Source of the DNA: Salipiger mucosus DSM 16094
Lineage (GTDB): Bacteria > Pseudomonadota > Alphaproteobacteria > Rhodobacterales > Rhodobacteraceae
DNA: 64,000 bases
Assembly: GCF_000442255.1 (NCBI RefSeq)
Contig: NZ_KE557273.1
Location: forward strand, 552,662-616,661
Direction: 5' to 3'
Below the pieces are notes generated by a model. That model saw nothing but the letters and a program-made list of their open reading frames with translations. It was not told the DNA's origin and made no database searches. Both the position numbers and the translations under genes were made by a program. Position 1 is the first letter of the stretch. Every line of letters starts with the position of its first letter. This document shows, one piece after another, positions 1 through 64,000 of the stretch.

Positions 1-2
1 GC

Positions 3-1403
<1,401 letters not shown>

Positions 1404-1438
1404 GCCGAACCAAATATCGCAAAATTTGAAGACGCCAA

Positions 1439-1457
1439 GTCTCTAGAATTCTGGAGA
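1439..1457. promoter_or_regulatory. Imperfect palindrome ahead of the Tad-like genes
   Basis: TCTC-AGAATTCT-GAGA palindrome with one mismatched pair, centred on GAATTC. The 183-bp gap holds two further related stretches, GAATTCTCC near 1496 and GAGATTCTCG near 1556. A repressor or activator site for the pilus-like operon is possible. No known consensus is matched and no terminator was seen for the upstream gene. Confidence 0.3.
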
Positions 1458-1586
1458 TATTTTGCGCCTGCCCAAAAGTGGCCGTATTCTCGCGCGAATT
1501 CTCCGGATTTTGCCCCTCAGTCGCCCTATTGGGCCGTCATGTTCACCCTGACCGCGAGATTCTCGTGGAATCAGGGAAGTTGAAAC

Positions 1587-3356
1587 ATGCGACTACGTAG
1601 CCTGCCGGGTCGCCCGGCAACCCGATTTGTGAAAGAGGAAGACGGCAACGTCACGGTCTTTTCCGTGTTCATGCTCGTCCTCATCATCATGATCACCGGG
1701 GCCGCCGTCGACATCATGCGGTTCGAGGCCGTCCGCACCTCCATGCAGAACACGATGGACCGCGCGGTGCTGGCGGCCGCCGACCTCGACCAGAAACAGG
1801 ACCCCACCGAGGTGGTGCGGGACTACCTGCTGAAATCGGGGATCACCAAGGTCAAACCCGGCGTGACCGTCAACGAGGGGTTCAACTACCGCACCGTGAA
1901 GGCGAGCGGCGTGTCGGACATCGACACCATCTTCCTGAAGATGTCGGGCTTCGACACGCTCTACGCCCCGGCGCTCAGCGCCGCCGACGAGAAGATCGCC
2001 AACGTCGAGATTTCCCTGGTTCTCGATATCTCGGGCTCGATGCGCTGGAACAGCCGGATGGACCGCCTGCGCCCGGCCGCCAAGCATTTCGTCGACAAGG
2101 TCATGAACGAGGAAAGCGTCGGCGTGACCACGCTCAACCTCATTCCCTTCGCCGGCCACGTGAACCCCGGCGACATCATGTTCGATTACTTCCGCGGCGA
2201 GCGGCCCAACGTGCCGGTGATCGAGCCCGAGGAGCCGGGCGATTTCTTTGCACCCTGGGAGCAGGCGATCTCGAACATCGTCATGTACTTCGACCTCGAC
2301 GGCGACGAGATCTTCGACCGCGCCCACAAGATCGAGGGGTTCCCGGAAAACGCCCCGCGTGACGCGGACGAGTTCATCGCCGGGGCCGTGGGCTATGTCT
2401 CGCAGCACGACAGCCGGATCGATGCGAACGCCACCTTCCTTGGCGCCTCGATCAAGGGCGGGCGGCAGTCGACCCGGTACTTCACGGTCTACGGCGACTC
2501 GAACGGACCGGAATCGGACCTTGGTCCGACCAAGAACAGGGGCAAGATCCCCGGCTCGACCTACCAGTACGGCAGCATCGATTTCGAATACTACGCCCAG
2601 TACTACACGGGCGGCGGCGACACCGTGACGGACCGCAACGTCAACATGCCGTCGTCTTGCATCGAGATCTACGACGCGGAATTCTCGACCACCGCGCTGC
2701 CCTCCTCGGACGACTACGTGCCGCACTTCCACCACTGGGAGATCGACGACGCGGTGATGGATTGGGGCTGGTGCCCCGAGGACGACACGGCGATCCAGTA
2801 CTACTCGTCGAACGCGACGCAACTGAAGGCCTTCATCGACGACATCCGCCTGCATGACGGCACCGGCGCGCAGTACGGCATGAAATATGCCCTTGCCCTG
2901 CTGGACCCCGCCACGCGCGCGGCGGTCAGCCACCTGATCGCCGAGAACGTCATCGACGCGAGCTTCGAGGGCCGCCCGATCGACTGGGACGACTACGAGA
3001 CCGAGAAATACATCGTCATCATGACCGACGGCATCGTCACCGAGCAGGTGCGCCCGACCGATCCCTATGCCGCCATCAACGGCGAGGTCGTTCTGACCGA
3101 GCAGGATGGCAGCGCGCGCTACGAGTTCTCGGCGCGGAACAAGAACGTCACCAACCTCTACAGCCAGTGCGACCTGGCCAAGGAGAAGGGCGTGACGGTG
3201 TTCTCGATCGCCTTCGAGACCGACACGGCCTCGGCGCAGGAGATGAAGAACTGCGCCTCCTCGGAGAGCCACTTCTTCCATGTGCAGGGTCAGGAGATCT
3301 ACGAGGCCTTCGACACGATCGCACGCCAGATCAACAACCTGAGGCTCGTCCAATGA
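1587..3356 (+). CDS. TadG-like pilus assembly protein with VWA domain
   Basis: 589 aa. The N-terminus has the TadE/TadG signature: a short basic stretch, EEDGNVTVFSVF and one membrane helix (about residues 25-45). A von Willebrand A domain follows, with the MIDAS motif DISGS near residue 148 and a later TDG. It is probably envelope-anchored with the VWA domain outside, in Flp/Tad-type surface assembly or adhesion. The stop overlaps the next gene start (ATGA), so the three Tad-like genes form one operon. No Tad ATPase or secretin gene is in the window. Family good, precise role unknown. Confidence 0.85.
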   Translation: MRLRSLPGRPATRFVKEEDGNVTVFSVFMLVLIIMITGAAVDIMRFEAVRTSMQNTMDRAVLAAADLDQKQDPTEVVRDYLLKSGITKVKPGVTVNEGFNYRTVKASGVSDIDTIFLKMSGFDTLYAPALSAADEKIANVEISLVLDISGSMRWNSRMDRLRPAAKHFVDKVMNEESVGVTTLNLIPFAGHVNPGDIMFDYFRGERPNVPVIEPEEPGDFFAPWEQAISNIVMYFDLDGDEIFDRAHKIEGFPENAPRDADEFIAGAVGYVSQHDSRIDANATFLGASIKGGRQSTRYFTVYGDSNGPESDLGPTKNRGKIPGSTYQYGSIDFEYYAQYYTGGGDTVTDRNVNMPSSCIEIYDAEFSTTALPSSDDYVPHFHHWEIDDAVMDWGWCPEDDTAIQYYSSNATQLKAFIDDIRLHDGTGAQYGMKYALALLDPATRAAVSHLIAENVIDASFEGRPIDWDDYETEKYIVIMTDGIVTEQVRPTDPYAAINGEVVLTEQDGSARYEFSARNKNVTNLYSQCDLAKEKGVTVFSIAFETDTASAQEMKNCASSESHFFHVQGQEIYEAFDTIARQINNLRLVQ

Positions 3357-3889
3357 TCCGCGCCGTCCTGTCCCGCCTGCGCCGGTTCCGGTCCGATGAA
3401 GCCGGTTCGGCCACCGTCGAATTCGCGATCTACGCGACGCTGCTCTTCGTGGTGCTCGCCGTGGGGGTGGAGTTCGCCTACATGAACCTGCGCCACGCCA
3501 TGCTGGAACGCGCCCTGGACCTCGTGGTGCGCGACATCCGGCTGGGCACCGGCAACGCGCCCAGCTACGAGACCGTGCGCGGCAAGATCTGCAAGGAGAC
3601 CGCGATCGCCGAGGACTGCGACGGCAACCTGCGGCTCGAGATGATGCAGGTCGATCCGCGCGCCTTCGTCGGGCTGCCGGCCGACGCCGACTGCGCCAAC
3701 ATCGAGGAAGACCCGCGGCCGGTGCGCCACTTCCAGCCCGGCCTCGACAACGACCTGATGCTGATCCGGGCCTGCCTGAAGTTCCAGCCGATGTTCCCGA
3801 CCACCGGGTTCGGCGGCCAACTCCACAAGGACGCCGAGGGCTACGCCCAGCTTGTCGCGACATCCGCATTCGTCCAGGAGCCACGCTGA
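3353..3889 (+). CDS. TadE-like pilus assembly protein
   Basis: 178 aa starting at the ATG that overlaps the upstream stop (ATGA at 3353-3356). The same frame is open further upstream, but coupling favours this start. The N-terminus has a basic segment, then DEAGSATVEFAIYATLLFVV, the TadE pseudopilin-like motif with a conserved Glu in a single membrane helix. The C-terminal part is extracytoplasmic and has several cysteines (CKE, DCDG, ADCAN, RACLKF). Likely a minor pilin-like partner of the flanking genes. The downstream start again overlaps the stop. Confidence 0.85.
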   Translation: MIRAVLSRLRRFRSDEAGSATVEFAIYATLLFVVLAVGVEFAYMNLRHAMLERALDLVVRDIRLGTGNAPSYETVRGKICKETAIAEDCDGNLRLEMMQVDPRAFVGLPADADCANIEEDPRPVRHFQPGLDNDLMLIRACLKFQPMFPTTGFGGQLHKDAEGYAQLVATSAFVQEPR

Positions 3890-4452
3890 TGCCAGCCATG
3901 ATTTCCGCTCTCAGGTCCCGACTGGCCCGCTTCCTGCGGGCCGACGACGGGAACACGACGCTCGAGGTGGTGATCTTCGTCCCCCTCATGCTGACCATCA
4001 TGGCCGCGACCTTCTCGCTCTACGACGCCTTCCGTTACAAGAGCCTGAACAACAAGGCGGCCTACACGATCTCGGATGCGCTCTCGCGCGAAACCGACCC
4101 GGTGGACGACGCCTATCTCGACGGCATGCTGGAGGTGCTGAAGTTCCTCACGCGCTCGGACGGGGTCTACTCGATGCGGGTCTCGATGGTGCGCTACAAC
4201 GGCACCGACAACGTCTACGAGGCCGAGTGGTCGGCCGTGCGCGGCGGCTTCGACCTGCTGACCAGCGCCGACCTGCCGAACTTTTCCGACCGGTTGCCGC
4301 AGTTGCTGCACAACGAGCGCGTGATCGTGGTCGAGACATCGACCATGTACGCGCCGCCTTTCACCTTCGACGCGCTGCCCTCGCAGGAATTCTACAACTT
4401 CGTCACGACCCGGCCGCGCTTCGCGCCCAAGCTGGTGCTCGCGGGGACCTGA
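3889..4452 (+). CDS. TadE/TadG-like envelope protein
   Basis: 187 aa. It starts on the last base of the upstream stop (TGATG). The N-terminal region RADDGNTTLEVVIFVPLML followed by a hydrophobic helix is of TadE type. The rest is a soluble extracytoplasmic domain with no motif I recognise. Third gene of the Tad-like operon; the set of one VWA-TadG and two TadE-like proteins recurs in Rhodobacteraceae away from the main tad locus. Confidence 0.8.
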   Translation: MPAMISALRSRLARFLRADDGNTTLEVVIFVPLMLTIMAATFSLYDAFRYKSLNNKAAYTISDALSRETDPVDDAYLDGMLEVLKFLTRSDGVYSMRVSMVRYNGTDNVYEAEWSAVRGGFDLLTSADLPNFSDRLPQLLHNERVIVVETSTMYAPPFTFDALPSQEFYNFVTTRPRFAPKLVLAGT

Positions 4453-4534
4453 CCGGCGCGCGCCATCAGGTCGCGTGACATCGGGCCGGGGGCGGGCTAC
4501 ATCCCAAGGGACAACCGGATAGGGAGTGACTCGG

Positions 4535-4819
4535 GTGACGCGCGCAACAGGTTTTCTGCTCATCGCATTGCTGTCGGCCGGAGCGGCCTCGGCGCAATCG
4601 ACCAAGGAAGAGCGCTGCGAGGCATCGGCCGCCGTCGTGATGGAGGCGGTGCAGGCGCGTCTCGACGGCATGCAGAAGTCGCGCGTCCGGCGGGCCCTGA
4701 TCCGGGAACTCGACCGCACCGCCGGCGAGATGCTCGCCGACTGGATCTACGGCCTGCCCGAGTCGGAGCTGACCCCTCAGGTGGGCGAGACCTGGAAGGC
4801 CCAGTGCCTCTCGCAATGA
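4535..4819 (+). CDS. Small exported protein, unknown
   Basis: About 94 aa from GTG at 4535. The GTG at 4526 is in frame, but AGGGAG at 4521-4526 spaces correctly only for 4535. A signal peptide (GFLLIALLSAGAASAQS) is followed by a short, charged, helical mature domain with two cysteines (ERCEAS near the start, AQCLSQ at the end) that could pair in the periplasm. Not recognised. It is followed by a terminator-like hairpin, so it is probably its own unit or the tail of the Tad-like operon. Confidence 0.65.
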   Translation: MTRATGFLLIALLSAGAASAQSTKEERCEASAAVVMEAVQARLDGMQKSRVRRALIRELDRTAGEMLADWIYGLPESELTPQVGETWKAQCLSQ

Positions 4820-4835
4820 ACTGATCCCGCATCGT

Positions 4836-4864
4836 CCCGCGCCGCAACCGGCGCGGGTGCTTTC
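4836..4864 (+). terminator. Rho-independent terminator before dnaG
   Basis: 8-bp GC stem CCCGCGCC / GGCGCGGG with a 6-base loop, followed by TGCTTTC. It lies just after the small exported protein gene and about 70 bp before dnaG. The T-tract is short. Confidence 0.55.
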
Positions 4865-4930
4865 AACCTGTCGACCACGACCGACCGGGCGCTGGACTCG
4901 GGGCGGACGCGTGGCGATGATGGAGAGACC

Positions 4931-6874
4931 ATGAGTCTGCCGCCCGGGTTCCTAGACGAGCTGCGCAGCCGCACGAGCCTGTCACAGGTCGTGGGGCGCA
5001 AGGTCATGTGGGACAACCGCAAGTCCAACCAGGCCAAGGGCGACATGTGGGCGCCGTGCCCCTTCCACCAGGAAAAGAGCGCCTCGTTCCACGTCGACGA
5101 CCGCAAGGGGTTCTACTACTGCTTCGGCTGCCAGGCGAAGGGCGACGCGATTTCCTTCGTGAAGGACAGCGAGAACGTGGGCTTCATGGAGGCGGTCGAG
5201 ATCCTCGCGCGCGAGGCCGGGATGCAGATGCCCGCCCGCGACCCGCAGGCGCAGGAGAAGGCCGACCGCCGCGACGAGCTTGCACAGGTCATGGAGCAGG
5301 CGCTGCGCTGGTTCCGCATGCAGTTGCGCACCGGCGCCGCCACCGCGGCGCGGGCCTACCTCGAGCGGCGCGGCCTGAGCGAGCCGGTGCAGGATCGCTT
5401 CGAGCTGGGCTTCGCGCCGGAGGGCTGGCAGAACCTGCGCGACCACCTCGCGGGGCAGGGGGTGCGCGACGAGCTGATCATCGGCGCGGGGCTGGCGCGG
5501 ACCTCGGACAAGGGGCGGGCGCCCTACGATGTCTTCCGCAACCGGATCATCTTTCCCATCCGCGACGGACGCGGCCGGGCCATCGCCTTCGGCGGCCGGG
5601 CGATGGACCCGAACGACAACGCGAAATACCTCAACTCGCCCGAGACCGAGCTCTTCGACAAGGGCCGCAACCTCTACAACCACGCACCCGCGCGCGAGGC
5701 GGCCGGCAAGGGCCAGCCGCTGATCGTGGCCGAGGGCTACATGGACGTCATCGCGCTCAGCGAGGCGGGGTTCGAGGCCTCGGTCGCGCCGCTGGGCACG
5801 GCGGTGACCGAGAACCAGCTCGCGCTGCTGTGGCGCATCGCGGACGAGCCGGTGATCGCGCTCGACGGCGACAAGGCGGGGCTGCGCGCGGCCTACCGGG
5901 TGATCGACCTCGCGCTGCCGCTGCTGAGCGCGGGAAAATCGCTGCGCTTCGCGCTGATGCCCGAGGGCAAGGACCCAGACGACCTGCTGCGGGCGCAGGG
6001 CGCGCAGGCGGTGCGCAAGGTGGTCGAGCAGGCGCTGCCCATGGTGCGCCTGCTGTGGCGGCGCGAGACCGAGGGCAAGGTCTTCGACAGCCCCGAGCGG
6101 AAGGCCGCGCTCGACGCCGCGCTGCGCGAGCACCTGCGCCGCATCCAGGACCCGGGGCTGCGCCGGCACTACGGCGACGAGATCAAGGAGATGCGCTACC
6201 AGCTCTTCCGCCCGCAGCGCACGTCCTACCGGAAGGGCCCCCGCCGGCCCTGGGACGCGCCGCCGCCGCCCAGTCCCTCGGCCAAGTCCTCGCTGCTGGT
6301 GGCGGCGGGCGACGAGGGGCAGGTGCAACTGCGCGAGGCGGTGATCCTCTCGGTGCTGCTGACCACGCCCGACATCCTGCCCGAGTTCGAGGCGCAGCTC
6401 GAGGGTCTGGAGTGCGCCGACCCGCTGCACGCGCGCCTGCGCGACGCGCTGCTGGCCCACATGGAGGCCGGTTCCGAGGCGCTTCGGGAGCATTGTGAGC
6501 ATGCAACGGGAAAAGAAGCCCTTGAAACCCTGCTCGCGGCACGCCATCTCCGCGTCGTGCCCTGCCTGCGCAATCCGGGCGATACCGAGGCGGCCCGACT
6601 GACCGTCGCCGAGGAACTGGCCAAGATCGCCGCGCAGCGCGGGCTGGAGGCCGAGATCGCCGAAGCGGAGGAGGATCTGGCCGATCTCGCGGACGAGGCG
6701 CTGACCTGGCGTCTCGGACAGGCGGCGCAGGCCAAGAACCAGGCGGTGCGACGCAAGGACGAGAACGAGACGGAATACGATCTCGGGCCCAACGGGGCCC
6801 GAATCGACAGGTCGGAACGCAGCGCGCTCGACGCGTTGATGCAACAGATTCGATTTTCGAAGGGCCAGAGCTAG
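4931..6874 (+). CDS. dnaG: DNA primase DnaG
   Basis: 647 aa replication primase making RNA primers at the fork. It has an N-terminal CHC2 zinc finger (PCPFHQEKSASF ... YYCFGCQAKGD, about residues 40-68), a catalytic core, and a Toprim domain with EGYMD (Glu268) and DGD (Asp312/Asp314), where metal-binding acidic residues are expected. The C-terminal helicase-interaction region is poorly conserved, as usual. It sits directly before rpoD, the common macromolecular-synthesis arrangement without rpsU. Length is normal. Confidence 0.97.
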   Translation: MSLPPGFLDELRSRTSLSQVVGRKVMWDNRKSNQAKGDMWAPCPFHQEKSASFHVDDRKGFYYCFGCQAKGDAISFVKDSENVGFMEAVEILAREAGMQMPARDPQAQEKADRRDELAQVMEQALRWFRMQLRTGAATAARAYLERRGLSEPVQDRFELGFAPEGWQNLRDHLAGQGVRDELIIGAGLARTSDKGRAPYDVFRNRIIFPIRDGRGRAIAFGGRAMDPNDNAKYLNSPETELFDKGRNLYNHAPAREAAGKGQPLIVAEGYMDVIALSEAGFEASVAPLGTAVTENQLALLWRIADEPVIALDGDKAGLRAAYRVIDLALPLLSAGKSLRFALMPEGKDPDDLLRAQGAQAVRKVVEQALPMVRLLWRRETEGKVFDSPERKAALDAALREHLRRIQDPGLRRHYGDEIKEMRYQLFRPQRTSYRKGPRRPWDAPPPPSPSAKSSLLVAAGDEGQVQLREAVILSVLLTTPDILPEFEAQLEGLECADPLHARLRDALLAHMEAGSEALREHCEHATGKEALETLLAARHLRVVPCLRNPGDTEAARLTVAEELAKIAAQRGLEAEIAEAEEDLADLADEALTWRLGQAAQAKNQAVRRKDENETEYDLGPNGARIDRSERSALDALMQQIRFSKGQS

Positions 6875-6921
6875 TCTTCAGGCCGAGGAAAGCGGGATAA
6901 AAAGAGGTATGCGGGTGGCCG

Positions 6922-6959
6922 AATCAATTGATTCCCTCCACGATTCGTCGCAACGAATC
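6922..6959. promoter_or_regulatory. rpoD leader: palindrome plus 7-bp hairpin
   Basis: In the 141-bp dnaG-rpoD gap there is a perfect 12-bp palindrome AATCAATTGATT (6922-6933). It is followed by a perfect hairpin with arms GATTCGT / ACGAATC (6942-6948, 6953-6959) and loop CGCA. Both contain GATT/AATC elements. They could be protein sites in the rpoD promoter or a weak intercistronic structure; there is no T-tract. Confidence 0.4.
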
Positions 6960-7015
6960 ATGTGATCGCGCGTACTGGGTCCGATGAGGGCCTTCTCCCA
7001 GAGACGGAGCACTTC

Positions 7016-9004
<1,989 letters not shown>

Positions 9005-9014
9005 GGAGCGCGTC

Positions 9015-9299
9015 ATGTCCTTCCTGAAACGGCTCTTCGGCGGCGGCGGCGGCGGCGAGACCCCCGCGCCCAAGGGCGAGACGATCGAATACAAGGGCTT
9101 TCGCATCACGCCCGAGCCCATGCCCGCCGACGGCCAGTTCCGCATCGCGGCGCTGATCGAGGGCGAGGTCGGCGGCGAGACGAAGTCGCACCACCTGATC
9201 CGCGCCGACGTGATGCGCGATCACGAGCAGGCGGTCGAAGCCTCGCTGCGCAAGGCCCGGCAGATGATCGACGAGCAGGGCGAGCGGCTTTTCGGCTGA
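9015..9299 (+). CDS. HlyU family protein
   Basis: 94 aa small soluble protein. It has a glycine run after [11 protein letters not shown], then a compact domain ([40 protein letters not shown]) typical of the HlyU family, named for a Vibrio haemolysin activator. In alphaproteobacteria the role is unproven. It begins 10 bp after the rpoD stop with GGAGCG upstream, so it is probably co-transcribed with rpoD. It is followed by a bidirectional terminator. Confidence 0.8.
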
Positions 9300-9328
9300 G
9301 ACCGTCCTGTATTGCGTGCCGAACATGA

Positions 9329-9356
9329 AAATGCCGCCCTCCAGGGGGCGGCATTT
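9329..9356. terminator. Bidirectional terminator between convergent genes
   Basis: Perfect 10-bp stem AAATGCCGCC / GGCGGCATTT with A-rich and T-rich flanks, so it can work in both directions. It lies between the HlyU-like gene (+) and the SDR gene (-). Confidence 0.85.
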
Positions 9357-9382
9357 CGCGTTTCCTGCCTTGGCAAGCCGGC

Positions 9383-10057
9383 TCAGTTCACCGGCATCAC
9401 GAAAACCTCCCGCACGTTGGCGCGCGGGTCGGCGCCGAGGGCGAAGATGACCGAGCGGGCCACGTCCTCGGGCTTGAGCTTGTCGGGCTTGGCCTCCTCG
9501 AAGAAGGGCGTGTCGACCATGCCGGGCGCGATCACGGTGACGCGGGCGCCCCATTCGCGGAACTCCTCGGCGAGGTTGCCGGCGTAGCCGTGCACGAACC
9601 ACTTGCTCGCCGAATAGACCGAACCCTTGATGTGCGTGCGCCCGGCGGCGGAGCCGGTCAGCAGAAGGTGGCCGCGGTTCTTGACGAAATAGGCCGAGGC
9701 CGCCTTGGCCGTCCAGAGCACGCCCATCACGTTGAGCCGGATCATCGCCTCCCATTCCTCGGGGTCGCCCTGGCGGGTGCCGGCGGCGCTGAGCCCCGTG
9801 CCCGCGTTGGCGAAGGCCGCGTCCACGTCGCCGAAATGCTCGGCAAGGCGTGCCATCGCGGTTTCCTGGTCCTCGAGCGAGGTGGCATCGCCCGGCAGCG
9901 CGAGGGCGTGAGCGCCCAGTTCGTCGCAGAGCGTGGCGAGCTTGTCCTCGGAGCGGGCGAAGAGGCCCACGTTCCAGCCATGCTCGACCGCGGCACGGGC
10001 GGTGGCGGCGCCGATGCCTGTCGAGGCGCCGGTGATGAAGAGCGTCTTGCGGGTCAT
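9383..10057 (-). CDS. Short-chain dehydrogenase/reductase (SDR)
   Basis: 224 aa classical SDR oxidoreductase using NAD(P)(H). It has the Rossmann motif TGASTGIG (residues 9-16), an NAG segment, catalytic Ser136 and the YxxxK pair Tyr148/Lys152 (VYSASK). It starts at the ATG at 10057 with GGAGAC just upstream. The frame stays open far upstream, but that part is not SDR-like. It resembles the YdfG-type NADP-dependent amino-acid or hydroxy-acid dehydrogenases of this size. Substrate unknown. Monocistronic, facing the HlyU-like gene. Confidence 0.9.
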   Translation of the reverse strand: MTRKTLFITGASTGIGAATARAAVEHGWNVGLFARSEDKLATLCDELGAHALALPGDATSLEDQETAMARLAEHFGDVDAAFANAGTGLSAAGTRQGDPEEWEAMIRLNVMGVLWTAKAASAYFVKNRGHLLLTGSAAGRTHIKGSVYSASKWFVHGYAGNLAEEFREWGARVTVIAPGMVDTPFFEEAKPDKLKPEDVARSVIFALGADPRANVREVFVMPVN

Positions 10058-10202
10058 GGGGGTCTCCTTCCTCGGGGTCTTGCGGGTGCCGATGCGCGGC
10101 ACCTGCTGCGTTCCCGGCAGAGGTAGTGCGCCGGCGGCCCGGGGTAAGGGCGGGAACCGGCCGGGCCGACGCCGCGTTTTGTCGCCAATCGAGGAGAACG
10201 GA

Positions 10203-10457
10203 ATGACCCGCCTGATCGCCCTGACCACCGCCGCCGCCTGCGCTGCGGCCGCCGCCTTTGCCGCAACCGAGACGTTGTCGCAGCGTCCCGGTGACGTCAT
10301 CGAGATCGAGGTCGCACCCGAGCGGCTGGCCGAGTGCCGCGAGACCCTGCAGCAGGTCGCGCAGCGCCCCGCCGTGACCGACGACGGCAGCCCGATCCTC
10401 GTGGACACGACCGAGGATCTGCCCGGCGTGGTCTGCGTGGCCGTGCCCGAGGCTTGA
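10203..10457 (+). CDS. Small exported protein, unknown
   Basis: 84 aa with a clear signal peptide (LIALTTAAACAAAAAFA) and a short mature domain rich in acidic residues. It has two cysteines (AECRETL, GVVCVAV) that could form a disulfide. GAGGAGAA precedes the ATG at 10203. I do not recognise the family. It lies divergent from the SDR gene and 75 bp before the YjbQ-like gene. Confidence 0.65.
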   Translation: MTRLIALTTAAACAAAAAFAATETLSQRPGDVIEIEVAPERLAECRETLQQVAQRPAVTDDGSPILVDTTEDLPGVVCVAVPEA

Positions 10458-10532
10458 TGCGCGCCTCGCCGGGCATGGCATCCCGCCGCGCCCGGCGCTA
10501 TGCATGGGGGTGAGCCCGAGGGGAGGCCGGCC

Positions 10533-10952
10533 ATGCAGACGATCTTCGACATTTCCACCGACGGCGCGGGGCTCTACGAGTTCACCCGCGACGTGAAGGG
10601 CTGGCTGCGAGAGGCCGCGTCCGGCGACGGTTTGCTGACGCTCTTCATCCGGCACACCTCTGCCTCGCTGCTGATCCAGGAAAACGCCGACCCCGACGTT
10701 CAGATCGACCTCGCGGCCTATTTCCATCGGCTCGTGCCACCCGCGCACGATCCCTCGATGGATTACCTGCGCCACCGGCAGGAAGGCCCCGACGACATGC
10801 CCGCGCATATCAAGGCGGCGATGATGCCGGTCTCGCTCTCGATCCCGGTGAGCGAGGGGCGCATGATGCTCGGCACCTGGCAGGGCATCTACGTCTTCGA
10901 GCACCGCGACCGTCCGCACCGGCGGCAGGTCGTCGCGCACCTGTCCCGCTGA
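10533..10952 (+). CDS. YjbQ / UPF0047 family protein
   Basis: 139 aa, the usual length of the family (E. coli YjbQ is 138 aa). Conserved segments are FIRHTSASLLIQENADPDVQ and the C-terminal GTWQGIYVFEHRDRPHRRQV, with histidines positioned for the small beta-barrel fold. Some members have weak thiamine-phosphate synthase activity; the physiological role is not settled. The start is the ATG at 10533 behind GGGGAGG, not the in-frame ATG 33 bp upstream. Confidence 0.9.
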   Translation: MQTIFDISTDGAGLYEFTRDVKGWLREAASGDGLLTLFIRHTSASLLIQENADPDVQIDLAAYFHRLVPPAHDPSMDYLRHRQEGPDDMPAHIKAAMMPVSLSIPVSEGRMMLGTWQGIYVFEHRDRPHRRQVVAHLSR

Positions 10953-10975
10953 GCCTGCACCGGAGTCCGCCGCCC

Positions 10976-12523
10976 ATGTCATACGATCGCGCCCTCCTGA
11001 CCGCCGACGCCCTGATCGCCGCCCGGTCGGACGAGCTGTCGCAATGGTGCGCCACGATCTTCGATTTCGCCGAGCCGGCCTGGCGCGAGTACCGCTCGGC
11101 CGCCTGGTACGTCGAGCGGCTGCGCGCCGAGGGCTTCACGGTCGAGGAGGGCTCGGGCGGGATGCCCACGGCCTTCTGCGCCGAGTGGTCCAACGGCGAT
11201 GGCCCTGCGGTCGGCATGTATGCCGAGTACGACGCGGTGCCGGGCAACAACCAGGCGGCCCGGCCCGAGCGCGCGCTGCGCGAGGGGCTCGGCGCCATGG
11301 CGGCGGGGCACACCGATCCGCATTCGGCACTGGGCATCGGCAGCCTCGCGGGGCTGCTGGCGACCAAGGCGGCGATGCAGACGCTGGGCATTCGCGGCCG
11401 GCTGCGCTTCACCGGAGAGCCCGCCGAGAAGGTGCGCGGCTCCAAGCCGATCCACGCCGCCAAGGGCTACTACGACGGGCTCGCGGGGATGCTGAGCTTT
11501 CATCCCTTCTACATGCTGCCGCTCTGCAACACGGTCCGCTGGGACACGCATTGCGGGGCGGCCTATTCCTTTGTCTATCGCTTCGTCTGCGATGCGCCGC
11601 AGGACTGGGGGGCGCGGGACGGGGCGCCGATCCCGCAGTCGCATTCCGACATCCGCGCGCCCGGGGCCAACGACGCGCTGGTGATGATGTACCAGCAAGG
11701 GCGGATGCTGCGCGACGCCATGGCGCCGCATCGCGGGGGCTGGTCGATTTCGGAGGCGATCCTGTCGACGGGGCAGGCCACCGCCGACAACCTGCCCGCG
11801 CTGCGGGCGGACCTGCAGTACATGATGCGCGTGCCCGACCTGCAGATGGCCGAGCAGGTGACCGCGCAGCTGGACGGGCTGGCCGAGCACTGCGCGGCGA
11901 TGACCGGCTGCCGGGTGGAAAAGCACTGGGTGTCGAAGTCGCGCCCGGGTCTCGCCAACCTTGCCATGTCAAAGATCGTCTGGCGGGCGCTGGAAGAGGT
12001 CGGCCCGCCGGTCTGGGACGACGAAGGCCTGGATCTCGCGCGGCAGGTGCAGCGCGCCTGCGGCGGGACGGGCGAGGGCGATCCGCTGATCCCCGAGTGC
12101 CACGCACTCATCGCGCCGGAGCGGGCCGAGGCGATCCTGCGGCAGGACCTGCCGCCCGCGCAGGCCAACAGCACCTCGGACGATTACACCGACATGACCT
12201 GGCATGCGCCGACCGCGCGGTTCTACATCGCGCGGCCCGCGCTGCGCGGCGGGCCTTACCCGCCCTGGGCGATGAACGCGCTGGGCGGCATGCCCGCCTG
12301 CATCGACCCCACGGTGCGCACCGCCGGCCGCGTGCTGGCGCGCGCGGCGCTGCGGCTGCTCATGGATCCCGCCGCGCGCGAGGCCGCCGCCGAGGAACTG
12401 CAGCGCCGCCGTGCCGAGGCCGGGGGCATCCCGCCGCTGGCGGATTACCCGGCGCCGGTGGACCTGCCCTGGCCGGAATACGTCGAGACGCCGCGCGGGC
12501 GGGACTGGCACATCCCGGGCTGA
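10976..12523 (+). CDS. M20-like amidohydrolase (AbgB-related)
   Basis: 515 aa, resembling peptidase M20 family amidohydrolases such as AbgB, which cleave amide bonds of N-acyl amino acids with a di-metal site. MYAEYDAVPG matches the family's metal-binding EYDALPG strand, and RFTGEPAEKVRGSKPIHAAKG matches the next conserved block. However, the usual HACGHN metal motif is replaced by a GHTDPHSALG segment. The protein is longer than typical AbgB (about 480 aa). It follows the YjbQ-like gene by 23 bp. Substrate cannot be read. Confidence 0.82.
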   Translation: MSYDRALLTADALIAARSDELSQWCATIFDFAEPAWREYRSAAWYVERLRAEGFTVEEGSGGMPTAFCAEWSNGDGPAVGMYAEYDAVPGNNQAARPERALREGLGAMAAGHTDPHSALGIGSLAGLLATKAAMQTLGIRGRLRFTGEPAEKVRGSKPIHAAKGYYDGLAGMLSFHPFYMLPLCNTVRWDTHCGAAYSFVYRFVCDAPQDWGARDGAPIPQSHSDIRAPGANDALVMMYQQGRMLRDAMAPHRGGWSISEAILSTGQATADNLPALRADLQYMMRVPDLQMAEQVTAQLDGLAEHCAAMTGCRVEKHWVSKSRPGLANLAMSKIVWRALEEVGPPVWDDEGLDLARQVQRACGGTGEGDPLIPECHALIAPERAEAILRQDLPPAQANSTSDDYTDMTWHAPTARFYIARPALRGGPYPPWAMNALGGMPACIDPTVRTAGRVLARAALRLLMDPAAREAAAEELQRRRAEAGGIPPLADYPAPVDLPWPEYVETPRGRDWHIPG

Positions 12524-12691
12524 TCACGGTTTGGGCGCCTGCCTGTGGTCCGCAGGACTCGCATGCGGTCCCCTATGTTGCGGCACGAAATCTACCCTAC
12601 CCAATCTGTGGCCGCCCGCCTATAGTGGCTGTGGACAAGTGGGGCCGAACCCCACGGCCCGAGGCAGAGACGAACGGATAGGGGGACGGCC

Positions 12692-13162
12692 ATGCGCTGC
12701 CCGTTTTGCGGAAACATCGACACGCAGGTCAAGGACTCGCGCCCGGCCGAGGATCACGTCGCGATCCGGCGGCGGCGGTTCTGCCCGGCCTGCGGCGGCC
12801 GTTTCACGACCTACGAGCGGGTGCAGCTGCGCGACCTCGTGGTGATCAAGACCAGCGGCCGGCGCGAGGATTTCGACCGCGACAAGCTGGAACGCTCGAT
12901 CCGCATCGCGCTGCAGAAGCGCCCGATCGACCCCGAGCGCGTCGACCAGATGATCTCGGGGATCGTGCGGCGGCTCGAGAGCATGGGCGAGACCGACATT
13001 CCCTCGAAGCAGATCGGCGAGATCGTCATGGAGACGCTGGCGCGGATCGACACCGTGGCCTACGTGCGCTTCGCCTCGGTCTACAAGAATTTCCAGGCCG
13101 CGGACGACTTCGACCGGTTCGTGAGCGAGCTGCGTCCCGAAGGCGCTCCGGCCGAGAAGTGA
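12692..13162 (+). CDS. nrdR: Transcriptional repressor NrdR
   Basis: 156 aa. An N-terminal zinc ribbon ([18 protein letters not shown] ... [16 protein letters not shown]; cysteines 3, 6, 31 and 34) is joined to an ATP-cone domain ([16 protein letters not shown]) that senses ATP/dATP. It represses ribonucleotide reductase genes. GGGGG lies upstream of the ATG at 12692. The last bases overlap the GTG start of ribD, so nrdR-ribD are translationally coupled, as in many alphaproteobacteria. Confidence 0.97.
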
Positions 13163-14256
13163 GCGGGACGGACGCAGGCCACATGGCCCACGCCCTGCGG
13201 CTGGGCCGGCGGGGCGATGGGGCGGTGGCTGGCCGAACCCCGCCGTCCGGCTGCGTGATCGTGAAGGACGGCCGCGTCGTCGGCCGCGGGCGCACGCAGG
13301 ACGGCGGCCGCCCCCATGCCGAGGTCGTGGCGCTGGCCGAGGCCGGCAAGGCCGCCTTCGGCGCCACCGCCTATGTCACGCTGGAACCCTGTGCCCATCA
13401 CGGCAAGACCCCGCCCTGCGCCGAGGCGCTGGTCCGGGCCGGCGTGGCGCGCGTGGTGGCGCCCATGCCCGACCCCGACACCCGCGTTGCGGGCAAGGGG
13501 TTCGACCGGCTGCGCAAGGCCGGGATCGAGGTCACGACCGGCGTTCTGGCCGAGGAGGCGGCGCGCGATCACGCGGGCTTCGTCCTTCGGGTCACCAAAG
13601 GCCGCCCCATGGTGACGCTGAAGCTCGCGTCGAGCTTCGACGGGCGCATCGCCACGGCGACGGGCGAGAGCCAGTGGATCACCGGCCCCGAGGCGCGCCG
13701 CGCGGTGCACGGGCTGCGCGCGTGCCACGACGCCGTCATGGTCGGCGCGGGAACGGCACGGGCCGATGATCCCTCGCTGACCGTGCGCGGCTGGGGCGAT
13801 GTCCCGCAGCCGGTGCGCGTCGTGGTCTCGCGGCTGATCGACGTGCCGCTGATGAGCAAGCTCGCCTCGAGCGCGCGCGAGGTTCCGGTCTGGGTCGTGC
13901 ATGGCTCGGACGCCGCGCCCACGATCCGCAAGGCCTGGGACAGCTGCGGTGCGCGGTTGGTGCCGGGCACGGTCAAGGGCGGGCGCATCGAGCCCGAGAC
14001 CATGCTGGCGCGCCTCGGCGAGGCCGGGCTCACGCGGGTCTTCTGCGAGGGGGGCGGGCAGCTGGCCGCCTCGCTGCTTGCGGCGGATCTCGTGGACGAG
14101 CTGGTGGGCTTTACCGCCGGCATGGCGCTGGGCGCCGAGGGACGGCCGGGGATCGGGGCCATGGGCGTCGACAGTCTTGCCGAGGCGCCGCGCTTCGAGC
14201 TCGTGGAGGCGCGGCCGGTGGGCGGTGACGTCATGCACCGCTGGCGCCGGACCTGA
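13159..14256 (+). CDS. ribD: Riboflavin biosynthesis deaminase/reductase RibD, with local frame disruption
   Basis: 365 aa from the GTG overlapping the nrdR stop (GTGA). Bifunctional enzyme of riboflavin synthesis: the N-terminal deaminase has zinc site HAE (RPHAEVVAL) and [11 protein letters not shown]; the C-terminal reductase includes [13 protein letters not shown] and [10 protein letters not shown]. Where relatives have WPNPAVGCVIV, this protein reads [12 protein letters not shown]. The DNA at 13230-13247 does encode WPNPAV, but in another frame, bracketed by two extra bases (about 13228-13229) and one extra base (13248). The net change is +3, so the gene stays open. This is either sequence error or a real double indel that would damage the substrate-binding Asn loop. 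Confidence 0.93.
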
Positions 14257-14314
14257 TCCCGCGGAGCGCGCCTGCGGCGCGCGCAGGTCGGATTGCGTTC
14301 GGGCCACGCGGGCC

Positions 14315-14364
14315 CCGGGGGAAATCCCCCGGACCCCCTTTGCGTATTTTTGAACAAGAAGAAG
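14315..14364 (+). terminator. Terminator-like hairpin with TGCGTATTTTT motif
   Basis: 7-bp stem CCGGGGG / CCCCCGG with AAAT loop. It is followed about 9 bases later by TGCGTATTTTTGAACAAGAAGAAG. The second part belongs to an intergenic motif also seen twice, inverted, at 19645-19718. It lies between the convergent ribD and KpsC-like genes. Confidence 0.55.
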
Positions 14365-14374
14365 AGACCTGGGG

Positions 14375-16414
14375 TCAGCGGCGCCAGAGGTGGGCCTGCG
14401 TGGCGAAGAGGCCCTGGAGCTTCGACAGCGTGCGGTTGAGCGGGCCGGGCGCCGGTATGGGGCCGGTTTCCAGACGGTCGAGGATGACCTCGACGGGGCA
14501 GGGCAGGCCGCTGACCGGGTCGCGGTAGCGGGGGTAGGCAATGAGCGTGGCGTGGACGAGGCCCTCGAGCGTGGGTCTCGGGCCTTTCAGGCGCCGGTCG
14601 GGGACGGGGCCGAGGTCGCGCGTGAGGCCCCAGCCGGCGTAGAAGGGCGCGCCGAGCGTGGTGACGGGCACGCCGCGCAGCAGCGCCTCGAAGCCCGCGA
14701 GGGATGTGAGCGTCCAGACCTCCTGCACCTCGGGCAGCAGCGCGCCGATGTCGGTCCGGCTGAGCGTGGCGTCGGCCCATCGCTCGGGGGTCTCGACCGC
14801 GCCGGGGCGCAGGCCGGCCTCGACGTCCGGGTGCGGCTTCCAGAGGATCGTGGCACCGGGGTTCTCGGCGCGGGTGCGTTCGAGAAGTCCCGCGTTGGTG
14901 CGGATCTCGGGGCTGCCGAGGCGGATGGAGGCGTCATCCTCGACCTGGCCCGGCACGAGGATGCGATGCCCGGGGGGGAGCGCGGGGGGCGGGCGGCCGG
15001 TGTTGTACTTGGAGATGCCGCCCTGCGCGATCCGCTCGACCAGGCGCCGGGCGCGCGCGGCCTGGCCGGGGCGGAGATCGGTGGAGGCGGCGATGAGCCG
15101 TTCCAGCCGCGACGGCCCGGTCGGGTCGTAGTAGATGCCGAGATCGTCCAGCACCAGCGAGAGGGGCGGCACCAGCTCGGCGCCGAGCCCGCGCGAGCGC
15201 AGGAAGCCGTCCTCGACGCGGCAGGCTGCATCGCCGGGCGTCGCCTTGCCGGCCCAGATCATGCGGCGGCGGCCCGAGCGTGCGGCGCGTTTGCGGGCGG
15301 TATCGGGGGCCGGGGCGAAGATGACTGGGCGATGCCCGCCAAAGAAGCCCTGCAGGGGCCGGCGTTTCCAAAGCCGCATGCCCTCGGCCACCCAGCCGTG
15401 GCGGTCCTCGCGCCAGGCGCGGACCTGCGCCTCGAAGGCCGCGAGCGCGTCCTCGAAGGGGCAAAGCCGGTCGCGGCAGGGATCGTACCAGGTGGGGTAG
15501 AGGATCATTGCCGCTGCGAAGAGCTGCGCGCGGGTCAGGTTGCGGGTGCGGCGGGGCAGGGAATGCTCGTCCGTGGTGAGGCCCCAGCCCGCGTAGAAGG
15601 GCGTGCCGAAGACGCGCGGGCGGTGGCCGGCGAGGATGGCCTCGAAGCCCATCTGCGAGGAGACCGTGTAGACCGCCGTGGCGCCCTCGAGCAGGGCCTG
15701 CGGCGCGATGTCCGCGTCGCAGATCGCGATGCGGCCCTGCGCGTCGGCCGCGGTGAAATGGCCCGGGCGGTGGCCCGCGCGGGTCTCGGGGTGGGTGCGG
15801 AGCAGGACGCGCTGGCCCGGGTTCTCTTCCTGTGCCCAGTAGAGCATCTCGAGGAAGCGGTTGCGGTCGGCGCCCGAGGCGCGGACCGAGGCGTCGCCGG
15901 CGGTCTGGTCGACCACGAGGACATAGCCCGGCTCGGGCAGGGGGGCATCCGGGTCGTGGGCGGCGTATTTCGACAGCCGCGCCTCCGTGATGCGGGCCAT
16001 GCCCTCGCGGGCGCGCTCGAGCAGGGCGTGATCGTCAAGCGGATGGCTGGCGAGCAGCGTCTCGAGGTCGGAGGGTGTCCGCGCGTCGAAATGCACGCCG
16101 CTGCGGTCGAGCAGCAGCCCCAGCGGCGGCTCGCCTGCGCGGCCCGGGTGCAGCGAGCGCAGGAAGGCGTCCTCGACACGCAGCAGGCCGGCTCCGGTTC
16201 GGGCGGCCAGCGCCTCGCCCCGGTGCGCGTAGGGCGACTGGCCCCAGACCCCCACGGTGTCCTGCGCGCCGGGCCGGCCGAGCGATACGCGCCAGCCCGC
16301 CAGCGCCAGGATGCGTCGCAACCGGGGCTCTCGCAGGAAGCCGGCGGTGCGGACGTAAAGACGCCGGGAGCTTTCACTCCCGGCGCCACCCTGTCCCTCG
16401 TTATGGTTATTCAG
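14375..16414 (-). CDS. kpsC: KpsC-like capsule polysaccharide (Kdo linker) transferase, start uncertain
   Basis: About 680 aa with two tandem homologous halves, as in KpsC, which builds the beta-Kdo linker on phosphatidylglycerol for group 2 capsules. Each half has a VED(A/G)FLRS block and a FYAGWGLT motif (two copies). Homology clearly begins at RRLYVRTAGFLRE, but no ATG/GTG/TTG lies just before it in this frame. The options are CTG at 16414 (GGAGAG five bases upstream, overlapping the wza stop), ATG at 16504 (88-bp overlap), TTG at 16321 (removes conserved residues), or GTG at 16389 plus a frameshift. Third gene of the leftward capsule block. Confidence 0.88.
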   Translation of the reverse strand: MNNHNEGQGGAGSESSRRLYVRTAGFLREPRLRRILALAGWRVSLGRPGAQDTVGVWGQSPYAHRGEALAARTGAGLLRVEDAFLRSLHPGRAGEPPLGLLLDRSGVHFDARTPSDLETLLASHPLDDHALLERAREGMARITEARLSKYAAHDPDAPLPEPGYVLVVDQTAGDASVRASGADRNRFLEMLYWAQEENPGQRVLLRTHPETRAGHRPGHFTAADAQGRIAICDADIAPQALLEGATAVYTVSSQMGFEAILAGHRPRVFGTPFYAGWGLTTDEHSLPRRTRNLTRAQLFAAAMILYPTWYDPCRDRLCPFEDALAAFEAQVRAWREDRHGWVAEGMRLWKRRPLQGFFGGHRPVIFAPAPDTARKRAARSGRRRMIWAGKATPGDAACRVEDGFLRSRGLGAELVPPLSLVLDDLGIYYDPTGPSRLERLIAASTDLRPGQAARARRLVERIAQGGISKYNTGRPPPALPPGHRILVPGQVEDDASIRLGSPEIRTNAGLLERTRAENPGATILWKPHPDVEAGLRPGAVETPERWADATLSRTDIGALLPEVQEVWTLTSLAGFEALLRGVPVTTLGAPFYAGWGLTRDLGPVPDRRLKGPRPTLEGLVHATLIAYPRYRDPVSGLPCPVEVILDRLETGPIPAPGPLNRTLSKLQGLFATQAHLWRR
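16362..16385 (-). other. Perfect 9-bp inverted repeat at the wza-kpsC junction
   Basis: CGCCGGGAG / CTCCCGGCG with a 6-base loop. On the minus strand it is followed by TCTTTACG. It overlaps the first conserved KpsC codons, so it could attenuate transcription or hide the ribosome site between the two capsule genes. Confidence 0.5.
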
Positions 16415-16416
16415 GG

Positions 16417-17562
16417 TTACTCTCCGCTGACCGCCGTGGCCGTCGTGGCCAGCGTGCTCACAGCCCCCAGCGAGCCGGTCAGGGCGGAGATGGTCTTGCT
16501 CCACTGAGCGTAGGGTGCCTCGGTGACGTAGAGCGTGTCCTGGTCGCGGACGACGAAGTCGCGCGCCATGAACATGCCGTTGGGCTGCGTCAGGTCGAGG
16601 ACGTAGACCATGCGCTGTGCGCCGATCAGGTCGGTGCGTCCGAGGACCTGGTTGGCGATCTCGGCGGGTTCGTTGCGGAAGACGAAGACGCCGGTCGGGT
16701 CCGAGGCGGTGGGCACGAGCCCGCCGACCTGGGCGATGGCCTCGACCGCGCTCAGCGTCTGGGTCTCGAAGGGGACGCGGGCCTGGGTGCCGGTGGCACC
16801 CAGCGAGGTGAAGGCGCGGGTGTCCTGCTCGACGAGGATCCGGTCGCCGCCACGCAGCGCGATGTCATAGGAGGGATTGTCGTAGAGGTCCTGGAACCAG
16901 ATCTCGCCCTGGTGGCCGCCGCGCAGCACCTTGACCTGCGCCACCTCGGGCGGGATCGTGATGCCGCCGGCGCGGGCCAGCATGGCCGAGAGCGTGCGCG
17001 TGGGCCGCTCGATGGCATAGACGCCCTGGCCGCCCACGGCGCCCACGAGGCTGACGGTCGAGCCGTCGCCGGCGAGGCGGCGCACCTCGACCTGCGGGTC
17101 GGGGGTCTGTTCCTCGAGGCGGTCGGTGATGATGCGGCGCACGGCCTCGGGCGAGTTGCCGGCGGCGCGGATGCGGCCTGCGTAGGGCACGAAGATGAAG
17201 CCCGAGCCGTCGACCTGCACCTCTTCGAGGCGGGTGGCGTTCGCCTCGCTCGCGGCGAGCAGGCCGTCGTCGACGTTTTCCCAGACGGTCAGGCCCAGCG
17301 TGTCGCCGGGATTGATCGTGTCCGAGCCCAGCACGCCGGCGCTCTGGAACTGTTCGGAAAAGCCGAGCGCGGGCACGACGGCGGTGGCGCGGGTGACGCG
17401 GTCGTTCACGGCGACGACGAAGGCGTCGCCCTCCTGCATGACCGAGCCGGAAAAGATTTCGCGTTTGTTGGGGCCCATGCGCGGCAGGCCGCAGGACGCC
17501 ATGAGCGACACGGCCGCGAGAACCGCGACGGTGCGGACCCATCGCTTGCGGGGATAAATCAC
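16417..17562 (-). CDS. Polysaccharide export lipoprotein (Wza/KpsD/CtrA-like)
   Basis: 381 aa outer-membrane polysaccharide export (OPX) protein forming the capsule exit channel. The signal peptide ends in a lipobox-like LMASC with Cys near residue 24. A polysaccharide biosynthesis/export domain follows (INPGDTLGLTVWENVD) with SLBB-type repeats (VSLVGAVGGQGVYAI, LSAVEAIAQVGGL). It is flanked by KpsC- and KpsS-like genes on the same strand, so the set belongs to an ABC-dependent (group 2/3) capsule. The KpsM/T/E exporter genes are not in the window. Confidence 0.9.
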   Translation of the reverse strand: MIYPRKRWVRTVAVLAAVSLMASCGLPRMGPNKREIFSGSVMQEGDAFVVAVNDRVTRATAVVPALGFSEQFQSAGVLGSDTINPGDTLGLTVWENVDDGLLAASEANATRLEEVQVDGSGFIFVPYAGRIRAAGNSPEAVRRIITDRLEEQTPDPQVEVRRLAGDGSTVSLVGAVGGQGVYAIERPTRTLSAMLARAGGITIPPEVAQVKVLRGGHQGEIWFQDLYDNPSYDIALRGGDRILVEQDTRAFTSLGATGTQARVPFETQTLSAVEAIAQVGGLVPTASDPTGVFVFRNEPAEIANQVLGRTDLIGAQRMVYVLDLTQPNGMFMARDFVVRDQDTLYVTEAPYAQWSKTISALTGSLGAVSTLATTATAVSGE

Positions 17563-17658
17563 TGCTCGGTCTCCTCGACCTGTTCTTGTTCTGCCTCAGC
17601 TTTTTTGTCCAAGGTACCGGAATCCCGGCAATTGCGCCAGTCCCGCGGCCCCGGGGAC

Positions 17659-18939
17659 CTAGTGGACGAGGCGCAACTGTTGCCTTGGGGCCGCGGTGCC
17701 GTGACGCAGGGCGTCGTAGGGATCGTCGGGAGAGAGCATCATGTCGACCACCAGCCGCAGCAGCTGGCGGCGCCCGCGGGCCGAGTAGAAGCCGCCCGGC
17801 ACCTGGCTGGTTTCCAGCAGGTAGCGGCGGTAATCCTTGTAGGCGCGCATGTCGGGCCGGTCGGGCTGGGCAAAGAAGGCGTCGAGCGGCTGGGTCGAGA
17901 CGAACTCGGGCTTGGCGTAGACCGCGGCACCGAAGACGCGCAGGGGCAGGCCCCGCCAGAGCACCTGCTGCGCCGCCGTCGAATTGACCGTCACCGCGCT
18001 GCGCGCGTCGTCGAGCAGCCGGGCGAGCTTGCCGCCCCGGACGTAGTGCACGCGATCCTCGACGCCGTGGCGCGTGGCCAGCTCGCGGATCGTGCGGCGC
18101 AGCGGCACGCGGCCGTTCTCCAGCGGGTGCGCCTTGAAGACGAGGTGGTGGTGCCCGGGCGCGCCGCGGGCAAACCCCTCGACCACCACCTCGAGGAACG
18201 CGCGCATGGAGGAAAACGGCGAGTGCTGGCGAAAGCTCGCGTCGTGCTCGAGCTGCAGCAGCGCGAGGTGGTAGGGAAAGCCGCCCAACCGGATGCGCTG
18301 GGTGGCCACCAGGCGCTCGGCCCGGTGCAGGGGCATGAGCAGCAGGCGTTGCAGGTAGAGGCGGAACTCGCGCGCGACGGTCAGGTCGCGGTGCGGGCGG
18401 AAGTTGCGGTAGGCGCTGTTCCGGAACATCACGAACCAGTGGTAGAGCGCGCCGTAGAAGATGTGATGGCGCATGTCGCCCCAGTGACCGGGCGGCAGCG
18501 GCGCCTCGAGGTCGGACTGCGCGAGGGCGGCGCGCATCCGCGCGATGTCCATCTCCATGAGCCGCGAATGCCCGTTCGCGCCGCCGCGCTCGTAGGTGAC
18601 CCAGTAGGGACGCATGTAGCCTTCCTCGAAGACATGCACCGCGATGCCCCGCGCGCGGGCCTCGGTGACGGCATCGGCGTGGATCGGTCGCGTGTCGCCG
18701 TAGAGGACGATGTCGGTGACGCCCTTCTCCTCGACCAGGCAGCGCAGCCTGGCGGGCCAGTCCTCGGGCCTGCCGGCGTAGGGGATGTAGCTTGCCGGGT
18801 GGAACCAGAAGGCGCGGTCACCCGCGTTGAACCCCACGCGCCAGACCTCTGCTCCCGCCCGGCGCAGCATGGCGCCGAGGCGATGGAAGAAGGGCCCGTG
18901 CGGCCCCTGCAGGAAGAGGAAGACCCGTTGCTTGCTCAT
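17659..18939 (-). CDS. kpsS: KpsS-like capsule polysaccharide (Kdo) transferase
   Basis: 426 aa from ATG at 18939 (MSKQRVFLFLQGPHGPFFHRLG); the open frame upstream runs into the ribE promoter and is not conserved. The protein matches KpsS/LipB, which adds the first Kdo to phosphatidylglycerol for capsule anchoring. Visible family segments are FLQGPHGPFF, VFEEGYMRPYWVT, VFKAHPLENGR and VTVNSTAAQQVL. First gene of the leftward capsule block; about 95 bp separate it from the export lipoprotein gene. Divergent from ribE. Confidence 0.9.
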   Translation of the reverse strand: MSKQRVFLFLQGPHGPFFHRLGAMLRRAGAEVWRVGFNAGDRAFWFHPASYIPYAGRPEDWPARLRCLVEEKGVTDIVLYGDTRPIHADAVTEARARGIAVHVFEEGYMRPYWVTYERGGANGHSRLMEMDIARMRAALAQSDLEAPLPPGHWGDMRHHIFYGALYHWFVMFRNSAYRNFRPHRDLTVAREFRLYLQRLLLMPLHRAERLVATQRIRLGGFPYHLALLQLEHDASFRQHSPFSSMRAFLEVVVEGFARGAPGHHHLVFKAHPLENGRVPLRRTIRELATRHGVEDRVHYVRGGKLARLLDDARSAVTVNSTAAQQVLWRGLPLRVFGAAVYAKPEFVSTQPLDAFFAQPDRPDMRAYKDYRRYLLETSQVPGGFYSARGRRQLLRLVVDMMLSPDDPYDALRHGTAAPRQQLRLVH

Positions 18940-19030
18940 GCCGGTCCGGTGGTGGATAGTCCGGCAGAAGCGATAGCGCGCATTTGCGTCGAAAATAAGG
19001 CCCCGGACCCCGGGCGGAAGGAGTGAGCCC

Positions 19031-19618
19031 ATGTTCACAGGCATCGTCACCGACGTCGGAGAGGTGCGCGCGCTGCGCGAGGCGGGCGACCTGACGGCGC
19101 GTATCGGCACCGCTTACGACACCGGCGGGATCGAGATCGGCGCCTCGATCGCCTGCGACGGGGTCTGCCTGACGGTGGTGGACCTCGGGCCGGACTGGTT
19201 CGACGTGACGATCAGCGCCGAGACGGTCTCCAAGACAAACCTCGACGCCTGGTCCGAAGGCCGCCGCGTCAACCTGGAACGCGCGCTCAAGGTCGGTGAC
19301 GAGCTGGGCGGGCACATCGTCTCGGGGCACGTCGACGGCGTGGCCGAGGTCGTGGAACTGCGCGACGAAGGCGACAGTACCCGCGTGACCCTGCGCGCGC
19401 CCGAGGCGCTGGCGCGCTTCATCGCGCCCAAGGGATCGGTGGCGCTGAACGGCACCTCGCTCACGGTGAACGAGGTTTCGGGCCGTGATTTCGGCATCAA
19501 CTTCATCCCGCACACCAAGGAGGTAACGACCTGGGGCGCGGTGCGGACAGGCGACCGGGTCAACCTCGAGATCGACACGCTGGCCCGCTACGTGGCACGG
19601 CTGCAGGAGATGTCCTGA
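19031..19618 (+). CDS. ribE: Riboflavin synthase, alpha subunit
   Basis: 195 aa lumazine-binding enzyme that dismutates two 6,7-dimethyl-8-ribityllumazines into riboflavin. It has the signature start MFTGIV and two internally repeated lumazine-binding barrels (GASIACDGVCLTVVD and GSVALNGTSLTVNEV), each with a downstream H-containing loop (GGHIVSGHVDG, NFIPHTKE). AGGAGTGAG precedes the ATG. It is separated from ribD by the oppositely oriented capsule block, suggesting an insertion into an ancestral nrdR-ribD-ribE order. Confidence 0.97.
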   Translation: MFTGIVTDVGEVRALREAGDLTARIGTAYDTGGIEIGASIACDGVCLTVVDLGPDWFDVTISAETVSKTNLDAWSEGRRVNLERALKVGDELGGHIVSGHVDGVAEVVELRDEGDSTRVTLRAPEALARFIAPKGSVALNGTSLTVNEVSGRDFGINFIPHTKEVTTWGAVRTGDRVNLEIDTLARYVARLQEMS

Positions 19619-19644
19619 CCCGGCGCGGCGCCGCCGGCCGCTTG

Positions 19645-19718
19645 TGCGTATTTCAGGGAAAGATGAAGGCACGGGAGACCGGCTACAGCAGGCCTCTTCA
19701 TCTTTCTCCAAATACGCA
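19645..19718. repeat. Inverted pair of Roseobacter-type intergenic motif
   Basis: Left arm TGCGTATTT-cagg-GAAAGATGAAG (19645-19668) is matched by right arm CTTCATCTTTC-tcc-AAATACGCA (19696-19718). The arms can form a long interrupted hairpin between the convergent ribE and soxT-like genes. A single copy (TGCGTATTTTTGAA..) follows ribD at 14341. Probably a bidirectional terminator or REP-like element. Confidence 0.65.
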
Positions 19719-19754
19719 AAAGCGGTTTCGGGGCCGCGCACGGCCGGAATGGAG

Positions 19755-20813
19755 TCATTCCGCCGGCTGGAACCCGACGATGAGCTGCCGCAGGCCGAGG
19801 GCGGCGCCGGCGAAGATCGCGGCCATGGTCACGGGCGCCGAGATGGCCAGGACGGAAAAGGCCGAGAGGCCCTGGCCAATGGTGCAGCCCATGGCCAGCA
19901 CCGCGCCCGCGCCCATCAGTACGGCGCCGAGGATCTGGCGGCGCAGCTCGCGCGGGTCCTCGCAGGCTTCCCAGCGGAAGTGCCCCTTGATGAGCGAGCC
20001 GAGGAAGGCGCCCGTCCAGACGCCGGCGACCGAGCCCACGGCGAATGAGATCGGCCGCGCCGAGCCGGTCATCCACCACAGGATGCTGTCGCCGAGCGGC
20101 GCCGCGAAGCTGTGCGAGACCACGGGGATCGGCTCGAACCCGGTGCGGGCCACCCAGGAGGTGCCGGCCCAGGCCAGCACGATGCCGACGCCCACCAGCG
20201 CGGCCCAGCCCACCTGGAGCGGGCGCGCGCGCAGCGACCGCCCGGAGAGTGCCAGGGCAAGGATCGCCGCGCCGAGCGCGATGCCGAGGGGCGCCACCGG
20301 CAGGCCGGTCCTCGTGCCGATCCAGTGGGCGATGCCGGGCAACTCGACGCCGGTCACCGGCCGCTGGGGAAAGAGCGCGTCGCGCAGCGGGGCGACCGGC
20401 CCCGAGAGCACGACGAAGGTCGAGACCCCCATGACCAGCACGATGACGAAGCTGCGCAGGTCGCCGCCGCCCAGCCGTGCCACCGCGCCGTAGCCGCAGT
20501 TGCCGGCCAGCGCCATGCCGTAGCCGAAGAGCAGGCCGCCGGCGATCGAGGCCAGCGGCATCCAGCGGATCGAGAGGTAATAGGTGTCCGCGCCCTCCAG
20601 CAGACCCGCGCCGATCAGGCCGAAGGCGCCCATGACGGCCACGCCGATGGCCACGCCCCACATGCGCAGCCGCATGTCGGAGCCGCCGTAGAGCGCGTCC
20701 TCGATCGCGCCCAGGGTGCAGAACCGCCCCAGCCGCGCCGCGAGGCCCAGCAGCAGGCCGCTGCCCAGGCCGATCAACGCGACGAGGTGATATTCGCTCA
20801 GAGAGCTCAGCAT
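19755..20813 (-). CDS. soxT: YeeE/YedE sulfur transporter (SoxT-like)
   Basis: 352 aa polytopic inner-membrane protein of the YeeE/YedE (DUF395) family, which imports thiosulfate or related sulfur compounds. Three conserved cysteine motifs lie in helices (GRFCTLGA, AGNCGYGA, MGCTIGQG), as in TsuA-type transporters where cysteines relay thiosulfate. It is the third gene of the leftward soxS-soxR-soxT unit, so the sulfur role is strongly supported by context. The specific substrate is inferred. Confidence 0.88.
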   Translation of the reverse strand: MLSSLSEYHLVALIGLGSGLLLGLAARLGRFCTLGAIEDALYGGSDMRLRMWGVAIGVAVMGAFGLIGAGLLEGADTYYLSIRWMPLASIAGGLLFGYGMALAGNCGYGAVARLGGGDLRSFVIVLVMGVSTFVVLSGPVAPLRDALFPQRPVTGVELPGIAHWIGTRTGLPVAPLGIALGAAILALALSGRSLRARPLQVGWAALVGVGIVLAWAGTSWVARTGFEPIPVVSHSFAAPLGDSILWWMTGSARPISFAVGSVAGVWTGAFLGSLIKGHFRWEACEDPRELRRQILGAVLMGAGAVLAMGCTIGQGLSAFSVLAISAPVTMAAIFAGAALGLRQLIVGFQPAE

Positions 20814-20905
20814 GACCGGATCTCCTCCCCTGCCAGTCGTGGGCTCAGGGGAGAGAGTATGCGGTCACATTCGGGAACATGCAAATGAAACGCTTCGGAA
20901 GCGCC

Positions 20906-21253
20906 TCAGCCGTCGTCCTTGCAGAACAGCTCGTAGACGCATTCCAGCATCTTCTTGGGCCGCTCGTCGGCCAGGCGGTAGTAGATTGCCTTGCCCTCGC
21001 GGCGCGGCACGACCAGCCCCTCGAGGCGCAGCCGCGAGAGCTGCTGCGAGACCGCCGCCTGCCGGGCCGAGAGCAGGTCCTCGAGCTCGGTGACGGATTT
21101 CTCGCCGGTGACGAGGTGGCACAGGATCATAAGCCGGCCCTCGTGGCTGATCGCCTTGAGGAAGGCCGAGGCCTGTGTCGCCTTGTCCGCGATGCGGTCC
21201 AGCTCGTCATCCGTCAGATCGTCGTGAAGGACCGGAAGCGCCATGTTCATCAT
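20906..21253 (-). CDS. soxR: ArsR-family sulfur regulator SoxR
   Basis: 115 aa winged-helix repressor of the ArsR family (ISHEGRLMILCHLVTGEKSV, then the recognition helix ARQAAVSQQLSRLRLEGLV). Two cysteines are visible, in MILCHL and MLECVYELFC. SoxR/SqrR/BigR relatives sense persulfide through a cysteine pair and release sox or sulfide genes. The ATGA overlap with soxS shows co-translation. It is expected to act on the soxS-soxV and soxW-soxX regions as in Paracoccus-type clusters. Confidence 0.92.
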   Translation of the reverse strand: MMNMALPVLHDDLTDDELDRIADKATQASAFLKAISHEGRLMILCHLVTGEKSVTELEDLLSARQAAVSQQLSRLRLEGLVVPRREGKAIYYRLADERPKKMLECVYELFCKDDG

Positions 21254-21657
21254 CCACCGTCCAGTTGTCCCCGGGTCGCGCCATCGACCGTCGCGTCGTC
21301 GTAGTCCGTGTGCTGCTCGAGCATCTGCCCCAGAAGCGGCCAGAAGAAGTCCTCGCCCGGATAGCCTTCCATCCGGGCCAGTTCCGCGCCATCTTCTATC
21401 AGCACGAATGTGGGTGTGAATACCACCTTTCGATCGTACTCGATGCCCTCGGGCGGTCCCTCGCGCAGTTGCGCCCGCAAAAGCGGCGCGAAGCGGCCCT
21501 CGTCGGTCTTGGGGTAGGCGGGCGCGACCTCGGCATCCCAGGCGGCGCAGTAGGCGCAGCCGGGCTGCTCGACCATGACGAGCCGCACGTCGGCGAAGGC
21601 CGCGGTGGCCGCCAGCAGCGTCGCCGTGGCGGTGGCAAAAAAGGTCTTGCGCATCAT
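21250..21657 (-). CDS. soxS: Thioredoxin-like SoxS
   Basis: 135 aa periplasmic thioredoxin-fold protein with an N-terminal signal sequence (FFATATATLLAATAAFA) and the redox motif CAYC (EQPGCAYCAAW). In Paracoccus-type systems SoxS reduces or reactivates SoxYZ. The C-terminus has the short YPGEDFFWPLLGQML region typical of these proteins. First gene of soxS-R-T; two adjacent ATGs (21657, 21654) are possible starts. Divergent from soxV. Confidence 0.9.
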   Translation of the reverse strand: MMRKTFFATATATLLAATAAFADVRLVMVEQPGCAYCAAWDAEVAPAYPKTDEGRFAPLLRAQLREGPPEGIEYDRKVVFTPTFVLIEDGAELARMEGYPGEDFFWPLLGQMLEQHTDYDDATVDGATRGQLDGG

Positions 21658-21691
21658 TGCATCATCCCGATTGTCGGGGCATTATCGGACA

Positions 21692-21708
21692 ACATAATCT
21701 GAATATGT
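21692..21708. promoter_or_regulatory. Candidate SoxR operator, soxS-soxV intergenic
   Basis: Inverted repeat ACATA-n7-TATGT followed directly by GAATT, so the stretch reads ATATGTGAATT. A very similar ATATCCGTGAATT lies upstream of soxX. The AT-rich stretch sits between the divergent soxS and soxV starts, where SoxR is known to act in related clusters. Assignment is inference. Confidence 0.45.
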
Positions 21709-21735
21709 GAATTGATCAAGGCGATCGGAGGCCCA

Positions 21736-22473
21736 TTGCTGGACATATCCTTTGCCGGAGCCGCACTTGCCGGTTTGTTGAGCTTCTTCACACCCTGCGT
21801 CCTGCCCATGGTGCCGTTCTACCTATGCTACATGGCCGGAATTTCCATGTCCGAGCTGCGCGACGATTCCGGCATCGAGGCAGGGGCGCAACGCCGGCTG
21901 GTGCTGTCCTCGGTCTTCTTCGCCGCCGGGGTTACGACGATCTTCGTGCTGCTGGGCATGGGGGCCACGGCGGTGGGGCAGGCCTTTGCCGACTGGCGGC
22001 AGCCGCTGTCCTATGTCGCCGCCGCCGTGCTGGCGGTCTTCGGGCTGCATTTCCTGGGCGTGATCCGGGTGCCGCTGCTCTACCGCGAGGCGCGGATGGA
22101 AAGCGCGGCCGAGCCCACGACCGTCTTCGGTGCCTATGTCATGGGCCTTGCCTTCGGTTTCGGCTGGACGCCCTGCGTGGGCCCGGCGCTGGCCTCGATC
22201 CTGATGATCGCCAGCGGCATGGGCGATATCGGACGCGGCGGGCTGCTGCTGCTGGTCTACGGCGTGGGCATGACGGCGCCCTTCGTGGTGGCGGCGCTCT
22301 TCTCGGGGCCGTTCCTGACATGGACCGCGCGGCACCGGTCCAAGCTGCAGTACGCCGAAAAAGTGATGGGTGCGATGCTCATCGTCTTTGCTATCCTGAT
22401 CGCGACGGACACGGTGAACGTGATTGCCCAGTGGATGATCGACGTCTTCCCGGGCTGGACGTCGCTGAGCTGA
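21736..22473 (+). CDS. soxV: CcdA-like membrane reductant carrier SoxV
   Basis: 245 aa with about six membrane helices, CcdA/DsbD-beta family. It carries electrons from cytoplasmic thioredoxin to periplasmic SoxW/SoxS. The paired redox cysteines are in FFTPCVLPMVP and FGWTPCVGPAL. TTG at 21736 is preferred over TTG at 21712 because GGAGG sits five bases before it and the resulting N-terminus (MLDISFAGAALAGLLSF) matches relatives. First gene of the rightward sox operon. Confidence 0.92.
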   Translation: MLDISFAGAALAGLLSFFTPCVLPMVPFYLCYMAGISMSELRDDSGIEAGAQRRLVLSSVFFAAGVTTIFVLLGMGATAVGQAFADWRQPLSYVAAAVLAVFGLHFLGVIRVPLLYREARMESAAEPTTVFGAYVMGLAFGFGWTPCVGPALASILMIASGMGDIGRGGLLLLVYGVGMTAPFVVAALFSGPFLTWTARHRSKLQYAEKVMGAMLIVFAILIATDTVNVIAQWMIDVFPGWTSLS

Positions 22474-22502
22474 GTTGGGTTCCGAGACATGGGAGGGAGA
22501 CC

Positions 22503-23081
22503 ATGAAGACCTGGATTGCCGCCGCCTTCGCCGCGGCCCTCGCGTTGCCCGCATGGGGCGCGCAGATGGGCGACGACGGGCTCTACAAGGAGCCCTGGAT
22601 GCGCGACACCTTCAAGGACCTGCGCGAGGATCTCGCCGAGGCCAATGCCGAGGGCAAGCGCCTCGTGCTCTTCGTCGAGCAGCGCGGGTGCGTCTACTGC
22701 CACAAGATGCACGAGGAGGTCTTCTCGGACCCCGAGGTGAGCGACTACATCGGCGAGAACTACTTCGTGGTGCAGATCAACCTGCACGGCGACACCGAGA
22801 TCACCGACCTCGACGGGGAATCGCTGTCCGAGAAGGCGGCCACCCAGAAATGGCGCGTGCTCTTCACGCCGAACATCATCTTCCTGCCGGAAGAGGTGCC
22901 CGAGGACACCAGCGCGATCGAGGCTTCGGTTGCCGTCATGCCGGGCGCTTTTGCCAAGGGAACGACCATCGACATGTTCACCTGGGTCAACGAAAAGCGC
23001 TACCTGCTTGACAACGGTGAGGATTTCCAGCGCTATCACGCAAGACGCATCCGTGAACGCGACGACGGGAACACCGACTGA
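22503..23081 (+). CDS. soxW: Periplasmic thioredoxin SoxW
   Basis: 192 aa with a signal peptide (WIAAAFAAALALPAWGA) and a thioredoxin-fold domain carrying CVYC (EQRGCVYCHKMHEEVF). It accepts electrons from SoxV and reduces Sox pathway partners. AGGGAG precedes the ATG at 22503. It is followed by a 139-bp gap with its own regulatory features before soxX, so SoxVW and SoxXYZ may be separately controlled. Confidence 0.92.
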   Translation: MKTWIAAAFAAALALPAWGAQMGDDGLYKEPWMRDTFKDLREDLAEANAEGKRLVLFVEQRGCVYCHKMHEEVFSDPEVSDYIGENYFVVQINLHGDTEITDLDGESLSEKAATQKWRVLFTPNIIFLPEEVPEDTSAIEASVAVMPGAFAKGTTIDMFTWVNEKRYLLDNGEDFQRYHARRIRERDDGNTD

Positions 23082-23104
23082 CACCTCCGGTGCAGAAGGA
23101 TAAC

Positions 23105-23122
23105 AATTCATATCCGTGAATT
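23105..23122. promoter_or_regulatory. Candidate SoxR operator upstream of soxX
   Basis: AATTCA-TATCCG-TGAATT inverted repeat, extended with one slip to AACAA / TTGTT on the flanks. It sits about 35 bp before a TATACA -10-like element. It shares the ATAT..GTGAATT core with the soxV promoter and TTCATAT with the persulfide dioxygenase promoter. This matches the known second SoxR site in the soxW-soxX gap of related clusters. Confidence 0.55.
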
Positions 23123-23156
23123 TGTTGTTGCGTGAGACGAGCACGGTGCACTACGC

Positions 23157-23162
23157 TATACA
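23157..23162 (+). promoter_or_regulatory. Possible -10 element of a soxX promoter
   Basis: TATACA 59 bp before the soxX ATG, in the otherwise GC-rich soxW-soxX gap and downstream of the AATTCA/TGAATT palindrome. No good -35 hexamer at 17 bp was found, so an activator or a weak promoter is likely. Confidence 0.35.
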
Positions 23163-23220
23163 CCAGTCCAGCGACGCGCGGCCCCGGGAGAGGGTCGACG
23201 GCAAGGCCAAGGGAGGAAAC

Positions 23221-23697
23221 ATGAGGTTCACTGGGATGACACTGGCTGCGGCGGTTCTGGCCGCAGGCGCGGCCTACGCCGAAACGGCTCCTGACGACGT
23301 GCAGTTCGGCGAATACGGGGCGGTCGAGGCCTCGCTCACCGGGCAGGAGGGCGACCCCGAGAAGGGCCGCGAGATCTTCTCGACCAAGTCCATGGGCAAC
23401 TGCGTGTCCTGCCACGCGGTGAGCGTGCTCGAGGACGTGCCCTTCCAGGGCGAGGTGGGCCCGGTGCTCGACGGCATCGGCGAGTATCGCACCACCGAGG
23501 AGCTGCGCGGCATCGTCGCCAACGCCAAGATGACCTTCGAGGGCACGGTGATGCCGGCCTTCTACAAGACCAGCGGGTTCATCCGTCCGGGCGACGGCTA
23601 CACCGGCAAGGCGGCCGAGCCGCCGATCGAACCGATCCTGGCGGCCCAGGACATCGAGGACCTGGTCGCGTTCCTGACGACGCTCAAGGACGAGTGA
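23221..23697 (+). CDS. soxX: Cytochrome c SoxX
   Basis: 158 aa periplasmic monoheme cytochrome with a signal peptide (MTLAAAVLAAGAAYA), the CVSCH heme site and a distal methionine candidate (GTVMPAFYKTSGF). With SoxA it forms the SoxAX complex that links thiosulfate to the SoxY cysteine. GGGAGGAA precedes the ATG at 23221; the frame stays open upstream but those residues precede the signal peptide and are unlikely. Confidence 0.96.
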   Translation: MRFTGMTLAAAVLAAGAAYAETAPDDVQFGEYGAVEASLTGQEGDPEKGREIFSTKSMGNCVSCHAVSVLEDVPFQGEVGPVLDGIGEYRTTEELRGIVANAKMTFEGTVMPAFYKTSGFIRPGDGYTGKAAEPPIEPILAAQDIEDLVAFLTTLKDE

Positions 23698-23732
23698 TCG
23701 GACGCGATCCCGAGACATCTGAGGAGAAAGCA

Positions 23733-24152
23733 ATGGATTTCACACGACGCGAGACCATGGCCATCGGCGGGGCTGCCCTGCTGGTCGCCTCGCTGCCCCG
23801 CGGCGCACAGGCCGCGACGGTCGACGAGCTGATCGCGGAATTCACCGGCGGAGCCGACGTGGCCGACAGCGGCGTCGAGCTGACCGCGCCCGAGATCGCC
23901 GAGAACGGCAACACCGTTCCGATCGAGGTGAGCGCCGAGTCCGCCGAGGCCATCATGGTCCTCGCCGCCGGCAACCCCACGCCGCCGGTCGCGACCTTCA
24001 CCTTCGGCCCGCTTGCCGCGTCGCACTACGCCTCGACGCGCATCCGCCTGGCCGGGACGCAGGATGTCATCGCGGTGGCGAAGCTGTCCGACGGCACCTT
24101 CGCCCGCACGTCCAAGAACGTGAAGGTCACCATCGGCGGCTGCGGCGGCTGA
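23733..24152 (+). CDS. soxY: Sulfur carrier SoxY
   Basis: 139 aa with a Tat-like signal (TRRETMAIGG) and the diagnostic C-terminal GGCGG, whose cysteine covalently carries the pathway intermediate. It works as a heterodimer with SoxZ in the periplasm. GAGGAGAAAG precedes the ATG at 23733. Between soxX and soxZ, spaced 35-37 bp on each side. Confidence 0.97.
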   Translation: MDFTRRETMAIGGAALLVASLPRGAQAATVDELIAEFTGGADVADSGVELTAPEIAENGNTVPIEVSAESAEAIMVLAAGNPTPPVATFTFGPLAASHYASTRIRLAGTQDVIAVAKLSDGTFARTSKNVKVTIGGCGG

Positions 24153-24189
24153 TCCGGCGCACCCCCACAGATTTCAAGGAGACGAGACT

Positions 24190-24519
24190 ATGGCAGAAGG
24201 TGTCAGACCCCGCGTTAAGGTCCCCAGAAGCGCCTCGGCCGGTGATGCGATCACGATCAAGACGCTCATCAGCCACCCGATGGAGTCGGGTCAGCGCAAG
24301 GACAGCGACGGCAACACGATCCCGCGTTCGATCATCAACCGCTTCACCTGCGAGTTCAACGGCGAGTCCGTCGTCGACGTGAAGATGGAGCCGGCGATTT
24401 CGACCAACCCCTACTTCGAGTTCGAGGCGACCGTCCCGGAAGCCGGCGAGTTCAAGTTCACCTGGTACGACGACGACGGTTCCGTCTACGAAGAGACCAA
24501 GGCGATCGAGGTCGGCTGA
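24190..24519 (+). CDS. soxZ: SoxZ, partner of the sulfur carrier
   Basis: 109 aa all-beta SoxZ protein without a signal peptide; it is exported with SoxY as a heterodimer. Family segments are PRSASAGDAITIKTLISHPM near the start and FKFTWYDDDGS near the end. AGGAGACGAG precedes the ATG. Followed by a stable hairpin before soxA. Confidence 0.97.
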   Translation: MAEGVRPRVKVPRSASAGDAITIKTLISHPMESGQRKDSDGNTIPRSIINRFTCEFNGESVVDVKMEPAISTNPYFEFEATVPEAGEFKFTWYDDDGSVYEETKAIEVG

Positions 24520-24528
24520 CCATCGCTG

Positions 24529-24556
24529 CCCTGTCCCGCAGAGGTGCGGGGCAGGG
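24529..24556 (+). other. Intercistronic hairpin soxZ-soxA
   Basis: 12-bp stem CCCTGTCCCGCA / TGCGGGGCAGGG (one G-U pair) with tetraloop GAGG and no T-tract after it. It is more likely an mRNA-stabilising or processing structure that raises SoxYZ relative to downstream enzymes than a full terminator. Confidence 0.6.
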
Positions 24557-24578
24557 TCGTTCAAGGGAGGGAACCTAA

Positions 24579-25433
24579 ATGAAAACGAGAACGATGACGG
24601 TCGCCGCCGCACTGTTCGCGCTGTCGGCCCCCGCGCTGACGGCGGGCGGCGCCGACGACGATAATCTCACCATCAACGGCAACATCGAGATGACGACCAA
24701 GGCGGAACCGGCCGCGCATCTCGACGGTGCACTGCCCGAGGTCATTTCCGGCTGGCATTTCCGCTCCGACGAGACGCAGGAGCTGGAGATGGACGACTTC
24801 GACAACCCGGGCATGATCTTCGTCGACCAGGCACGCGAGGCCTGGAACACCGCCGAAGGCTCCGAGGGCAAGTCCTGCGCGGACTGCCACAACGAGCCCG
24901 AGAGCATGGCGGGCGTCCGCACGGTCTATCCGAAGTGGAACGAAGAGGCCGGCGAGGTCCGCACGATCCAGATGCAGATGAACGACTGCCGCGAGAACCG
25001 CATGGGTGCGGAGCCGTGGAAGTACGATGCATCGGCCGCGATCAACATGGAGGCCCTGATCTCCTCGGTGTCGCGCGGCATGCCGATGGACGTGGCCACC
25101 GACGGTCCGGCCCAGGAGACCTGGGAGCAGGGCAAGGAAATCTACTACACGCGCTACGGCAAGCTCGAACTGGCCTGCGCGTCCTGCCACGAGCTCAACT
25201 ACGGCAACTACATCCGTGCCGACCACCTGAGCCAGGGCCACACCAACGGTTTCCCGACCTACCGCCTGAAGAACGCCAAGCTCAACGGCCAGCACTCGCG
25301 CTTCAAGGGCTGCGTGCGCGACACCCGCGCCGAGACCTTCTCGCCGGGCTCGCCCGAGTTCGTGGCGCTCGAGCTCTACGTCGCCTCGCGCGGCAACGGC
25401 CTGTCGGTCGAGGGGCCCTCGGTCCGCAACTGA
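24579..25433 (+). CDS. soxA: Diheme cytochrome c SoxA
   Basis: 284 aa with a signal peptide (VAAALFALSAPALTAG). Two heme motifs are present, CADCH near residue 100 and CASCH near residue 202. An isolated conserved cysteine in FKGCVRDTRAE is expected to be the persulfide-modified heme ligand of the active site. The segment MNDCRENRMG is also conserved. It forms SoxAX with SoxX to start thiosulfate oxidation. GGGAGG lies upstream of the start. Followed by a terminator-like hairpin. Confidence 0.96.
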   Translation: MKTRTMTVAAALFALSAPALTAGGADDDNLTINGNIEMTTKAEPAAHLDGALPEVISGWHFRSDETQELEMDDFDNPGMIFVDQAREAWNTAEGSEGKSCADCHNEPESMAGVRTVYPKWNEEAGEVRTIQMQMNDCRENRMGAEPWKYDASAAINMEALISSVSRGMPMDVATDGPAQETWEQGKEIYYTRYGKLELACASCHELNYGNYIRADHLSQGHTNGFPTYRLKNAKLNGQHSRFKGCVRDTRAETFSPGSPEFVALELYVASRGNGLSVEGPSVRN

Positions 25434-25440
25434 TCCACGT

Positions 25441-25468
25441 CCCCGCGCGAGCGATCGCGCGGGGTTTC
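25441..25468 (+). terminator. Terminator/attenuator after soxA
   Basis: Perfect 9-bp stem CCCCGCGCG / CGCGCGGGG with a 6-base loop, followed by TTTCCCC. The short T-tract suggests partial termination between soxA and soxB inside the operon. Confidence 0.6.
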
Positions 25469-25484
25469 CCCGGCTTAATCCATT

Positions 25485-25502
25485 CACACATGCGCATGTG
25501 TG
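25485..25502. promoter_or_regulatory. Perfect 18-bp palindrome upstream of soxB
   Basis: CACACATGCGCATGTGTG, preceded by AATCCATT, 28 bp before the soxB ATG. A related but non-palindromic sequence, GATCCATGCACATAGGCGAA, lies at 27265-27284 before soxC. An operator or internal promoter site is possible; no known consensus is recognised. Confidence 0.5.
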
Positions 25503-25530
25503 TCGCGAGAAACACGGAAAGTTCCCTCCC

Positions 25531-27228
25531 ATGATCTCAAGACGCGATTTCCTTCAGGTGTCCATGGCGGCCTCGGCGGCGCTGGGCGCCAGCGGTTTCG
25601 GCAACTGGGCGCGGCTCGCCGCGCAGCAGGCGCTGACGCAGGACCAGCTGTTGCAGTTCGACACCTTCGGGAACGTCTCGCTGATCCACGTGACCGACAT
25701 CCACGCGCAGCTGAAGCCGATCTACTTCCGCGAGCCCTCGGTCAACATCGGCGTGGGCCCGAACCGGGGCGAGGTGCCCCATGTGACCGGCGCCGACTTC
25801 CGCAAGCTCTACGGCATCGACGACGGCTCGCCCTCGCACTACGCGCTCAGCTCGGGCGACTTCTCGGCGCTGGCGCAGGAATACGGCAAGGTGGGCGGCA
25901 TGGACCGCGTGGCGACCGTCATCAACGCGATCCGCGCCGACCGCCCCGACGCGATCCTGCTCGATGGCGGCGACACCTGGCACGGCTCCATGACCTGCCT
26001 GCGCACGCAGGGGCAGGACATGGTCAACGTGATGAACGCGCTCAAGCCCGACGCGATGACCTTCCACTGGGAGTTCACCCTGGGCAGCGAGCGCGTGCAC
26101 GAGATCGTCGAGGGCCTGCCCTTCGCCGCGCTGGGCCAGAACATCTTCGACAAGATGTGGGACGAGCCGGCCGAAAGCTTCAAGCCCTACGAGTTCTTCG
26201 AGCGCGGCGGCGTCAAGGTCGCCGTCATCGGCCAGGCCTTCCCCTACATGCCGATCGCCAACCCGGGCTGGATGTTCCCGGAATACAGCTTCGGCATCCG
26301 CGACGAGCACATGCAGGAGATGGTCGACGAGGTCCGCGCGCAGGGCGCCGGGCTGGTGGTCTGCCTGTCGCACAACGGCTTCGACGTGGACAAGAAGATG
26401 GCCGGCGTGGTCAGCGGCATCGACGTGATCCTCACCGGGCACACCCACGACGCGCTGCCCGAGCCGGTGATGGTGGGCGACACGATCCTCATCGCGTCGG
26501 GCTCCAACGGCAAGTTCGTGAGCCGCGTCGACCTCGACGTGCGCGACGGCCGGATGATGGGCTTCCGTCACAAGCTGATCCCGATCTTCTCGGACGTGAT
26601 CGAGCCCGACAAGGAGGTCGCCGCGCTCATCGACGAGCAGCGGGCGCCCTTCAAGGAAGAGCTGGAAGAGGTGATCGGCCAGACCGACTCGCTGCTCTAT
26701 CGCCGGGGCAACTTCAACGGCTCCTGGGACGACCTGATCTGCGACGCGCTCCTCTCCGAGCGCGACGCCGAGATCGCCATGTCGCCGGGCGTGCGCTGGG
26801 GTCCCTCGCTGATCCCGGGCGATCCGATCACCCGCGAGGACATCTTCAACGTCACCTCGATGACCTACGGCGAGGCCTACCGCACCGAGATGACCGGCGA
26901 GTTCATCAAGGTCGTACTCGAGGACGTGGCCGACAACATCTTCAACCCCGACCCCTACTACCAGCAGGGCGGAGACATGGTGCGCATCGGCGGCATGGGC
27001 TACCGCATCGATGTCACCAAGCCGCAGGGCGAGCGCATCTCGGAGATGACGCTGCTCAAGTCCGGCGAGCCGATCGATCCGTCGCGCAACTACGTCGTCT
27101 CGGGCTGGGCCAGCGTCAACGAGGGCACCGAGGGGCCGCAGATCTGGGACGTGGTCGAAAGCCACATCCGCAAGATGGGCACCGTGACCGTCGGGGAAAA
27201 CGACAACGTCGAGGTGGTGGGCGCATAG
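25531..27228 (+). CDS. soxB: Thiosulfohydrolase SoxB
   Basis: 565 aa di-manganese hydrolase releasing sulfate from SoxY-bound intermediates, related to 5'-nucleotidases. The N-terminal Tat signal SRRDFLQVSMAAS directs folded export. Metal-site motifs are HVTDIHAQLKP, DGGDTWHGS, FHWEFTLG, LSHNGFDVD and TGHTHDALP in order. The ATG at 25531 is chosen over the in-frame upstream start because it puts the twin-arginine motif at the N-terminus. Length is normal. Confidence 0.97.
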   Translation: MISRRDFLQVSMAASAALGASGFGNWARLAAQQALTQDQLLQFDTFGNVSLIHVTDIHAQLKPIYFREPSVNIGVGPNRGEVPHVTGADFRKLYGIDDGSPSHYALSSGDFSALAQEYGKVGGMDRVATVINAIRADRPDAILLDGGDTWHGSMTCLRTQGQDMVNVMNALKPDAMTFHWEFTLGSERVHEIVEGLPFAALGQNIFDKMWDEPAESFKPYEFFERGGVKVAVIGQAFPYMPIANPGWMFPEYSFGIRDEHMQEMVDEVRAQGAGLVVCLSHNGFDVDKKMAGVVSGIDVILTGHTHDALPEPVMVGDTILIASGSNGKFVSRVDLDVRDGRMMGFRHKLIPIFSDVIEPDKEVAALIDEQRAPFKEELEEVIGQTDSLLYRRGNFNGSWDDLICDALLSERDAEIAMSPGVRWGPSLIPGDPITREDIFNVTSMTYGEAYRTEMTGEFIKVVLEDVADNIFNPDPYYQQGGDMVRIGGMGYRIDVTKPQGERISEMTLLKSGEPIDPSRNYVVSGWASVNEGTEGPQIWDVVESHIRKMGTVTVGENDNVEVVGA

Positions 27229-27308
27229 GCGCCCGCTGCCCCGGCAGCGACTTTTTTTCGCCTGATCCATGCACATAGGCGAATAGGATGATCCGAGAGG
27301 AGGCTGAC

Positions 27309-28583
27309 ATGGCAGAGGACACCGGCCGCGGCGCGAGCCGCCGGGCCTTTCTGAAGGGGAGCGTCGCCGCGGGCGGCGCGCTGCTGGGCGCCGGCGCGGC
27401 CCGCGCGGCCGAACCCGATCCGCTCATCACCGAGGTGCAGCCCTGGGCGAGCGGCCTGGGCGAGGGGGTGGACGCCACGCCCTACGGCCTGCCGATCCGC
27501 TTCGAGGACGACGTGATCCGCCGCAACGTCGAGTGGCTGACCGCCGACACGATCAGCTCGATCAACTTCACCCCGATCCATGCCCTCGACGGCACGATCA
27601 CCCCCGCGGGCTGCGCCTTCGAGCGTCACCACTCGGGCGCGATCGAGCTGAAGAAGGAAGACTACCGGCTTATGATCAACGGCCTCGTCGATACGCCGCT
27701 GGTCTTCACCTACGCCGACCTCGAGCGCTTCCCGCGCGAGAACCACACCTATTTCCTCGAATGCGCGGCCAACACCGGCATGGAGTGGGCCGGCGCACAG
27801 CTCAACGGCGCGCAGTTCACGCACGGCATGATCCACAACATGGAATATTCCGGCATCCCGCTGCGCACGCTTCTGCACGAGGCGGGCTATTCCGGCGAGA
27901 CCGAGGGCAAGTGGGTCTACGTCGAGGGCGCCGACGCCTCCTCGAACGGCCGCTCGATACCGATGGAGAAGGCGCTGGACGACTGCCTCGTGGCGATCAA
28001 GGCCAACGGCGAGGCCCTGCGCAAGGAGCACGGCTATCCCGCGCGCCTCGTGGTGCCGGGCTGGGAAGGCAACATGTGGATCAAGTGGATCCGCCGCATC
28101 GAGGTCATGGACGGCCCCGTCGAGAGCCGCGAGGAAACCTCGAAATACACCGACACGCTGGCCGACGGCACCTCGCGCAAGTGGACCTGGGTCATGGACG
28201 CCAAGTCGGTCGTCACCTCGCCCAGCCCGCAGTCGCCCATCACGCACGGTCACGGGCCGCTGGTCATCACCGGCATGGCCTGGTCGGGCCACGGCCGCAT
28301 CACCCGCGTCGACGTCTCGAAGGACGGCGGCAAGACCTGGGAGACGGCGCGCCTCGCCAAGCAGGGCGAGAACAAGGCGCTCACGCGGTTCTACCTCGAG
28401 ACCGAGTGGAACGGCGAGGAGATGTTCCTGCAATCGCGTGCCATGGACGAGACAGGCTACGTTCAGCCGACCAAGGCGCAGCTGCGCGAGGTGCGCGGCG
28501 AGAACTCGATCTATCACAACAACTGCATCCAGACCTGGTGGGTGAAGGAAAACGGGGAGGCGGAAAATGTCGAAGTCTCTTAA
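27309..28583 (+). CDS. soxC: Sulfane dehydrogenase, molybdenum subunit SoxC
   Basis: 424 aa of the sulfite oxidase family. It has a twin-arginine signal (SRRAFLKGSVAAGG), a molybdopterin-binding domain with the Mo-ligand cysteine in FLECAANTGMEW, and a C-terminal dimerisation domain (GMAWSGHGRITRVDVSKDGG). With SoxD it oxidises the sulfane sulfur on SoxY, allowing full oxidation of thiosulfate to sulfate without stored sulfur. The ATG at 27309 follows GAGAGGAGG. The 3' end overlaps soxD by 17 bp. Confidence 0.96.
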   Translation: MAEDTGRGASRRAFLKGSVAAGGALLGAGAARAAEPDPLITEVQPWASGLGEGVDATPYGLPIRFEDDVIRRNVEWLTADTISSINFTPIHALDGTITPAGCAFERHHSGAIELKKEDYRLMINGLVDTPLVFTYADLERFPRENHTYFLECAANTGMEWAGAQLNGAQFTHGMIHNMEYSGIPLRTLLHEAGYSGETEGKWVYVEGADASSNGRSIPMEKALDDCLVAIKANGEALRKEHGYPARLVVPGWEGNMWIKWIRRIEVMDGPVESREETSKYTDTLADGTSRKWTWVMDAKSVVTSPSPQSPITHGHGPLVITGMAWSGHGRITRVDVSKDGGKTWETARLAKQGENKALTRFYLETEWNGEEMFLQSRAMDETGYVQPTKAQLREVRGENSIYHNNCIQTWWVKENGEAENVEVS

Positions 28584-29805
28584 GCTGATCGGCGGCACGG
28601 CCGTCGGCGTCGGCGGCCTGCTGGTGCTGGCCGTCAATTTCGCCGACCGCAACATCACGCAGCTGCCGCCCGCGCCCGAGCGTCCGAAGCAGGTCGCCTC
28701 GGTCGCGCCCAGCCAGCCGCCGGCCGCGCCGGCGGAGGCGCCGGCGGAAGGCGTGCTCGTCGCTGCGGCCACCGCGGCCGAGGAGGGCGGCTCGACCTTC
28801 GGCATCGGCCGCCCGGCGCTGCCCGAGGAGATCGCCGCCTGGGACCTCGACGTGAGCCCCGACGGCACCGGCCTGCCCGAGGGCTCGGGCGACGTCTGGG
28901 AAGGCGAGGCGGCCTTCGAGGAAAGCTGCGCCGCCTGCCACGGCTCCTTCGCCGAGGGCGTGGGCAACTGGCCCAAGCTCGCGGGCGGGCAGGGCACGCT
29001 CGACGACAAGGACCCGGTCAAGACCGTGGGCTCCTACTGGCCCTACCTCTCGACCGTCTGGGACTACGTCCACCGCTCCATGCCCTTCGGCAACGCGCAG
29101 TCGCTCTCGAACGACGAGGTCTACGCGATCACGGCCTACATCCTCTACTCGAACGGTCTCGTGGAGGACGACTTCGTCCTCGACCGCGAGACCTTCGACG
29201 AGGTGGTGATGCCCAACGCCGACGGCTTCATCGTCGATGACCGGCCCGAGACCGAATACACCAAGTGGCGGACCGAGCCCTGCATGGAAGACTGCAAGGA
29301 GACGGTCGAGATCACCATGCGTGCCTCGGTGCTCGACGTGACGCCCGGCGAAGAAGGCGGCGACGACGGCGGCGAGCAGGCCAGCACCAGCGAGACCGAA
29401 AGCGCCCCCGAAGAGGTCACCGTGACGGCCGACGAGAGCGCGACCGAGGACAGCACCGCCGAGGCCGGCGGCGCGACCGAGGTTGCCGCCATCGACCAGG
29501 ATCTCGCCGACGCCGGCGAGCGGGTCTTCCGCAAGTGCAAGGCCTGTCACCAGGTGGGCGAGGGCGCCAAGAACCGCACCGGCCCGCAGCTCAACGGCGT
29601 GGTCGGCCGTGAGATCGGCGGGCTCGATGGCTTCAAGTACTCGAACAGCATGTCCGACATGGAAGGCGCCTGGGACGCCGAGGCGCTGCACGGCTTCCTC
29701 GCCGATCCGCGCGGCTACGTGAAGGGCACCCGCATGGCCTTTGCCGGCCTGCGTGACGAGGGCGATATCGACGCCGTCGTCGAGTATCTGCGCACCTTCG
29801 AGTAG
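28567..29805 (+). CDS. soxD: Diheme cytochrome c SoxD
   Basis: 412 aa electron-accepting subunit of sulfane dehydrogenase. It has an N-terminal membrane/export helix (GGTAVGVGGLLVLAVNF), an Ala/Pro-rich linker, a first heme domain (CAACH, residues 122-126) and an acidic low-complexity linker (about 255-310). The C-terminal cytochrome domain (CKACH) resembles cytochrome c2. Translation is coupled to soxC by overlap. The linkers make it longer than a bare two-domain cytochrome, as is usual for SoxD. Last sox gene here; no soxEFGH follow. Confidence 0.95.
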   Translation: MSKSLKLIGGTAVGVGGLLVLAVNFADRNITQLPPAPERPKQVASVAPSQPPAAPAEAPAEGVLVAAATAAEEGGSTFGIGRPALPEEIAAWDLDVSPDGTGLPEGSGDVWEGEAAFEESCAACHGSFAEGVGNWPKLAGGQGTLDDKDPVKTVGSYWPYLSTVWDYVHRSMPFGNAQSLSNDEVYAITAYILYSNGLVEDDFVLDRETFDEVVMPNADGFIVDDRPETEYTKWRTEPCMEDCKETVEITMRASVLDVTPGEEGGDDGGEQASTSETESAPEEVTVTADESATEDSTAEAGGATEVAAIDQDLADAGERVFRKCKACHQVGEGAKNRTGPQLNGVVGREIGGLDGFKYSNSMSDMEGAWDAEALHGFLADPRGYVKGTRMAFAGLRDEGDIDAVVEYLRTFE

Positions 29806-29844
29806 GCCGCGCGCGTCGGCGCGCTGCGCCGTTGCCGCAAGACC

Positions 29845-29877
29845 GGGCCCGATGCGGACCACCGTGTCGGGCCCTTT
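29845..29877 (+). terminator. Terminator at the end of the sox operon
   Basis: 8-bp stem GGGCCCGA / TCGGGCCC with an inner CGG/CCG pairing in the loop, followed by TTT. It lies 40 bp after the soxD stop. Confidence 0.65.
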
Positions 29878-29976
29878 CGCGTCGGGGCCACGGCTGCCGC
29901 AGGCGGGGCGGGGGCGGCCCTGCGTCGCGGGAGCGCTCCCTTGACCTTTGGCGGGGCGAGGCCCTCTCATTCCCGC

Positions 29977-30897
29977 ATGAGCGGACATCACCACCACCAT
30001 CATCACCACGTCGATCCCGAGGCAGGCGACGCGCGCCTTGCGGGCGCCGTCGCGGTCAACCTAGCGCTGACGGTGGCGCAGGTCCTGGGGGGCATATTCT
30101 CGGGCAGCCTCGCGATGATCGCGGATGCGCTGCACAACTTCTCGGACGCGATCTCGCTGGTGATCGCCGCCGTGGCGCGGCGCATCGCGCGGCGGCCTGC
30201 GGATGCCGAGATGTCCTTCGGCTATGCCCGGGCCGAGGTGGTGGCCGCGCTCATCAACTACACCACGCTGATCGTGATCGGTCTCTACCTGCTCTACGAG
30301 GCCGTGATGCGGCTGATCGCGCCCGAGCCGGTCGAGGGCTGGCTGGTGGTCATCATCGCGGGCGTCGCGCTGGTCGTGGACCTCGTGACCGCGCTGCTGA
30401 CCTGGAAGATGTCCAAGACCAGCGTGAACATCCGCGCGGCCTTCCTGCACAACCTCGCCGACGCCATGGGCTCGGTCGCGGTGATCCTCGCCGGGACGCT
30501 GATCCTGCTCTTCGGCTGGACCTGGATCGACCCGGTCGTGACGCTGGGCATCGCCGGCTACATCCTCTGGATGGCCTTTGCCGAGATCGGCGGCGTGATC
30601 CGCATCCTGATGCTTGGCAGCCCGCCGGCGCTGGCCCCGGCCGAGGTGCTGGATGCCGCGCGCGGCGTCGAGGGCGTCGAGGGCATGCACCACGCGCACC
30701 TGTGGCAGATCGACGAGCACCGCTCGGCCCTGCAGGCGCATGTCGTGGTCCGCGAGGGCGCCTGGAGCCGCGCCGACGGCATCAAGGCGGCGGTGAAGCA
30801 GCGGCTCGGGGAGCGCTACGGCATCGAGCACGTGACGCTCGAGATGGAGTGCGCCCGGCACGCCTGCGCCAGGCCCAGCGACTGGGGCGAGGCCTGA
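29977..30897 (+). CDS. Cation diffusion facilitator metal exporter
   Basis: 306 aa inner-membrane proton/metal antiporter of the CDF family (ZitB/CzcD-like). It has six helices with HNFSDAIS and HNLADAMGS, the tetrahedral metal-site residues of helices 2 and 5 (HxxxD patterns indicating Zn2+). A cytoplasmic C-terminal domain (HHAHLWQIDEHR) follows. The N-terminus is striking: MSG followed by eight consecutive histidines. The start is the ATG at 29977; an upstream TTG in frame is less likely. Monocistronic between sox and clp. Confidence 0.92.
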   Translation: MSGHHHHHHHHVDPEAGDARLAGAVAVNLALTVAQVLGGIFSGSLAMIADALHNFSDAISLVIAAVARRIARRPADAEMSFGYARAEVVAALINYTTLIVIGLYLLYEAVMRLIAPEPVEGWLVVIIAGVALVVDLVTALLTWKMSKTSVNIRAAFLHNLADAMGSVAVILAGTLILLFGWTWIDPVVTLGIAGYILWMAFAEIGGVIRILMLGSPPALAPAEVLDAARGVEGVEGMHHAHLWQIDEHRSALQAHVVVREGAWSRADGIKAAVKQRLGERYGIEHVTLEMECARHACARPSDWGEA

Positions 30898-30925
30898 GTT
30901 GGCACAGCCGATTTGACCGGTCGCC

Positions 30926-30950
30926 CTTGCAGCCCCCCAAGCCCGATACT
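30926..30950 (+). promoter_or_regulatory. Possible heat-shock-type promoter of clpP
   Basis: CTTG at 30926-30929 with GATACT about 15 bases further, in the 109-bp gap before clpP. Alphaproteobacterial RpoH promoters have a CTTG -35 core, and clpP is a typical RpoH target. The fit of the -10 part is weak. Confidence 0.3.
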
Positions 30951-31006
30951 AAGACTCCGGTAACATCGACACGATAGGCACATCGGACACGAGGCAGCAG
31001 GCGGAC

Positions 31007-31639
31007 ATGCAAGACCCCATCGATCACTACATGAACAATCTCGTTCCCATGGTCGTCGAACAGACCAGCCGCGGGGAACGCGCTTACGACATCTTCTCGC
31101 GCCTGCTGAAGGAACGGATCATCTTCGTTTCGGGCCCCGTGCACGACGGCATGTCGAGCCTGATCGTCGCGCAGCTCCTGCACCTCGAGGCAGAGAACCC
31201 GTCGAAGGAAATCTCGATGTACATCAACTCGCCCGGCGGCGTGGTGACATCGGGCCTGTCGATCTACGACACGATGCAGTACATCAAGCCCAAGGTCAGC
31301 ACGCTCGTGATCGGGCAGGCGGCCTCGATGGGCTCGCTCCTGCTCACCGGCGGCGCCAAGGGCATGCGCTTTGCCCTGCCCAACGCCGAGGTGATGGTCC
31401 ACCAGCCCTCGGGCGGCTACCAGGGCCAGGCGACCGACATCCTGATTCACGCCAAGCACACCGAGCGTCTCAAGGAGCGGCTGAACCAGATCTACGTGCA
31501 GCACACCGGCCAGCCCTACGAAAAGGTGGTCGATGCGCTGGAACGCGACAACTTCATGACGGCCGAGGAAGCCAAGGACTGGGGTCTCATCGACGAGATC
31601 GTCACCAGCCGCGATACCGGCGAAGACGACAAGTCCTGA
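31007..31639 (+). CDS. clpP: ATP-dependent Clp protease proteolytic subunit ClpP
   Basis: 210 aa serine peptidase forming the tetradecameric chamber of ClpXP. It has the nucleophile Ser107 in [11 protein letters not shown], His132 in VMVHQPSGG and the handle helix regions. The N-terminal segment [21 protein letters not shown] is the usual propeptide and axial-loop region. It precedes clpX by 148 bp, the conserved order. Confidence 0.98.
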
Positions 31640-31787
31640 CACCCGGGTCACGGAAACGGGACAGCGCATTTTTGACGTTGTAGAGCGCGAAACGCTGTCC
31701 TAAGCTTTCCCGAACCGGCGAAAACGAACGGCCTCGGCGGGGCAAACGGCCCCGCCCACGCGATGACCAGGCCCGGAAAGGTGCGAT

Positions 31788-33053
31788 ATGGCGACGAATT
31801 CTGGCGGCGACAGCAAGAACACCCTGTACTGCAGCTTCTGCGGCAAGAGCCAGCACGAAGTGCGGAAGCTGATCGCAGGGCCGACCGTCTTCATCTGCGA
31901 CGAGTGCGTCGAACTCTGCATGGATATCATCCGTGAAGAGACCAAGGGCGCCGGGCTGAAAAGCTCGGAAGGCGTGCCCACCCCGCGCGAGATCTGCGAT
32001 GTCCTGGACGACTACGTGATCGGCCAGGCGATCGCCAAGCGCGTGCTCTCGGTGGCGGTGCACAACCACTACAAGCGCCTCAACCACTCGCAGAAGTCCT
32101 CGGACATCGAGCTTGCGAAGTCGAACATCCTGCTGATCGGCCCCACCGGCTGCGGCAAGACGCTGCTGGCGCAGACGCTGGCGCGCATCCTCGACGTGCC
32201 GTTCACCATGGCGGACGCGACCACGCTGACCGAAGCGGGCTACGTGGGCGAGGATGTCGAGAACATCATCCTCAAGCTGCTTCAGTCGAGCGAGTACAAC
32301 GTCGAGCGGGCGCAGCGCGGCATCGTCTACATCGACGAGGTCGACAAGATCACCCGCAAGTCCGAGAACCCCTCGATCACCCGCGACGTCTCGGGCGAGG
32401 GCGTGCAGCAGGCGCTGCTCAAGCTGATGGAGGGCACCGTGGCCTCCGTGCCGCCACAGGGCGGTCGGAAGCATCCGCAGCAGGAGTTCCTGCAGGTGGA
32501 CACGACCAATATCCTCTTCATCTGCGGCGGCGCCTTCGCGGGCCTCGACAAGATCATCGCGCAGCGCGGCAAGGGCAGTGCCATGGGCTTCGGCGCCGAC
32601 GTGCGCGACCCGGACGCGCGCGGCACCGGCGAGATCTTCCACGAGCTCGAGCCCGAGGACCTGCTGAAATTCGGCCTGATCCCCGAATTCGTCGGCCGTC
32701 TGCCCGTCGTGGCGACGCTCGAGGACCTTGACGAGGAAGCACTGGTCACCATCCTGACCCAGCCCAAGAACGCGCTGGTCAAGCAGTACCAGCGGCTCTT
32801 CGAGATGGAGGACACGCAGCTGACCTTCACCGACGACGCGCTGTCGGCGATCGCCCTCAAGGCCATTGCCCGCAAGACCGGCGCGCGGGGCCTGCGCTCG
32901 ATCCTCGAGGGCATCCTGCTCGACACCATGTTCGAACTGCCGGGCATGACCGAAGTGGTCGAGGTCGTCGTGAACGAGGAAGCGGTCAACGCGGACGCCA
33001 AGCCGCTGATGATCTACGCCGACCAGAAGAAAGAGCCGGCCTCGGCCGGCTGA
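31788..33053 (+). CDS. clpX: ATP-dependent Clp protease unfoldase ClpX
   Basis: 421 aa AAA+ unfoldase. It has the N-terminal C4 zinc-binding domain (YCSFCGKSQ ... [10 protein letters not shown]), Walker A GPTGCGKT (residues 118-125), Walker B YIDEVDKI, the GYVGE pore loop and a C-terminal sensor-2 region. It recognises ssrA-tagged and regulatory substrates and feeds them to ClpP; in alphaproteobacteria it also degrades cell-cycle factors. Followed by a strong terminator. Confidence 0.98.
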
Positions 33054-33075
33054 GGACGGCAGCGAAAGACTTTTG

Positions 33076-33102
33076 GGGCGGGGCCAGGGGCCTCGCCCTT
33101 TT
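33076..33102 (+). terminator. Rho-independent terminator after clpX
   Basis: Near-perfect stem GGGCGGGGCC / GGCCTCGCCC (one G-T pair) with an AGG loop, then TTTT. It lies 22 bp after the clpX stop. Confidence 0.85.
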
Positions 33103-33199
33103 CGTATCGGGGGCAGGGGCGCACCTGCGGCGCGGCCGCCACTGGACCTCGGGCACGCAATTCGTCATAAGCGGAACAGAGAGTTATCCGGGAGTCGTC

Positions 33200-33583
33200 A
33201 TGGGCCTTCTCAACAGCCTTCTAAAAGCCGTCACCTGGTGGCACGGCGCCACGCTGAACACGCTTCTCTGGACCCGCCGCCACGGCACCCCCGTGGGCGA
33301 GGACGAGCAGGGCAACACCTTCTACCAGTCCAAGGACGGCAAGCGGCGCTGGGTGATCTACAACGGCGAAGCCGAGGCAAGCCGCGTCAGCCCCGCCTGG
33401 CACGGCTGGCTGCACCACACCTTCGACGAGCGTCCCTCGGACAAGCCACTGCAGCACAAGTCCTGGGAAAAGCCGCATATCGAGAACCTGACCGGCACGG
33501 CGCTGGCCTATGCGCCGCCGGGCTCGATCCGGCAGCCGAAGCCCAAGCCGCAGCAGGACTACGAGGCCTGGAGCCCGGAATAA
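33200..33583 (+). CDS. NDUFA12-like complex I accessory protein
   Basis: 127 aa, matching the NDUFA12 / B17.2 family of NADH:ubiquinone oxidoreductase supernumerary subunits, which alphaproteobacteria share with mitochondria. Recognisable segments are [37 protein letters not shown] and [12 protein letters not shown]. It is peripheral, on the hydrophilic arm of complex I. It is encoded away from nuo genes, as usual. It starts a run of four tightly spaced or overlapping genes. Confidence 0.92.
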
Positions 33584-33587
33584 CCCC

Positions 33588-34037
33588 ATGTCGAGTTCCG
33601 CCACAGAGGTGCTGGCGGGCGCGGCCGTGCTGGCCGCGGCCGTGGCCTTCGGCGCCTATGCCGTCACGACCACCGGCTTTTCGGTGCGCGACACCGGCTA
33701 CCCGCTGAGCGCCAGCTTCCGCTCGCTCGAGGGGGTGACCGTGGGCACCGACGTGCGGCTCGCGGGCGTCAAGGTGGGCACCGTGTCGGACATCGGCCTC
33801 AACGCCGAGACCTACCGCGCGGACATGGCCATCACCATGAGCGAGGGCATCCAGATCCCCGATGACAGCGCCATCGTCATCGCCTCCGAGGGCCTGCTGG
33901 GCGGCAACTACGTCGAGATCAGCCCGGGCGGCTCGCCCTTCTACTACGAGGCCGGGGACGAGATCCTCGACACCCAGGGCTCGGTCAGCCTGATCTCGCT
34001 GCTGCTGAAATACGTCTCGGGCGGGGGATCGGAATGA
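33588..34037 (+). CDS. mlaD: MlaD-like outer-membrane lipid asymmetry protein
   Basis: 149 aa with one N-terminal membrane helix and an MCE domain (LSASFRSLEGVTVGTDVRLAGVKVGTV ... GGNYVEISPGG). MlaD forms the periplasmic hexamer of the MlaFEDB phospholipid transporter. The ATG at 33588 is four bases after the NDUFA12-like stop. MlaE/MlaF are not here, so this is a detached MlaD copy, a common arrangement in Rhodobacteraceae. The stop overlaps the next start. Confidence 0.92.
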   Translation: MSSSATEVLAGAAVLAAAVAFGAYAVTTTGFSVRDTGYPLSASFRSLEGVTVGTDVRLAGVKVGTVSDIGLNAETYRADMAITMSEGIQIPDDSAIVIASEGLLGGNYVEISPGGSPFYYEAGDEILDTQGSVSLISLLLKYVSGGGSE

Positions 34038-34393
34038 GGGCGATGCTCGCACTCTGCATCTGCCTTGCCGGCGCGGGCGCCGTGGCCCAGGTGGCGACGA
34101 GCCAGGGCAACGGCGCGGTTCTGCGCGGGCTCGACAAGCTCACAGGCAAGGCCACCGACCTCGAGATCCGCGACGGAGAGATGGCAAGCTTCGGCAGCGT
34201 CGAGGTCACCGTGCACGAATGCCGCTACCCGCAGGGCGACCCGGCCGGCGATGCCTTTGCCTTTCTCACGGTGCGCGAGGCGGACGAGGAAGAGCCCGCC
34301 TTTCGCGGCTGGATGATCGCCTCTTCCCCGGCGCTGAACGCCATGGAGCACCAGCGCTACGACGTCTGGGTGCTGCGCTGCACCACCTCCTGA
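34034..34393 (+). CDS. DUF2155 secreted protein
   Basis: 119 aa with a signal peptide (MLALCICLAGAGAVAQ) and a DUF2155 domain (GKATDLEIRDGEMASFGSVEV, FRGWMIASSPALNAMEHQRYDVWVLRC). It starts by ATGA overlap with the MlaD-like gene. The two cysteines HECRY and LRC may pair. Function is unknown, but the gene is constantly linked to NDUFA12-like and MlaD-like genes in alphaproteobacteria. Its 3' end overlaps the convergent aat gene by 37 bp. Confidence 0.88.
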   Translation: MRAMLALCICLAGAGAVAQVATSQGNGAVLRGLDKLTGKATDLEIRDGEMASFGSVEVTVHECRYPQGDPAGDAFAFLTVREADEEEPAFRGWMIASSPALNAMEHQRYDVWVLRCTTS

Positions 34394-34992
34394 CCTGACC
34401 GCGCAAGCGGCGTGCCGGCAATGTCGGCGCTGCCCTGAACCGCCTCGGCCAGCCGCGCGCGGTAGGCCGCGCGCGAAATCTCGACCCCGCCCATCGACGC
34501 CAGGTGATCGGTCAGGAACTGCGTGTCGAACAGCACGACCCCGGCGCGGCGCAACACGTCCATGAGCCAGGCCAGCGCAATCTTGGAGCCGTCGCGGCGG
34601 CGCGAGAACATCGATTCGCCGCAGAAGGCCGCCCCGACCGACAGGCCGTAGATCCCGCCTGCCAGCTCGCCCTCCATCCAGACCTCGAGCGAATGGGCCT
34701 GCCCGCGGCGGTGCAGCTCGACGAAGAGCGTGCGGATCTCCTGGTTGATCCAGGTCTCGCGCCGCTGGGCGCAGGCGTCGATCACCGCCTCGAAGGCCTG
34801 GTCCATGGTCACGCTGTAGTCGTCGCGTTTCAGCCGCTTGGCAAAGCTGCGCGAGATGTGCAGGCCGCTCATGGGGATGATGCCACGCCGCCGCGGATCG
34901 ACCCAGAAGATCTCCGGGTCGTCGCGGTGCTCCGCCATGGGGAAGACCCCGGCGGCATAGGCCTGCATCAGAAGTTCGGGCGTGACGCTCAT
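34357..34992 (-). CDS. aat: Leucyl/phenylalanyl-tRNA-protein transferase
   Basis: 211 aa enzyme of the N-end rule. It adds Leu or Phe from aminoacyl-tRNA to N-terminal Arg/Lys of proteins, marking them for ClpS/ClpAP. Family blocks are YAAGVFPMAE, WVDPRRRGIIPM, GLSVGAAFCGESMFSRRRDGSKIAL and FDTQFLTDHLASMGG. Convergent overlap with the DUF2155 gene. It lies 88 bp downstream of accC on the same strand, so it may be read through from accBC. Confidence 0.96.
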   Translation of the reverse strand: MSVTPELLMQAYAAGVFPMAEHRDDPEIFWVDPRRRGIIPMSGLHISRSFAKRLKRDDYSVTMDQAFEAVIDACAQRRETWINQEIRTLFVELHRRGQAHSLEVWMEGELAGGIYGLSVGAAFCGESMFSRRRDGSKIALAWLMDVLRRAGVVLFDTQFLTDHLASMGGVEISRAAYRARLAEAVQGSADIAGTPLARSGQEVVQRSTQTS

Positions 34993-35080
34993 GCGGGGCG
35001 CCCGTGATCCGGCCCCCTTCCCAACCCTCCCCCCGGCGGGGGGAGGGCGCGCGCGGCGCGGGATGGCGACGGGCGGTGCA

Positions 35081-36436
35081 TCACGCCGGGGTCAGGGGGT
35101 CCTTGGCCAGCCACTTTTCCAGCCAGTGGATGTTGTAGGTGCCGCCCAGGACGTCCGGCTCCTGCAGGAGCGCGTGGAACAGCGGGATCGTCGTGTCGAC
35201 GCCGTCGACGATCAGCTCGGCCAGCGCGCGGTTGAGTCGCGAGAGCGCCTCGGTCCGGTCGCGGCCGTGCACGATGAGCTTGCCGATCAGGCTGTCGTAG
35301 TAGGGCGGGATCACGTAGCCGTCGTAGAGCGCGGAATCGATCCGCACGCCAAGACCGCCGGGAGCGTGGTACTGCGTGATCCGGCCCGGCGAGGGCGAGA
35401 AGCTGGGCAGTTTCTCGGCATTGATCCGCACCTCGATGGCGTGGCCGTTGATCTGCAGGTCCTCCTGGCTGAAGGACAGCGGATAGCCCTCGGCAACGCG
35501 GATCTGCTCGCGCACGAGGTCCACGCCGAAGATCGCCTCGGTCACCGGGTGCTCCACCTGCAGGCGGGTGTTCATCTCGATGAAGTAGAACTCGCCGTCC
35601 TCGTAGAGGAACTCGATGGTGCCGGCGCCGGCGTAGTTGATCTCGGCCACCGCGCGGGCGCAGATCTCGCCGATGCGCTGGCGCTCTTCCTCGGTGATGA
35701 CGGGGCCGGGGGCCTCCTCGAAGACCTTCTGGTGACGCCGCTGGAGCGAGCAGTCGCGCTCGCCCAGGTGCACGGCGTTGCCCTTGCCGTCGCCGAAGAT
35801 CTGGATCTCGATGTGGCGCGGCTTCTGAAGGTACTTCTCGATGTAGACCTCGTCGTTGCCGAAGGCGGCCTTGCCCTCGGCCCGCGCGGTCTGGAAGGCG
35901 CGTTCCATGTCCTGCGCCGTCTCGGCGACCTTCATGCCGCGCCCGCCGCCGCCGGCGGTGGCCTTGACGATGACGGGGTAGCCGATCTCGGCCCCCAGCC
36001 GCTGCGCGGTCTCGAGGTCGGGCACGCCGCCCTCCGAGCCCGGCACGCAGGGCACGCCGAGCGCCTTCATCGTGTCCTTGGCGGTGATCTTGTCACCCAT
36101 GACGCGGATGTGCTCGGCGGTGGGGCCGATGAAGGTGATGGCGTGGTCCTCGAGCATCTGCACGAAGCGCGCGTTCTCGGAGAGGAAGCCGTAGCCGGGG
36201 TGGATCGCCTGCGCGCCGGTCACCTCGCAGGCCGACAGGATGGCCAGCGGCGAGAGGTAGCTCTCGGTCGAGGAGGCAGGGCCGATGCAGATGGTCTCGT
36301 CGGCCATGCGCACGTGCATGGCGTCGGCGTCGGCGGTCGAGTGCACCGCGACGCTGGCGATGCCCATCTCGCGGCAGGCGCGGATCACGCGCAGGGCGAT
36401 TTCGCCGCGGTTGGCGATCAGGATCTTGTCGAACAT
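35081..36436 (-). CDS. accC: Acetyl-CoA carboxylase, biotin carboxylase subunit
   Basis: 451 aa ATP-grasp enzyme carboxylating the biotin on AccB, the first step of fatty acid synthesis. It begins [23 protein letters not shown]-binding GGGGRGMK, the ExxT region [13 protein letters not shown] and the biotin carboxylase C-terminal domain are present, and the length is standard. It sits 10 bp after accB on the same strand, the usual accBC operon. Confidence 0.98.
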
Positions 36437-36446
36437 CGCGCGCCCC

Positions 36447-36944
36447 TTATTCGAGGATCACGAGCGGGGCGCCGTATTCCACGGGTGCGCCATCCTCCAC
36501 GAGGATGCGCTTCACGGTGCCCGCGCGCGGGGCCGGGATGTGGTTCATGGTCTTCATCGCCTCGACGATGACCAGCGTGTCGCCCTCCTCGACCTGGGCG
36601 CCGACGCTGATGAACGAGGGCGCGCCCGGCTCGGGCTGCATGTAGACGGTGCCGACCATGGGCGAGGCCACGGCGCCGGGATGCGCGGCGGGATCCTCGG
36701 GGACGTCGGCTTCGGGCGCGGCGGCCGGTGCCGGGGCCGGGGCGGCCGCGGGCTGCGCGGGGGCCGGATGGCTGGCGGCGGTCACGACCGGCGCCTGCGG
36801 GTGCATGCGGCTGACCCGCACGTTGAGGCTGTCGTCCTCGCCGTAGTCGCGCTTGACCTGCAGTTCGGTCAGATCGTTCTCGCGGAGCATCTCCGCCAGG
36901 GCCTTGATGAAGGCCACGTCGGATTCATGCGTGTCTTTGCTCAT
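36447..36944 (-). CDS. accB: Acetyl-CoA carboxylase biotin carboxyl carrier protein
   Basis: 165 aa. It has an N-terminal domain ([18 protein letters not shown]), an Ala/Pro-rich flexible linker (about residues 55-85) and a C-terminal biotinyl domain with EAMKTMN, where Lys131 is the biotin site. It carries carboxybiotin between AccC and the AccAD transferase. It precedes accC by 10 bp. Confidence 0.98.
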
Positions 36945-37088
36945 TCCGTCCTCGCCGGTGTCCTGCCGGCCCGAGCGTCCCCGGGCCCTTGATTGCGCGC
37001 TTATAGGGCAAGCGGCGATGCATGAAAAGCGACCCGGCGGGGAAATGCATGGCCGCGACGTGTGGTTTTGTCCGGGGCAGGGGCCGGT

Positions 37089-37427
37089 TCAGCCCGGCGA
37101 GGCCCGCGCGTCGCCGGGTTGGGTTTCGGCGGTGTCGGGGGCCGTGCCCCTGAGCGCCTCGGCCTGTTCCTCCAGCATCGCGGTGATCTTGATCTGCATG
37201 ATCGAGGGCGGCGCGCTGTGCGGCTCCGGGTCCGGATCGCCGGAGGCGTCACGCCGGGCGGCGCCGGGTGGCTGACCGCCAGTGCCTGGATTGTTGTCTG
37301 CCGCGGCCTCGCGCGCGGCGGGCTGGACCCTTGTGGCGGGGGAGGTACGCTCCTGCGTGGCGGGCAGTCCCAGCGGGTGCCCGGTTGCCAGAGGTGCCAC
37401 CGCCAAGGAAACACCTGGATATTGCAT
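37089..37427 (-). CDS. Hypothetical protein, proline-rich
   Basis: About 112 aa from the ATG at 37427, with GGAG seven bases upstream. The sequence begins MQYPGVSLAVAPLATGHPL. A disordered Pro/Ala/Arg-rich middle follows, then a short predicted helix (MQIKITAMLEEQAEALRG). No signal peptide or known domain. Its codon use matches the neighbours, and I recall similar small proteins in Rhodobacteraceae, but the evidence that it is a gene is moderate. It lies between accB and acs on the minus strand. Confidence 0.5.
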   Translation of the reverse strand: MQYPGVSLAVAPLATGHPLGLPATQERTSPATRVQPAAREAAADNNPGTGGQPPGAARRDASGDPDPEPHSAPPSIMQIKITAMLEEQAEALRGTAPDTAETQPGDARASPG

Positions 37428-37546
37428 AGACTGGCTCCGTCGTTCGGCGCCCCCACGCCACGATCCTATCACAAACGTTAAGCGAAGGCTTCGGACGGAT
37501 CGAATTGTCCCGATTTTCCCGCGGCTCGGTTAACACCGGCAAAAGA

Positions 37547-37571
37547 AAAGCCCCCGCACTGCGGGGGCTTT
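37547..37571 (-). terminator. Rho-independent terminator of acs
   Basis: Stem AAAGCCCCCGC / GCGGGGGCTTT with a 3-base loop. On the minus strand it is followed by TCTTTTGCC. It lies 24 bp after the acs stop; the symmetric A/T flanks could serve both strands. Confidence 0.85.
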
Positions 37572-37594
37572 CCGAACCGTCATGTCACCGGCCG

Positions 37595-39544
37595 TCAGGT
37601 GTTCATGCGGTTGTCGATGAGGTCGTCGACGACGGAGGGATCGGCGAGGGTGGAGGTGTCGCCGAGGGCGCCGTAGTCGTTCTCGGCGATCTTGCGCAGG
37701 ATGCGGCGCATGATCTTGCCCGAGCGGGTCTTGGGCAGGCCCGGGGCCCACTGGATGAGGTCGGGCGAGGCGATGGGGCCGATCTCGGTGCGCACCCAGC
37801 TGCGCAGCTCCTTGACCAGCTCGTCGCTGGGCTCGATCCCGTTCATCAGCGTGACGTAGCAGTAGATGCCCTGGCCCTTGACCGGGTGCGGGTAGCCCAC
37901 GACCGCCGCCTCGGCGACCTTGGAATGGGCCACCAGCGCCGATTCGACCTCGGCCGTGCCCATGCGGTGGCCCGAGACGTTGATCACGTCGTCGACGCGC
38001 CCGGTGATCCAGTAGTCGCCGTCCGCGTCCACCCGGCAGCCGTCGCCGGAGAAGTAGTGGCCCTTGTACTGCTGGAAGTAGGTGCTCTCGAAACGCTCGT
38101 GGTCGCCCCAGACGGTGCGCATCTGCCCCGGCCAGCTGTCCTTGAGCGCGAGCACCCCCTCGCAGGGCCGCTCGGTGATCTCCTCGCCGCTGGTGGGGTC
38201 GAGCACCACCGGCTCCACGCCGAAGAAGGGCTTCATCGCCGCGCCCGGCTTGGTCGCATGCGCCCCCGGCAGCGGCGTCATCAGGTGCCCGCCGGTTTCG
38301 GTCTGCCACCAGGTGTCGACGATCGGGCAGCGGCCCTGGCCGACCTTCTCGTTATACCAGTTCCACGCCTCCGGGTTGATCGGTTCGCCCACGGTGCCCA
38401 GCACCTTGAGCGAGGATAGATCGCATTTCGTTACGAATTCGTCACCCTGGCCCATGAGCGCGCGGATCGCCGTCGGCGCGGTGTAGAACTGGTTGACCTT
38501 GTGCTTCTCGCAGACCTGCCAGAAGCGGGAGGCGTCGGGGTAGGTGGGCACGCCCTCGAACATCAGCGTGGTCGCCCCCAGCGCGAGGGGCCCGTAGACG
38601 ATGTAGCTGTGCCCGGTGACCCAGCCCACGTCGGCGGTGCACCAGTAGACGTCGCCTTCGTGGTAATCGAAGGTGATCTCGGTCGTCATGGCGGCGTAAA
38701 CCAGATATCCACCACTGCTGTGTACGACCCCCTTGGGCTTGCCGGTCGAGCCCGAGGTATACAGGATGAAAAGGGGATCCTCGGCGCCCATGGGGCGGGG
38801 CGGACACTCGGGCGCGGCATGCGCCATGAGGTATTTGACGTCGACATCGCGGCCGTCGATCCAGGTGGTCTGGTCGCCGGTGTGCTTGACCACGAGGCAG
38901 CGCACCTTGTCCGAGCAGTGCAGCAGCGCGGCGTCGGCGTTGGACTTGAGCGCGGTCTTGCGGCCGCCGCGGGGCGCGGTGTCGGCGGTGATGACGATCT
39001 TGGCGCCGCAGTCGTTGATGCGGTTGGCCAGCGCGTCGGGCGAGAAGCCGGCGAAGACGATGGAGTGGATGGCCCCGATGCGCGCGCAGGCCAGCATGGC
39101 ATAGGCGGCCTCGGGGATCATCGGCAGGTAGATGACCACGCGGTCGCCGCGCATGACGCCCTGGCTGAGCAGGACGTTGGCCATGCGGTTCACCTTGTCC
39201 GACAGTTCGGCATAGGTGATGTGCTGCGCCGGGTCCTCGGGGTTGTCGGGCTCGAAGATGATGGCGGTCTGGTCGGCGCGGTCCTTCAGGTGCCGGTCGA
39301 TGCAGTTGTAGGCGACGTTGAGCACGCCGTCCTCGAACCACTTGATGTCGACCTTGCCGAAGTCGAAACAGGTGTTCTTGATGGTCCTGGGCGCCTCGAC
39401 CCAGTCGAGCCGCTGCGCCTGCTCGGCCCAGAACCCCTCGGGGTCCGAGATCGAGCGCGCGTACATCTCGTCATACCGCGCCGCATCGACGTGCGCGGTC
39501 GACACGAAGTCGGACGATGGTGGATAGGTGGTGGTCTCGGTCAT
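37595..39544 (-). CDS. acs: Acetyl-CoA synthetase
   Basis: 649 aa AMP-forming acetate:CoA ligase. The adenylation motif [11 protein letters not shown], the [10 protein letters not shown] segment, the WGDHERF loop and the C-terminal [13 protein letters not shown] are all present. The lysine in that last motif is the regulatory acetylation site in the family. The ATG at 39544 has GGAGG seven bases upstream, better than the in-frame GTG at 39559. It is adjacent to a liv-type ABC transporter on the same strand and near a ScfR-type regulator, suggesting joint use of acetate or short acids. Confidence 0.96.
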
Positions 39545-39633
39545 GATATGCTCCTCCACATGTCGGGGGCAGGGAAACGCGCCCGGCCCCCTTATGCAAG
39601 ACCACTTGGTCCGGTCGGCGGCCGGGTCGACCC

Positions 39634-40389
39634 TCAGATGGCCAGATATTCCGCCCGCAGGCTTTCGTTTTCAAGCACTTCCGCGGCGGTCCCGTCGAAG
39701 ACGATGGACCCGGTGTCGAGGATGATCGCGCGGTCCGCCAGCTGCAGCGCGCGCACGGCGTTCTGCTCGACCAGGATCGTTGTCATCCCCTGTTCCTTGA
39801 TGTGGCGCAGGGTCTTCTCGATCTCGTCCACGATCACCGGGGCAAGGCCCTCGTAGGGCTCGTCGAGCAGCAGCAGCTTGATGTCGCGCGCCAGCGCCCG
39901 GGCGATGGCCAGCATCTGCTGTTCGCCGCCCGAGAGCGTCACGCCCTCCTGCCGGCGGCGCTCGCCGAGGCGCGGGAACAGCTCGTAGAGCCGCTCGATC
40001 GACCAGCCGACGGGCGGGGCGATCTGCGCCAGCTGCAGGTTCTCCTCGACCGTGAGGCCGGGGATGATCCGCCGGTCCTCGGGCACGAGGCCAAGCCCCG
40101 CCGTCGCCGCCTCGTGCGAGGCCATGCGGTGCAGCGGCTTGTGGTCCAGCCAGATCTCGCCGCGCTGGACCTGCGGCGAGTCGAGCCGCGCGATCGAGCG
40201 CAGCGTCGTGGTCTTTCCCGCGCCGTTGCGGCCCAGCAGCGCCACGATCTCGCCCTCGTGCACGTTGAAGCTCACGCCCTGCACGATGTAGCTCTCGCCG
40301 TAGTAGGAATGCATGTCCCAGACGGAGAGGAAGGCCGGCGCCGTCTCGGCCATGTTGGCGTTCTTGGAAAAATCCGGTCTGACGTTCAT
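39634..40389 (-). CDS. livF: ABC transporter ATPase, LivF type
   Basis: 251 aa ATPase of the branched-chain amino acid (HAAT) transporter family. Walker A GRNGAGKT is at residues 53-60, signature [10 protein letters not shown], Walker [12 protein letters not shown]. Last gene of a leftward binding-protein/livH/livM/livG/livF operon. With acs downstream by 90 bp and ScfR upstream, the cargo may be a short-chain carboxylate or amide rather than leucine; this is inference. Confidence 0.93.
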
Positions 40390-40401
40390 GATCCTGGCTC
40401 C

Positions 40402-41157
40402 TTACGCCGCTTCGCCCAGGTAGGCTTCCTGCACCTTGGGGTGGCCCTTGATGTTCTCGGGCACGTCCTCGACCAGCGGGGTCCCCTGCGCCAGCACGGT
40501 GATCCGGTCGGCGAGGCTGAAGACCACATGCATGTCGTGCTCGATGATGCACATGGTGATGTCGCGCTTGGTTTTGATCTCCTTGAGCAGGTCGATGGTG
40601 TTGTTGGTGTCGGCGCGCGCCATGCCCGCCGTCGGCTCGTCGAGCAGCAGCAGTCGCGGCTCCTGCACCAGGCACATCGCCATCTCGAGCCGCCGCTTGT
40701 CGCCGCGCGACATCGAGGCCGAGTGCATGTTGCGCTTGTCGAGCATGTTCACGTCGTCGAGCATCCGCTCGGCCTGCTCGCGCAGGCCGCGCTCGGAGGA
40801 GACCGACTCGATGGCGTGCAGCCGGAAGACCCCGTCGCGCTTGGCGAAGAGCGGGATCATCATGTTCTCCATCACCGTGAGATCGCCGAAGATCTCCGGC
40901 GTCTGGAAGACGCGGGAAATGCCCATCTGGTTGATCTCGTAGGGCTTGCGGCCCAGCACCGACTGCCCGTCGAACATGACCGAGCCGGTGTCGGGGATCA
41001 GCTTGCCCACGAGGCAGTTGAGCAGCGTCGACTTGCCCGCGCCGTTCGGCCCGATGATCGCGTGCACGGTGTTCTCGCTCACCGAGAGGTTCACGTCCGA
41101 CAGCGCCTTCAGCCCGCCGAACCGCTTGTTCACGTCCTTGACGTCAAGAATGCCCAT
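40402..41157 (-). CDS. livG: ABC transporter ATPase, LivG type
   Basis: 251 aa. Walker A GPNGAGKS (residues 36-43), MSRGDKRRLEMA in place of the usual signature, and Walker B LLLLDEPTAGM, followed by the LivG-type C-terminal extension. The signature S-R-G-D-K differs from the common SYGxQR and is seen in a LivG subset. Spaced 12 bp from livF and livM. Confidence 0.93.
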   Translation of the reverse strand: MGILDVKDVNKRFGGLKALSDVNLSVSENTVHAIIGPNGAGKSTLLNCLVGKLIPDTGSVMFDGQSVLGRKPYEINQMGISRVFQTPEIFGDLTVMENMMIPLFAKRDGVFRLHAIESVSSERGLREQAERMLDDVNMLDKRNMHSASMSRGDKRRLEMAMCLVQEPRLLLLDEPTAGMARADTNNTIDLLKEIKTKRDITMCIIEHDMHVVFSLADRITVLAQGTPLVEDVPENIKGHPKVQEAYLGEAA

Positions 41158-41169
41158 GGCTCGCGCTCC

Positions 41170-42372
41170 TCATTCCGCGGGTTCTGTGCTGGCCGACTTG
41201 CCGTCGTCCGTGGATTTGCGCCGCCGCAGGCTGCGCGCGATGCGCTGTCCGCCCTCGACCAGCCCGCCGGGCAGGAAGATCACGATCAGCATGAACATCA
41301 GGCCCAGCGTCAGGTGCCAGCCCTTGCCCACGAAGGGATGGATCAGCGCCACGACGAGATCCTCGAGCCCGTCGGGCAGCCAGGCGACCCAGCCGTGCAG
41401 GATCTGGTCGTTGATCTTGGAGAAGATGTTCTCGAAGTACTTGATGAAGCCCGCGCCCAGCACCGGGCCGATCAGCGTGCCCGCGCCGCCGAGGATGGTC
41501 ATCAGCACCACCTCGCCGCTCGCCGTCCACTGCATCCGCTCGGCGCCCGCAAGCGGGTCCATCGAGGCCATCAGCCCGCCCGCGAGCCCGGCGTACATCC
41601 CCGAGATCACGAAGGCCGCGAGCGTGTAGGGCCGCGCGTTGAGGCCGGTGTAGAACATCCGCTGCTGGTTCGATTTCACCGCCCGCAGCATCATCCCGAA
41701 GGGCGAGCGGAAGATGCGGATCGCGAGGTAGAACGAGATCAGCATGATGATCGCGCAGAGGTAGTAGCCCACCGAGAACTGGAACTGCCAGGGCCCGAGC
41801 TCCAGCGTCGTGAAGTGGCGCATCTCCAGCCCGAAGAGGTTGGTCACCGGGATGCCGCCGTCGGCGGTGGCCGTCTGGCCCAGCACGCGCGGGTCGTCCA
41901 GCGTGACCTGCAGGCCGGTCTCGCCGTTGGTGATCGGCGTCAGCACCGAGTAGGCGAGGTTGTAGCTCATCTGCGCGAAGGCCAGCGTCAGGATCGAGAA
42001 GTAGATCCCCGAGCGCCGCAGGCTGACGTAGCCGATCACCACCGCGAAGAGCCCGGCCACGATCATCGACAGCAGGATCGCCGGGATCACGTTCATCGAC
42101 AGCAGCTTGAACATCCAAACCGCCGAGTAGGAGCCCGCGCCCAGGAAGGCCGCGTGCCCGAAGCTCAGGTAGCCGGTCAGGCCGAACAGGATGTTGAAGC
42201 CGATGGCGAAGATCCCGAAGATCACGAAGCGCTGCATCAGGTCGGGATAGCCCGCGTTGAACTGCGCCAGCGAGCTGCCCGCCGGGAAGGGGTTGAGGAT
42301 GAAGGGTGCGAACAGCGCCAGCACCGCGACAACCGCGAAGAGGGTGATGTCTTTCTTGCCGAGTCCGAGCAT
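41170..42372 (-). CDS. livM: ABC transporter permease, LivM type
   Basis: 400 aa polytopic permease with about ten hydrophobic segments and the family motifs [14 protein letters not shown] and [16 protein letters not shown]. Its C-terminal tail ([21 protein letters not shown]) is short and charged. It lies three bases after livH. Forms the membrane channel with LivH. Confidence 0.93.
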
Positions 42373-42375
42373 GGC

Positions 42376-43407
42376 TTAGTCCTCCATCACGCCCTTGCGG
42401 CCCATGAGGCCCCTCGGACGGGTCAGCAGAATGATGATGGCGACGAGGTAGATGATGATCTGGTCGATGCCGGGAAGGATGGCCTTGACCTCGTTCATCG
42501 AGGCGAAGCTCTCGAGCACCCCCAGCAGGAAGCCGGCGGCAACGGCGCCCGGAAGGGACCCCATGCCGCCGACCACCACCACCACGAAACTCAGCACCAG
42601 AAAATCCATGCCCATGTGGTAGTTGGGAGAGTTGATGGGCGCGTACATGACGCCCGCGAGGCCGGCCACCGCGGCCGCGAGGCCGAACATGATGGTGAAC
42701 TTCCGGTCGATGTTGATGCCCAGCAGGCCCACCGTCTCGCGGTCGGCCATGCCCGCGCGCACGACCATGCCGAAGGTGGTGAACTGCAGGAAGGCGAAGA
42801 CCGCGCCGATGATCACGGCCGCGAAGGCGAAGTAGATCAGCCGCCAGTAGGGGTAGATCACCGCGTTGGGATCGAAGCCCAGCAACACGCCGAAGTCGAA
42901 CGAGCCGGTGAAGGCGTCGGGCGCGGGCGTCGGGATCGGGTTGGCGCCGTAGATCTGCTTGATGATCTCCTGCAGCACGATCGCCAGGCCGAAGGTCACG
43001 AGGATCTGGTCCGCGTGCGGGCGGCGGTAGAAGTGCTTGATCAGCCCGCGTTCCATGATGACGCCGATCAGGATCATCACCGGGATCGAGAACAGGATCG
43101 CCAGCGGCACCGACCAGTCGATGATGGCCGAGCCGGTCGCCTCGCCGAAGATGTCGTTGACGTAGGGCACGTCGACCTTGAGCGGGTTGCCGAGAAAGTC
43201 TTTCTGCGTCTCGTCCACCACCTGGTGCGAGAGCGACAGCAGGCGGTTGAGCGTGACGGCGCAGAAGGCGCCGATCATGAACAGGGCGCCGTGGGCGAAG
43301 TTCACGACACCGAGCGTGCCGAAGATGAGCGTGAGCCCGAGCGCGATCAGCGCATAGGCCGAGCCCTTGTCGAGCCCGTTGAGAATCTGAAGGATGACTG
43401 CGTCCAT
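42376..43407 (-). CDS. livH: ABC transporter permease, LivH type
   Basis: 343 aa from the ATG at 43407 (MDAVILQILNGLDKGSAYAL), the usual LivH start; the frame is open upstream but not conserved. Core motifs are LGVVNFAHGALFMIGAF and GMADRETVGLLGINI. It is longer than typical LivH (about 300 aa) because of a roughly 40-residue hydrophilic insert after the second helix (HQVVDETQKDFLGNPL ... GEATGSAI). Such inserts occur in HAAT permeases paired with large binding proteins. Confidence 0.92.
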   Translation of the reverse strand: MDAVILQILNGLDKGSAYALIALGLTLIFGTLGVVNFAHGALFMIGAFCAVTLNRLLSLSHQVVDETQKDFLGNPLKVDVPYVNDIFGEATGSAIIDWSVPLAILFSIPVMILIGVIMERGLIKHFYRRPHADQILVTFGLAIVLQEIIKQIYGANPIPTPAPDAFTGSFDFGVLLGFDPNAVIYPYWRLIYFAFAAVIIGAVFAFLQFTTFGMVVRAGMADRETVGLLGINIDRKFTIMFGLAAAVAGLAGVMYAPINSPNYHMGMDFLVLSFVVVVVGGMGSLPGAVAAGFLLGVLESFASMNEVKAILPGIDQIIIYLVAIIILLTRPRGLMGRKGVMED

Positions 43408-43516
43408 GATCCCAGCCTTCGAGGTCTGAAGAAACCGGAGAGGTCCCGGCACTGGGCCGGGACACCGAGGGCCCGGCCGCGCGGGTCACGCACGGCCGGG
43501 AACTGCAAGATGCGGG

Positions 43517-44863
43517 TCAGGCGCCCGAGTTGCAGGAGCCCAGCGAGCCGCCCGAGAACATCGGGTGATCGGGGGCGTATTCCACCTGCGAGCGCGGGGT
43601 GATCTCGACCACCTCGAGCAGGTCGAACTCCGAGGTCGGGTTCTCCTTGCCGCGCACGACCAGCACGTCCTTGAAGCACTGGTGATCCTCGGCACGGTAG
43701 AGCGTCGGGCCGTTGCCCAGCCCGTCGAACTCGTAGCCCTCGAGCGCCTCGGCGACGGCGCAGGGATCGAAGGAGCCGGCGCGCTGCACGGCGTCCGCGT
43801 AAAGCAGCGTCTGCACGTAGCAGGTGTGCGCGGCCTGGCTCGGCGGGAAGCCGTACTTGGTGCCGAAGCTCTGCACGAAGGCCTTGGAGCCCTCGTCCTG
43901 CAGCGACCAGTGCCAGTTGGTGGAACCCAGGATGCCCTTGATCGACTCGCCCGCACCGCGCGCCATCAGGCGCGAGAAGAGGGGCACGACGATCTCGAAG
44001 TTCTTGCCGTTGGCCTGTTTCTCGCGCAGGCCGAACTGCACGGCGTTGGTCAGCGAGTTGACCATGTCCCCGCCGTAGTGGTTCAGCACGAGGATGTCGG
44101 CGCCCGAGTTCAGCACCGGCGCGATGTAGGACGAGAAGTCGCCCGCGCCGACCGGCGTCTTGACGGTCTCGACGGTCTCCCAGCCCAGCGACTCGGTCGC
44201 GGCCTTGATCGATTCCTCCTGGGTCCAGCCCCAGGTGTAGTCGGCGGTCAGGTGATAGGCCTTGCGGTCCTCGCCGTACTCCTTGGCCAGCACCGGGGCC
44301 AGCGCCGCGCCGGACATGTAGGCGTTGAAGAAGTGGCGGAAGCCGTTGGCCTTCTTGTCCTTGCCGGTGGTGTCGTTCGAGTGGGTGAGGCCCGCCATGA
44401 AGATGACGCCCGCCTCCTGGCAGAGGCCCTGCACCGCGATCGCCACGCCCGAGGACGAGCCGCCGGTGATCATGACCGCGCGGTCCTTCTCGATCATCGA
44501 CTTGGCGCTGGCGCGGGCCGCGTCCGACTTGGTCTGCGTGTCGCCGGTGACGTATTCGACCTTCTTGCCCATGATGCCGGAGCCGTCCAGCACCTGCGAC
44601 GAGAAGGTGCTCAGCATGCCGCCGTCGCCGCCGCCGTTCAGGTGCTCGACCGCCAGCTCGTAGGCGCGCAGCTCGTCGGCGCCCTCGTCGGCGTAGGCGC
44701 CGGTCTGCGGCACGTTGAAGCCCAGGGTGACGGTGTCGCCGGTGGGCTCGTTGGTGAAGGCCCGCGCCGACGAGGCGGTAAAGATCGTGGGCAGCGCCAC
44801 GCCGGCGCCGGCCACGGCACCGGTACGCAGCACGCCGCGGCGTGTCACATTGCTCTTGGACAT
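43517..44863 (-). CDS. ABC transporter substrate-binding protein (HAAT family)
   Basis: 448 aa type I periplasmic binding protein of the LivJ/UrtA class. It has a twin-arginine-like signal (VTRRGVLRTGAVAGAG) and both lobes (VTLGFNVPQTGAYADEG, ITGGSSSGVAIAVQGLCQEAG, NHYGGDMVNSL). The length is closer to UrtA/amide-binding types than to LivJ. It heads the operon, 222 bp divergent from the ScfR-type regulator. Ligand unknown; the acs and ScfR context points to short-chain acids or amides. Confidence 0.9.
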   Translation of the reverse strand: MSKSNVTRRGVLRTGAVAGAGVALPTIFTASSARAFTNEPTGDTVTLGFNVPQTGAYADEGADELRAYELAVEHLNGGGDGGMLSTFSSQVLDGSGIMGKKVEYVTGDTQTKSDAARASAKSMIEKDRAVMITGGSSSGVAIAVQGLCQEAGVIFMAGLTHSNDTTGKDKKANGFRHFFNAYMSGAALAPVLAKEYGEDRKAYHLTADYTWGWTQEESIKAATESLGWETVETVKTPVGAGDFSSYIAPVLNSGADILVLNHYGGDMVNSLTNAVQFGLREKQANGKNFEIVVPLFSRLMARGAGESIKGILGSTNWHWSLQDEGSKAFVQSFGTKYGFPPSQAAHTCYVQTLLYADAVQRAGSFDPCAVAEALEGYEFDGLGNGPTLYRAEDHQCFKDVLVVRGKENPTSEFDLLEVVEITPRSQVEYAPDHPMFSGGSLGSCNSGA

Positions 44864-44996
44864 TGAATCCTCCCAAATTTTGCTGATCGCACCTGCAGGC
44901 TCCTCTTCCTGCCGGTGCGGGCACTGTGTCGTGCAAAGCCAGTATCGGACGGTGAAAGAAAATCACGCAACAACCGCCTTGCCTGAAACAATTTTT

Positions 44997-45025
44997 TTGT
45001 CAAAGACTGAACAGTATGCCATGAT
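44997..45025 (+). promoter_or_regulatory. Predicted scfR promoter with TTTGTCAAA element
   Basis: TTGTCA, 17 bp spacer, CATGAT, in an unusually AT-rich stretch of the 222-bp divergent region, 60 bp before the regulator gene. The -35 part lies in TTTTTTTGTCAAAG. This resembles TTTGCAAA-type sites bound by MccR/RamB/PrpR-class short-chain acyl regulators, with one extra base, so autoregulation is possible. Confidence 0.4.
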
Positions 45026-45085
45026 AAACCGTAAAGAAATTTATGTCGCGCCGCAGAAAGGCGTTGAAACGACAGGGAAAGCGGC

Positions 45086-46402
45086 ATGCCACGCGACACG
45101 CTGACCGGCTCCCGCATTCGCGAGCGGCGGATCATTCTGGGTCTCAAGCAGGCCGACCTTGCCCGCGATGCCGGAATCTCGGCCTCCTACCTCAACCTGA
45201 TCGAGCACAACCGCCGCAGAATCGGCGGCAAGCTGCTGCTCGACATCGCGGGCCTGCTGGGCGTCGAGCCCGCGATCCTGACCGAGGGCGCCGAGGCCGC
45301 GCTCATCGCCGCCCTGCGCGAGGCGGCGGGGCAGGTCCGCGACAGCGGTGCCGAGCTCGACCGCGTCGACGAGTTCGCGGGCCGTTTTCCCGGCTGGGCG
45401 CGGCTCCTGGCCGACGCCCGCGCGCGCATCGACCGGCTCGAACGCACGGTCGAGACGCTCTCCGACCGTCTCGCGCACGACCCCCATCTCGCCGACGCGC
45501 TGCACGAGATCCTCTCGACCGTGACCGCGATCCGCTCGACCGCCTCGATCCTCGTCGAACCCGGCGGCGTCGATCCCGACTGGCAGCGCCGCTTCCACCG
45601 CAACATCCACGAGGACAGCGCGCGCCTGGCCGACAGCAGCCGCAGCCTCGTTGCCTACCTCGAGGCCGAGGGCAAGGCCGCCGCCGAGAGCGGCACGCCG
45701 CAGGAGGAGGTGGACGCCGTCTTCGAGGCCCACGACCACCACCTGCCGGCGCTCGAGGCGGGGGCCGATCCCGCCGAGGTGGCGACCGAGCTGGGCGCCG
45801 CGCTCACCCCCATCGGGCAGGTCCTGCTGGGCCGCACCCTGCGCCGCTACGCCGAGGACGCCCGCGCCCTGCCGCTGGGCGCCGTGCTCGAGGCCGTGGC
45901 AGAGACCGGCCCCGACCCGCTGGCGCTGGTGCAGCGCTTCGGCACCGATCCCGCCCGCGCCATGCGCCGCCTCGCCACGCTGCCGCCCGACGCGCCCTGC
46001 GGCGTGGTCGGGCTCGCGGTCTGCGACGCCTCGGGCGCGCTCACCTTCCGCAAGCCGCTGCCGGATTTCCCCATTCCGCGCTTCGGCGCCGACTGCCCGC
46101 TCTGGCCGCTCTTCCCGGCGCTGAGCCGGCCCATGACCGTGCTCTCGCGCCGCCTGCGCTCGGCCGGGCGCGAGACGGGCGCGGTGCGCGCCTACGCCGT
46201 GGCCCAGCCCGCCACCCCGCCCGAGGCCAACCGCGACCCGGTCTTCGAGGCGCACATGATGATCGCCCCCGAACACGGCACCCGGTCCGGCGAGCCGGCC
46301 GAGGAGGTGGGCGTCGCCTGCCGCATCTGCCCGCGCACCCGCTGCCCCGCCCGGCGCGAACCCTCGCTGCTGGGCGGCCCGGTCGGGGAAGAGGGCTTTT
46401 GA
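45086..46402 (+). CDS. Short-chain fatty acyl transcriptional regulator (ScfR family)
   Basis: 438 aa. The N-terminal XRE helix-turn-helix is IRERRIILGLKQADLARDAG with ISASYLNLIEHNRR. A long central region and a C-terminal DUF2083-type domain with clustered cysteines (VACRICPRTRCPARREP) follow. This family includes RamB, MccR and PccR regulators that control acetate, propionate or methylcitrate genes in response to acyl-CoA. Divergent from the ABC transporter operon that runs toward acs, which it probably controls. Followed by a receiver protein and sensor kinase. Confidence 0.88.
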   Translation: MPRDTLTGSRIRERRIILGLKQADLARDAGISASYLNLIEHNRRRIGGKLLLDIAGLLGVEPAILTEGAEAALIAALREAAGQVRDSGAELDRVDEFAGRFPGWARLLADARARIDRLERTVETLSDRLAHDPHLADALHEILSTVTAIRSTASILVEPGGVDPDWQRRFHRNIHEDSARLADSSRSLVAYLEAEGKAAAESGTPQEEVDAVFEAHDHHLPALEAGADPAEVATELGAALTPIGQVLLGRTLRRYAEDARALPLGAVLEAVAETGPDPLALVQRFGTDPARAMRRLATLPPDAPCGVVGLAVCDASGALTFRKPLPDFPIPRFGADCPLWPLFPALSRPMTVLSRRLRSAGRETGAVRAYAVAQPATPPEANRDPVFEAHMMIAPEHGTRSGEPAEEVGVACRICPRTRCPARREPSLLGGPVGEEGF

Positions 46403-46495
46403 CAGGGCAGGTAACATTCGCGATAACAGATGGATCGGGGGAGGAACGCCGCGACGGGGCCGGGGAGGATCGGCGCCGACGGTGAGGGGATTTTC

Positions 46496-46870
46496 ATGTC
46501 GAAGCACGTTCTGCTGATCGAGGATGAGCCGAATATCATCGAGGCGATCAGCTTCATCCTGACCCGCGAGGGTCTGAGGGTGGAGACGCATACGGACGGG
46601 ACGACGGCGAACGCGCGCCTGCGCGAGCGGCAGCCCGACCTGCTGATCCTCGACGTCATGCTGCCGGGCAAGAGCGGCTACGACATCCTGCGCGAGCTGC
46701 GCGAGGAAGCCGCCACCGCCAACCTGCCGGTGCTCATGCTCACCGCGCGCGGCCAGACCCGCGACCGCGAGATGGCCGAGCGTGCGGGCGTGAGCGCCTT
46801 CATGTCCAAGCCCTTCTCCAACGCCGAGATGCTGGAGATGGTGCGCAGCCTCGTGACCTCGCGGGCATGA
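46496..46870 (+). CDS. Stand-alone response regulator receiver protein
   Basis: 124 aa single receiver domain without an output domain. It has the acidic pocket EDE (residues 9-11), phospho-acceptor Asp53 (LLILDVMLPGKSG), Thr in LMLTARG and Lys in FMSKPF. The ATG at 46496 starts the conserved domain. It overlaps the next gene (ATGA at 46867-46870). It lies two genes before a symporter-kinase fusion, its likely phosphodonor. It must act by protein contact or phosphorelay. Confidence 0.92.
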   Translation: MSKHVLLIEDEPNIIEAISFILTREGLRVETHTDGTTANARLRERQPDLLILDVMLPGKSGYDILRELREEAATANLPVLMLTARGQTRDREMAERAGVSAFMSKPFSNAEMLEMVRSLVTSRA

Positions 46871-47163
46871 GCGACCAGGTCGACGCGCCGCGCAAGCCGT
46901 CGGTGTTCCTCGAACGCCAGTCCTACCGCCGCCGCCGGATCATCGACGCCGCCCGCGTGCTGCCGCTGCTGGGCCTGCTGCTCTGGCTGATCCCGCTGCT
47001 TTGGACCGACGAGGGCGTCGCGGGCGTGCGCTCCTCGACCGCGATCGTCTATCTCTTCTCGGTCTGGCTGGTGCTGGTGGTCCTGTCCTGCGTGGTCTCG
47101 ACCGCGCTCGCCTTCCGCGACGGCCCGCAGTCCCCGCCGCACGATGACGAGGCGGCGCAATGA
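46867..47163 (+). CDS. Small two-helix membrane protein
   Basis: 98 aa with two predicted membrane helices (VLPLLGLLLWLIPLLW and IVYLFSVWLVLVVLSCVVSTA) separated by a short loop, a basic N-terminus and an acidic tail. It overlaps both the receiver gene before it and the symporter-kinase gene after it (ATGA each), so it is translated in a fixed set with them. It resembles the small subunits found next to solute:sodium symporters. Function inferred as an accessory subunit of the kinase. Confidence 0.8.
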   Translation: MSDQVDAPRKPSVFLERQSYRRRRIIDAARVLPLLGLLLWLIPLLWTDEGVAGVRSSTAIVYLFSVWLVLVVLSCVVSTALAFRDGPQSPPHDDEAAQ

Positions 47164-49841
47164 GCATGCTCAACACGCTGATCGCGGTCTGCGCGGCCTA
47201 TGCGCTCTTCCTCTTCGCCATCGCCTTCGCCGCCGAGCGCGTGGCCCTGCGCGGGCGCACCGGCTGGCTGCGCTCTCCGGTGGTCTACACGCTCTCGCTC
47301 TCGATCTACTGCACCGCATGGACCTTCTACGGCGCCGTGGGCTCGGCCGTGCGCTCGGGGTTCGAGTATCTCACCATCTACCTCGGCCCCTCGCTGGTGC
47401 TGGTGGGCTGGTGGTGGATCCTGCGCAAGCTGGTGCGCATCGGCCGGGCGCAGCGCATCACCTCGGTCGCCGACCTCATCTCGTCGCGCTACGGCAAGTC
47501 GAACCTGCTCGGCGTGGGAGTCACCATCCTCGCGGTGGTCGGCACCACGCCCTACATCGCGCTGCAACTCCAGTCGGTCACGCTCAGCTTCGAGGTCTTC
47601 GCCGCCGGCGACATGGCCGCGGGCGAGGAAAAGGGCCACACCGCGCTCTGGGTCGCGGCGGGGCTCGCGCTCTTCACGGTGATCTTCGGCACCCGCAACC
47701 TCGACGCCAACGAACGCCACAACGGCGTGGTCATGGCCATCGCCGTCGAGGCGGTGGTCAAGCTCGCCGCGCTGCTGGCGGTTGGCGTCTTCGTCGTCTG
47801 GGGCGTCTCGGGCGGGGTCGAGCAGACGCTGGCGCGCATCGACGCCTCGGCGCTCGGGCGCTGGCGCATCGACGGCGGGCGCTGGGCGGGGCTGATGCTG
47901 CTCTCGGCGGCGGCCTTCCTCTGCCTGCCGCGCATCTTCCAGGTGTTGGTGGTCGAGAACGACGACGAGACCCACCTGCGCACCGCGAGCTGGGCCTTTC
48001 CGCTCTACCTCGGACTCATGAGCCTCTTCGTCGTGCCCATCGCGGTCGCGGGGCTCGACCTGCTGCCGCCGGGCTCGAACCCCGACCTCTTCGTGCTGAC
48101 CGTCCCGCTCAGCCAGGGCCGCGACGGGCTGGCGATGCTGTCGTTCCTCGGCGGCTTCAGCTCGGCCACCTCGATGGTGATCGTCGCGGCCATCGCACTC
48201 TCCACGATGGTATCGAACCACGTGGTGATGCCGCTTTGGCTGCGCTTTGCCGAACCCGGCGCCACGGTTTCGGGCGACGTGCGCAACGTGGTGCTGACCT
48301 CGCGCCGGCTGTCGATCATCGGCGTGGTGATGCTGGGCTACCTCTACTACCGCCTCTCCGGCGGCGGCGCGGCGCTCGCGACCATCGGCCTCGTCAGCTT
48401 CACCGGCGTCGCGCAGGTGCTGCCCGCCATGCTGGGCGGCATCTTCTGGCGCGGCGCCACGCGGGTGGGGGCGCTCACCGGGCTGACGCTGGGCTTCGGC
48501 TGCTGGGGTTACACGCTCTTCCTGCCCAGCTTCGGCCCGGGCGTCTTCCTGCCCGAGGCGTGGATGGTGCACGGACCCTTCGGCCTCTCCTGGCTGCGGC
48601 CTCAGGCGCTCTTCGGGATCGGCGGGATGGACCCGCTGCTGCATGCGCTCTTCTGGTCCATGGCCCTCAACACCGCGGGCTTCGTCGCGGCCTCGCTCGC
48701 CAGCTTCCCCACGCCGCTCGAGCGGCTGCAGGGCGCGCAGTTCGTGCATGTCTTCGACCACTCGCCCAGCCCGCGCAGCTGGACCGGCGGCGCCGCGCAG
48801 GCCGAGGACCTGATGATCATGGCGCAGCGCATCCTGGGCGCGCCCGACGCCCGCGCGCTCTTCGAGCGCGAGGCGCGGCGGCAGGGGCTGCACGGCGGGC
48901 TGCCCGATCCCACGCCCGGCTTCCTCGAGACGCTCGAGCGTGAACTCGCGGGCTCGGTCGGCGCGGCGACGGCGCATGCCATGGTCGGCCAGATCGTCGG
49001 CGGCATGTCGGTCTCGGTCGAGGACCTCATGGCCGTGGCCGACGAGACCGCGCAGATGATGGAATACTCCGCCCGCCTGCGCGCCCAGAGCCAGGAGCTC
49101 GCCCGCACCGCCGCCCAGCTGCGCGAGGCCAACGCCAAGCTCACGCGCCTGTCGGTTCAGAAGGACGCCTTCCTGAGCCAGATCAGCCACGAGCTGCGCA
49201 CCCCCATGACCTCGATCCGCGCCTTCTCCGAGATCCTGCGCGACACCGAGGGCCTCGCCCCCGAGGACCAACACAAGTATGCCTCGATCATCCACGACGA
49301 GGCGATCCGCCTGACCCGTCTGCTGGACGACCTGCTGGACCTCTCGGTGCTCGAGAACGGGCAGGTGAGCCTCAACCTGCGCGAGGGGCTGCTGTCGGAC
49401 GTGCTCGATCGCGCGGTCGCCGCGGCCGCCGCCGACGAGACCGGCGCGCGCCTTCGGATCGAGCGCGACCCGGCCGCCGAGCAGGTCTGGCTCAACACCG
49501 ACCTCGACCGGCTGAGCCAGGTCTTCATCAACCTTGTCGCCAATGCCCGGAAGTACTGTGATGCCGTACGACCCGTACTTGAGATCCGGGTGTCGGCGGG
49601 CGAGGAGGTGGTCATCGACTTCATCGACAACGGCCAGGGCATCGGCCGCGAGGCCCGCGACATGATCTTCGAGAAATTCGCCCGCGTGAGCGATCAGAAG
49701 GCCGGCGGCGCGGGGCTGGGACTGGCGATCTGCCGGCAGATCATGGTCCGGCTCGGGGGCAACATCTCGTATCTGTCTGGGCAGCCGGGCGCAGCATTTC
49801 GCGTCGTCCTGCCCGCGAACATCGCGCTCGCCGCGCAATGA
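47160..49841 (+). CDS. Sodium/solute symporter-histidine kinase fusion
   Basis: 893 aa. Residues 1-about 560 form a multi-helix sodium:solute symporter domain (SVADLISSRYGKS, MVIVAAIALSTMVSNH). A connector and coiled coil follow, then HisKA with phospho-His677 (FLSQISHELRTPMTSIRAF) and HATPase with N box (NLVANARKY), DNGQGIG and GGAGLGLAI. The architecture matches CbrA/CrbS sensors; CrbS controls acs in Vibrio and Pseudomonas. Coupled by ATGA overlaps to the small membrane protein and the receiver. The ligand and whether it transports are unknown. Confidence 0.93.
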   Translation: MSMLNTLIAVCAAYALFLFAIAFAAERVALRGRTGWLRSPVVYTLSLSIYCTAWTFYGAVGSAVRSGFEYLTIYLGPSLVLVGWWWILRKLVRIGRAQRITSVADLISSRYGKSNLLGVGVTILAVVGTTPYIALQLQSVTLSFEVFAAGDMAAGEEKGHTALWVAAGLALFTVIFGTRNLDANERHNGVVMAIAVEAVVKLAALLAVGVFVVWGVSGGVEQTLARIDASALGRWRIDGGRWAGLMLLSAAAFLCLPRIFQVLVVENDDETHLRTASWAFPLYLGLMSLFVVPIAVAGLDLLPPGSNPDLFVLTVPLSQGRDGLAMLSFLGGFSSATSMVIVAAIALSTMVSNHVVMPLWLRFAEPGATVSGDVRNVVLTSRRLSIIGVVMLGYLYYRLSGGGAALATIGLVSFTGVAQVLPAMLGGIFWRGATRVGALTGLTLGFGCWGYTLFLPSFGPGVFLPEAWMVHGPFGLSWLRPQALFGIGGMDPLLHALFWSMALNTAGFVAASLASFPTPLERLQGAQFVHVFDHSPSPRSWTGGAAQAEDLMIMAQRILGAPDARALFEREARRQGLHGGLPDPTPGFLETLERELAGSVGAATAHAMVGQIVGGMSVSVEDLMAVADETAQMMEYSARLRAQSQELARTAAQLREANAKLTRLSVQKDAFLSQISHELRTPMTSIRAFSEILRDTEGLAPEDQHKYASIIHDEAIRLTRLLDDLLDLSVLENGQVSLNLREGLLSDVLDRAVAAAAADETGARLRIERDPAAEQVWLNTDLDRLSQVFINLVANARKYCDAVRPVLEIRVSAGEEVVIDFIDNGQGIGREARDMIFEKFARVSDQKAGGAGLGLAICRQIMVRLGGNISYLSGQPGAAFRVVLPANIALAAQ

Positions 49842-49936
49842 GCGGGGCCGGGAAACTGCCCTGATCTAAAGCCGTTGGTAACCAAATCCGGCCATAAGCC
49901 CGGGGGAAGCCCCCCTCGCAACAGGCAAGAGATCGG

Positions 49937-51082
49937 ATGGGAGACGCGGCGATACAGGATGTCCTGGGCCAGAAGGCGACCGCCGCCCGGCGGGCGCTCG
50001 AGGCGCGCGCGATGTCCCCGGCCAAGGCCCTCCGCCGGGCCCTGTCGCGCACCGCCGACGTGCTGTGGGATCTTGCGCTGGTCACCCACGGCGTCAGCCA
50101 GGAGATCCTCGATCAGGACGGGGTGATCGACCTTTTACCCCATGATTCCCTGCTCTTGCTGCTCGACGGGCCCGAGGGCGCCATCGGGCTCGCCGCCGTC
50201 GACCGCGAGGTCATGACCGGCCTGATCGAGGTGCAGACCATCCTGCAGGTCACGCAGATGCCCATCGAGGATCGCGCGCTCACCCAGACCGACGCGGCCA
50301 TGATGACACCGATGATCGACGGCACGATGGAGCGATTGGCGCGCTACCTGCAGGAGCATCCGCTCTGCCCCCAGATCGAGGGGTATCGCTTCGGCGCCAT
50401 GATCGAGGACGCGCGCGCCGCCGGCCTCCTGCTGGATGCCGCCGGCTACCGCGCGTTCAGGGTGTCGGTCGACCTCGCGCTGGGCCGGCGGCGGGGCGAG
50501 CTGATGTTCATCCTGCCCGAACGCCCCGAAAACGGGGCGCGCGGGGCAGAGGTGGACAGCCCCGGCGAGCCCGGCCCGCACGAGGCCCGGATGAAGCTGC
50601 TGCCGGTGCGCATGGACGCGGTGCTCTGCCGGCTGACCCTCTCGCTGCGCGAGGCCGAGGCGCTGCGCCCCGGCGACCTGCTGCCCCTCCCGCCCGAGGC
50701 GTTGCAAGGCGTCCTGCTCCATGCCGCAAGCGGAGAGGCGGTGGCGGGCGGCCGTCTCGGCCAGTTGAACGGGATGCGCGCCGTGCGCCTGACCTGGCCT
50801 GAAGGGGCGGGTGACGGCGAGGCGGGGCAATCCGGTGCGCGGCCGGAGGAGGAGCCGAGCGGCGCCGGATACCTCTCCGCCGTGCCGGAGGCGACGGCAG
50901 AGGAGGCGCCGTTCCCGTTCGACAATCAGGAGGATGTGGCGGAGGAGGCCATGGCGGCAGACCTTCCGGACCTGCCGCCGATGGAGTTCGATACGGGGGA
51001 TTTCGGCTTCGACGCCGAGGCCGGAGACGACCTCGGCGATTTCGACTTCGCTGCCGCGCCGCTCGACCCCGAGCAGGAATGA
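49937..51082 (+). CDS. FliM/FliN-like motor switch family protein
   Basis: 381 aa. It opens with a basic, Ala-rich segment. A CheC/FliM-like middle domain follows (LLPHDSLLLLLDGPEGAIGLAAVD, TDAAMMTPMIDG), then a SpoA C-terminal domain (DAVLCRLTLSLREAEALRPGDLLPL ... GRLGQLNGMRAVRL). A long acidic, low-complexity tail ends in many Asp/Glu/Gly. SpoA domains build the flagellar C-ring. No other flagellar gene is nearby. RBS-like GAGA before ATG at 49937. Probably a FliM-like protein or paralogue; the acidic tail is unusual. Confidence 0.75.
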   Translation: MGDAAIQDVLGQKATAARRALEARAMSPAKALRRALSRTADVLWDLALVTHGVSQEILDQDGVIDLLPHDSLLLLLDGPEGAIGLAAVDREVMTGLIEVQTILQVTQMPIEDRALTQTDAAMMTPMIDGTMERLARYLQEHPLCPQIEGYRFGAMIEDARAAGLLLDAAGYRAFRVSVDLALGRRRGELMFILPERPENGARGAEVDSPGEPGPHEARMKLLPVRMDAVLCRLTLSLREAEALRPGDLLPLPPEALQGVLLHAASGEAVAGGRLGQLNGMRAVRLTWPEGAGDGEAGQSGARPEEEPSGAGYLSAVPEATAEEAPFPFDNQEDVAEEAMAADLPDLPPMEFDTGDFGFDAEAGDDLGDFDFAAAPLDPEQE

Positions 51083-51092
51083 ACCGCCGGGC

Positions 51093-51524
51093 TCAGCCCG
51101 CCTGTTCGGCCAGCTTGTCCAGCGTCGGGCGCAGCCCGCTCAGGTCGTAGCCGCCGCGCGCGCCCGCCGCGACGATCTCGTCGGTGGGCATCTTGCCGGC
51201 CTGGCCCATGGCCCAGATGATCGTGCTGCGGGTGCCCGACCGGCAGTAGGCCAGAACGGGGCCATTGGCCTGCTCGATCAGCTCGGCGTGGCGTGCCACG
51301 TCGTCGAGCGTCAGCGACTCGTTGGTCATGGGCACGGCGGCAAAGTCCAGCCCCGCGCCCCGCGCCGCTGCCTCGATGGCGGCGGCCTGAAGCTCGGGCG
51401 GGTTCTCGGCATCCGGCCGGTTGCAGATGATGCGGGTGATCCCCGCATCGGCGATGGCGGGCAGGTCCCCGGCCTCGATCTGAGGCGCGACGTAGTAGCC
51501 CGGTGCGATCTGTTTCAGGTCCAT
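51093..51524 (-). CDS. DUF442 / TIGR01244-type sulfur transferase phosphatase-fold protein
   Basis: 143 aa of the family fused to or neighbouring Blh persulfide dioxygenases. The phosphatase-like P-loop CRSGTRS (Cys94-Ser100) presents a reactive cysteine that can carry sulfur. It is encoded 10 bp after a YeeE-type gene in a leftward group with a second YeeE-type gene and a persulfide dioxygenase-like hydrolase, the typical sulfide detoxification set. Cytosolic. Confidence 0.88.
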   Translation of the reverse strand: MDLKQIAPGYYVAPQIEAGDLPAIADAGITRIICNRPDAENPPELQAAAIEAAARGAGLDFAAVPMTNESLTLDDVARHAELIEQANGPVLAYCRSGTRSTIIWAMGQAGKMPTDEIVAAGARGGYDLSGLRPTLDKLAEQAG

Positions 51525-51534
51525 GCCGGCAGAT

Positions 51535-51972
51535 TTATTCCGCCGGCACCGGCTTGTCGAGCCGCGCGCGCAGAAACGGCGCGATCGCCATCCCCGTCAG
51601 CATGGCTGCCAGAAAAATGAACAACCCGGCTCCGCCATAGCTGATCGCGGCGATGGAGGGGCCAGGGCAGAGGCCCGCCAGCCCCCAGCCCATGCCGAAC
51701 ATCACCGAGCCCAGCACGAGCTTGCGGTCGATCTCGGTCGAGGGTTTCGGCGGCATCGGCGTTCCCAGCACGGAGCTGCGCCGCCGCTGCGCCACCAGCC
51801 AGGCCAGCGCCATCGGGATCATCGCGCCGCCCATGACGAAGGCCAGCGTGGGGTCCCAGTTGCCGAAGACGTCGAGCCAGCCCTGCACCTTGGTGGTGTC
51901 GGTCATGCCCGAGACGAAGAGGCCGGCGCCGAAGAGGCCCCCGGCGACGAAGGCGAAGATCAGTCGTGCCAT
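51535..51972 (-). CDS. YeeE/YedE half transporter (DUF6691 type)
   Basis: 145 aa with about four helices and the conserved cysteine motif GLCPGPSIA, plus GLFVSGMTD near the start. It pairs with the adjacent gene (51974-52399) to make the two halves of a YeeE-type sulfur transporter. Two bases separate them. Likely moves sulfide, thiosulfate or related species; direction unknown. Confidence 0.88.
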   Translation of the reverse strand: MARLIFAFVAGGLFGAGLFVSGMTDTTKVQGWLDVFGNWDPTLAFVMGGAMIPMALAWLVAQRRRSSVLGTPMPPKPSTEIDRKLVLGSVMFGMGWGLAGLCPGPSIAAISYGGAGLFIFLAAMLTGMAIAPFLRARLDKPVPAE

Positions 51973-51973
51973 G

Positions 51974-52399
51974 TCAGATGACCCCCAGCAGGTGGCGGAA
52001 GAGGACGACGCCCACGCCGCCCGTGACGATGTAGACCGCCGTGGCGGCGAAGCCCCGCAGCGAGAGGCGCGACATGCCGCAGACCCCGTGTCCAGATGTG
52101 CAGCCGTTTGCGATCCGCGTGCCCAGGCCCACCAGCAGGCCGGCGGCCACCAGCACCGCGATGTTGTCGGTGATATGCGTGTTCACCTCGCGGTAGATCG
52201 GCGTCAGCACCACGGGCAGCAGCGCGACGCCCACCAGGAAGGCGAGCCGTTCCCATTTCGTGTTGCCGGCCGAGCCGTCGATCAGCCCGCCGATGATGCC
52301 CGAGGCGCCCATGATCCGCCCGTTGACCAGCAGGTAGGCGGCGCCGCCGCTGCCGATCAGCAGGCCGCCGACCAGCCCCCAGATCCAATCCATTTCCAT
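51974..52399 (-). CDS. YeeE/YedE half transporter
   Basis: 141 aa membrane protein with GLVGGLLIGSGGAAYLLVNGRI at the start and the cysteine-rich signature NGCTSGHGVCGMSRLS. First half of a split YeeE/YedE transporter. It follows the persulfide dioxygenase-like gene by about 120 bp on the same strand. CAAGGGAAA lies before the ATG at 52399; the ATG at 52393 is an alternative. Confidence 0.88.
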   Translation of the reverse strand: MEMDWIWGLVGGLLIGSGGAAYLLVNGRIMGASGIIGGLIDGSAGNTKWERLAFLVGVALLPVVLTPIYREVNTHITDNIAVLVAAGLLVGLGTRIANGCTSGHGVCGMSRLSLRGFAATAVYIVTGGVGVVLFRHLLGVI

Positions 52400-52518
52400 G
52401 TCGCGCGTTTCCCTTGTTCAATAGCTGTCTTGCCGCGCCGAAGCGCGGTGCGCCCCCGGTTCGCGGCGGGGGCGCGGTCTTGTTCGGTTGTCCGCTGCGG
52501 GGCCGGGGCCCCGGTGGC

Positions 52519-53385
52519 TCAGAGCTTGTTCACCGGCACCTTGAGAAAGACGTCGCCCTGGTCGTCCGCGGGCGGCATCCGGCCGGCGCGCATGTTGACC
52601 TGCAGCGACGGGATGATGAGCTTTGGCATGGCCAGCGTCGCATCGCGTTCGTCGCGCATGCGCACGAATTCCTCGGCCGACTTGCCTTCGCCCACGTGGA
52701 CGTTGAGCGCCTTCTGCTCGCCCACCGTCGTCTCCCAGGCGTAGTCGTCGCGGCCCGGCGCCTTGTAGTCGTGGCCCACGAAGATCCGCGTCTCGTCGGG
52801 CAGGGCGAGAATCTTCTGGATCGAGTTGTAGAGGGTTTCCGACGACCCGCCGGGGAAGTCGCAACGCGCCGTGCCGAAGTCGGGCATGAACAGCGTGTCG
52901 CCCACGAATGCGGCGTCGCCGATGACGTAGGTCAGGCAGGCCGGCGTGTGGCCCGGCGTGTGCAGCACGTCGCCGCGCAGCTGGCCGATGTGAAAGCTGT
53001 CGCTCTCCTTGAACAGCGCGTCGAACTGCGAGCCGTCGCGCTGGAACTCGGTGCCCTCGTTGAAGACCTTGCCGAAGGTGTCCTGCACCACGGTGATGCG
53101 GTCGCCGATGCCGATCTTGCCGCCCAGCTCCTGCTGGATATAGGGCGCGGCCGAGAGGTGGTCGGCGTGGACGTGGCTTTCCAGCAGCCACTCGACCTTG
53201 AGATCATGGTCCTTGACGAAGGCGATGATCGCGTCGGCCGATCGCGTGTCGGTGCGGCCGGACGAGTAGTCGAAGTCCAGCACGCTGTCGACGACCGCGC
53301 AGGCGCTGCCCGAGGGGTCCTTGACGACGTAGGAGATGGTGTTGGTAGCCTCGTCGAAGAAGGCGGTGACTTCAGGTGACATCAT
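52519..53385 (-). CDS. Persulfide dioxygenase-like MBL-fold hydrolase (Blh/ETHE1 type)
   Basis: 288 aa metallo-beta-lactamase fold. Metal motif HVHADH (His71-His76), then PGHT (His146), Asp163 in VGDTLFMPD and His205 in VGHDYK fit the single-iron persulfide dioxygenases that oxidise glutathione persulfide to sulfite. DFGTARCDFPGG is typical of the Blh/ETHE1 branch. ATG at 53385 has GGAGG eight bases upstream. Upstream lies an AT-rich palindrome, and the downstream genes complete a sulfide detoxification set. Confidence 0.9.
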   Translation of the reverse strand: MMSPEVTAFFDEATNTISYVVKDPSGSACAVVDSVLDFDYSSGRTDTRSADAIIAFVKDHDLKVEWLLESHVHADHLSAAPYIQQELGGKIGIGDRITVVQDTFGKVFNEGTEFQRDGSQFDALFKESDSFHIGQLRGDVLHTPGHTPACLTYVIGDAAFVGDTLFMPDFGTARCDFPGGSSETLYNSIQKILALPDETRIFVGHDYKAPGRDDYAWETTVGEQKALNVHVGEGKSAEEFVRMRDERDATLAMPKLIIPSLQVNMRAGRMPPADDQGDVFLKVPVNKL

Positions 53386-53409
53386 GAGCGGATCCTCCGT
53401 TTCGAGAGT

Positions 53410-53433
53410 CATATATGAAATAATGAATGTATG
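53410..53433. promoter_or_regulatory. AT-rich palindrome upstream of persulfide dioxygenase gene
   Basis: CATATATGAAATAATGAATGTATG, an imperfect inverted repeat in GC-rich surroundings, 25 bp before the gene start. BigR/SqrR-type ArsR repressors bind AT-rich palindromes before blh genes. The ATATGAA half matches TTCATAT in the soxX operator candidate. No ArsR gene is adjacent, so the soxR product could act here in trans. Confidence 0.5.
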
Positions 53434-53516
53434 TTCAAGGATTCGTTTCGATTGACATGCGTCAAGGCCGAGGGCCTCGCGGCGCGGCATGGTCGGGCCG
53501 GAAATACGGAGGAGTC

Positions 53517-53843
53517 ATGTCACACGAGGCGAGAAGAAGGGCCTTGCTTGCGCGGCTGGAGGAGCTTGGCGGACGGCTCGACGAGATCGAGCAGTCCCTC
53601 GAGCAGCCGCATTCGAAGGACTGGGAGGACAACGCGACCGAGCGCGAGGGCGACGAGGTCCTCGAGGGGCTCGGCGTGAGAAGCCGGGGCGAGATCGCCC
53701 GGATCAGGGCGGCCCTGAAACGCATTGACGAGGGTGAGTACGGGTATTGCGTGAACTGCGGAGAGCCGATTGCCGAGGCGCGGCTCGACGTGCTGCCCGA
53801 GGCGGCGCTCTGCGCCAGATGCGCGGGCGGCCGGACCGCCTGA
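53517..53843 (+). CDS. DksA/TraR-type C4 zinc-finger protein
   Basis: 108 aa with an N-terminal coiled coil (LARLEELGGRLDEIEQSL) and a C4 zinc finger (YCVNCGEPI ... LCARCAGG) at the end. Shorter than DksA (about 150 aa), like the short DksA homologues that bind the RNA polymerase secondary channel. GGAGGAG precedes the ATG at 53517. Divergent from the persulfide dioxygenase gene and followed after 19 bp by a small gene. Confidence 0.9.
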   Translation: MSHEARRRALLARLEELGGRLDEIEQSLEQPHSKDWEDNATEREGDEVLEGLGVRSRGEIARIRAALKRIDEGEYGYCVNCGEPIAEARLDVLPEAALCARCAGGRTA

Positions 53844-53862
53844 AACGAGAGGAGATGAGGAA

Positions 53863-54075
53863 ATGACCGACATTCTGAACCGCCGGATCGAGGAAATCGA
53901 AGTCGCCATCGAGGCCACCAGTGGCGCACACCGCGAGAGCCTGATGCGGGAACTGGAGCGCGTGGTCGCGGAACTCGAGGCGCAGGGCGGCAAGGCGTCG
54001 TCTTCGGCCCAGGCACGTCTCGACGCCGAATGCGAGGACCGGGTCGAGGAGAATTTCGACAACATGCCGATCTGA
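53863..54075 (+). CDS. Small coiled-coil protein, unknown
   Basis: 70 aa, highly charged and helical (LNRRIEEIEVAIEATSGAHRE, LMRELERVVAELEAQ), no membrane segment or motif. GAGGAGATGAGG precedes the ATG at 53863, and it lies 19 bp after the DksA-like gene, so probably co-transcribed. Not recognised. Confidence 0.65.
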   Translation: MTDILNRRIEEIEVAIEATSGAHRESLMRELERVVAELEAQGGKASSSAQARLDAECEDRVEENFDNMPI

Positions 54076-54233
54076 CCTCCGGTCCCGCCGAAGTCCCGCC
54101 TTCCCGTCCAACGGGTGACATCGCGCGCGACGCGGGCGATACGAACCGGGTGCGCACTGTTTCGGTGCGCGCCCGGGGCAGGCAGGAACGGGCTTCGCTT
54201 CGAGGACCTGGAGACGCGAGAGGCGGGCAGGGC

Positions 54234-54449
54234 TCAGCCCAGGAAGATCCCGAGGATCACCATCATCAGCCCGATGACCGAGAACATCAGCGCGGCCATG
54301 TTCACGGGCATGACGCGCTGGACGACCGCGCGCAGCGCCTCGTCCTCGAGCCCCGAGCGGCGCGCGCGCCAGACCCGCGCGATGCACCAGACGAGCCCCG
54401 CGAGGCCCGCGACCGAGATGGCCGCCCCCAACCAGATGAGCCACTCCAT
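54234..54449 (-). CDS. Small membrane protein, unknown
   Basis: 71 aa with two hydrophobic helices (WLIWLGAAISVAGLAGLVWC and MAALMFSVIGLMMVILGIFLG) joined by a basic/acidic linker. Start at ATG 54449 with GGAG upstream on the minus strand. Such proteins are widespread in Rhodobacteraceae near gapR; function unknown. It lies divergent from gapR by about 130 bp. Confidence 0.7.
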   Translation of the reverse strand: MEWLIWLGAAISVAGLAGLVWCIARVWRARRSGLEDEALRAVVQRVMPVNMAALMFSVIGLMMVILGIFLG

Positions 54450-54581
54450 GGTGCGCCAATCTCCCTTCAATCCGCAGCGTGGCGTAATCCATCGCCCCGC
54501 GTCCGGCAACCCCTTGCCCGGCGCCGCGCCCGGCGCTAGTCAGTCGCGACCGATCGCAGCAGATACGGGCAGGAGGCAGAT

Positions 54582-54833
54582 ATGCAGGACGATGGCGGAT
54601 ACGGCGTCGCAGCCGGCGAGCTGAAGCAGTTCATAGAGCGCTTCGAGCGGCTCGAGGCCGAGAAGAAGGAAATCGCCGACCAGCAGAAGGAAGTCATGGC
54701 CGAGGCAAAGGGCCGCGGCTACGACACCAAGGTCATGCGCAAGGTCATCGCCCTGCGCAAGCGCGAACCCGACGACATCGCCGAGGAAGAGGCGGTGCTC
54801 GAGATGTACAAGTCGGCCCTCGGCATGGGCTGA
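54582..54833 (+). CDS. gapR: Nucleoid-associated protein GapR (DUF2312)
   Basis: 83 aa matching GapR: AAGELKQFIERFERLEAEKKEI, then KGRGYDTKVMRKVIALRK. In Caulobacter GapR binds AT-rich, overtwisted DNA ahead of replication and transcription and helps topoisomerases. Homodimeric coiled coil, essential or important in several alphaproteobacteria. AGGAGGC lies before the ATG. Convergent with the next gene. Confidence 0.93.
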   Translation: MQDDGGYGVAAGELKQFIERFERLEAEKKEIADQQKEVMAEAKGRGYDTKVMRKVIALRKREPDDIAEEEAVLEMYKSALGMG

Positions 54834-54844
54834 GGCCCCGGCGC

Positions 54845-55726
54845 TCAGGGCGTGAGCAGGCTCACGCCCGGCATCCGGCCGATCTCCCAGACGTCCTCGT
54901 CGTAGAGCTCGGTCAGCATGTCGACATAGGCCGAATCCCAGCCGGGCAGGTCGAGCTCTTCCTCGACGGCCTCGTCCAGCGCGTACTTGTCGAGGAAGGC
55001 CGCCATCACGCGCCGCTTCTGCGGCTCGGTGATCTCGGGGTTTTCCTTCAGGAAACCGCGAAAGCGCGTCATGCCCTCCGGGCTGATGATCTCGGCCAGC
55101 AGGTCGAAGGCGCCGGTGATCTTGCGGCTCTCCTCGACCCCGGCCATGGCCCGGATGATCCGGCCCCAGATCAGCGGCGTGTCCTCGTTGCACCAGGTGG
55201 TGACCGGCACGTCCGGCAACTCGGCCCGGATGCGTCCGATCAGGTCGGACCAGCGCAGGTGCATCGGGTCGGCCCCGCCGAGGAACTCCTCGAAGCTGGG
55301 CACCGGCGTCGCGCGGAAAGTCGCGGGCAGCCATGTCGCGAAGTCGCGCAGGCCCACGAAGATCTCCAGGTCGTCGCCCCCGAAGAGCTGCTGCACGCCG
55401 CGCAGCCGCCGCTCGGTCCGGCGGTAGAGCTTGCCGCCGCTCAGCGCCTGCTTGGGCACCGAGAGCAGGGTCTCGTGGCTCAGCACCAGCCGCGAGACGT
55501 TCTCGGGGTCGTCGTCGAGGATCGCGTCCAGCAGGACCTCGCGTGCGTCGGCGGCCGGTGCGCCGTCTTCGAGCGAGTGCATTGCCTCGCTCAGCAGCCT
55601 GCGGTATCGGCTGGGTCCGGGGATCGCCACGCCGTCCCCGCGCAGCGCCTCGGCGTTGCGCAGCAGACCCTTGAGCAGCCTGTCCTCGTCCGTGCAATGG
55701 ACCCCGATGTGAAGAACGACCTTCAT
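54845..55726 (-). CDS. Unknown protein, sulfotransferase-like N-terminus
   Basis: 293 aa. It begins MKVVLHIGVHCTDEDRLL, which resembles the LHIGxHKTGT phosphosulfate-binding start of bacterial sulfotransferases, but the KTGT part is replaced by CTDE. LVLSHETLLSVP and FVGLRDFATWLPATF also look like the core strands of that fold (S-H-E and R-D-W patterns). A degenerate sulfotransferase-like fold is my best guess; activity is doubtful. ATG at 55726; divergent from the permease gene. Confidence 0.6.
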   Translation of the reverse strand: MKVVLHIGVHCTDEDRLLKGLLRNAEALRGDGVAIPGPSRYRRLLSEAMHSLEDGAPAADAREVLLDAILDDDPENVSRLVLSHETLLSVPKQALSGGKLYRRTERRLRGVQQLFGGDDLEIFVGLRDFATWLPATFRATPVPSFEEFLGGADPMHLRWSDLIGRIRAELPDVPVTTWCNEDTPLIWGRIIRAMAGVEESRKITGAFDLLAEIISPEGMTRFRGFLKENPEITEPQKRRVMAAFLDKYALDEAVEEELDLPGWDSAYVDMLTELYDEDVWEIGRMPGVSLLTP

Positions 55727-55809
55727 CGCCAGCCTGCCTTTCCTGCCCGGTGCGGGACTATACGCGCCTCGGGGGGGAAGGAAACCGCCTTGCGCCGAAA
55801 GGCCCGCGG

Positions 55810-57459
55810 ATGAGCCTCGCCGACCACAGCGGCGGCCTCCGGGTCGCCTGGCCGAGCCCCTGGTCTCTGGGGGCGGCGGCGATCGCGCTGGTGGTGTTGG
55901 CGCCGATCTGCGCGGTGATCTGGATCGCGCTCTTTCCGACCGACAACATCTGGCCGCACCTGCTCTCGACGACCCTGCCGCGCTACCTGCGCAACACGCT
56001 GGTGCTGATGGCGGGCGTGGGCGTGCTGTCGGGGGCGGCTGGCTCGGGCGCGGCCTGGCTGGTGTCGCGCTACCAGTTCCCGGGGCGCGCCTGGCTGGAA
56101 TGGGCGCTGCTGCTGCCGCTCGCGATCCCGGCCTACGTCGGGGCCTACGCGCTGGTGGACCTGCTGGAATACGCCGGTCCCGTGCAGGGCGCGCTGCGCC
56201 AGCTCTTCGGCTGGCAGACAGCGCGCGACTACTGGTTCCCCGAGATCCGCTCCATGGGCGCGGCCATCGTCGTGCTCTCGGCGGCGCTTTACCCCTACGT
56301 CTACCTTCTGGCGCGCAACGCCTTCCGCGAGCAGTCGGCTTCCTCCGAAGAGGTGGCCCAGTCGCTGGGCGCGGGCGCGCTGGGCCGCTTCTGGCGCGTG
56401 GGCCTGCCGCTGGCACGGCCGGCCATCGCCGCCGGCATGGCCATCGCGATGATGGAAAGCGTCAACGATTTCGGCACCGTCGACTACTTCGCCGTGCAGA
56501 CGCTGACGACCGGCATCTTCTCGGTCTGGCTGCAGAGCAACAACGCCGGCGGCGCGGCGCAGATCGCTTCGACCGTGCTGGCGCTGGTGATCCTGCTGGT
56601 GCTGCTGGAAAAGGGCTCGCGCCGGCGGATGCGCTTCTTCAACCTTTCCTCGCGCCATCGCCCGGTGCCGCGCGCGCCACTTTCGGGCGCCGCCGCCTGG
56701 AGCGCGACCGCCGCCTGCGCCGTGCCCTTCGCCATGGGCTTCCTGCTGCCGGCGGGGGTGATCCTGTCGCATGCGCTCGACAATGCCGAGACCTGGGCCG
56801 ACCCCGCGCTCTGGCGCGCGGTCTGGCACACCGTGACGGTGGGCGGCGTCGCGGCGGTGCTGACCGTGCTGGGCGGCGTCTTCCTGGTCTACGGCGTGCG
56901 GCTCTCGGGCCGCGCGCTGCCGCGCCTGCTGCTGCCGGCCACGACCATCGGCTACGCCGCGCCGGGCGCGGTGCTCGGCGTGGGCATCCTGATCCCGCTG
57001 GCACGCCTCGACCACGCGCTCGCCGATGCTGTCGAGGCCGCGACGGGCCATGACATCGGGCTCGTCATGACCGGCTCGGCCTTCGCGCTGGTGCTGGCCT
57101 ACTTCGTGCGCTTCTTCGCCATCGCCCAGGGCGCGGCGGATGCGGCGATGGGACGGGTCTCGCCCAACCTCGCGCTCGCGGCGCGCTCGCTGGGCCGCAG
57201 CCAACGCCGCACCCTGACCGAGGTCTACTACCCGCTCATGCGCGCCTCGGTGGCCTCGGCGCTGCTGCTGGTCTTCGTGGACTGCGTCAAGGAACTGCCC
57301 GCGACGCTGCTGCTGCGGCCCTTCAACTACGAGACGCTGGCCACCCGCGTCCACGACCAGGCCTCGCTCGAGAACCTCGGCGGCGCGGCCCCGGCGGCGG
57401 TGCTGGTGATCTGCGTCGGCCTGCTGGCGGTCGGGATGCTTGCGCGGGCGAACCGCTAG
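55810..57459 (+). CDS. Iron-type ABC transporter permease (FbpB/SfuB-like)
   Basis: 549 aa permease with two fused halves, each about six helices, as in FbpB ferric-iron permeases. The EAA loops are visible as SEEVAQSLGAGALGRFWRVGLPLARPAI and LALAARSLGRSQRRTLTEVYYPLM. ATG at 55810 gives a normal N-terminus; the frame is open to a GTG at 55750. No binding protein or ATPase gene is adjacent in the window, so partners must be elsewhere. The next feature is tRNA-Thr. Confidence 0.88.
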   Translation: MSLADHSGGLRVAWPSPWSLGAAAIALVVLAPICAVIWIALFPTDNIWPHLLSTTLPRYLRNTLVLMAGVGVLSGAAGSGAAWLVSRYQFPGRAWLEWALLLPLAIPAYVGAYALVDLLEYAGPVQGALRQLFGWQTARDYWFPEIRSMGAAIVVLSAALYPYVYLLARNAFREQSASSEEVAQSLGAGALGRFWRVGLPLARPAIAAGMAIAMMESVNDFGTVDYFAVQTLTTGIFSVWLQSNNAGGAAQIASTVLALVILLVLLEKGSRRRMRFFNLSSRHRPVPRAPLSGAAAWSATAACAVPFAMGFLLPAGVILSHALDNAETWADPALWRAVWHTVTVGGVAAVLTVLGGVFLVYGVRLSGRALPRLLLPATTIGYAAPGAVLGVGILIPLARLDHALADAVEAATGHDIGLVMTGSAFALVLAYFVRFFAIAQGAADAAMGRVSPNLALAARSLGRSQRRTLTEVYYPLMRASVASALLLVFVDCVKELPATLLLRPFNYETLATRVHDQASLENLGGAAPAAVLVICVGLLAVGMLARANR

Positions 57460-57508
57460 AACGGGCTTGCGCCGAGGTGCCGCTCTGGCATATGCCCCTT
57501 GCAACGGT

Positions 57509-57584
57509 GCCCCTATAGCTCAGCTGGTAGAGCAACTGATTTGTAATCAGTAGGTCGGGAGTTCGAGTCTCTCTGGGGGCACCA
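57509..57584 (+). tRNA. tRNA-Thr (UGU)
   Basis: 76 nt cloverleaf. Acceptor GCCCCTA pairs with TGGGGGC (one G-U), the D arm has GCTCAGCTGGTAGAGC, the anticodon stem ACTGA/TCAGT encloses TTTGTAA (anticodon TGT, Thr), the T arm has GTTCGAGTC, and CCA is encoded. The 3' end is the left half of a 21-bp direct repeat that recurs at 59534, so the tRNA served as an integration target and was kept intact. Confidence 0.96.
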
Positions 57585-57589
57585 GTTTC
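57569..57589 (+). repeat. attL-like direct repeat in tRNA-Thr 3' end
   Basis: CTCTCTGGGGGCACCAGTTTC, covering the tRNA T-arm end, acceptor, CCA and five bases beyond. An identical copy is at 59534-59554. Together they bound the small element in between, the classic mark of tyrosine-recombinase integration. Confidence 0.88.
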
Positions 57590-57639
57590 CAAAGGTAAGC
57601 CGCTGTTTTCCCTCAGCTTCAACACGAGCTGAGCCGAGG

Positions 57640-57649
57640 CGTAGACCAT
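57640..57649 (+). repeat. CGTAGACCAT copy 1 (left end of element)
   Basis: The ten-base sequence ends within the integrase start codon region (the ATG of 57648 is in it). Two more copies are at the right end (59410-59419 and 59422-59431). Possibly an arm-type integrase binding site. Confidence 0.5.
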
Positions 57650-58163
57650 GCTGGAGACCAAGACCGCCGCTTACACATTCGTGAAGCAGGGCATCTACTA
57701 CTTCTCAAGACGCGTTCCGAGCGACCTGAGACACCATTACACGACACCGCGAGTCATGTTTTCGCTTCGCACCAAATCCGTTGCCGTTGCAGCGTCCAGG
57801 GCAACACGAGCTGCGCAGAAGTTGGACGAGCATTGGTATCACCTGCGCATTCAAGAGGTAGAACTTCCGGGGAAGCACCTACTCCGCTCTGCACCTGGTC
57901 AGGCAGTCGCGTCCAACTCGGGAAGCGTTCGGCCAGCCGAAGACGCTGTGAGCCTTAGTGAAGCCGTCGCTATCTACCTTCGGCTGAAGGGCAAAAACCG
58001 TCCTGTGACCTTCCACCGTGCCGCCGAGCGATCCTGCGGCTACGTCATCGACTCTTGCGGCGATAGGGCCATCACGGCCTATACCGAGACACGCTGCCTC
58101 GAGACCTCGCTCCGATGGTTGTCCTCGACGCGTCAGGACGCTGTCGCGAGACTTACACCCTGA
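57648..58163 (+). pseudogene. Tyrosine integrase remnant, catalytic domain missing
   Basis: 171 codons. The N-terminus (TFVKQGIYYFSRRVPSDLRHHY) and the following helix-rich segment match the N-terminal domain of alphaproteobacterial tyrosine recombinases inserted in tRNA genes. The core-binding region starts (TFHRAAERSCGYVIDSCGDRAI) but the frame ends soon after, and no catalytic R..HxxR..Y block is found downstream. Truncated from about 380-400 aa. Its TGA overlaps the ATG of the next gene (TGATG), so it may still be translated and could keep DNA-binding ability. Confidence 0.78.
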
Positions 58164-58567
58164 TGGAACAGGAGCGAGGCAACCTGGAGCGACTGCCGTC
58201 CGCCGTGAAGGACTACAGTAACCTGAGGATCAACCTCTGGTCCAAGCCGTGGCGTTCTGCCGGAGCGACAAAGCTGCCAGGGTCCATTCAGAAGGCGCTG
58301 GAAGTGATCGATCAGTGGGACCACGAGGGCTTCGGCGACGGGATCGTCTTCGCAGAGGTGGCGGAGAAGATCGGGATGCCCCGGAAGGACTTCAACAAGC
58401 GCGTCGCCAGGGACCCACGCTTCAAGCAAGAGCTGGCCCAGCGCGGCTATGACGAGGTCACGCTCCCACGGCAGAGCAAAAGGGGGCACAGGTCTGCCAA
58501 GGGCATCGCCCGGACTGCACCGGCCTCCGCCTTCGCTCCTGACCCCGAGGCCTCCTACACCGTCTGA
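58163..58567 (+). CDS. Unknown protein of the tRNA-Thr element
   Basis: 134 aa, starting by TGATG overlap with the integrase remnant. The frame is open to an ATG at 58115. The central part GIVFAEVAEKIGMPRKDFNKRV looks like a helix-turn-helix, followed by a basic C-terminus (KRGHRSAKGIARTA) and a short acidic end. I do not recognise the family; a DNA-binding role is a guess. The coupling with the truncated integrase is odd if both are decaying. Confidence 0.5.
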   Translation: MEQERGNLERLPSAVKDYSNLRINLWSKPWRSAGATKLPGSIQKALEVIDQWDHEGFGDGIVFAEVAEKIGMPRKDFNKRVARDPRFKQELAQRGYDEVTLPRQSKRGHRSAKGIARTAPASAFAPDPEASYTV

Positions 58568-58831
58568 GAGCCTCCGGACCTTTTGGGGGTCAGATATCTG
58601 AGCGGCTTATTACTAAGGCGTGCGCTCGGCTTTCCCCCCATCACCCCTGGCGCCCTCCATCTCCTGCGAGGGCATTCGGTGCCACCATTGCCGCAACCAA
58701 CGCTAAGGCTCGAGTTGCGCACGAGACCTCCAGTTGAGGTTCAACTTCCAGCCCCCACCGAACGCCGGTCTGCGGACCCTCCACCGGTAGCCGCCGATTT
58801 CGTGTGCGTTCAACTGAGACCAAGGACAATC
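58568..58831. other. Element spacer without a convincing gene
   Basis: 264 bp between the two unknown genes of the element. The downstream frame is open back to 58583 but the extension (Pro/Leu/Arg-rich) does not look coding. No clear promoter or terminator was seen. Confidence 0.4.
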
Positions 58832-59407
58832 ATGCCCGACACCAACACCCTGACGGACCTTCTCGGTGAACCACGTCCATCGATCATCAGCACCTGGGAC
58901 ATCGTTGTTACGCCCTCGCTCTCCGTGAGTCTTGCCCGGGCAGAAGCCGAACAGCCGGAAGATGTGAACGATGGCTTGGTCCACGCTGTAACGTCGCCTG
59001 GCCGCATCGCCTACGCTCTCGGAGAGATAGCGACCCTGAAGGCCAACCTCAGCGAGCAACAGGAGCGCTTCATCAGATGTGCGGCCTACCGTTCACCACA
59101 CGAAGCTGTCCTCGAAGGCCAGCCATGGCTCGAGCGAGCGCTTGAGGGCCACACCCGCTACCGGGACACTCTCGCCCCCTTCATCTGGCGTTCCATCAAC
59201 ACCTCCACAGCCACGGACTGGGAGATCGCGGAACGGATTGGCGAACCACTACGGCTGGTCAAGCAAGCTCGTTTGGTGAAAAACGCTCTGATAGGCCGTG
59301 GCCTGCACCTTCCTGCATCCTGGTGCGAGGCTCTGGACCTGGCGGCACACAAAGCACCCGAAGCCTTCAGCCGCACTCATGCCATACGTCGTCAGCAAGC
59401 CACCTAA
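58832..59407 (+). CDS. Unknown protein of the tRNA-Thr element
   Basis: 191 aa from the ATG at 58832 (AAGGACA upstream). Acidic N-terminal half, then helical segments: GEIATLKANLSEQQERF and TATDWEIAERIGEPLRLVKQARL, the latter resembling a winged-helix or resolvase-type HTH. No catalytic motif, signal or membrane segment. It ends just before the CGTAGACCAT pair at the right end of the element, where cargo or regulatory genes of such elements usually lie. Confidence 0.55.
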   Translation: MPDTNTLTDLLGEPRPSIISTWDIVVTPSLSVSLARAEAEQPEDVNDGLVHAVTSPGRIAYALGEIATLKANLSEQQERFIRCAAYRSPHEAVLEGQPWLERALEGHTRYRDTLAPFIWRSINTSTATDWEIAERIGEPLRLVKQARLVKNALIGRGLHLPASWCEALDLAAHKAPEAFSRTHAIRRQQAT

Positions 59408-59409
59408 AC

Positions 59410-59431
59410 CGTAGACCATTCCGTAGACCAT
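59410..59431 (+). repeat. CGTAGACCAT copies 2 and 3 (tandem, right end)
   Basis: Two copies of CGTAGACCAT with 12-bp periodicity (59410-59419, 59422-59431), about 100 bp inside the right direct repeat. With the copy at 57640 they frame the element and suggest integrase or excisionase arm sites. Confidence 0.65.
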
Positions 59432-59533
59432 CCGGTGCCTGTTGACGCCGGGTGGTCGATGCTCATACCCCTTGTTTTGCTGAAGGGAAGACCCGAAAGG
59501 GTGCCTGCAACGGGAACCAAACCAAGCCCCCCG

Positions 59534-59554
59534 CTCTCTGGGGGCACCAGTTTC
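59534..59554 (+). repeat. attR-like direct repeat
   Basis: Exact 21-bp copy of the tRNA-Thr 3' end (CTCTCTGGGGGCACCAGTTTC). Only the CCA-proximal end of the tRNA is duplicated here, so this is the distal junction of the element. Confidence 0.88.
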
Positions 59555-59685
59555 TTCGAACGTTCCGCGCTCCGGCAGACCCGCAACCCCTGCAGTTCCG
59601 GCGCAGACGGACCGCCATCAGGCCTGTCCCGACCCGGTCGTGCCCAGAGCCGGCCCCGCCGTCGCGACGGCGCCGGCCGTTCAGG

Positions 59686-62049
59686 TCAGGCGCGGCGCCC
59701 GGCGGTGAGGCCGTTGACCTTCTCGATGATGCCCTCGGCGTCGATGCCGTAGTGCCGGTAGAGCTCGCCGATGGTGCCGGTCTGGCCGAAGTGCTCGACT
59801 CCCAGCGGCACCGTGCGGTGTCCCTCGACCGAGCCCAGCCAGGACAGCGTCGCCGGGTGCCCGTCGATCACCGTGACGATCCGGCAGTGCGGCGGCAGGT
59901 CCGACATCAGCCGCTCGACATGCGAGACGGCCGCCGTATTGCCCCGCGCCCGCGCGCGCTGCGCCGCGGTCCAGCCGGCGTTCAGGCGGTCGGCCGAGGT
60001 CACCGCCAGCACGCCCACGTCGCGGCGCGCCTCGGTCAGCCGGCCGGCGGCCTTGATCGCCTCGGGGGCCACCGCGCCCTGGTAGGCGATCACCACCTCG
60101 CAGTTGGGGCCCGGCGGGCGCAGCCAATAGGCGCCGTCGACCGAGCCCTGCCGGAAGGCCTCGTCGTGGCGCTTGCCGGGCTGCTCGATCGGGTTGGTGG
60201 TCAGCCGCAGGTAGACCGAGCCGCCCGTCTCGTCGCGCAGCCAGGTGCGTTCGTCCGGGTCGCCCTCTCCGTCGCGCTGCAGGTAGTCGAAGGCCCATTC
60301 CATGATGACCGCAAGCTCGTCGGCGAAGGCCGGCTCGAAGGCGGCGAGCCCGTCCTGCGCGAGCCCGATCAGCGGCGTGCCGACCGACTGGTGCGCGCCG
60401 CCTTCCGGGGCCAGCGTCACGCCCGAGGGCGTGCCCACGGCGATGAAGCGCGCGTCCTGGTAGCAGGCGTAGTTCAGCGCATCGAGGCCACGCGCGACGA
60501 AGGGATCGTAGAGCGTGCCGATGGGAATGAGCCGCTTGCCCCAGAGGCTGTGCGCCAGCCCCGCGGCGCCCAGCAGCAGGAAGAGGTTCATCTCGGCGAT
60601 GCCCAGCTCGATGTGCTGGCCCTCGGGCGTGAACTCCCACTTCGCGGTCGAGGGGATGCGGTGCTCGATGAAGGCGTCGGCCTGGGCCGAGCGGGCGAAG
60701 AGCTTGCGCCGGTTCACCCAGGGGCCGAGGTTGGTGGTCCCTGTCACGTCGGGCGAGGTGGTCAGGATGCGCTCCGAGAGCGGGCTGTCGCCGCGCGCCA
60801 GCTCGTCGAGGATCTTGCCGAAGGCCATCTGGGTCGAGACCTCGCGCTCGGCGCGGTAGCCGATCTCCGGCACGGGCACGCGGTCGTCGGTGTAGCGCCG
60901 CGCGCCCTTCGAGAAGAACGGCACCTGCGACAGGAACGCCTGCAGCGCGTCGGGCGTCTCGACGGTGGCCAGCGGCTCCCACTCGTCGCCCTCGGGCACG
61001 CCCATGTGCGCCTGCCACTCGGCCATCTGCGCCGTGGTCATCAGCCCGCCGTGGTTGTCCTTGTGCCCGGCGATGGGGGTGCCCCAGCCCTTGATGGTAT
61101 AGGCGAGGAAACAGGTCGGGCGGTCGTGGTCGATGGCATCGAAGGTCTCGGCCATGGTCGCCACGCAGTTGCCGCCGAGGTTTTCCATCAGCGCGGCCAG
61201 CTCGCGGTCGCTGCGTCGGTCGATCAGCGCGGTCACGTCGCCCTGGTCGCCGAGGTCGTCCATCAGCCGCTTCCGCCAGACCGCGCCGCCCATGTAGGTC
61301 AGGGCCGAGTATTCCGCGTTCGGGCAGGCGTCGATCCACTCGCGCAGCTTGTCGCCGCCCGGCTCCTCGAAGGCCGCGCGCTGCAGGGCGCCGTGCTTGA
61401 TCTTGACCACGTCCCAGCCGAAGGCGTCGAAGATCTTCTCGATGCGCCCGAACAGCCCCTCGCGGACGATGCCGTCGAGCGACTGGCGGTTGTAGTCGAC
61501 GATCCACCAGCAGTTCCGCAGGTCGTTCTTCCAGCCCTCCTGCAGGGCCTCGTAGACGTTGCCCTCGTCCATCTCGGCATCGCCCACCAGCGCCACCATG
61601 CGCCCGCGGGTGATGTCCGCGCCCCAGGGCTTGGCGGCGATGTAGTCCTGCACCATCGCCGCGAAGGAGGTGATCGCCACGCCGAGGCCCACCGAGCCGG
61701 TCGAGAAATCCACGTCGTCGACGTCCTTGGTGCGGCTGGGATAGGACTGCGCGCCGCCGTAGCCGCGGAAGGCCTCGAGCGTGGCGCGGTCCTGCTGGCC
61801 CATGAGATACTGCATCGCGTGGAAGACCGGCGAGGCATGGGGCTTGACCGCCACCCGGTCCTCGGGCCGCAGCGCCGAGAAGTAGAGCGCCGTCATGATC
61901 GACACCATCGAGGCCGAGCTGGCCTGGTGGCCGCCCACCTTGATCCCGTCCACCTTGGGCCGGATGTGGTTGGCGTTGTGGATCATCCAGTGCGACAGCC
62001 AGAGCAGGCGCTGTTCGACGGTCCTGAGGTGATCGGTCTGTGCGGGCAT
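59686..62049 (-). CDS. AceE/MdeB-like 2-oxoacid dehydrogenase E1 (transketolase fold)
   Basis: 787 aa thiamine-diphosphate enzyme of the homodimeric E1 type. The ThDP/Mg motif GDAEMDEGN ... NDLRNCWWIVDYNRQ and the pyrimidine-domain glutamate region GQHIELGIAEMNLF are present. Shorter than AceE (about 885 aa) because the N-terminal E2-binding part is reduced. Start at ATG 62049 (MPAQTDHLRTVEQRL). It lies divergent from an Lrp regulator, like mdeB/mdeR of Pseudomonas putida, where MdeB acts on 2-oxobutyrate. No E2/E3 or mdeA here; substrate is inference. Confidence 0.85.
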   Translation of the reverse strand: MPAQTDHLRTVEQRLLWLSHWMIHNANHIRPKVDGIKVGGHQASSASMVSIMTALYFSALRPEDRVAVKPHASPVFHAMQYLMGQQDRATLEAFRGYGGAQSYPSRTKDVDDVDFSTGSVGLGVAITSFAAMVQDYIAAKPWGADITRGRMVALVGDAEMDEGNVYEALQEGWKNDLRNCWWIVDYNRQSLDGIVREGLFGRIEKIFDAFGWDVVKIKHGALQRAAFEEPGGDKLREWIDACPNAEYSALTYMGGAVWRKRLMDDLGDQGDVTALIDRRSDRELAALMENLGGNCVATMAETFDAIDHDRPTCFLAYTIKGWGTPIAGHKDNHGGLMTTAQMAEWQAHMGVPEGDEWEPLATVETPDALQAFLSQVPFFSKGARRYTDDRVPVPEIGYRAEREVSTQMAFGKILDELARGDSPLSERILTTSPDVTGTTNLGPWVNRRKLFARSAQADAFIEHRIPSTAKWEFTPEGQHIELGIAEMNLFLLLGAAGLAHSLWGKRLIPIGTLYDPFVARGLDALNYACYQDARFIAVGTPSGVTLAPEGGAHQSVGTPLIGLAQDGLAAFEPAFADELAVIMEWAFDYLQRDGEGDPDERTWLRDETGGSVYLRLTTNPIEQPGKRHDEAFRQGSVDGAYWLRPPGPNCEVVIAYQGAVAPEAIKAAGRLTEARRDVGVLAVTSADRLNAGWTAAQRARARGNTAAVSHVERLMSDLPPHCRIVTVIDGHPATLSWLGSVEGHRTVPLGVEHFGQTGTIGELYRHYGIDAEGIIEKVNGLTAGRRA

Positions 62050-62177
62050 GGGCGGTCTCCTTTCCGCAGATCCTAGCGCGTCGCGCGGGTGGAAACTCAC
62101 CGTCTTCGACGATATTTCCGCAGGGGCGTGCCGGATTCCGGCGCCGGACCCGGAAAATGCGCTGGAATCCACTGCCC

Positions 62178-62642
62178 ATGGCCAACGATCTCGACGACAT
62201 CGACACCCGCATCCTGCACGAACTGCAGCGCGACGGGCGCCTCAGCCACCAGGATCTCAGCGCGCGCGTGGGCCTTTCGCCGTCGCCCTGCGCGCGGCGC
62301 ATCCGCCGGCTCGAGGCCGAGGGCTACATCACCGGCTACAGCGCCCGCATCGACGAAACGCGGCTCGGTTTCGGCTTCAGCGTCTTCGTCTCGGTGCGGC
62401 TCGACCGGCAGGTGGACGATCGGCTCGGGACCTTCGAGCGCAACGTCTCGCGCTGCCCCGAGATCGTGGACTGCTGGCTGATGACCGGCAGCTTCGACTA
62501 CCTGCTGCGCGTGGCCGTGCGCGACCTCGACGAGTTCGAGCGTTTCCTCACCGGGCGGCTGACGCGCTTTGACGGGGTCGCCTCGCTGGAATCCTCGATC
62601 CCCATCCGCCGGGTCAAGTACCAGTCGGCCCGCCTGGACTGA
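62178..62642 (+). CDS. Lrp/AsnC family transcriptional regulator
   Basis: 154 aa. N-terminal helix-turn-helix (DIDTRILHELQRDGRLSHQDL, SARVGLSPSPCARRIRRLEAEG) and C-terminal RAM ligand-binding domain (IVDCWLMTGSFDYLLRVAVRD). It starts at ATG 62178, 128 bp divergent from the E1 gene, which it most likely controls in response to an amino acid or 2-oxo acid. Confidence 0.95.
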   Translation: MANDLDDIDTRILHELQRDGRLSHQDLSARVGLSPSPCARRIRRLEAEGYITGYSARIDETRLGFGFSVFVSVRLDRQVDDRLGTFERNVSRCPEIVDCWLMTGSFDYLLRVAVRDLDEFERFLTGRLTRFDGVASLESSIPIRRVKYQSARLD

Positions 62643-62800
62643 CGCGCCACGTCACGTCACCGACCCGCCTTGCGCTCTTGCACGGTCAGGCTACCTGCCT
62701 CCATCATCGCGGCGACGGCCCCGGCACGGGATCGGGGCGCGACGACGAACACCAGACGGGCGGCAAAGGGCGACGACAGCCCCAGGCGGAGCACGGCAAC

Positions 62801-64000
62801 ATGACATCATCTGACGGGCAGGACGCCCAGACAGGGCAGGGCGGCCTGCGCTTCGAGAGCGACCGGGGCGCCTCGCGCTCGATCTGGATCGCGAGCGCCC
62901 TGCTGCTCGCCATCGTGCTGTGGATGGGCAGCGGCTTCGTCTTCCCCAGCGAGGAGGAGACGGCCGAGGCCTCGCAGGGCGTCGAGGTTCAGCCGCCGGC
63001 GGTGCGCGTGCGCGCCTCCACCGCCGAGGCGGTCACGCTGACCTTCGGCGCCGAGGGCCAGGCGCTGCCCGAGCGCGACACCGAGGTGCGCGCCGAGGCC
63101 TCGGGCACCGTCGTTCGCCTGCCAGCGCGCAAGGGCGAGCCGGTGGAGCAGGGCGCGGTCATCGCCGAGCTCTCCTCGCAGCAGGCCCAGGCGACGCTGG
63201 AGCAGGCCCGCGAGGAAGAGGCCCGCGCGCAGCGCGAGTTCGACAACGCGAGCCAGCTTCTCGAGCGCGGCGTCGCCACGGTCGACCGCGTGGCCCAGGC
63301 CCGCGCGACGCTGGCCGCCGCAGAGGCGCAGGTCGCCTCGGCCGAGCAGGCGCTCGAGGACCTGACCGTCGTGGCGCCCTTCGCCGGCCGCATCGAGCGG
63401 CTTCCGATCAACGAGGGCGAATACGTGGCCTCCGGCGACGAGGTCGCGCGGATCGTCGACAACGACCCGCTGACCGTCGCCATCCAGGTGCCGCAACAGG
63501 CGCTGAACCGCATCCGGACCGGGCAGGCCGCGCAGGTGCGCTTCATCACCGGGCAGACCCGCGAGGGCACGGTCACCTTCGTCGGCACCGCCGCCGCCTC
63601 CGAGACGCGCACCTTCCTGACCGAGATCGAGGTCGCCAATCCCGAGGGCGACATTCCCGCCGGCGTCTCGGCCGAGATCACCATCCCCACGGGGCAGGCC
63701 GAGGCGCATTTCGTGCGCCCCTCGGTCGTGTCGCTGAACCCCGAGGGCGAGATCGGCATCAAGACCGTCGAAGGGGATCGCGTCCGCTTCCACCCGGTCG
63801 AGATCGTCAAGGCCGAGGTCTCGGGCGTCTGGGCCACCGGGCTGCCGGAAAACGCGCAGATCATCACGGTCGGGCAGGGCTTCGTCCGCGAGGGCGAGAC
63901 CGTCCGCGCCCGGCCCGCCGAGGACGAGGACACCGGCGAGGCCGCCGAGGCGCCGGAGTCGGGCGCCGCGCAGGCAACCCTGCCGGAGGACACCGAGACG
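62801..64000 (+). CDS. RND efflux membrane-fusion (adaptor) protein, 3' end outside window
   Basis: 400 codons open to the window end. One N-terminal membrane helix (SIWIASALLLAIVLWMGSGF), then a lipoyl/barrel-sandwich segment (EVRAEASGTVVRLPARKGEPV). A coiled-coil hairpin (QAQATLEQAREEEARAQREF ... AEAQVASAEQAL), the second sandwich strand (VVAPFAGRIERLPINEGEYV) and a beta-barrel region follow. Periplasmic adaptor of a tripartite RND pump (AcrA/MexA type); the pump gene should follow beyond the window. The end (EDTGEAAEAPESG) is low-complexity acidic. Confidence 0.92.
   Translation, partial: MTSSDGQDAQTGQGGLRFESDRGASRSIWIASALLLAIVLWMGSGFVFPSEEETAEASQGVEVQPPAVRVRASTAEAVTLTFGAEGQALPERDTEVRAEASGTVVRLPARKGEPVEQGAVIAELSSQQAQATLEQAREEEARAQREFDNASQLLERGVATVDRVAQARATLAAAEAQVASAEQALEDLTVVAPFAGRIERLPINEGEYVASGDEVARIVDNDPLTVAIQVPQQALNRIRTGQAAQVRFITGQTREGTVTFVGTAAASETRTFLTEIEVANPEGDIPAGVSAEITIPTGQAEAHFVRPSVVSLNPEGEIGIKTVEGDRVRFHPVEIVKAEVSGVWATGLPENAQIITVGQGFVREGETVRARPAEDEDTGEAAEAPESGAAQATLPEDTET

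Follow-up and report, generated by a model that had tools for sequence, protein, structure and literature searches.

What is the short segment between two copies of a tRNA 3' end in Salipiger mucosus DSM 16094: a minimal mobile element, or the remains of a larger one? The best overall explanation, which we consider very probable, is that deletions have left a non-autonomous relic of a tRNA-targeting element, one of a family widespread among Alphaproteobacteria whose intact members carry an inverted second attP and may use it for Int-driven inversion and amplification.

The window, i.e., the whole analysed stretch of 64,000 nucleotides, carries an intact tRNA-Thr(UGU) gene (tgt; 57509..57584, plus strand, ARAGORN), the integration target, with its 3' end forming the attL core. 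The 21-bp direct repeat CTCTCTGGGGGCACCAGTTTC occurs in exact copies at 57569-57589 (attL core, C3, overlapping the tRNA 3' end) and at 59534-59554 (attR core, C1), both on the plus strand; no further match with up to three mismatches was found elsewhere in the 64 kb, and none in 100 shuffles. The exact duplication of the tRNA 3' end reported in an earlier note on this DNA is thereby confirmed, and so is its lower-GC insert of ~1.94 kb: the interior (57590-59533) measures 1944 bp, with a GC content in 500-bp windows of 0.56-0.63 vs. 0.70-0.74 in the ~2 kb adjoining either side, beyond which the same profile falls as low as 0.61. Next to attL lies the "head" (P' arm, 57590..57650, plus strand), which aligns with the heads of intact elements and in which positions 57640-57648 form a putative arm-type site CGTAGACCA that reaches into the integrase start codon. 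The "tail" (P arm, 59408..59533, plus strand) matches the closest intact relative, L113, at 90% over 59408-59516 and has two such putative sites, 12 bp apart, at 59410-59418 and 59422-59430. Thus, both att half-sites retain putative arm-type sites at the spacing of the element family.

The comparison with sister strains proposed earlier found the segment at none of 19 congener tRNA-Thr loci, i.e., it is not shared by all relatives. At this locus, a faint remnant of a related integrase persists in one congener, G015 (39.5% over 43 aa, E 2.5e-5); an independent deletion relic is present in another congener, G017. The thiP gene lies upstream of tRNA-Thr at 16 of the 19 loci, and aceE, which flanks the segment in the window, was found in 11 of the 19 congeners, beside tRNA-Thr in none of them. 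In the congener sample, no site was both empty and flanked as in the window (thiP/aceE synteny), because the sequence 3' of tRNA-Thr is mostly strain-specific and aceE lies elsewhere in the congeners having it.

Intact relatives with three att cores

The integrase family was detected in 27 of 394 family-level genomes (E≤1e-60) and in 8 of 337 class-level genomes (E≤1e-80). Inner inverted repeats containing the core, arm and start codon flank 36 of the 43 full-length integrases and none of 40 control integrases; the controls covered ±2.5 kb around the integrase only, with some stretches ending at contig ends, and were hand-picked from a list avoiding Xer-like top matches and multi-copy sets. 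An integrated element should normally have no att sites besides attL and attR. Since the inner repeats carry core, arm and start codon, the integrated element here has attL, a complete inverted attP and attR. Identity between the inner repeats reached at least 99% in 23 of the 36, the second arm lay no more than 58 bp from the integrase stop codon in 23 of the 36, and a single pair was decayed (L120, 77%). Among the seven integrases with no inner repeat, the sequence ends within 775 bp past the stop codon in L225, L227 and L228 and continues beyond in L126, L127, L214 and L219. Detection of an outer repeat was limited to 12 of the 36; ten of the other 24 have more than 5 kb after the integrase (L063, L075, L120, L123, L213, L215, L220, L221, L222 and L223).

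Three cores, two direct and at least one inverted, were present in 11 of 12 elements tested, allowing up to two mismatches in 14. Read in the direction of the integrase, the integrated order is tRNA, C3, head, int, an inverted head-C2-tail block, cargo, tail, C1 and host, where C2, located at the 3' end of int or close to it, is a second attP, complete and inverted. A helicase or other gene can follow the cargo in direct orientation, and in some elements an inverted one precedes the cargo. Commonly, the inner repeat stops a few bases past the arm-type site of the head, retaining just the complete attP; in L123, L125, L211, L213 and L217 it extends into int. The layout is shared by diverged integrases (about 43-98% identity to the queries) and found at tRNAs of 11 anticodons. 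An assembly artefact was ruled out because the full layout is present in the complete TM1040 megaplasmid and in the single-contig genome G064; the single-contig G641 also has inner repeats (L220, and L221 at 89%).

Tail pairs 12 bp apart and common to the element's own head were found in 15 of 22 elements (mean of mononucleotide shuffles, 0.014), the putative arm-type motif varying between elements and agreeing within each. The cargo of relatives includes type I restriction-modification. Searches of PHROGs with the three window ORFs and four proteins of relatives gave primase, replication-origin-binding, integrase and anti-repressor matches and no structural genes. The AlphaFold model of the helicase (pLDDT 82) had its best Foldseek matches to DinG/XPD (E 4e-15, TM 0.40-0.47). 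In another subtype, one protein is primase-like at its N-terminus (PHROG E 2.7e-24) and also matches a helicase weakly. The 1077-aa protein of L121 had no significant BLASTP match to the L065 helicase, and the two are therefore treated as analogous; a sequence search of solved structures with the 1077-aa protein gave no match. In 10 of 17 named loci, no more than ~2.2 kb separates a helicase copy from a contig end, some of these contigs being short anyway.

Possible roles of the inverted second attP

Ten elements, chosen for their known C1 and including those of the TM1040 megaplasmid and G064, were circularised in silico. All ten circles have inverted repeats of 265-3252 bp with 96-100% identity, each repeat containing an attP and the pair surrounding the integrase. 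Excision between C3 and C1 would thus give a circle with two near-identical inverted attPs around int, inside long inverted repeats. By this geometry, Int may recombine the paired attPs and flip the cargo relative to int; if the inversion is coupled to replication by the element's helicase/primase, the circle would be amplified in the way Flp amplifies the 2-micron plasmid. Integration beside the tRNA would then separate int from the tail, leaving the integrated state as the stable one. The integrase would have two jobs, tRNA integration and replication-coupled inversion of the excised circle, one initiation yielding many copies. We propose this tentatively, as a reading with a real chance of being right but better odds of being wrong. 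To our knowledge, a recombinase that drives inversion and amplification of its own element is known from yeast plasmids alone.

Cargo orientation is divided 2:2 among just four related elements with a common cargo, L121 and L217 vs. the opposite L122 and L212, the latter two being orthologous. Homologous recombination within the repeats would yield the same cargo isomers. Two equal attPs predict a flipped integrase in about half of the insertions, and inversion of int is expected from the circle geometry. It was not seen: the integrase reads away from the tRNA at all 36 tRNA-linked loci and is flipped at none, a count that runs against the geometry of the amplification model. Either regulation or selection has to account for this bias, or integration makes no use of the second attP.

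The fixed direction of int (36 of 36) indicates that orientation matters, and it fits an unlikely alternative in which the inverted attP is a regulatory device, either for antisense transcription from the C2 tail into int or as an on/off switch of int, with no amplification. A promoter-like TTGAC-N16/17-xATAxC spacing (one TTAACC) directed toward the core in 11 of 22 tails points the same way; however, it is a weak motif confined to one subtype, and a sigma-70 consensus scan of the window element gave no promoter. Moreover, the repeats also duplicate helicase or Bro genes and stretches of hundreds to thousands of bp at up to 100% identity, and a regulatory role leaves these long duplications unexplained.

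It is also unlikely, and slightly more so, that the repeats are a recombination platform only, where homologous recombination and cassette exchange swap cargo and int modules and Int never acts on C2. Such exchange would account for L217, which joins the cargo of L121 to a different int subtype, and gene conversion would make repeats more alike within one element than between elements, as observed. Yet homologous recombination alone would not require the common inner repeat to retain just a complete attP, as it does, and L072, where int and the helicase are the only ORFs above 100 aa, keeps C2 despite just 233-265 bp of repeat.

The window segment as a relic

The segment begins and ends as the family does, with core, head and a DUF6538 integrase on the left and the tail pair and core on the right, while its genes are in pieces. 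ORF1 (57648-58163) matches DUF6538 (E 8e-19), with no catalytic-domain match in the domain search. Integrase codons 1 to ~145 (DUF6538 and the following part) occupy 57648..58083 on the plus strand, the frame continuing to 58163; the segment thus has no functional tyrosine recombinase of its own, and the integrase remnant seen earlier is just that. At ~58083 these codons are fused to pieces of an SF2 (DinG/XPD-fold) helicase, ~640 aa when whole (633 aa in the intact protein). The first piece (58082..58246, plus strand, 81% to L113) corresponds to residues about 310-363 and contains the start of ORF2; the second (58245..58567, plus strand) is the C-terminal remnant of the same protein after an internal deletion and forms the rest of ORF2, with 76% to L113 over 58245-58691. 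The conserved flank 3' of the helicase gene follows (58568..58691, plus strand, by alignment to L113), and then an accessory slot (58692..59407, plus strand) with ORF3 (58832-59407, 191 aa), which in L113 holds a Bro/anti-repressor gene. Of the two genes described earlier as unrecognised, ORF2 (58115-58567) is therefore no gene of its own, being two joined helicase pieces. ORF3 keeps that description, with no match in 295 family-level genomes, PLSDB plasmids, INPHARED phages or Pfam and a single weak one in PHROGs (E 0.04).

L113 (G349 contig 21) aligns to the segment piecewise, with large deletions between the pieces and ~2-bp overlaps at both joints, which supports the idea of a scar of a larger island. 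At least two deletions have stripped it of the integrase catalytic domain, most of the helicase, C2 and any cargo. The window has just two matches to the core, each in direct orientation, and the complete inverted attP is missing; this is consistent with deletion.

Since the putative arm-type sites are kept at both half-sites, excision in trans, as suggested in the earlier note, is plausible as judged from the sequence, and with complete attL and attR a related Int could release a circle of ~1.97 kb. In the S. mucosus genome itself, the integrase family is represented by this relic and a distant one (E 7.5e-16), neither of them intact. Complete att sites with putative arm-type sites and an open ORF3 in the accessory slot might also suggest a functional mini-element with acting ORF2 and ORF3. 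This satellite-like reading, also raised earlier, found no support and is very unlikely, given an ORF1 lacking the catalytic domain, an ORF2 made of fused helicase fragments and a genome with no intact family integrase. Double insertions are common at tRNA hotspots and the tRNA-Thr 3' flank varies among the congeners, but an ordinary scar of an ordinary island, with the relatives' inverted layout arising independently from chance second insertions, is highly improbable and already disfavoured by the recurrence of that layout across such diverged integrases and 11 anticodons and its absence from the controls.

Known systems and implications

The family shares with other tRNA-targeting tyrosine-recombinase islands the integrase beside the tRNA, the core repeat of the tRNA 3' end, direct attL and attR, putative arm-type sites and cargo such as type I restriction-modification; unlike them, its intact members keep a third, complete, inverted attP beside or near int, many with long inverted repeats. 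Tycheposons and PICMI satellites are likewise integrative elements of marine bacteria, set beside this family by description only, and neither group is known to us to have an inverted attP or inverted repeats laid out in this way.

The yeast 2-micron plasmid, for which repeat length and plasmid forms are taken partly from general background, is similar in layout only, Int being likened to Flp by arrangement and amplification being our extrapolation. According to the part of the source available, it is a circle with the tyrosine recombinase Flp, two FRT sites head-to-head in inverted repeats and inversion isomers (PMC6594588). Its geometry, a recombinase gene between head-to-head sites in inverted repeats, recurs in all ten circles of the relatives and is absent from the window relic; the 2:2 cargo isomers in four elements also resemble it, int itself keeping one orientation to the tRNA (0 of 36 flipped). 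The family differs in being bacterial and tRNA-integrating, with directional int placement, helicase/primase-like genes and cargo. Strand-biased circularizing elements (SEs) are likewise integrative elements mobilised by tyrosine recombinases; as far as the available part of their description goes, they depend on intA, tfp, intB and srap and were found in Gammaproteobacteria only (PMC10214605); compared with that part, our family has one integrase gene, tRNA targets, an alphaproteobacterial range and an inverted attP. The closest description, again from a source available in part, concerns direct or inverted repeats near the integrase of islands beside a tRNA gene in Tardiphaga (PMC7701988). 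An inverted second attP beside an integrase was not described among the literature matches listed, which exclude preprints and most subscription journals, and this suggests that the architecture has no earlier description in the literature searched.

Given a family with a full inverted attP and near-perfect inverted repeats, inversion of its own element, and perhaps amplification, may also be within the capacity of a site-specific integrase, and the layout gives a testable prediction for many genomes. The inverted repeats may account for some contig breaks in draft assemblies, and the arrangement illustrates a route by which cargo, for example type I restriction-modification, could be reshuffled at tRNA sites. 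If the integrase does have two jobs, the window would hold the wreck of one such element.

The tRNA-Thr segment and its congener loci

The tRNA-Thr(UGU) gene (57509-57584) carries a 21-bp core at its 3' end (57569-57589), with a second exact copy at 59534-59554. As described in the earlier note, and borne out by the window sequence, the repeats enclose a lower-GC insert: the 1944-bp interior has a GC content of 0.56-0.63 in 500-bp windows, vs 0.70-0.74 in the adjoining ~2 kb. No further core match with up to 3 mismatches was found elsewhere in the window or in 100 shuffles. A fixed part of the chromosome, the refuting case considered in that note, did not withstand comparison across a set of 20 congeneric genomes that included the window's own, as the segment is missing from the tRNA-Thr loci of the congeners. 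Matches outside its own genome were tRNA-like ones, two pieces on one G017 contig and a few short ones. At 16 of the 19 congener loci thiP lies upstream within the fetched stretch, and the sequence 3' of the tRNA differs largely between strains, so the site looks like an integration hotspot. The aceE gene, downstream of the segment in the window, was found in 11/19 congeners, always away from tRNA-Thr.

Related integrases occur in several congeners: G015 has a faint remnant at tRNA-Thr (39.5% over 43 aa), G008 encodes a full-length one on a contig of 3.2 kb and G014 a distant full-length relative. Direct reading of G017 revealed a broken, 3'-truncated integrase joined to an element tail between two core copies, a deletion relic independent of the window's. 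In G015, tyrosine recombinases also recur many times in groups of three neighbouring genes (e.g., C1:1106627-1109450; 53 Phage_integrase matches genome-wide), resembling recombinase-in-trio elements. At the G003 tRNA-Thr locus (L047; L027 1283-1494, minus strand), tRNA-Thr(UGU) is interrupted close to the anticodon; the insert matches group I introns, with an RF00028 score of 43.4 bits (E 1.4e-9) that falls short of the gathering cutoff of 50. The T-stem of the window tRNA is GGGAG/CTCTC vs CGCGG/CCGTG in 17 of 18 whole congener tRNAs, with pairing kept, and recurs among them only in G013 (L041).

ORF1 (57648-58163) matched DUF6538 (E 8e-19) and gave no catalytic-domain match. ORF2 is not an orphan gene: its first ~45 residues match the interior of a ~640-aa protein encoded in genomes G218 and G277, the Ruegeria sp. 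TM1040 megaplasmid and an Azospirillum plasmid. This protein is predicted to adopt an SF2 helicase fold of the DinG/XPD type (pLDDT 82; Foldseek E 4e-15, TM-scores 0.40-0.47). In the window, integrase residues 1-148 pass directly into residues 310-363 of the helicase and then into its C-terminal part. Of the 12 relatives compared, L113 (G349 contig 21) is the closest intact one and aligned piecewise: its tRNA-core-head-int to 57507-58083 (78%), the helicase gene to 58082-58246 (81%), the helicase gene plus flank to 58245-58691 (76%) and the tail to 59408-59516 (90%). Both deletion joints overlap by ~2 bp, and ORF3 lies where L113 has a Bro/anti-repressor gene. The piecewise match and the fused integrase and helicase pieces thus identify the segment as a deletion relic of a family of tRNA-targeting elements with a DUF6538 integrase (int).

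Inverted repeats around the integrase

A helicase scan of named genomes yielded 17 loci, 10 with a helicase copy within ~2.2 kb of a contig end, possibly because long exact repeats break draft assemblies, although some such contigs are short anyway. Integrase searches gave 35 matches in 27 of 394 genomes of the taxonomic family (E<=1e-60), 21 matches in 8 of 20 genomes of the G064 genus and 16 matches in 8 of 337 genomes drawn from the class (both E<=1e-80). From part of all these matches, 20 regions were fetched after the first search and 20 after the other two; with six loci from helicase searches (L059, L063 and four of the 17) and TM1040, the total was 47 integrase loci, 43 having a frame of at least 365 aa. 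The four with shorter integrases (L129, L130, L131, L224) stood outside the repeat count and were all without a repeat. A tRNA gene (Thr, Phe, Leu, Ser, Arg or Gly) adjoins int in 36/47 loci, representing 12 anticodons, 11 of them among loci with the repeat.

Downstream of int in G277 and G218 lies an inverted copy of the element's own core, head (the arm between core and int) and first int codons, 84 bp at 98.8% and 88 bp at 100% identity, respectively; G218 additionally has its helicase, tail and core duplicated in inverse orientation around the cargo (3183 bp, 100%). To count as an inner repeat, a blastn self-match (E<=1e-5) had to have its first arm begin no more than 300 bp ahead of the int start and its second no more than 4.5 kb past the int stop. 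Of the 43 full-length loci, 36 have int enclosed in this way, with at least 99% identity in 23 and decay to 77% in L120. The distance from the int stop codon to the second arm is at most 58 bp in 23/36 and at most 1.6 kb in 32/36. None was detected in L126, L127, L214, L219, L225, L227 and L228; the sequence of the last three stops within 775 bp past the int stop codon. Among 40 hand-picked control loci of other phage integrases from the window's genus (+-2.5 kb; a tRNA within the stretch in 10; L178 containing a distant family relative), no inner-type repeat was found, one control having a 34-bp self-palindrome. Of the 36 loci with an inner repeat, 12 also showed an outer one. Contig ends do not fully account for its lack in the other 24, ten of which extend more than 5 kb beyond int.

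Several loci had features of their own. L219 (13771-17733 in int orientation; G641) holds a 931-bp perfect inverted repeat with the 5' halves of two TPR-like genes whose 3' halves differ, resembling an invertible gene switch. L065 carries a CAP12/Pycsar-type TIR-domain gene (5920-6627) within type I restriction-modification cargo. In Microvirga, ~10.7- and 8.6-kb stretches (L071, L077) with a helicase relative near the right end are bounded by complete duplicated tRNA-Arg or tRNA-Thr genes, with no family integrase match at E 1e-6. The Flavobacteriaceae-labelled, possibly misbinned helicase contig L076 has a 141-bp perfect inverted repeat at both ends, in helicase-coding sequence.

Attachment cores and putative arm-type sites

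Twelve elements were tested for copies of the tRNA-end core. Eleven have two or more direct copies, at the tRNA (C3, attL) and the far end (C1, attR), and one or more inverted copies, after int (C2); the twelfth, L075, has C3 and C2, its right-end tRNA repeat being found separately. When C3 was joined to C1 by script in ten elements, the inner and outer repeats fused in all ten in-silico circles into inverted repeats of 265-3252 bp at 96-100% identity (TM1040 1216 bp and G218 3252 bp, both 100%), which, judged from lengths and places, span the core.

A short motif is typically present as two direct copies in the tail, the arm before C1, and as a single copy in the head, at the int start codon. 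These putative arm-type sites read GTAGACCA in the window, G277, TM1040 and others, GTAGTACA in G218 and L065, GTAGAACA in L114 and CTGACCA-like in G064. In an automatic test, the tail pair recurred in its own head in 15/22 sets, each with a spacing of exactly 12 bp, against a mononucleotide-shuffle mean of 0.014 (at most 1). The remaining seven sets comprise L115-L118 and L128, whose tails are truncated at the contig end, and L112 and L119, where the pair is present with an inexact head copy. The window has all three sites at family distances. Since the common form of the inner repeat ends a few bases beyond the site in the head, C2 in this form is a complete attP (head, core and tail).

Inversion isomers, proposed amplification and the integrated state

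A ~5-kb cargo (86-90%) is common to three elements of G064 and one of its congener G424, lying one way relative to int in L121 and L217 and the other way in L122 and L212; L122 and L212 are orthologous, and L217 carries a different int subtype. Repeat arms of one element resemble each other (L121: 100% inner, 95% outer) more than they do those of other elements (93% and 88-89%). L217 and L121 have like cargo, with different integrase subtypes and tRNA targets, and int modules appear exchangeable.

To our knowledge, this layout is otherwise known only from the 2-micron plasmid, with which the family elements share it. Among the papers listed in the literature searched, none was found to describe an inverted duplicate attP next to an integrase. 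The structure, its inversion isomers and the relic status of the window segment are established; the Int action and the amplification we infer. Int would recombine the paired attPs and, together with the element-coded helicase or primase-like protein, may drive inversion-coupled amplification. Inversion-coupled amplification has been proposed for the 2-micron plasmid (PMC6594588). Int points away from the tRNA in all 36 tRNA-linked loci, and this absence of flipping argues against unrestricted integration through either attP. The stable integrant would be the one with int separated from the tail, although a promoter in the tail has weak support. Apart from this relic, the window's genome gave a distant match (E 7.5e-16) and no intact integrase of the family; the relic is therefore locked until a related element arrives.
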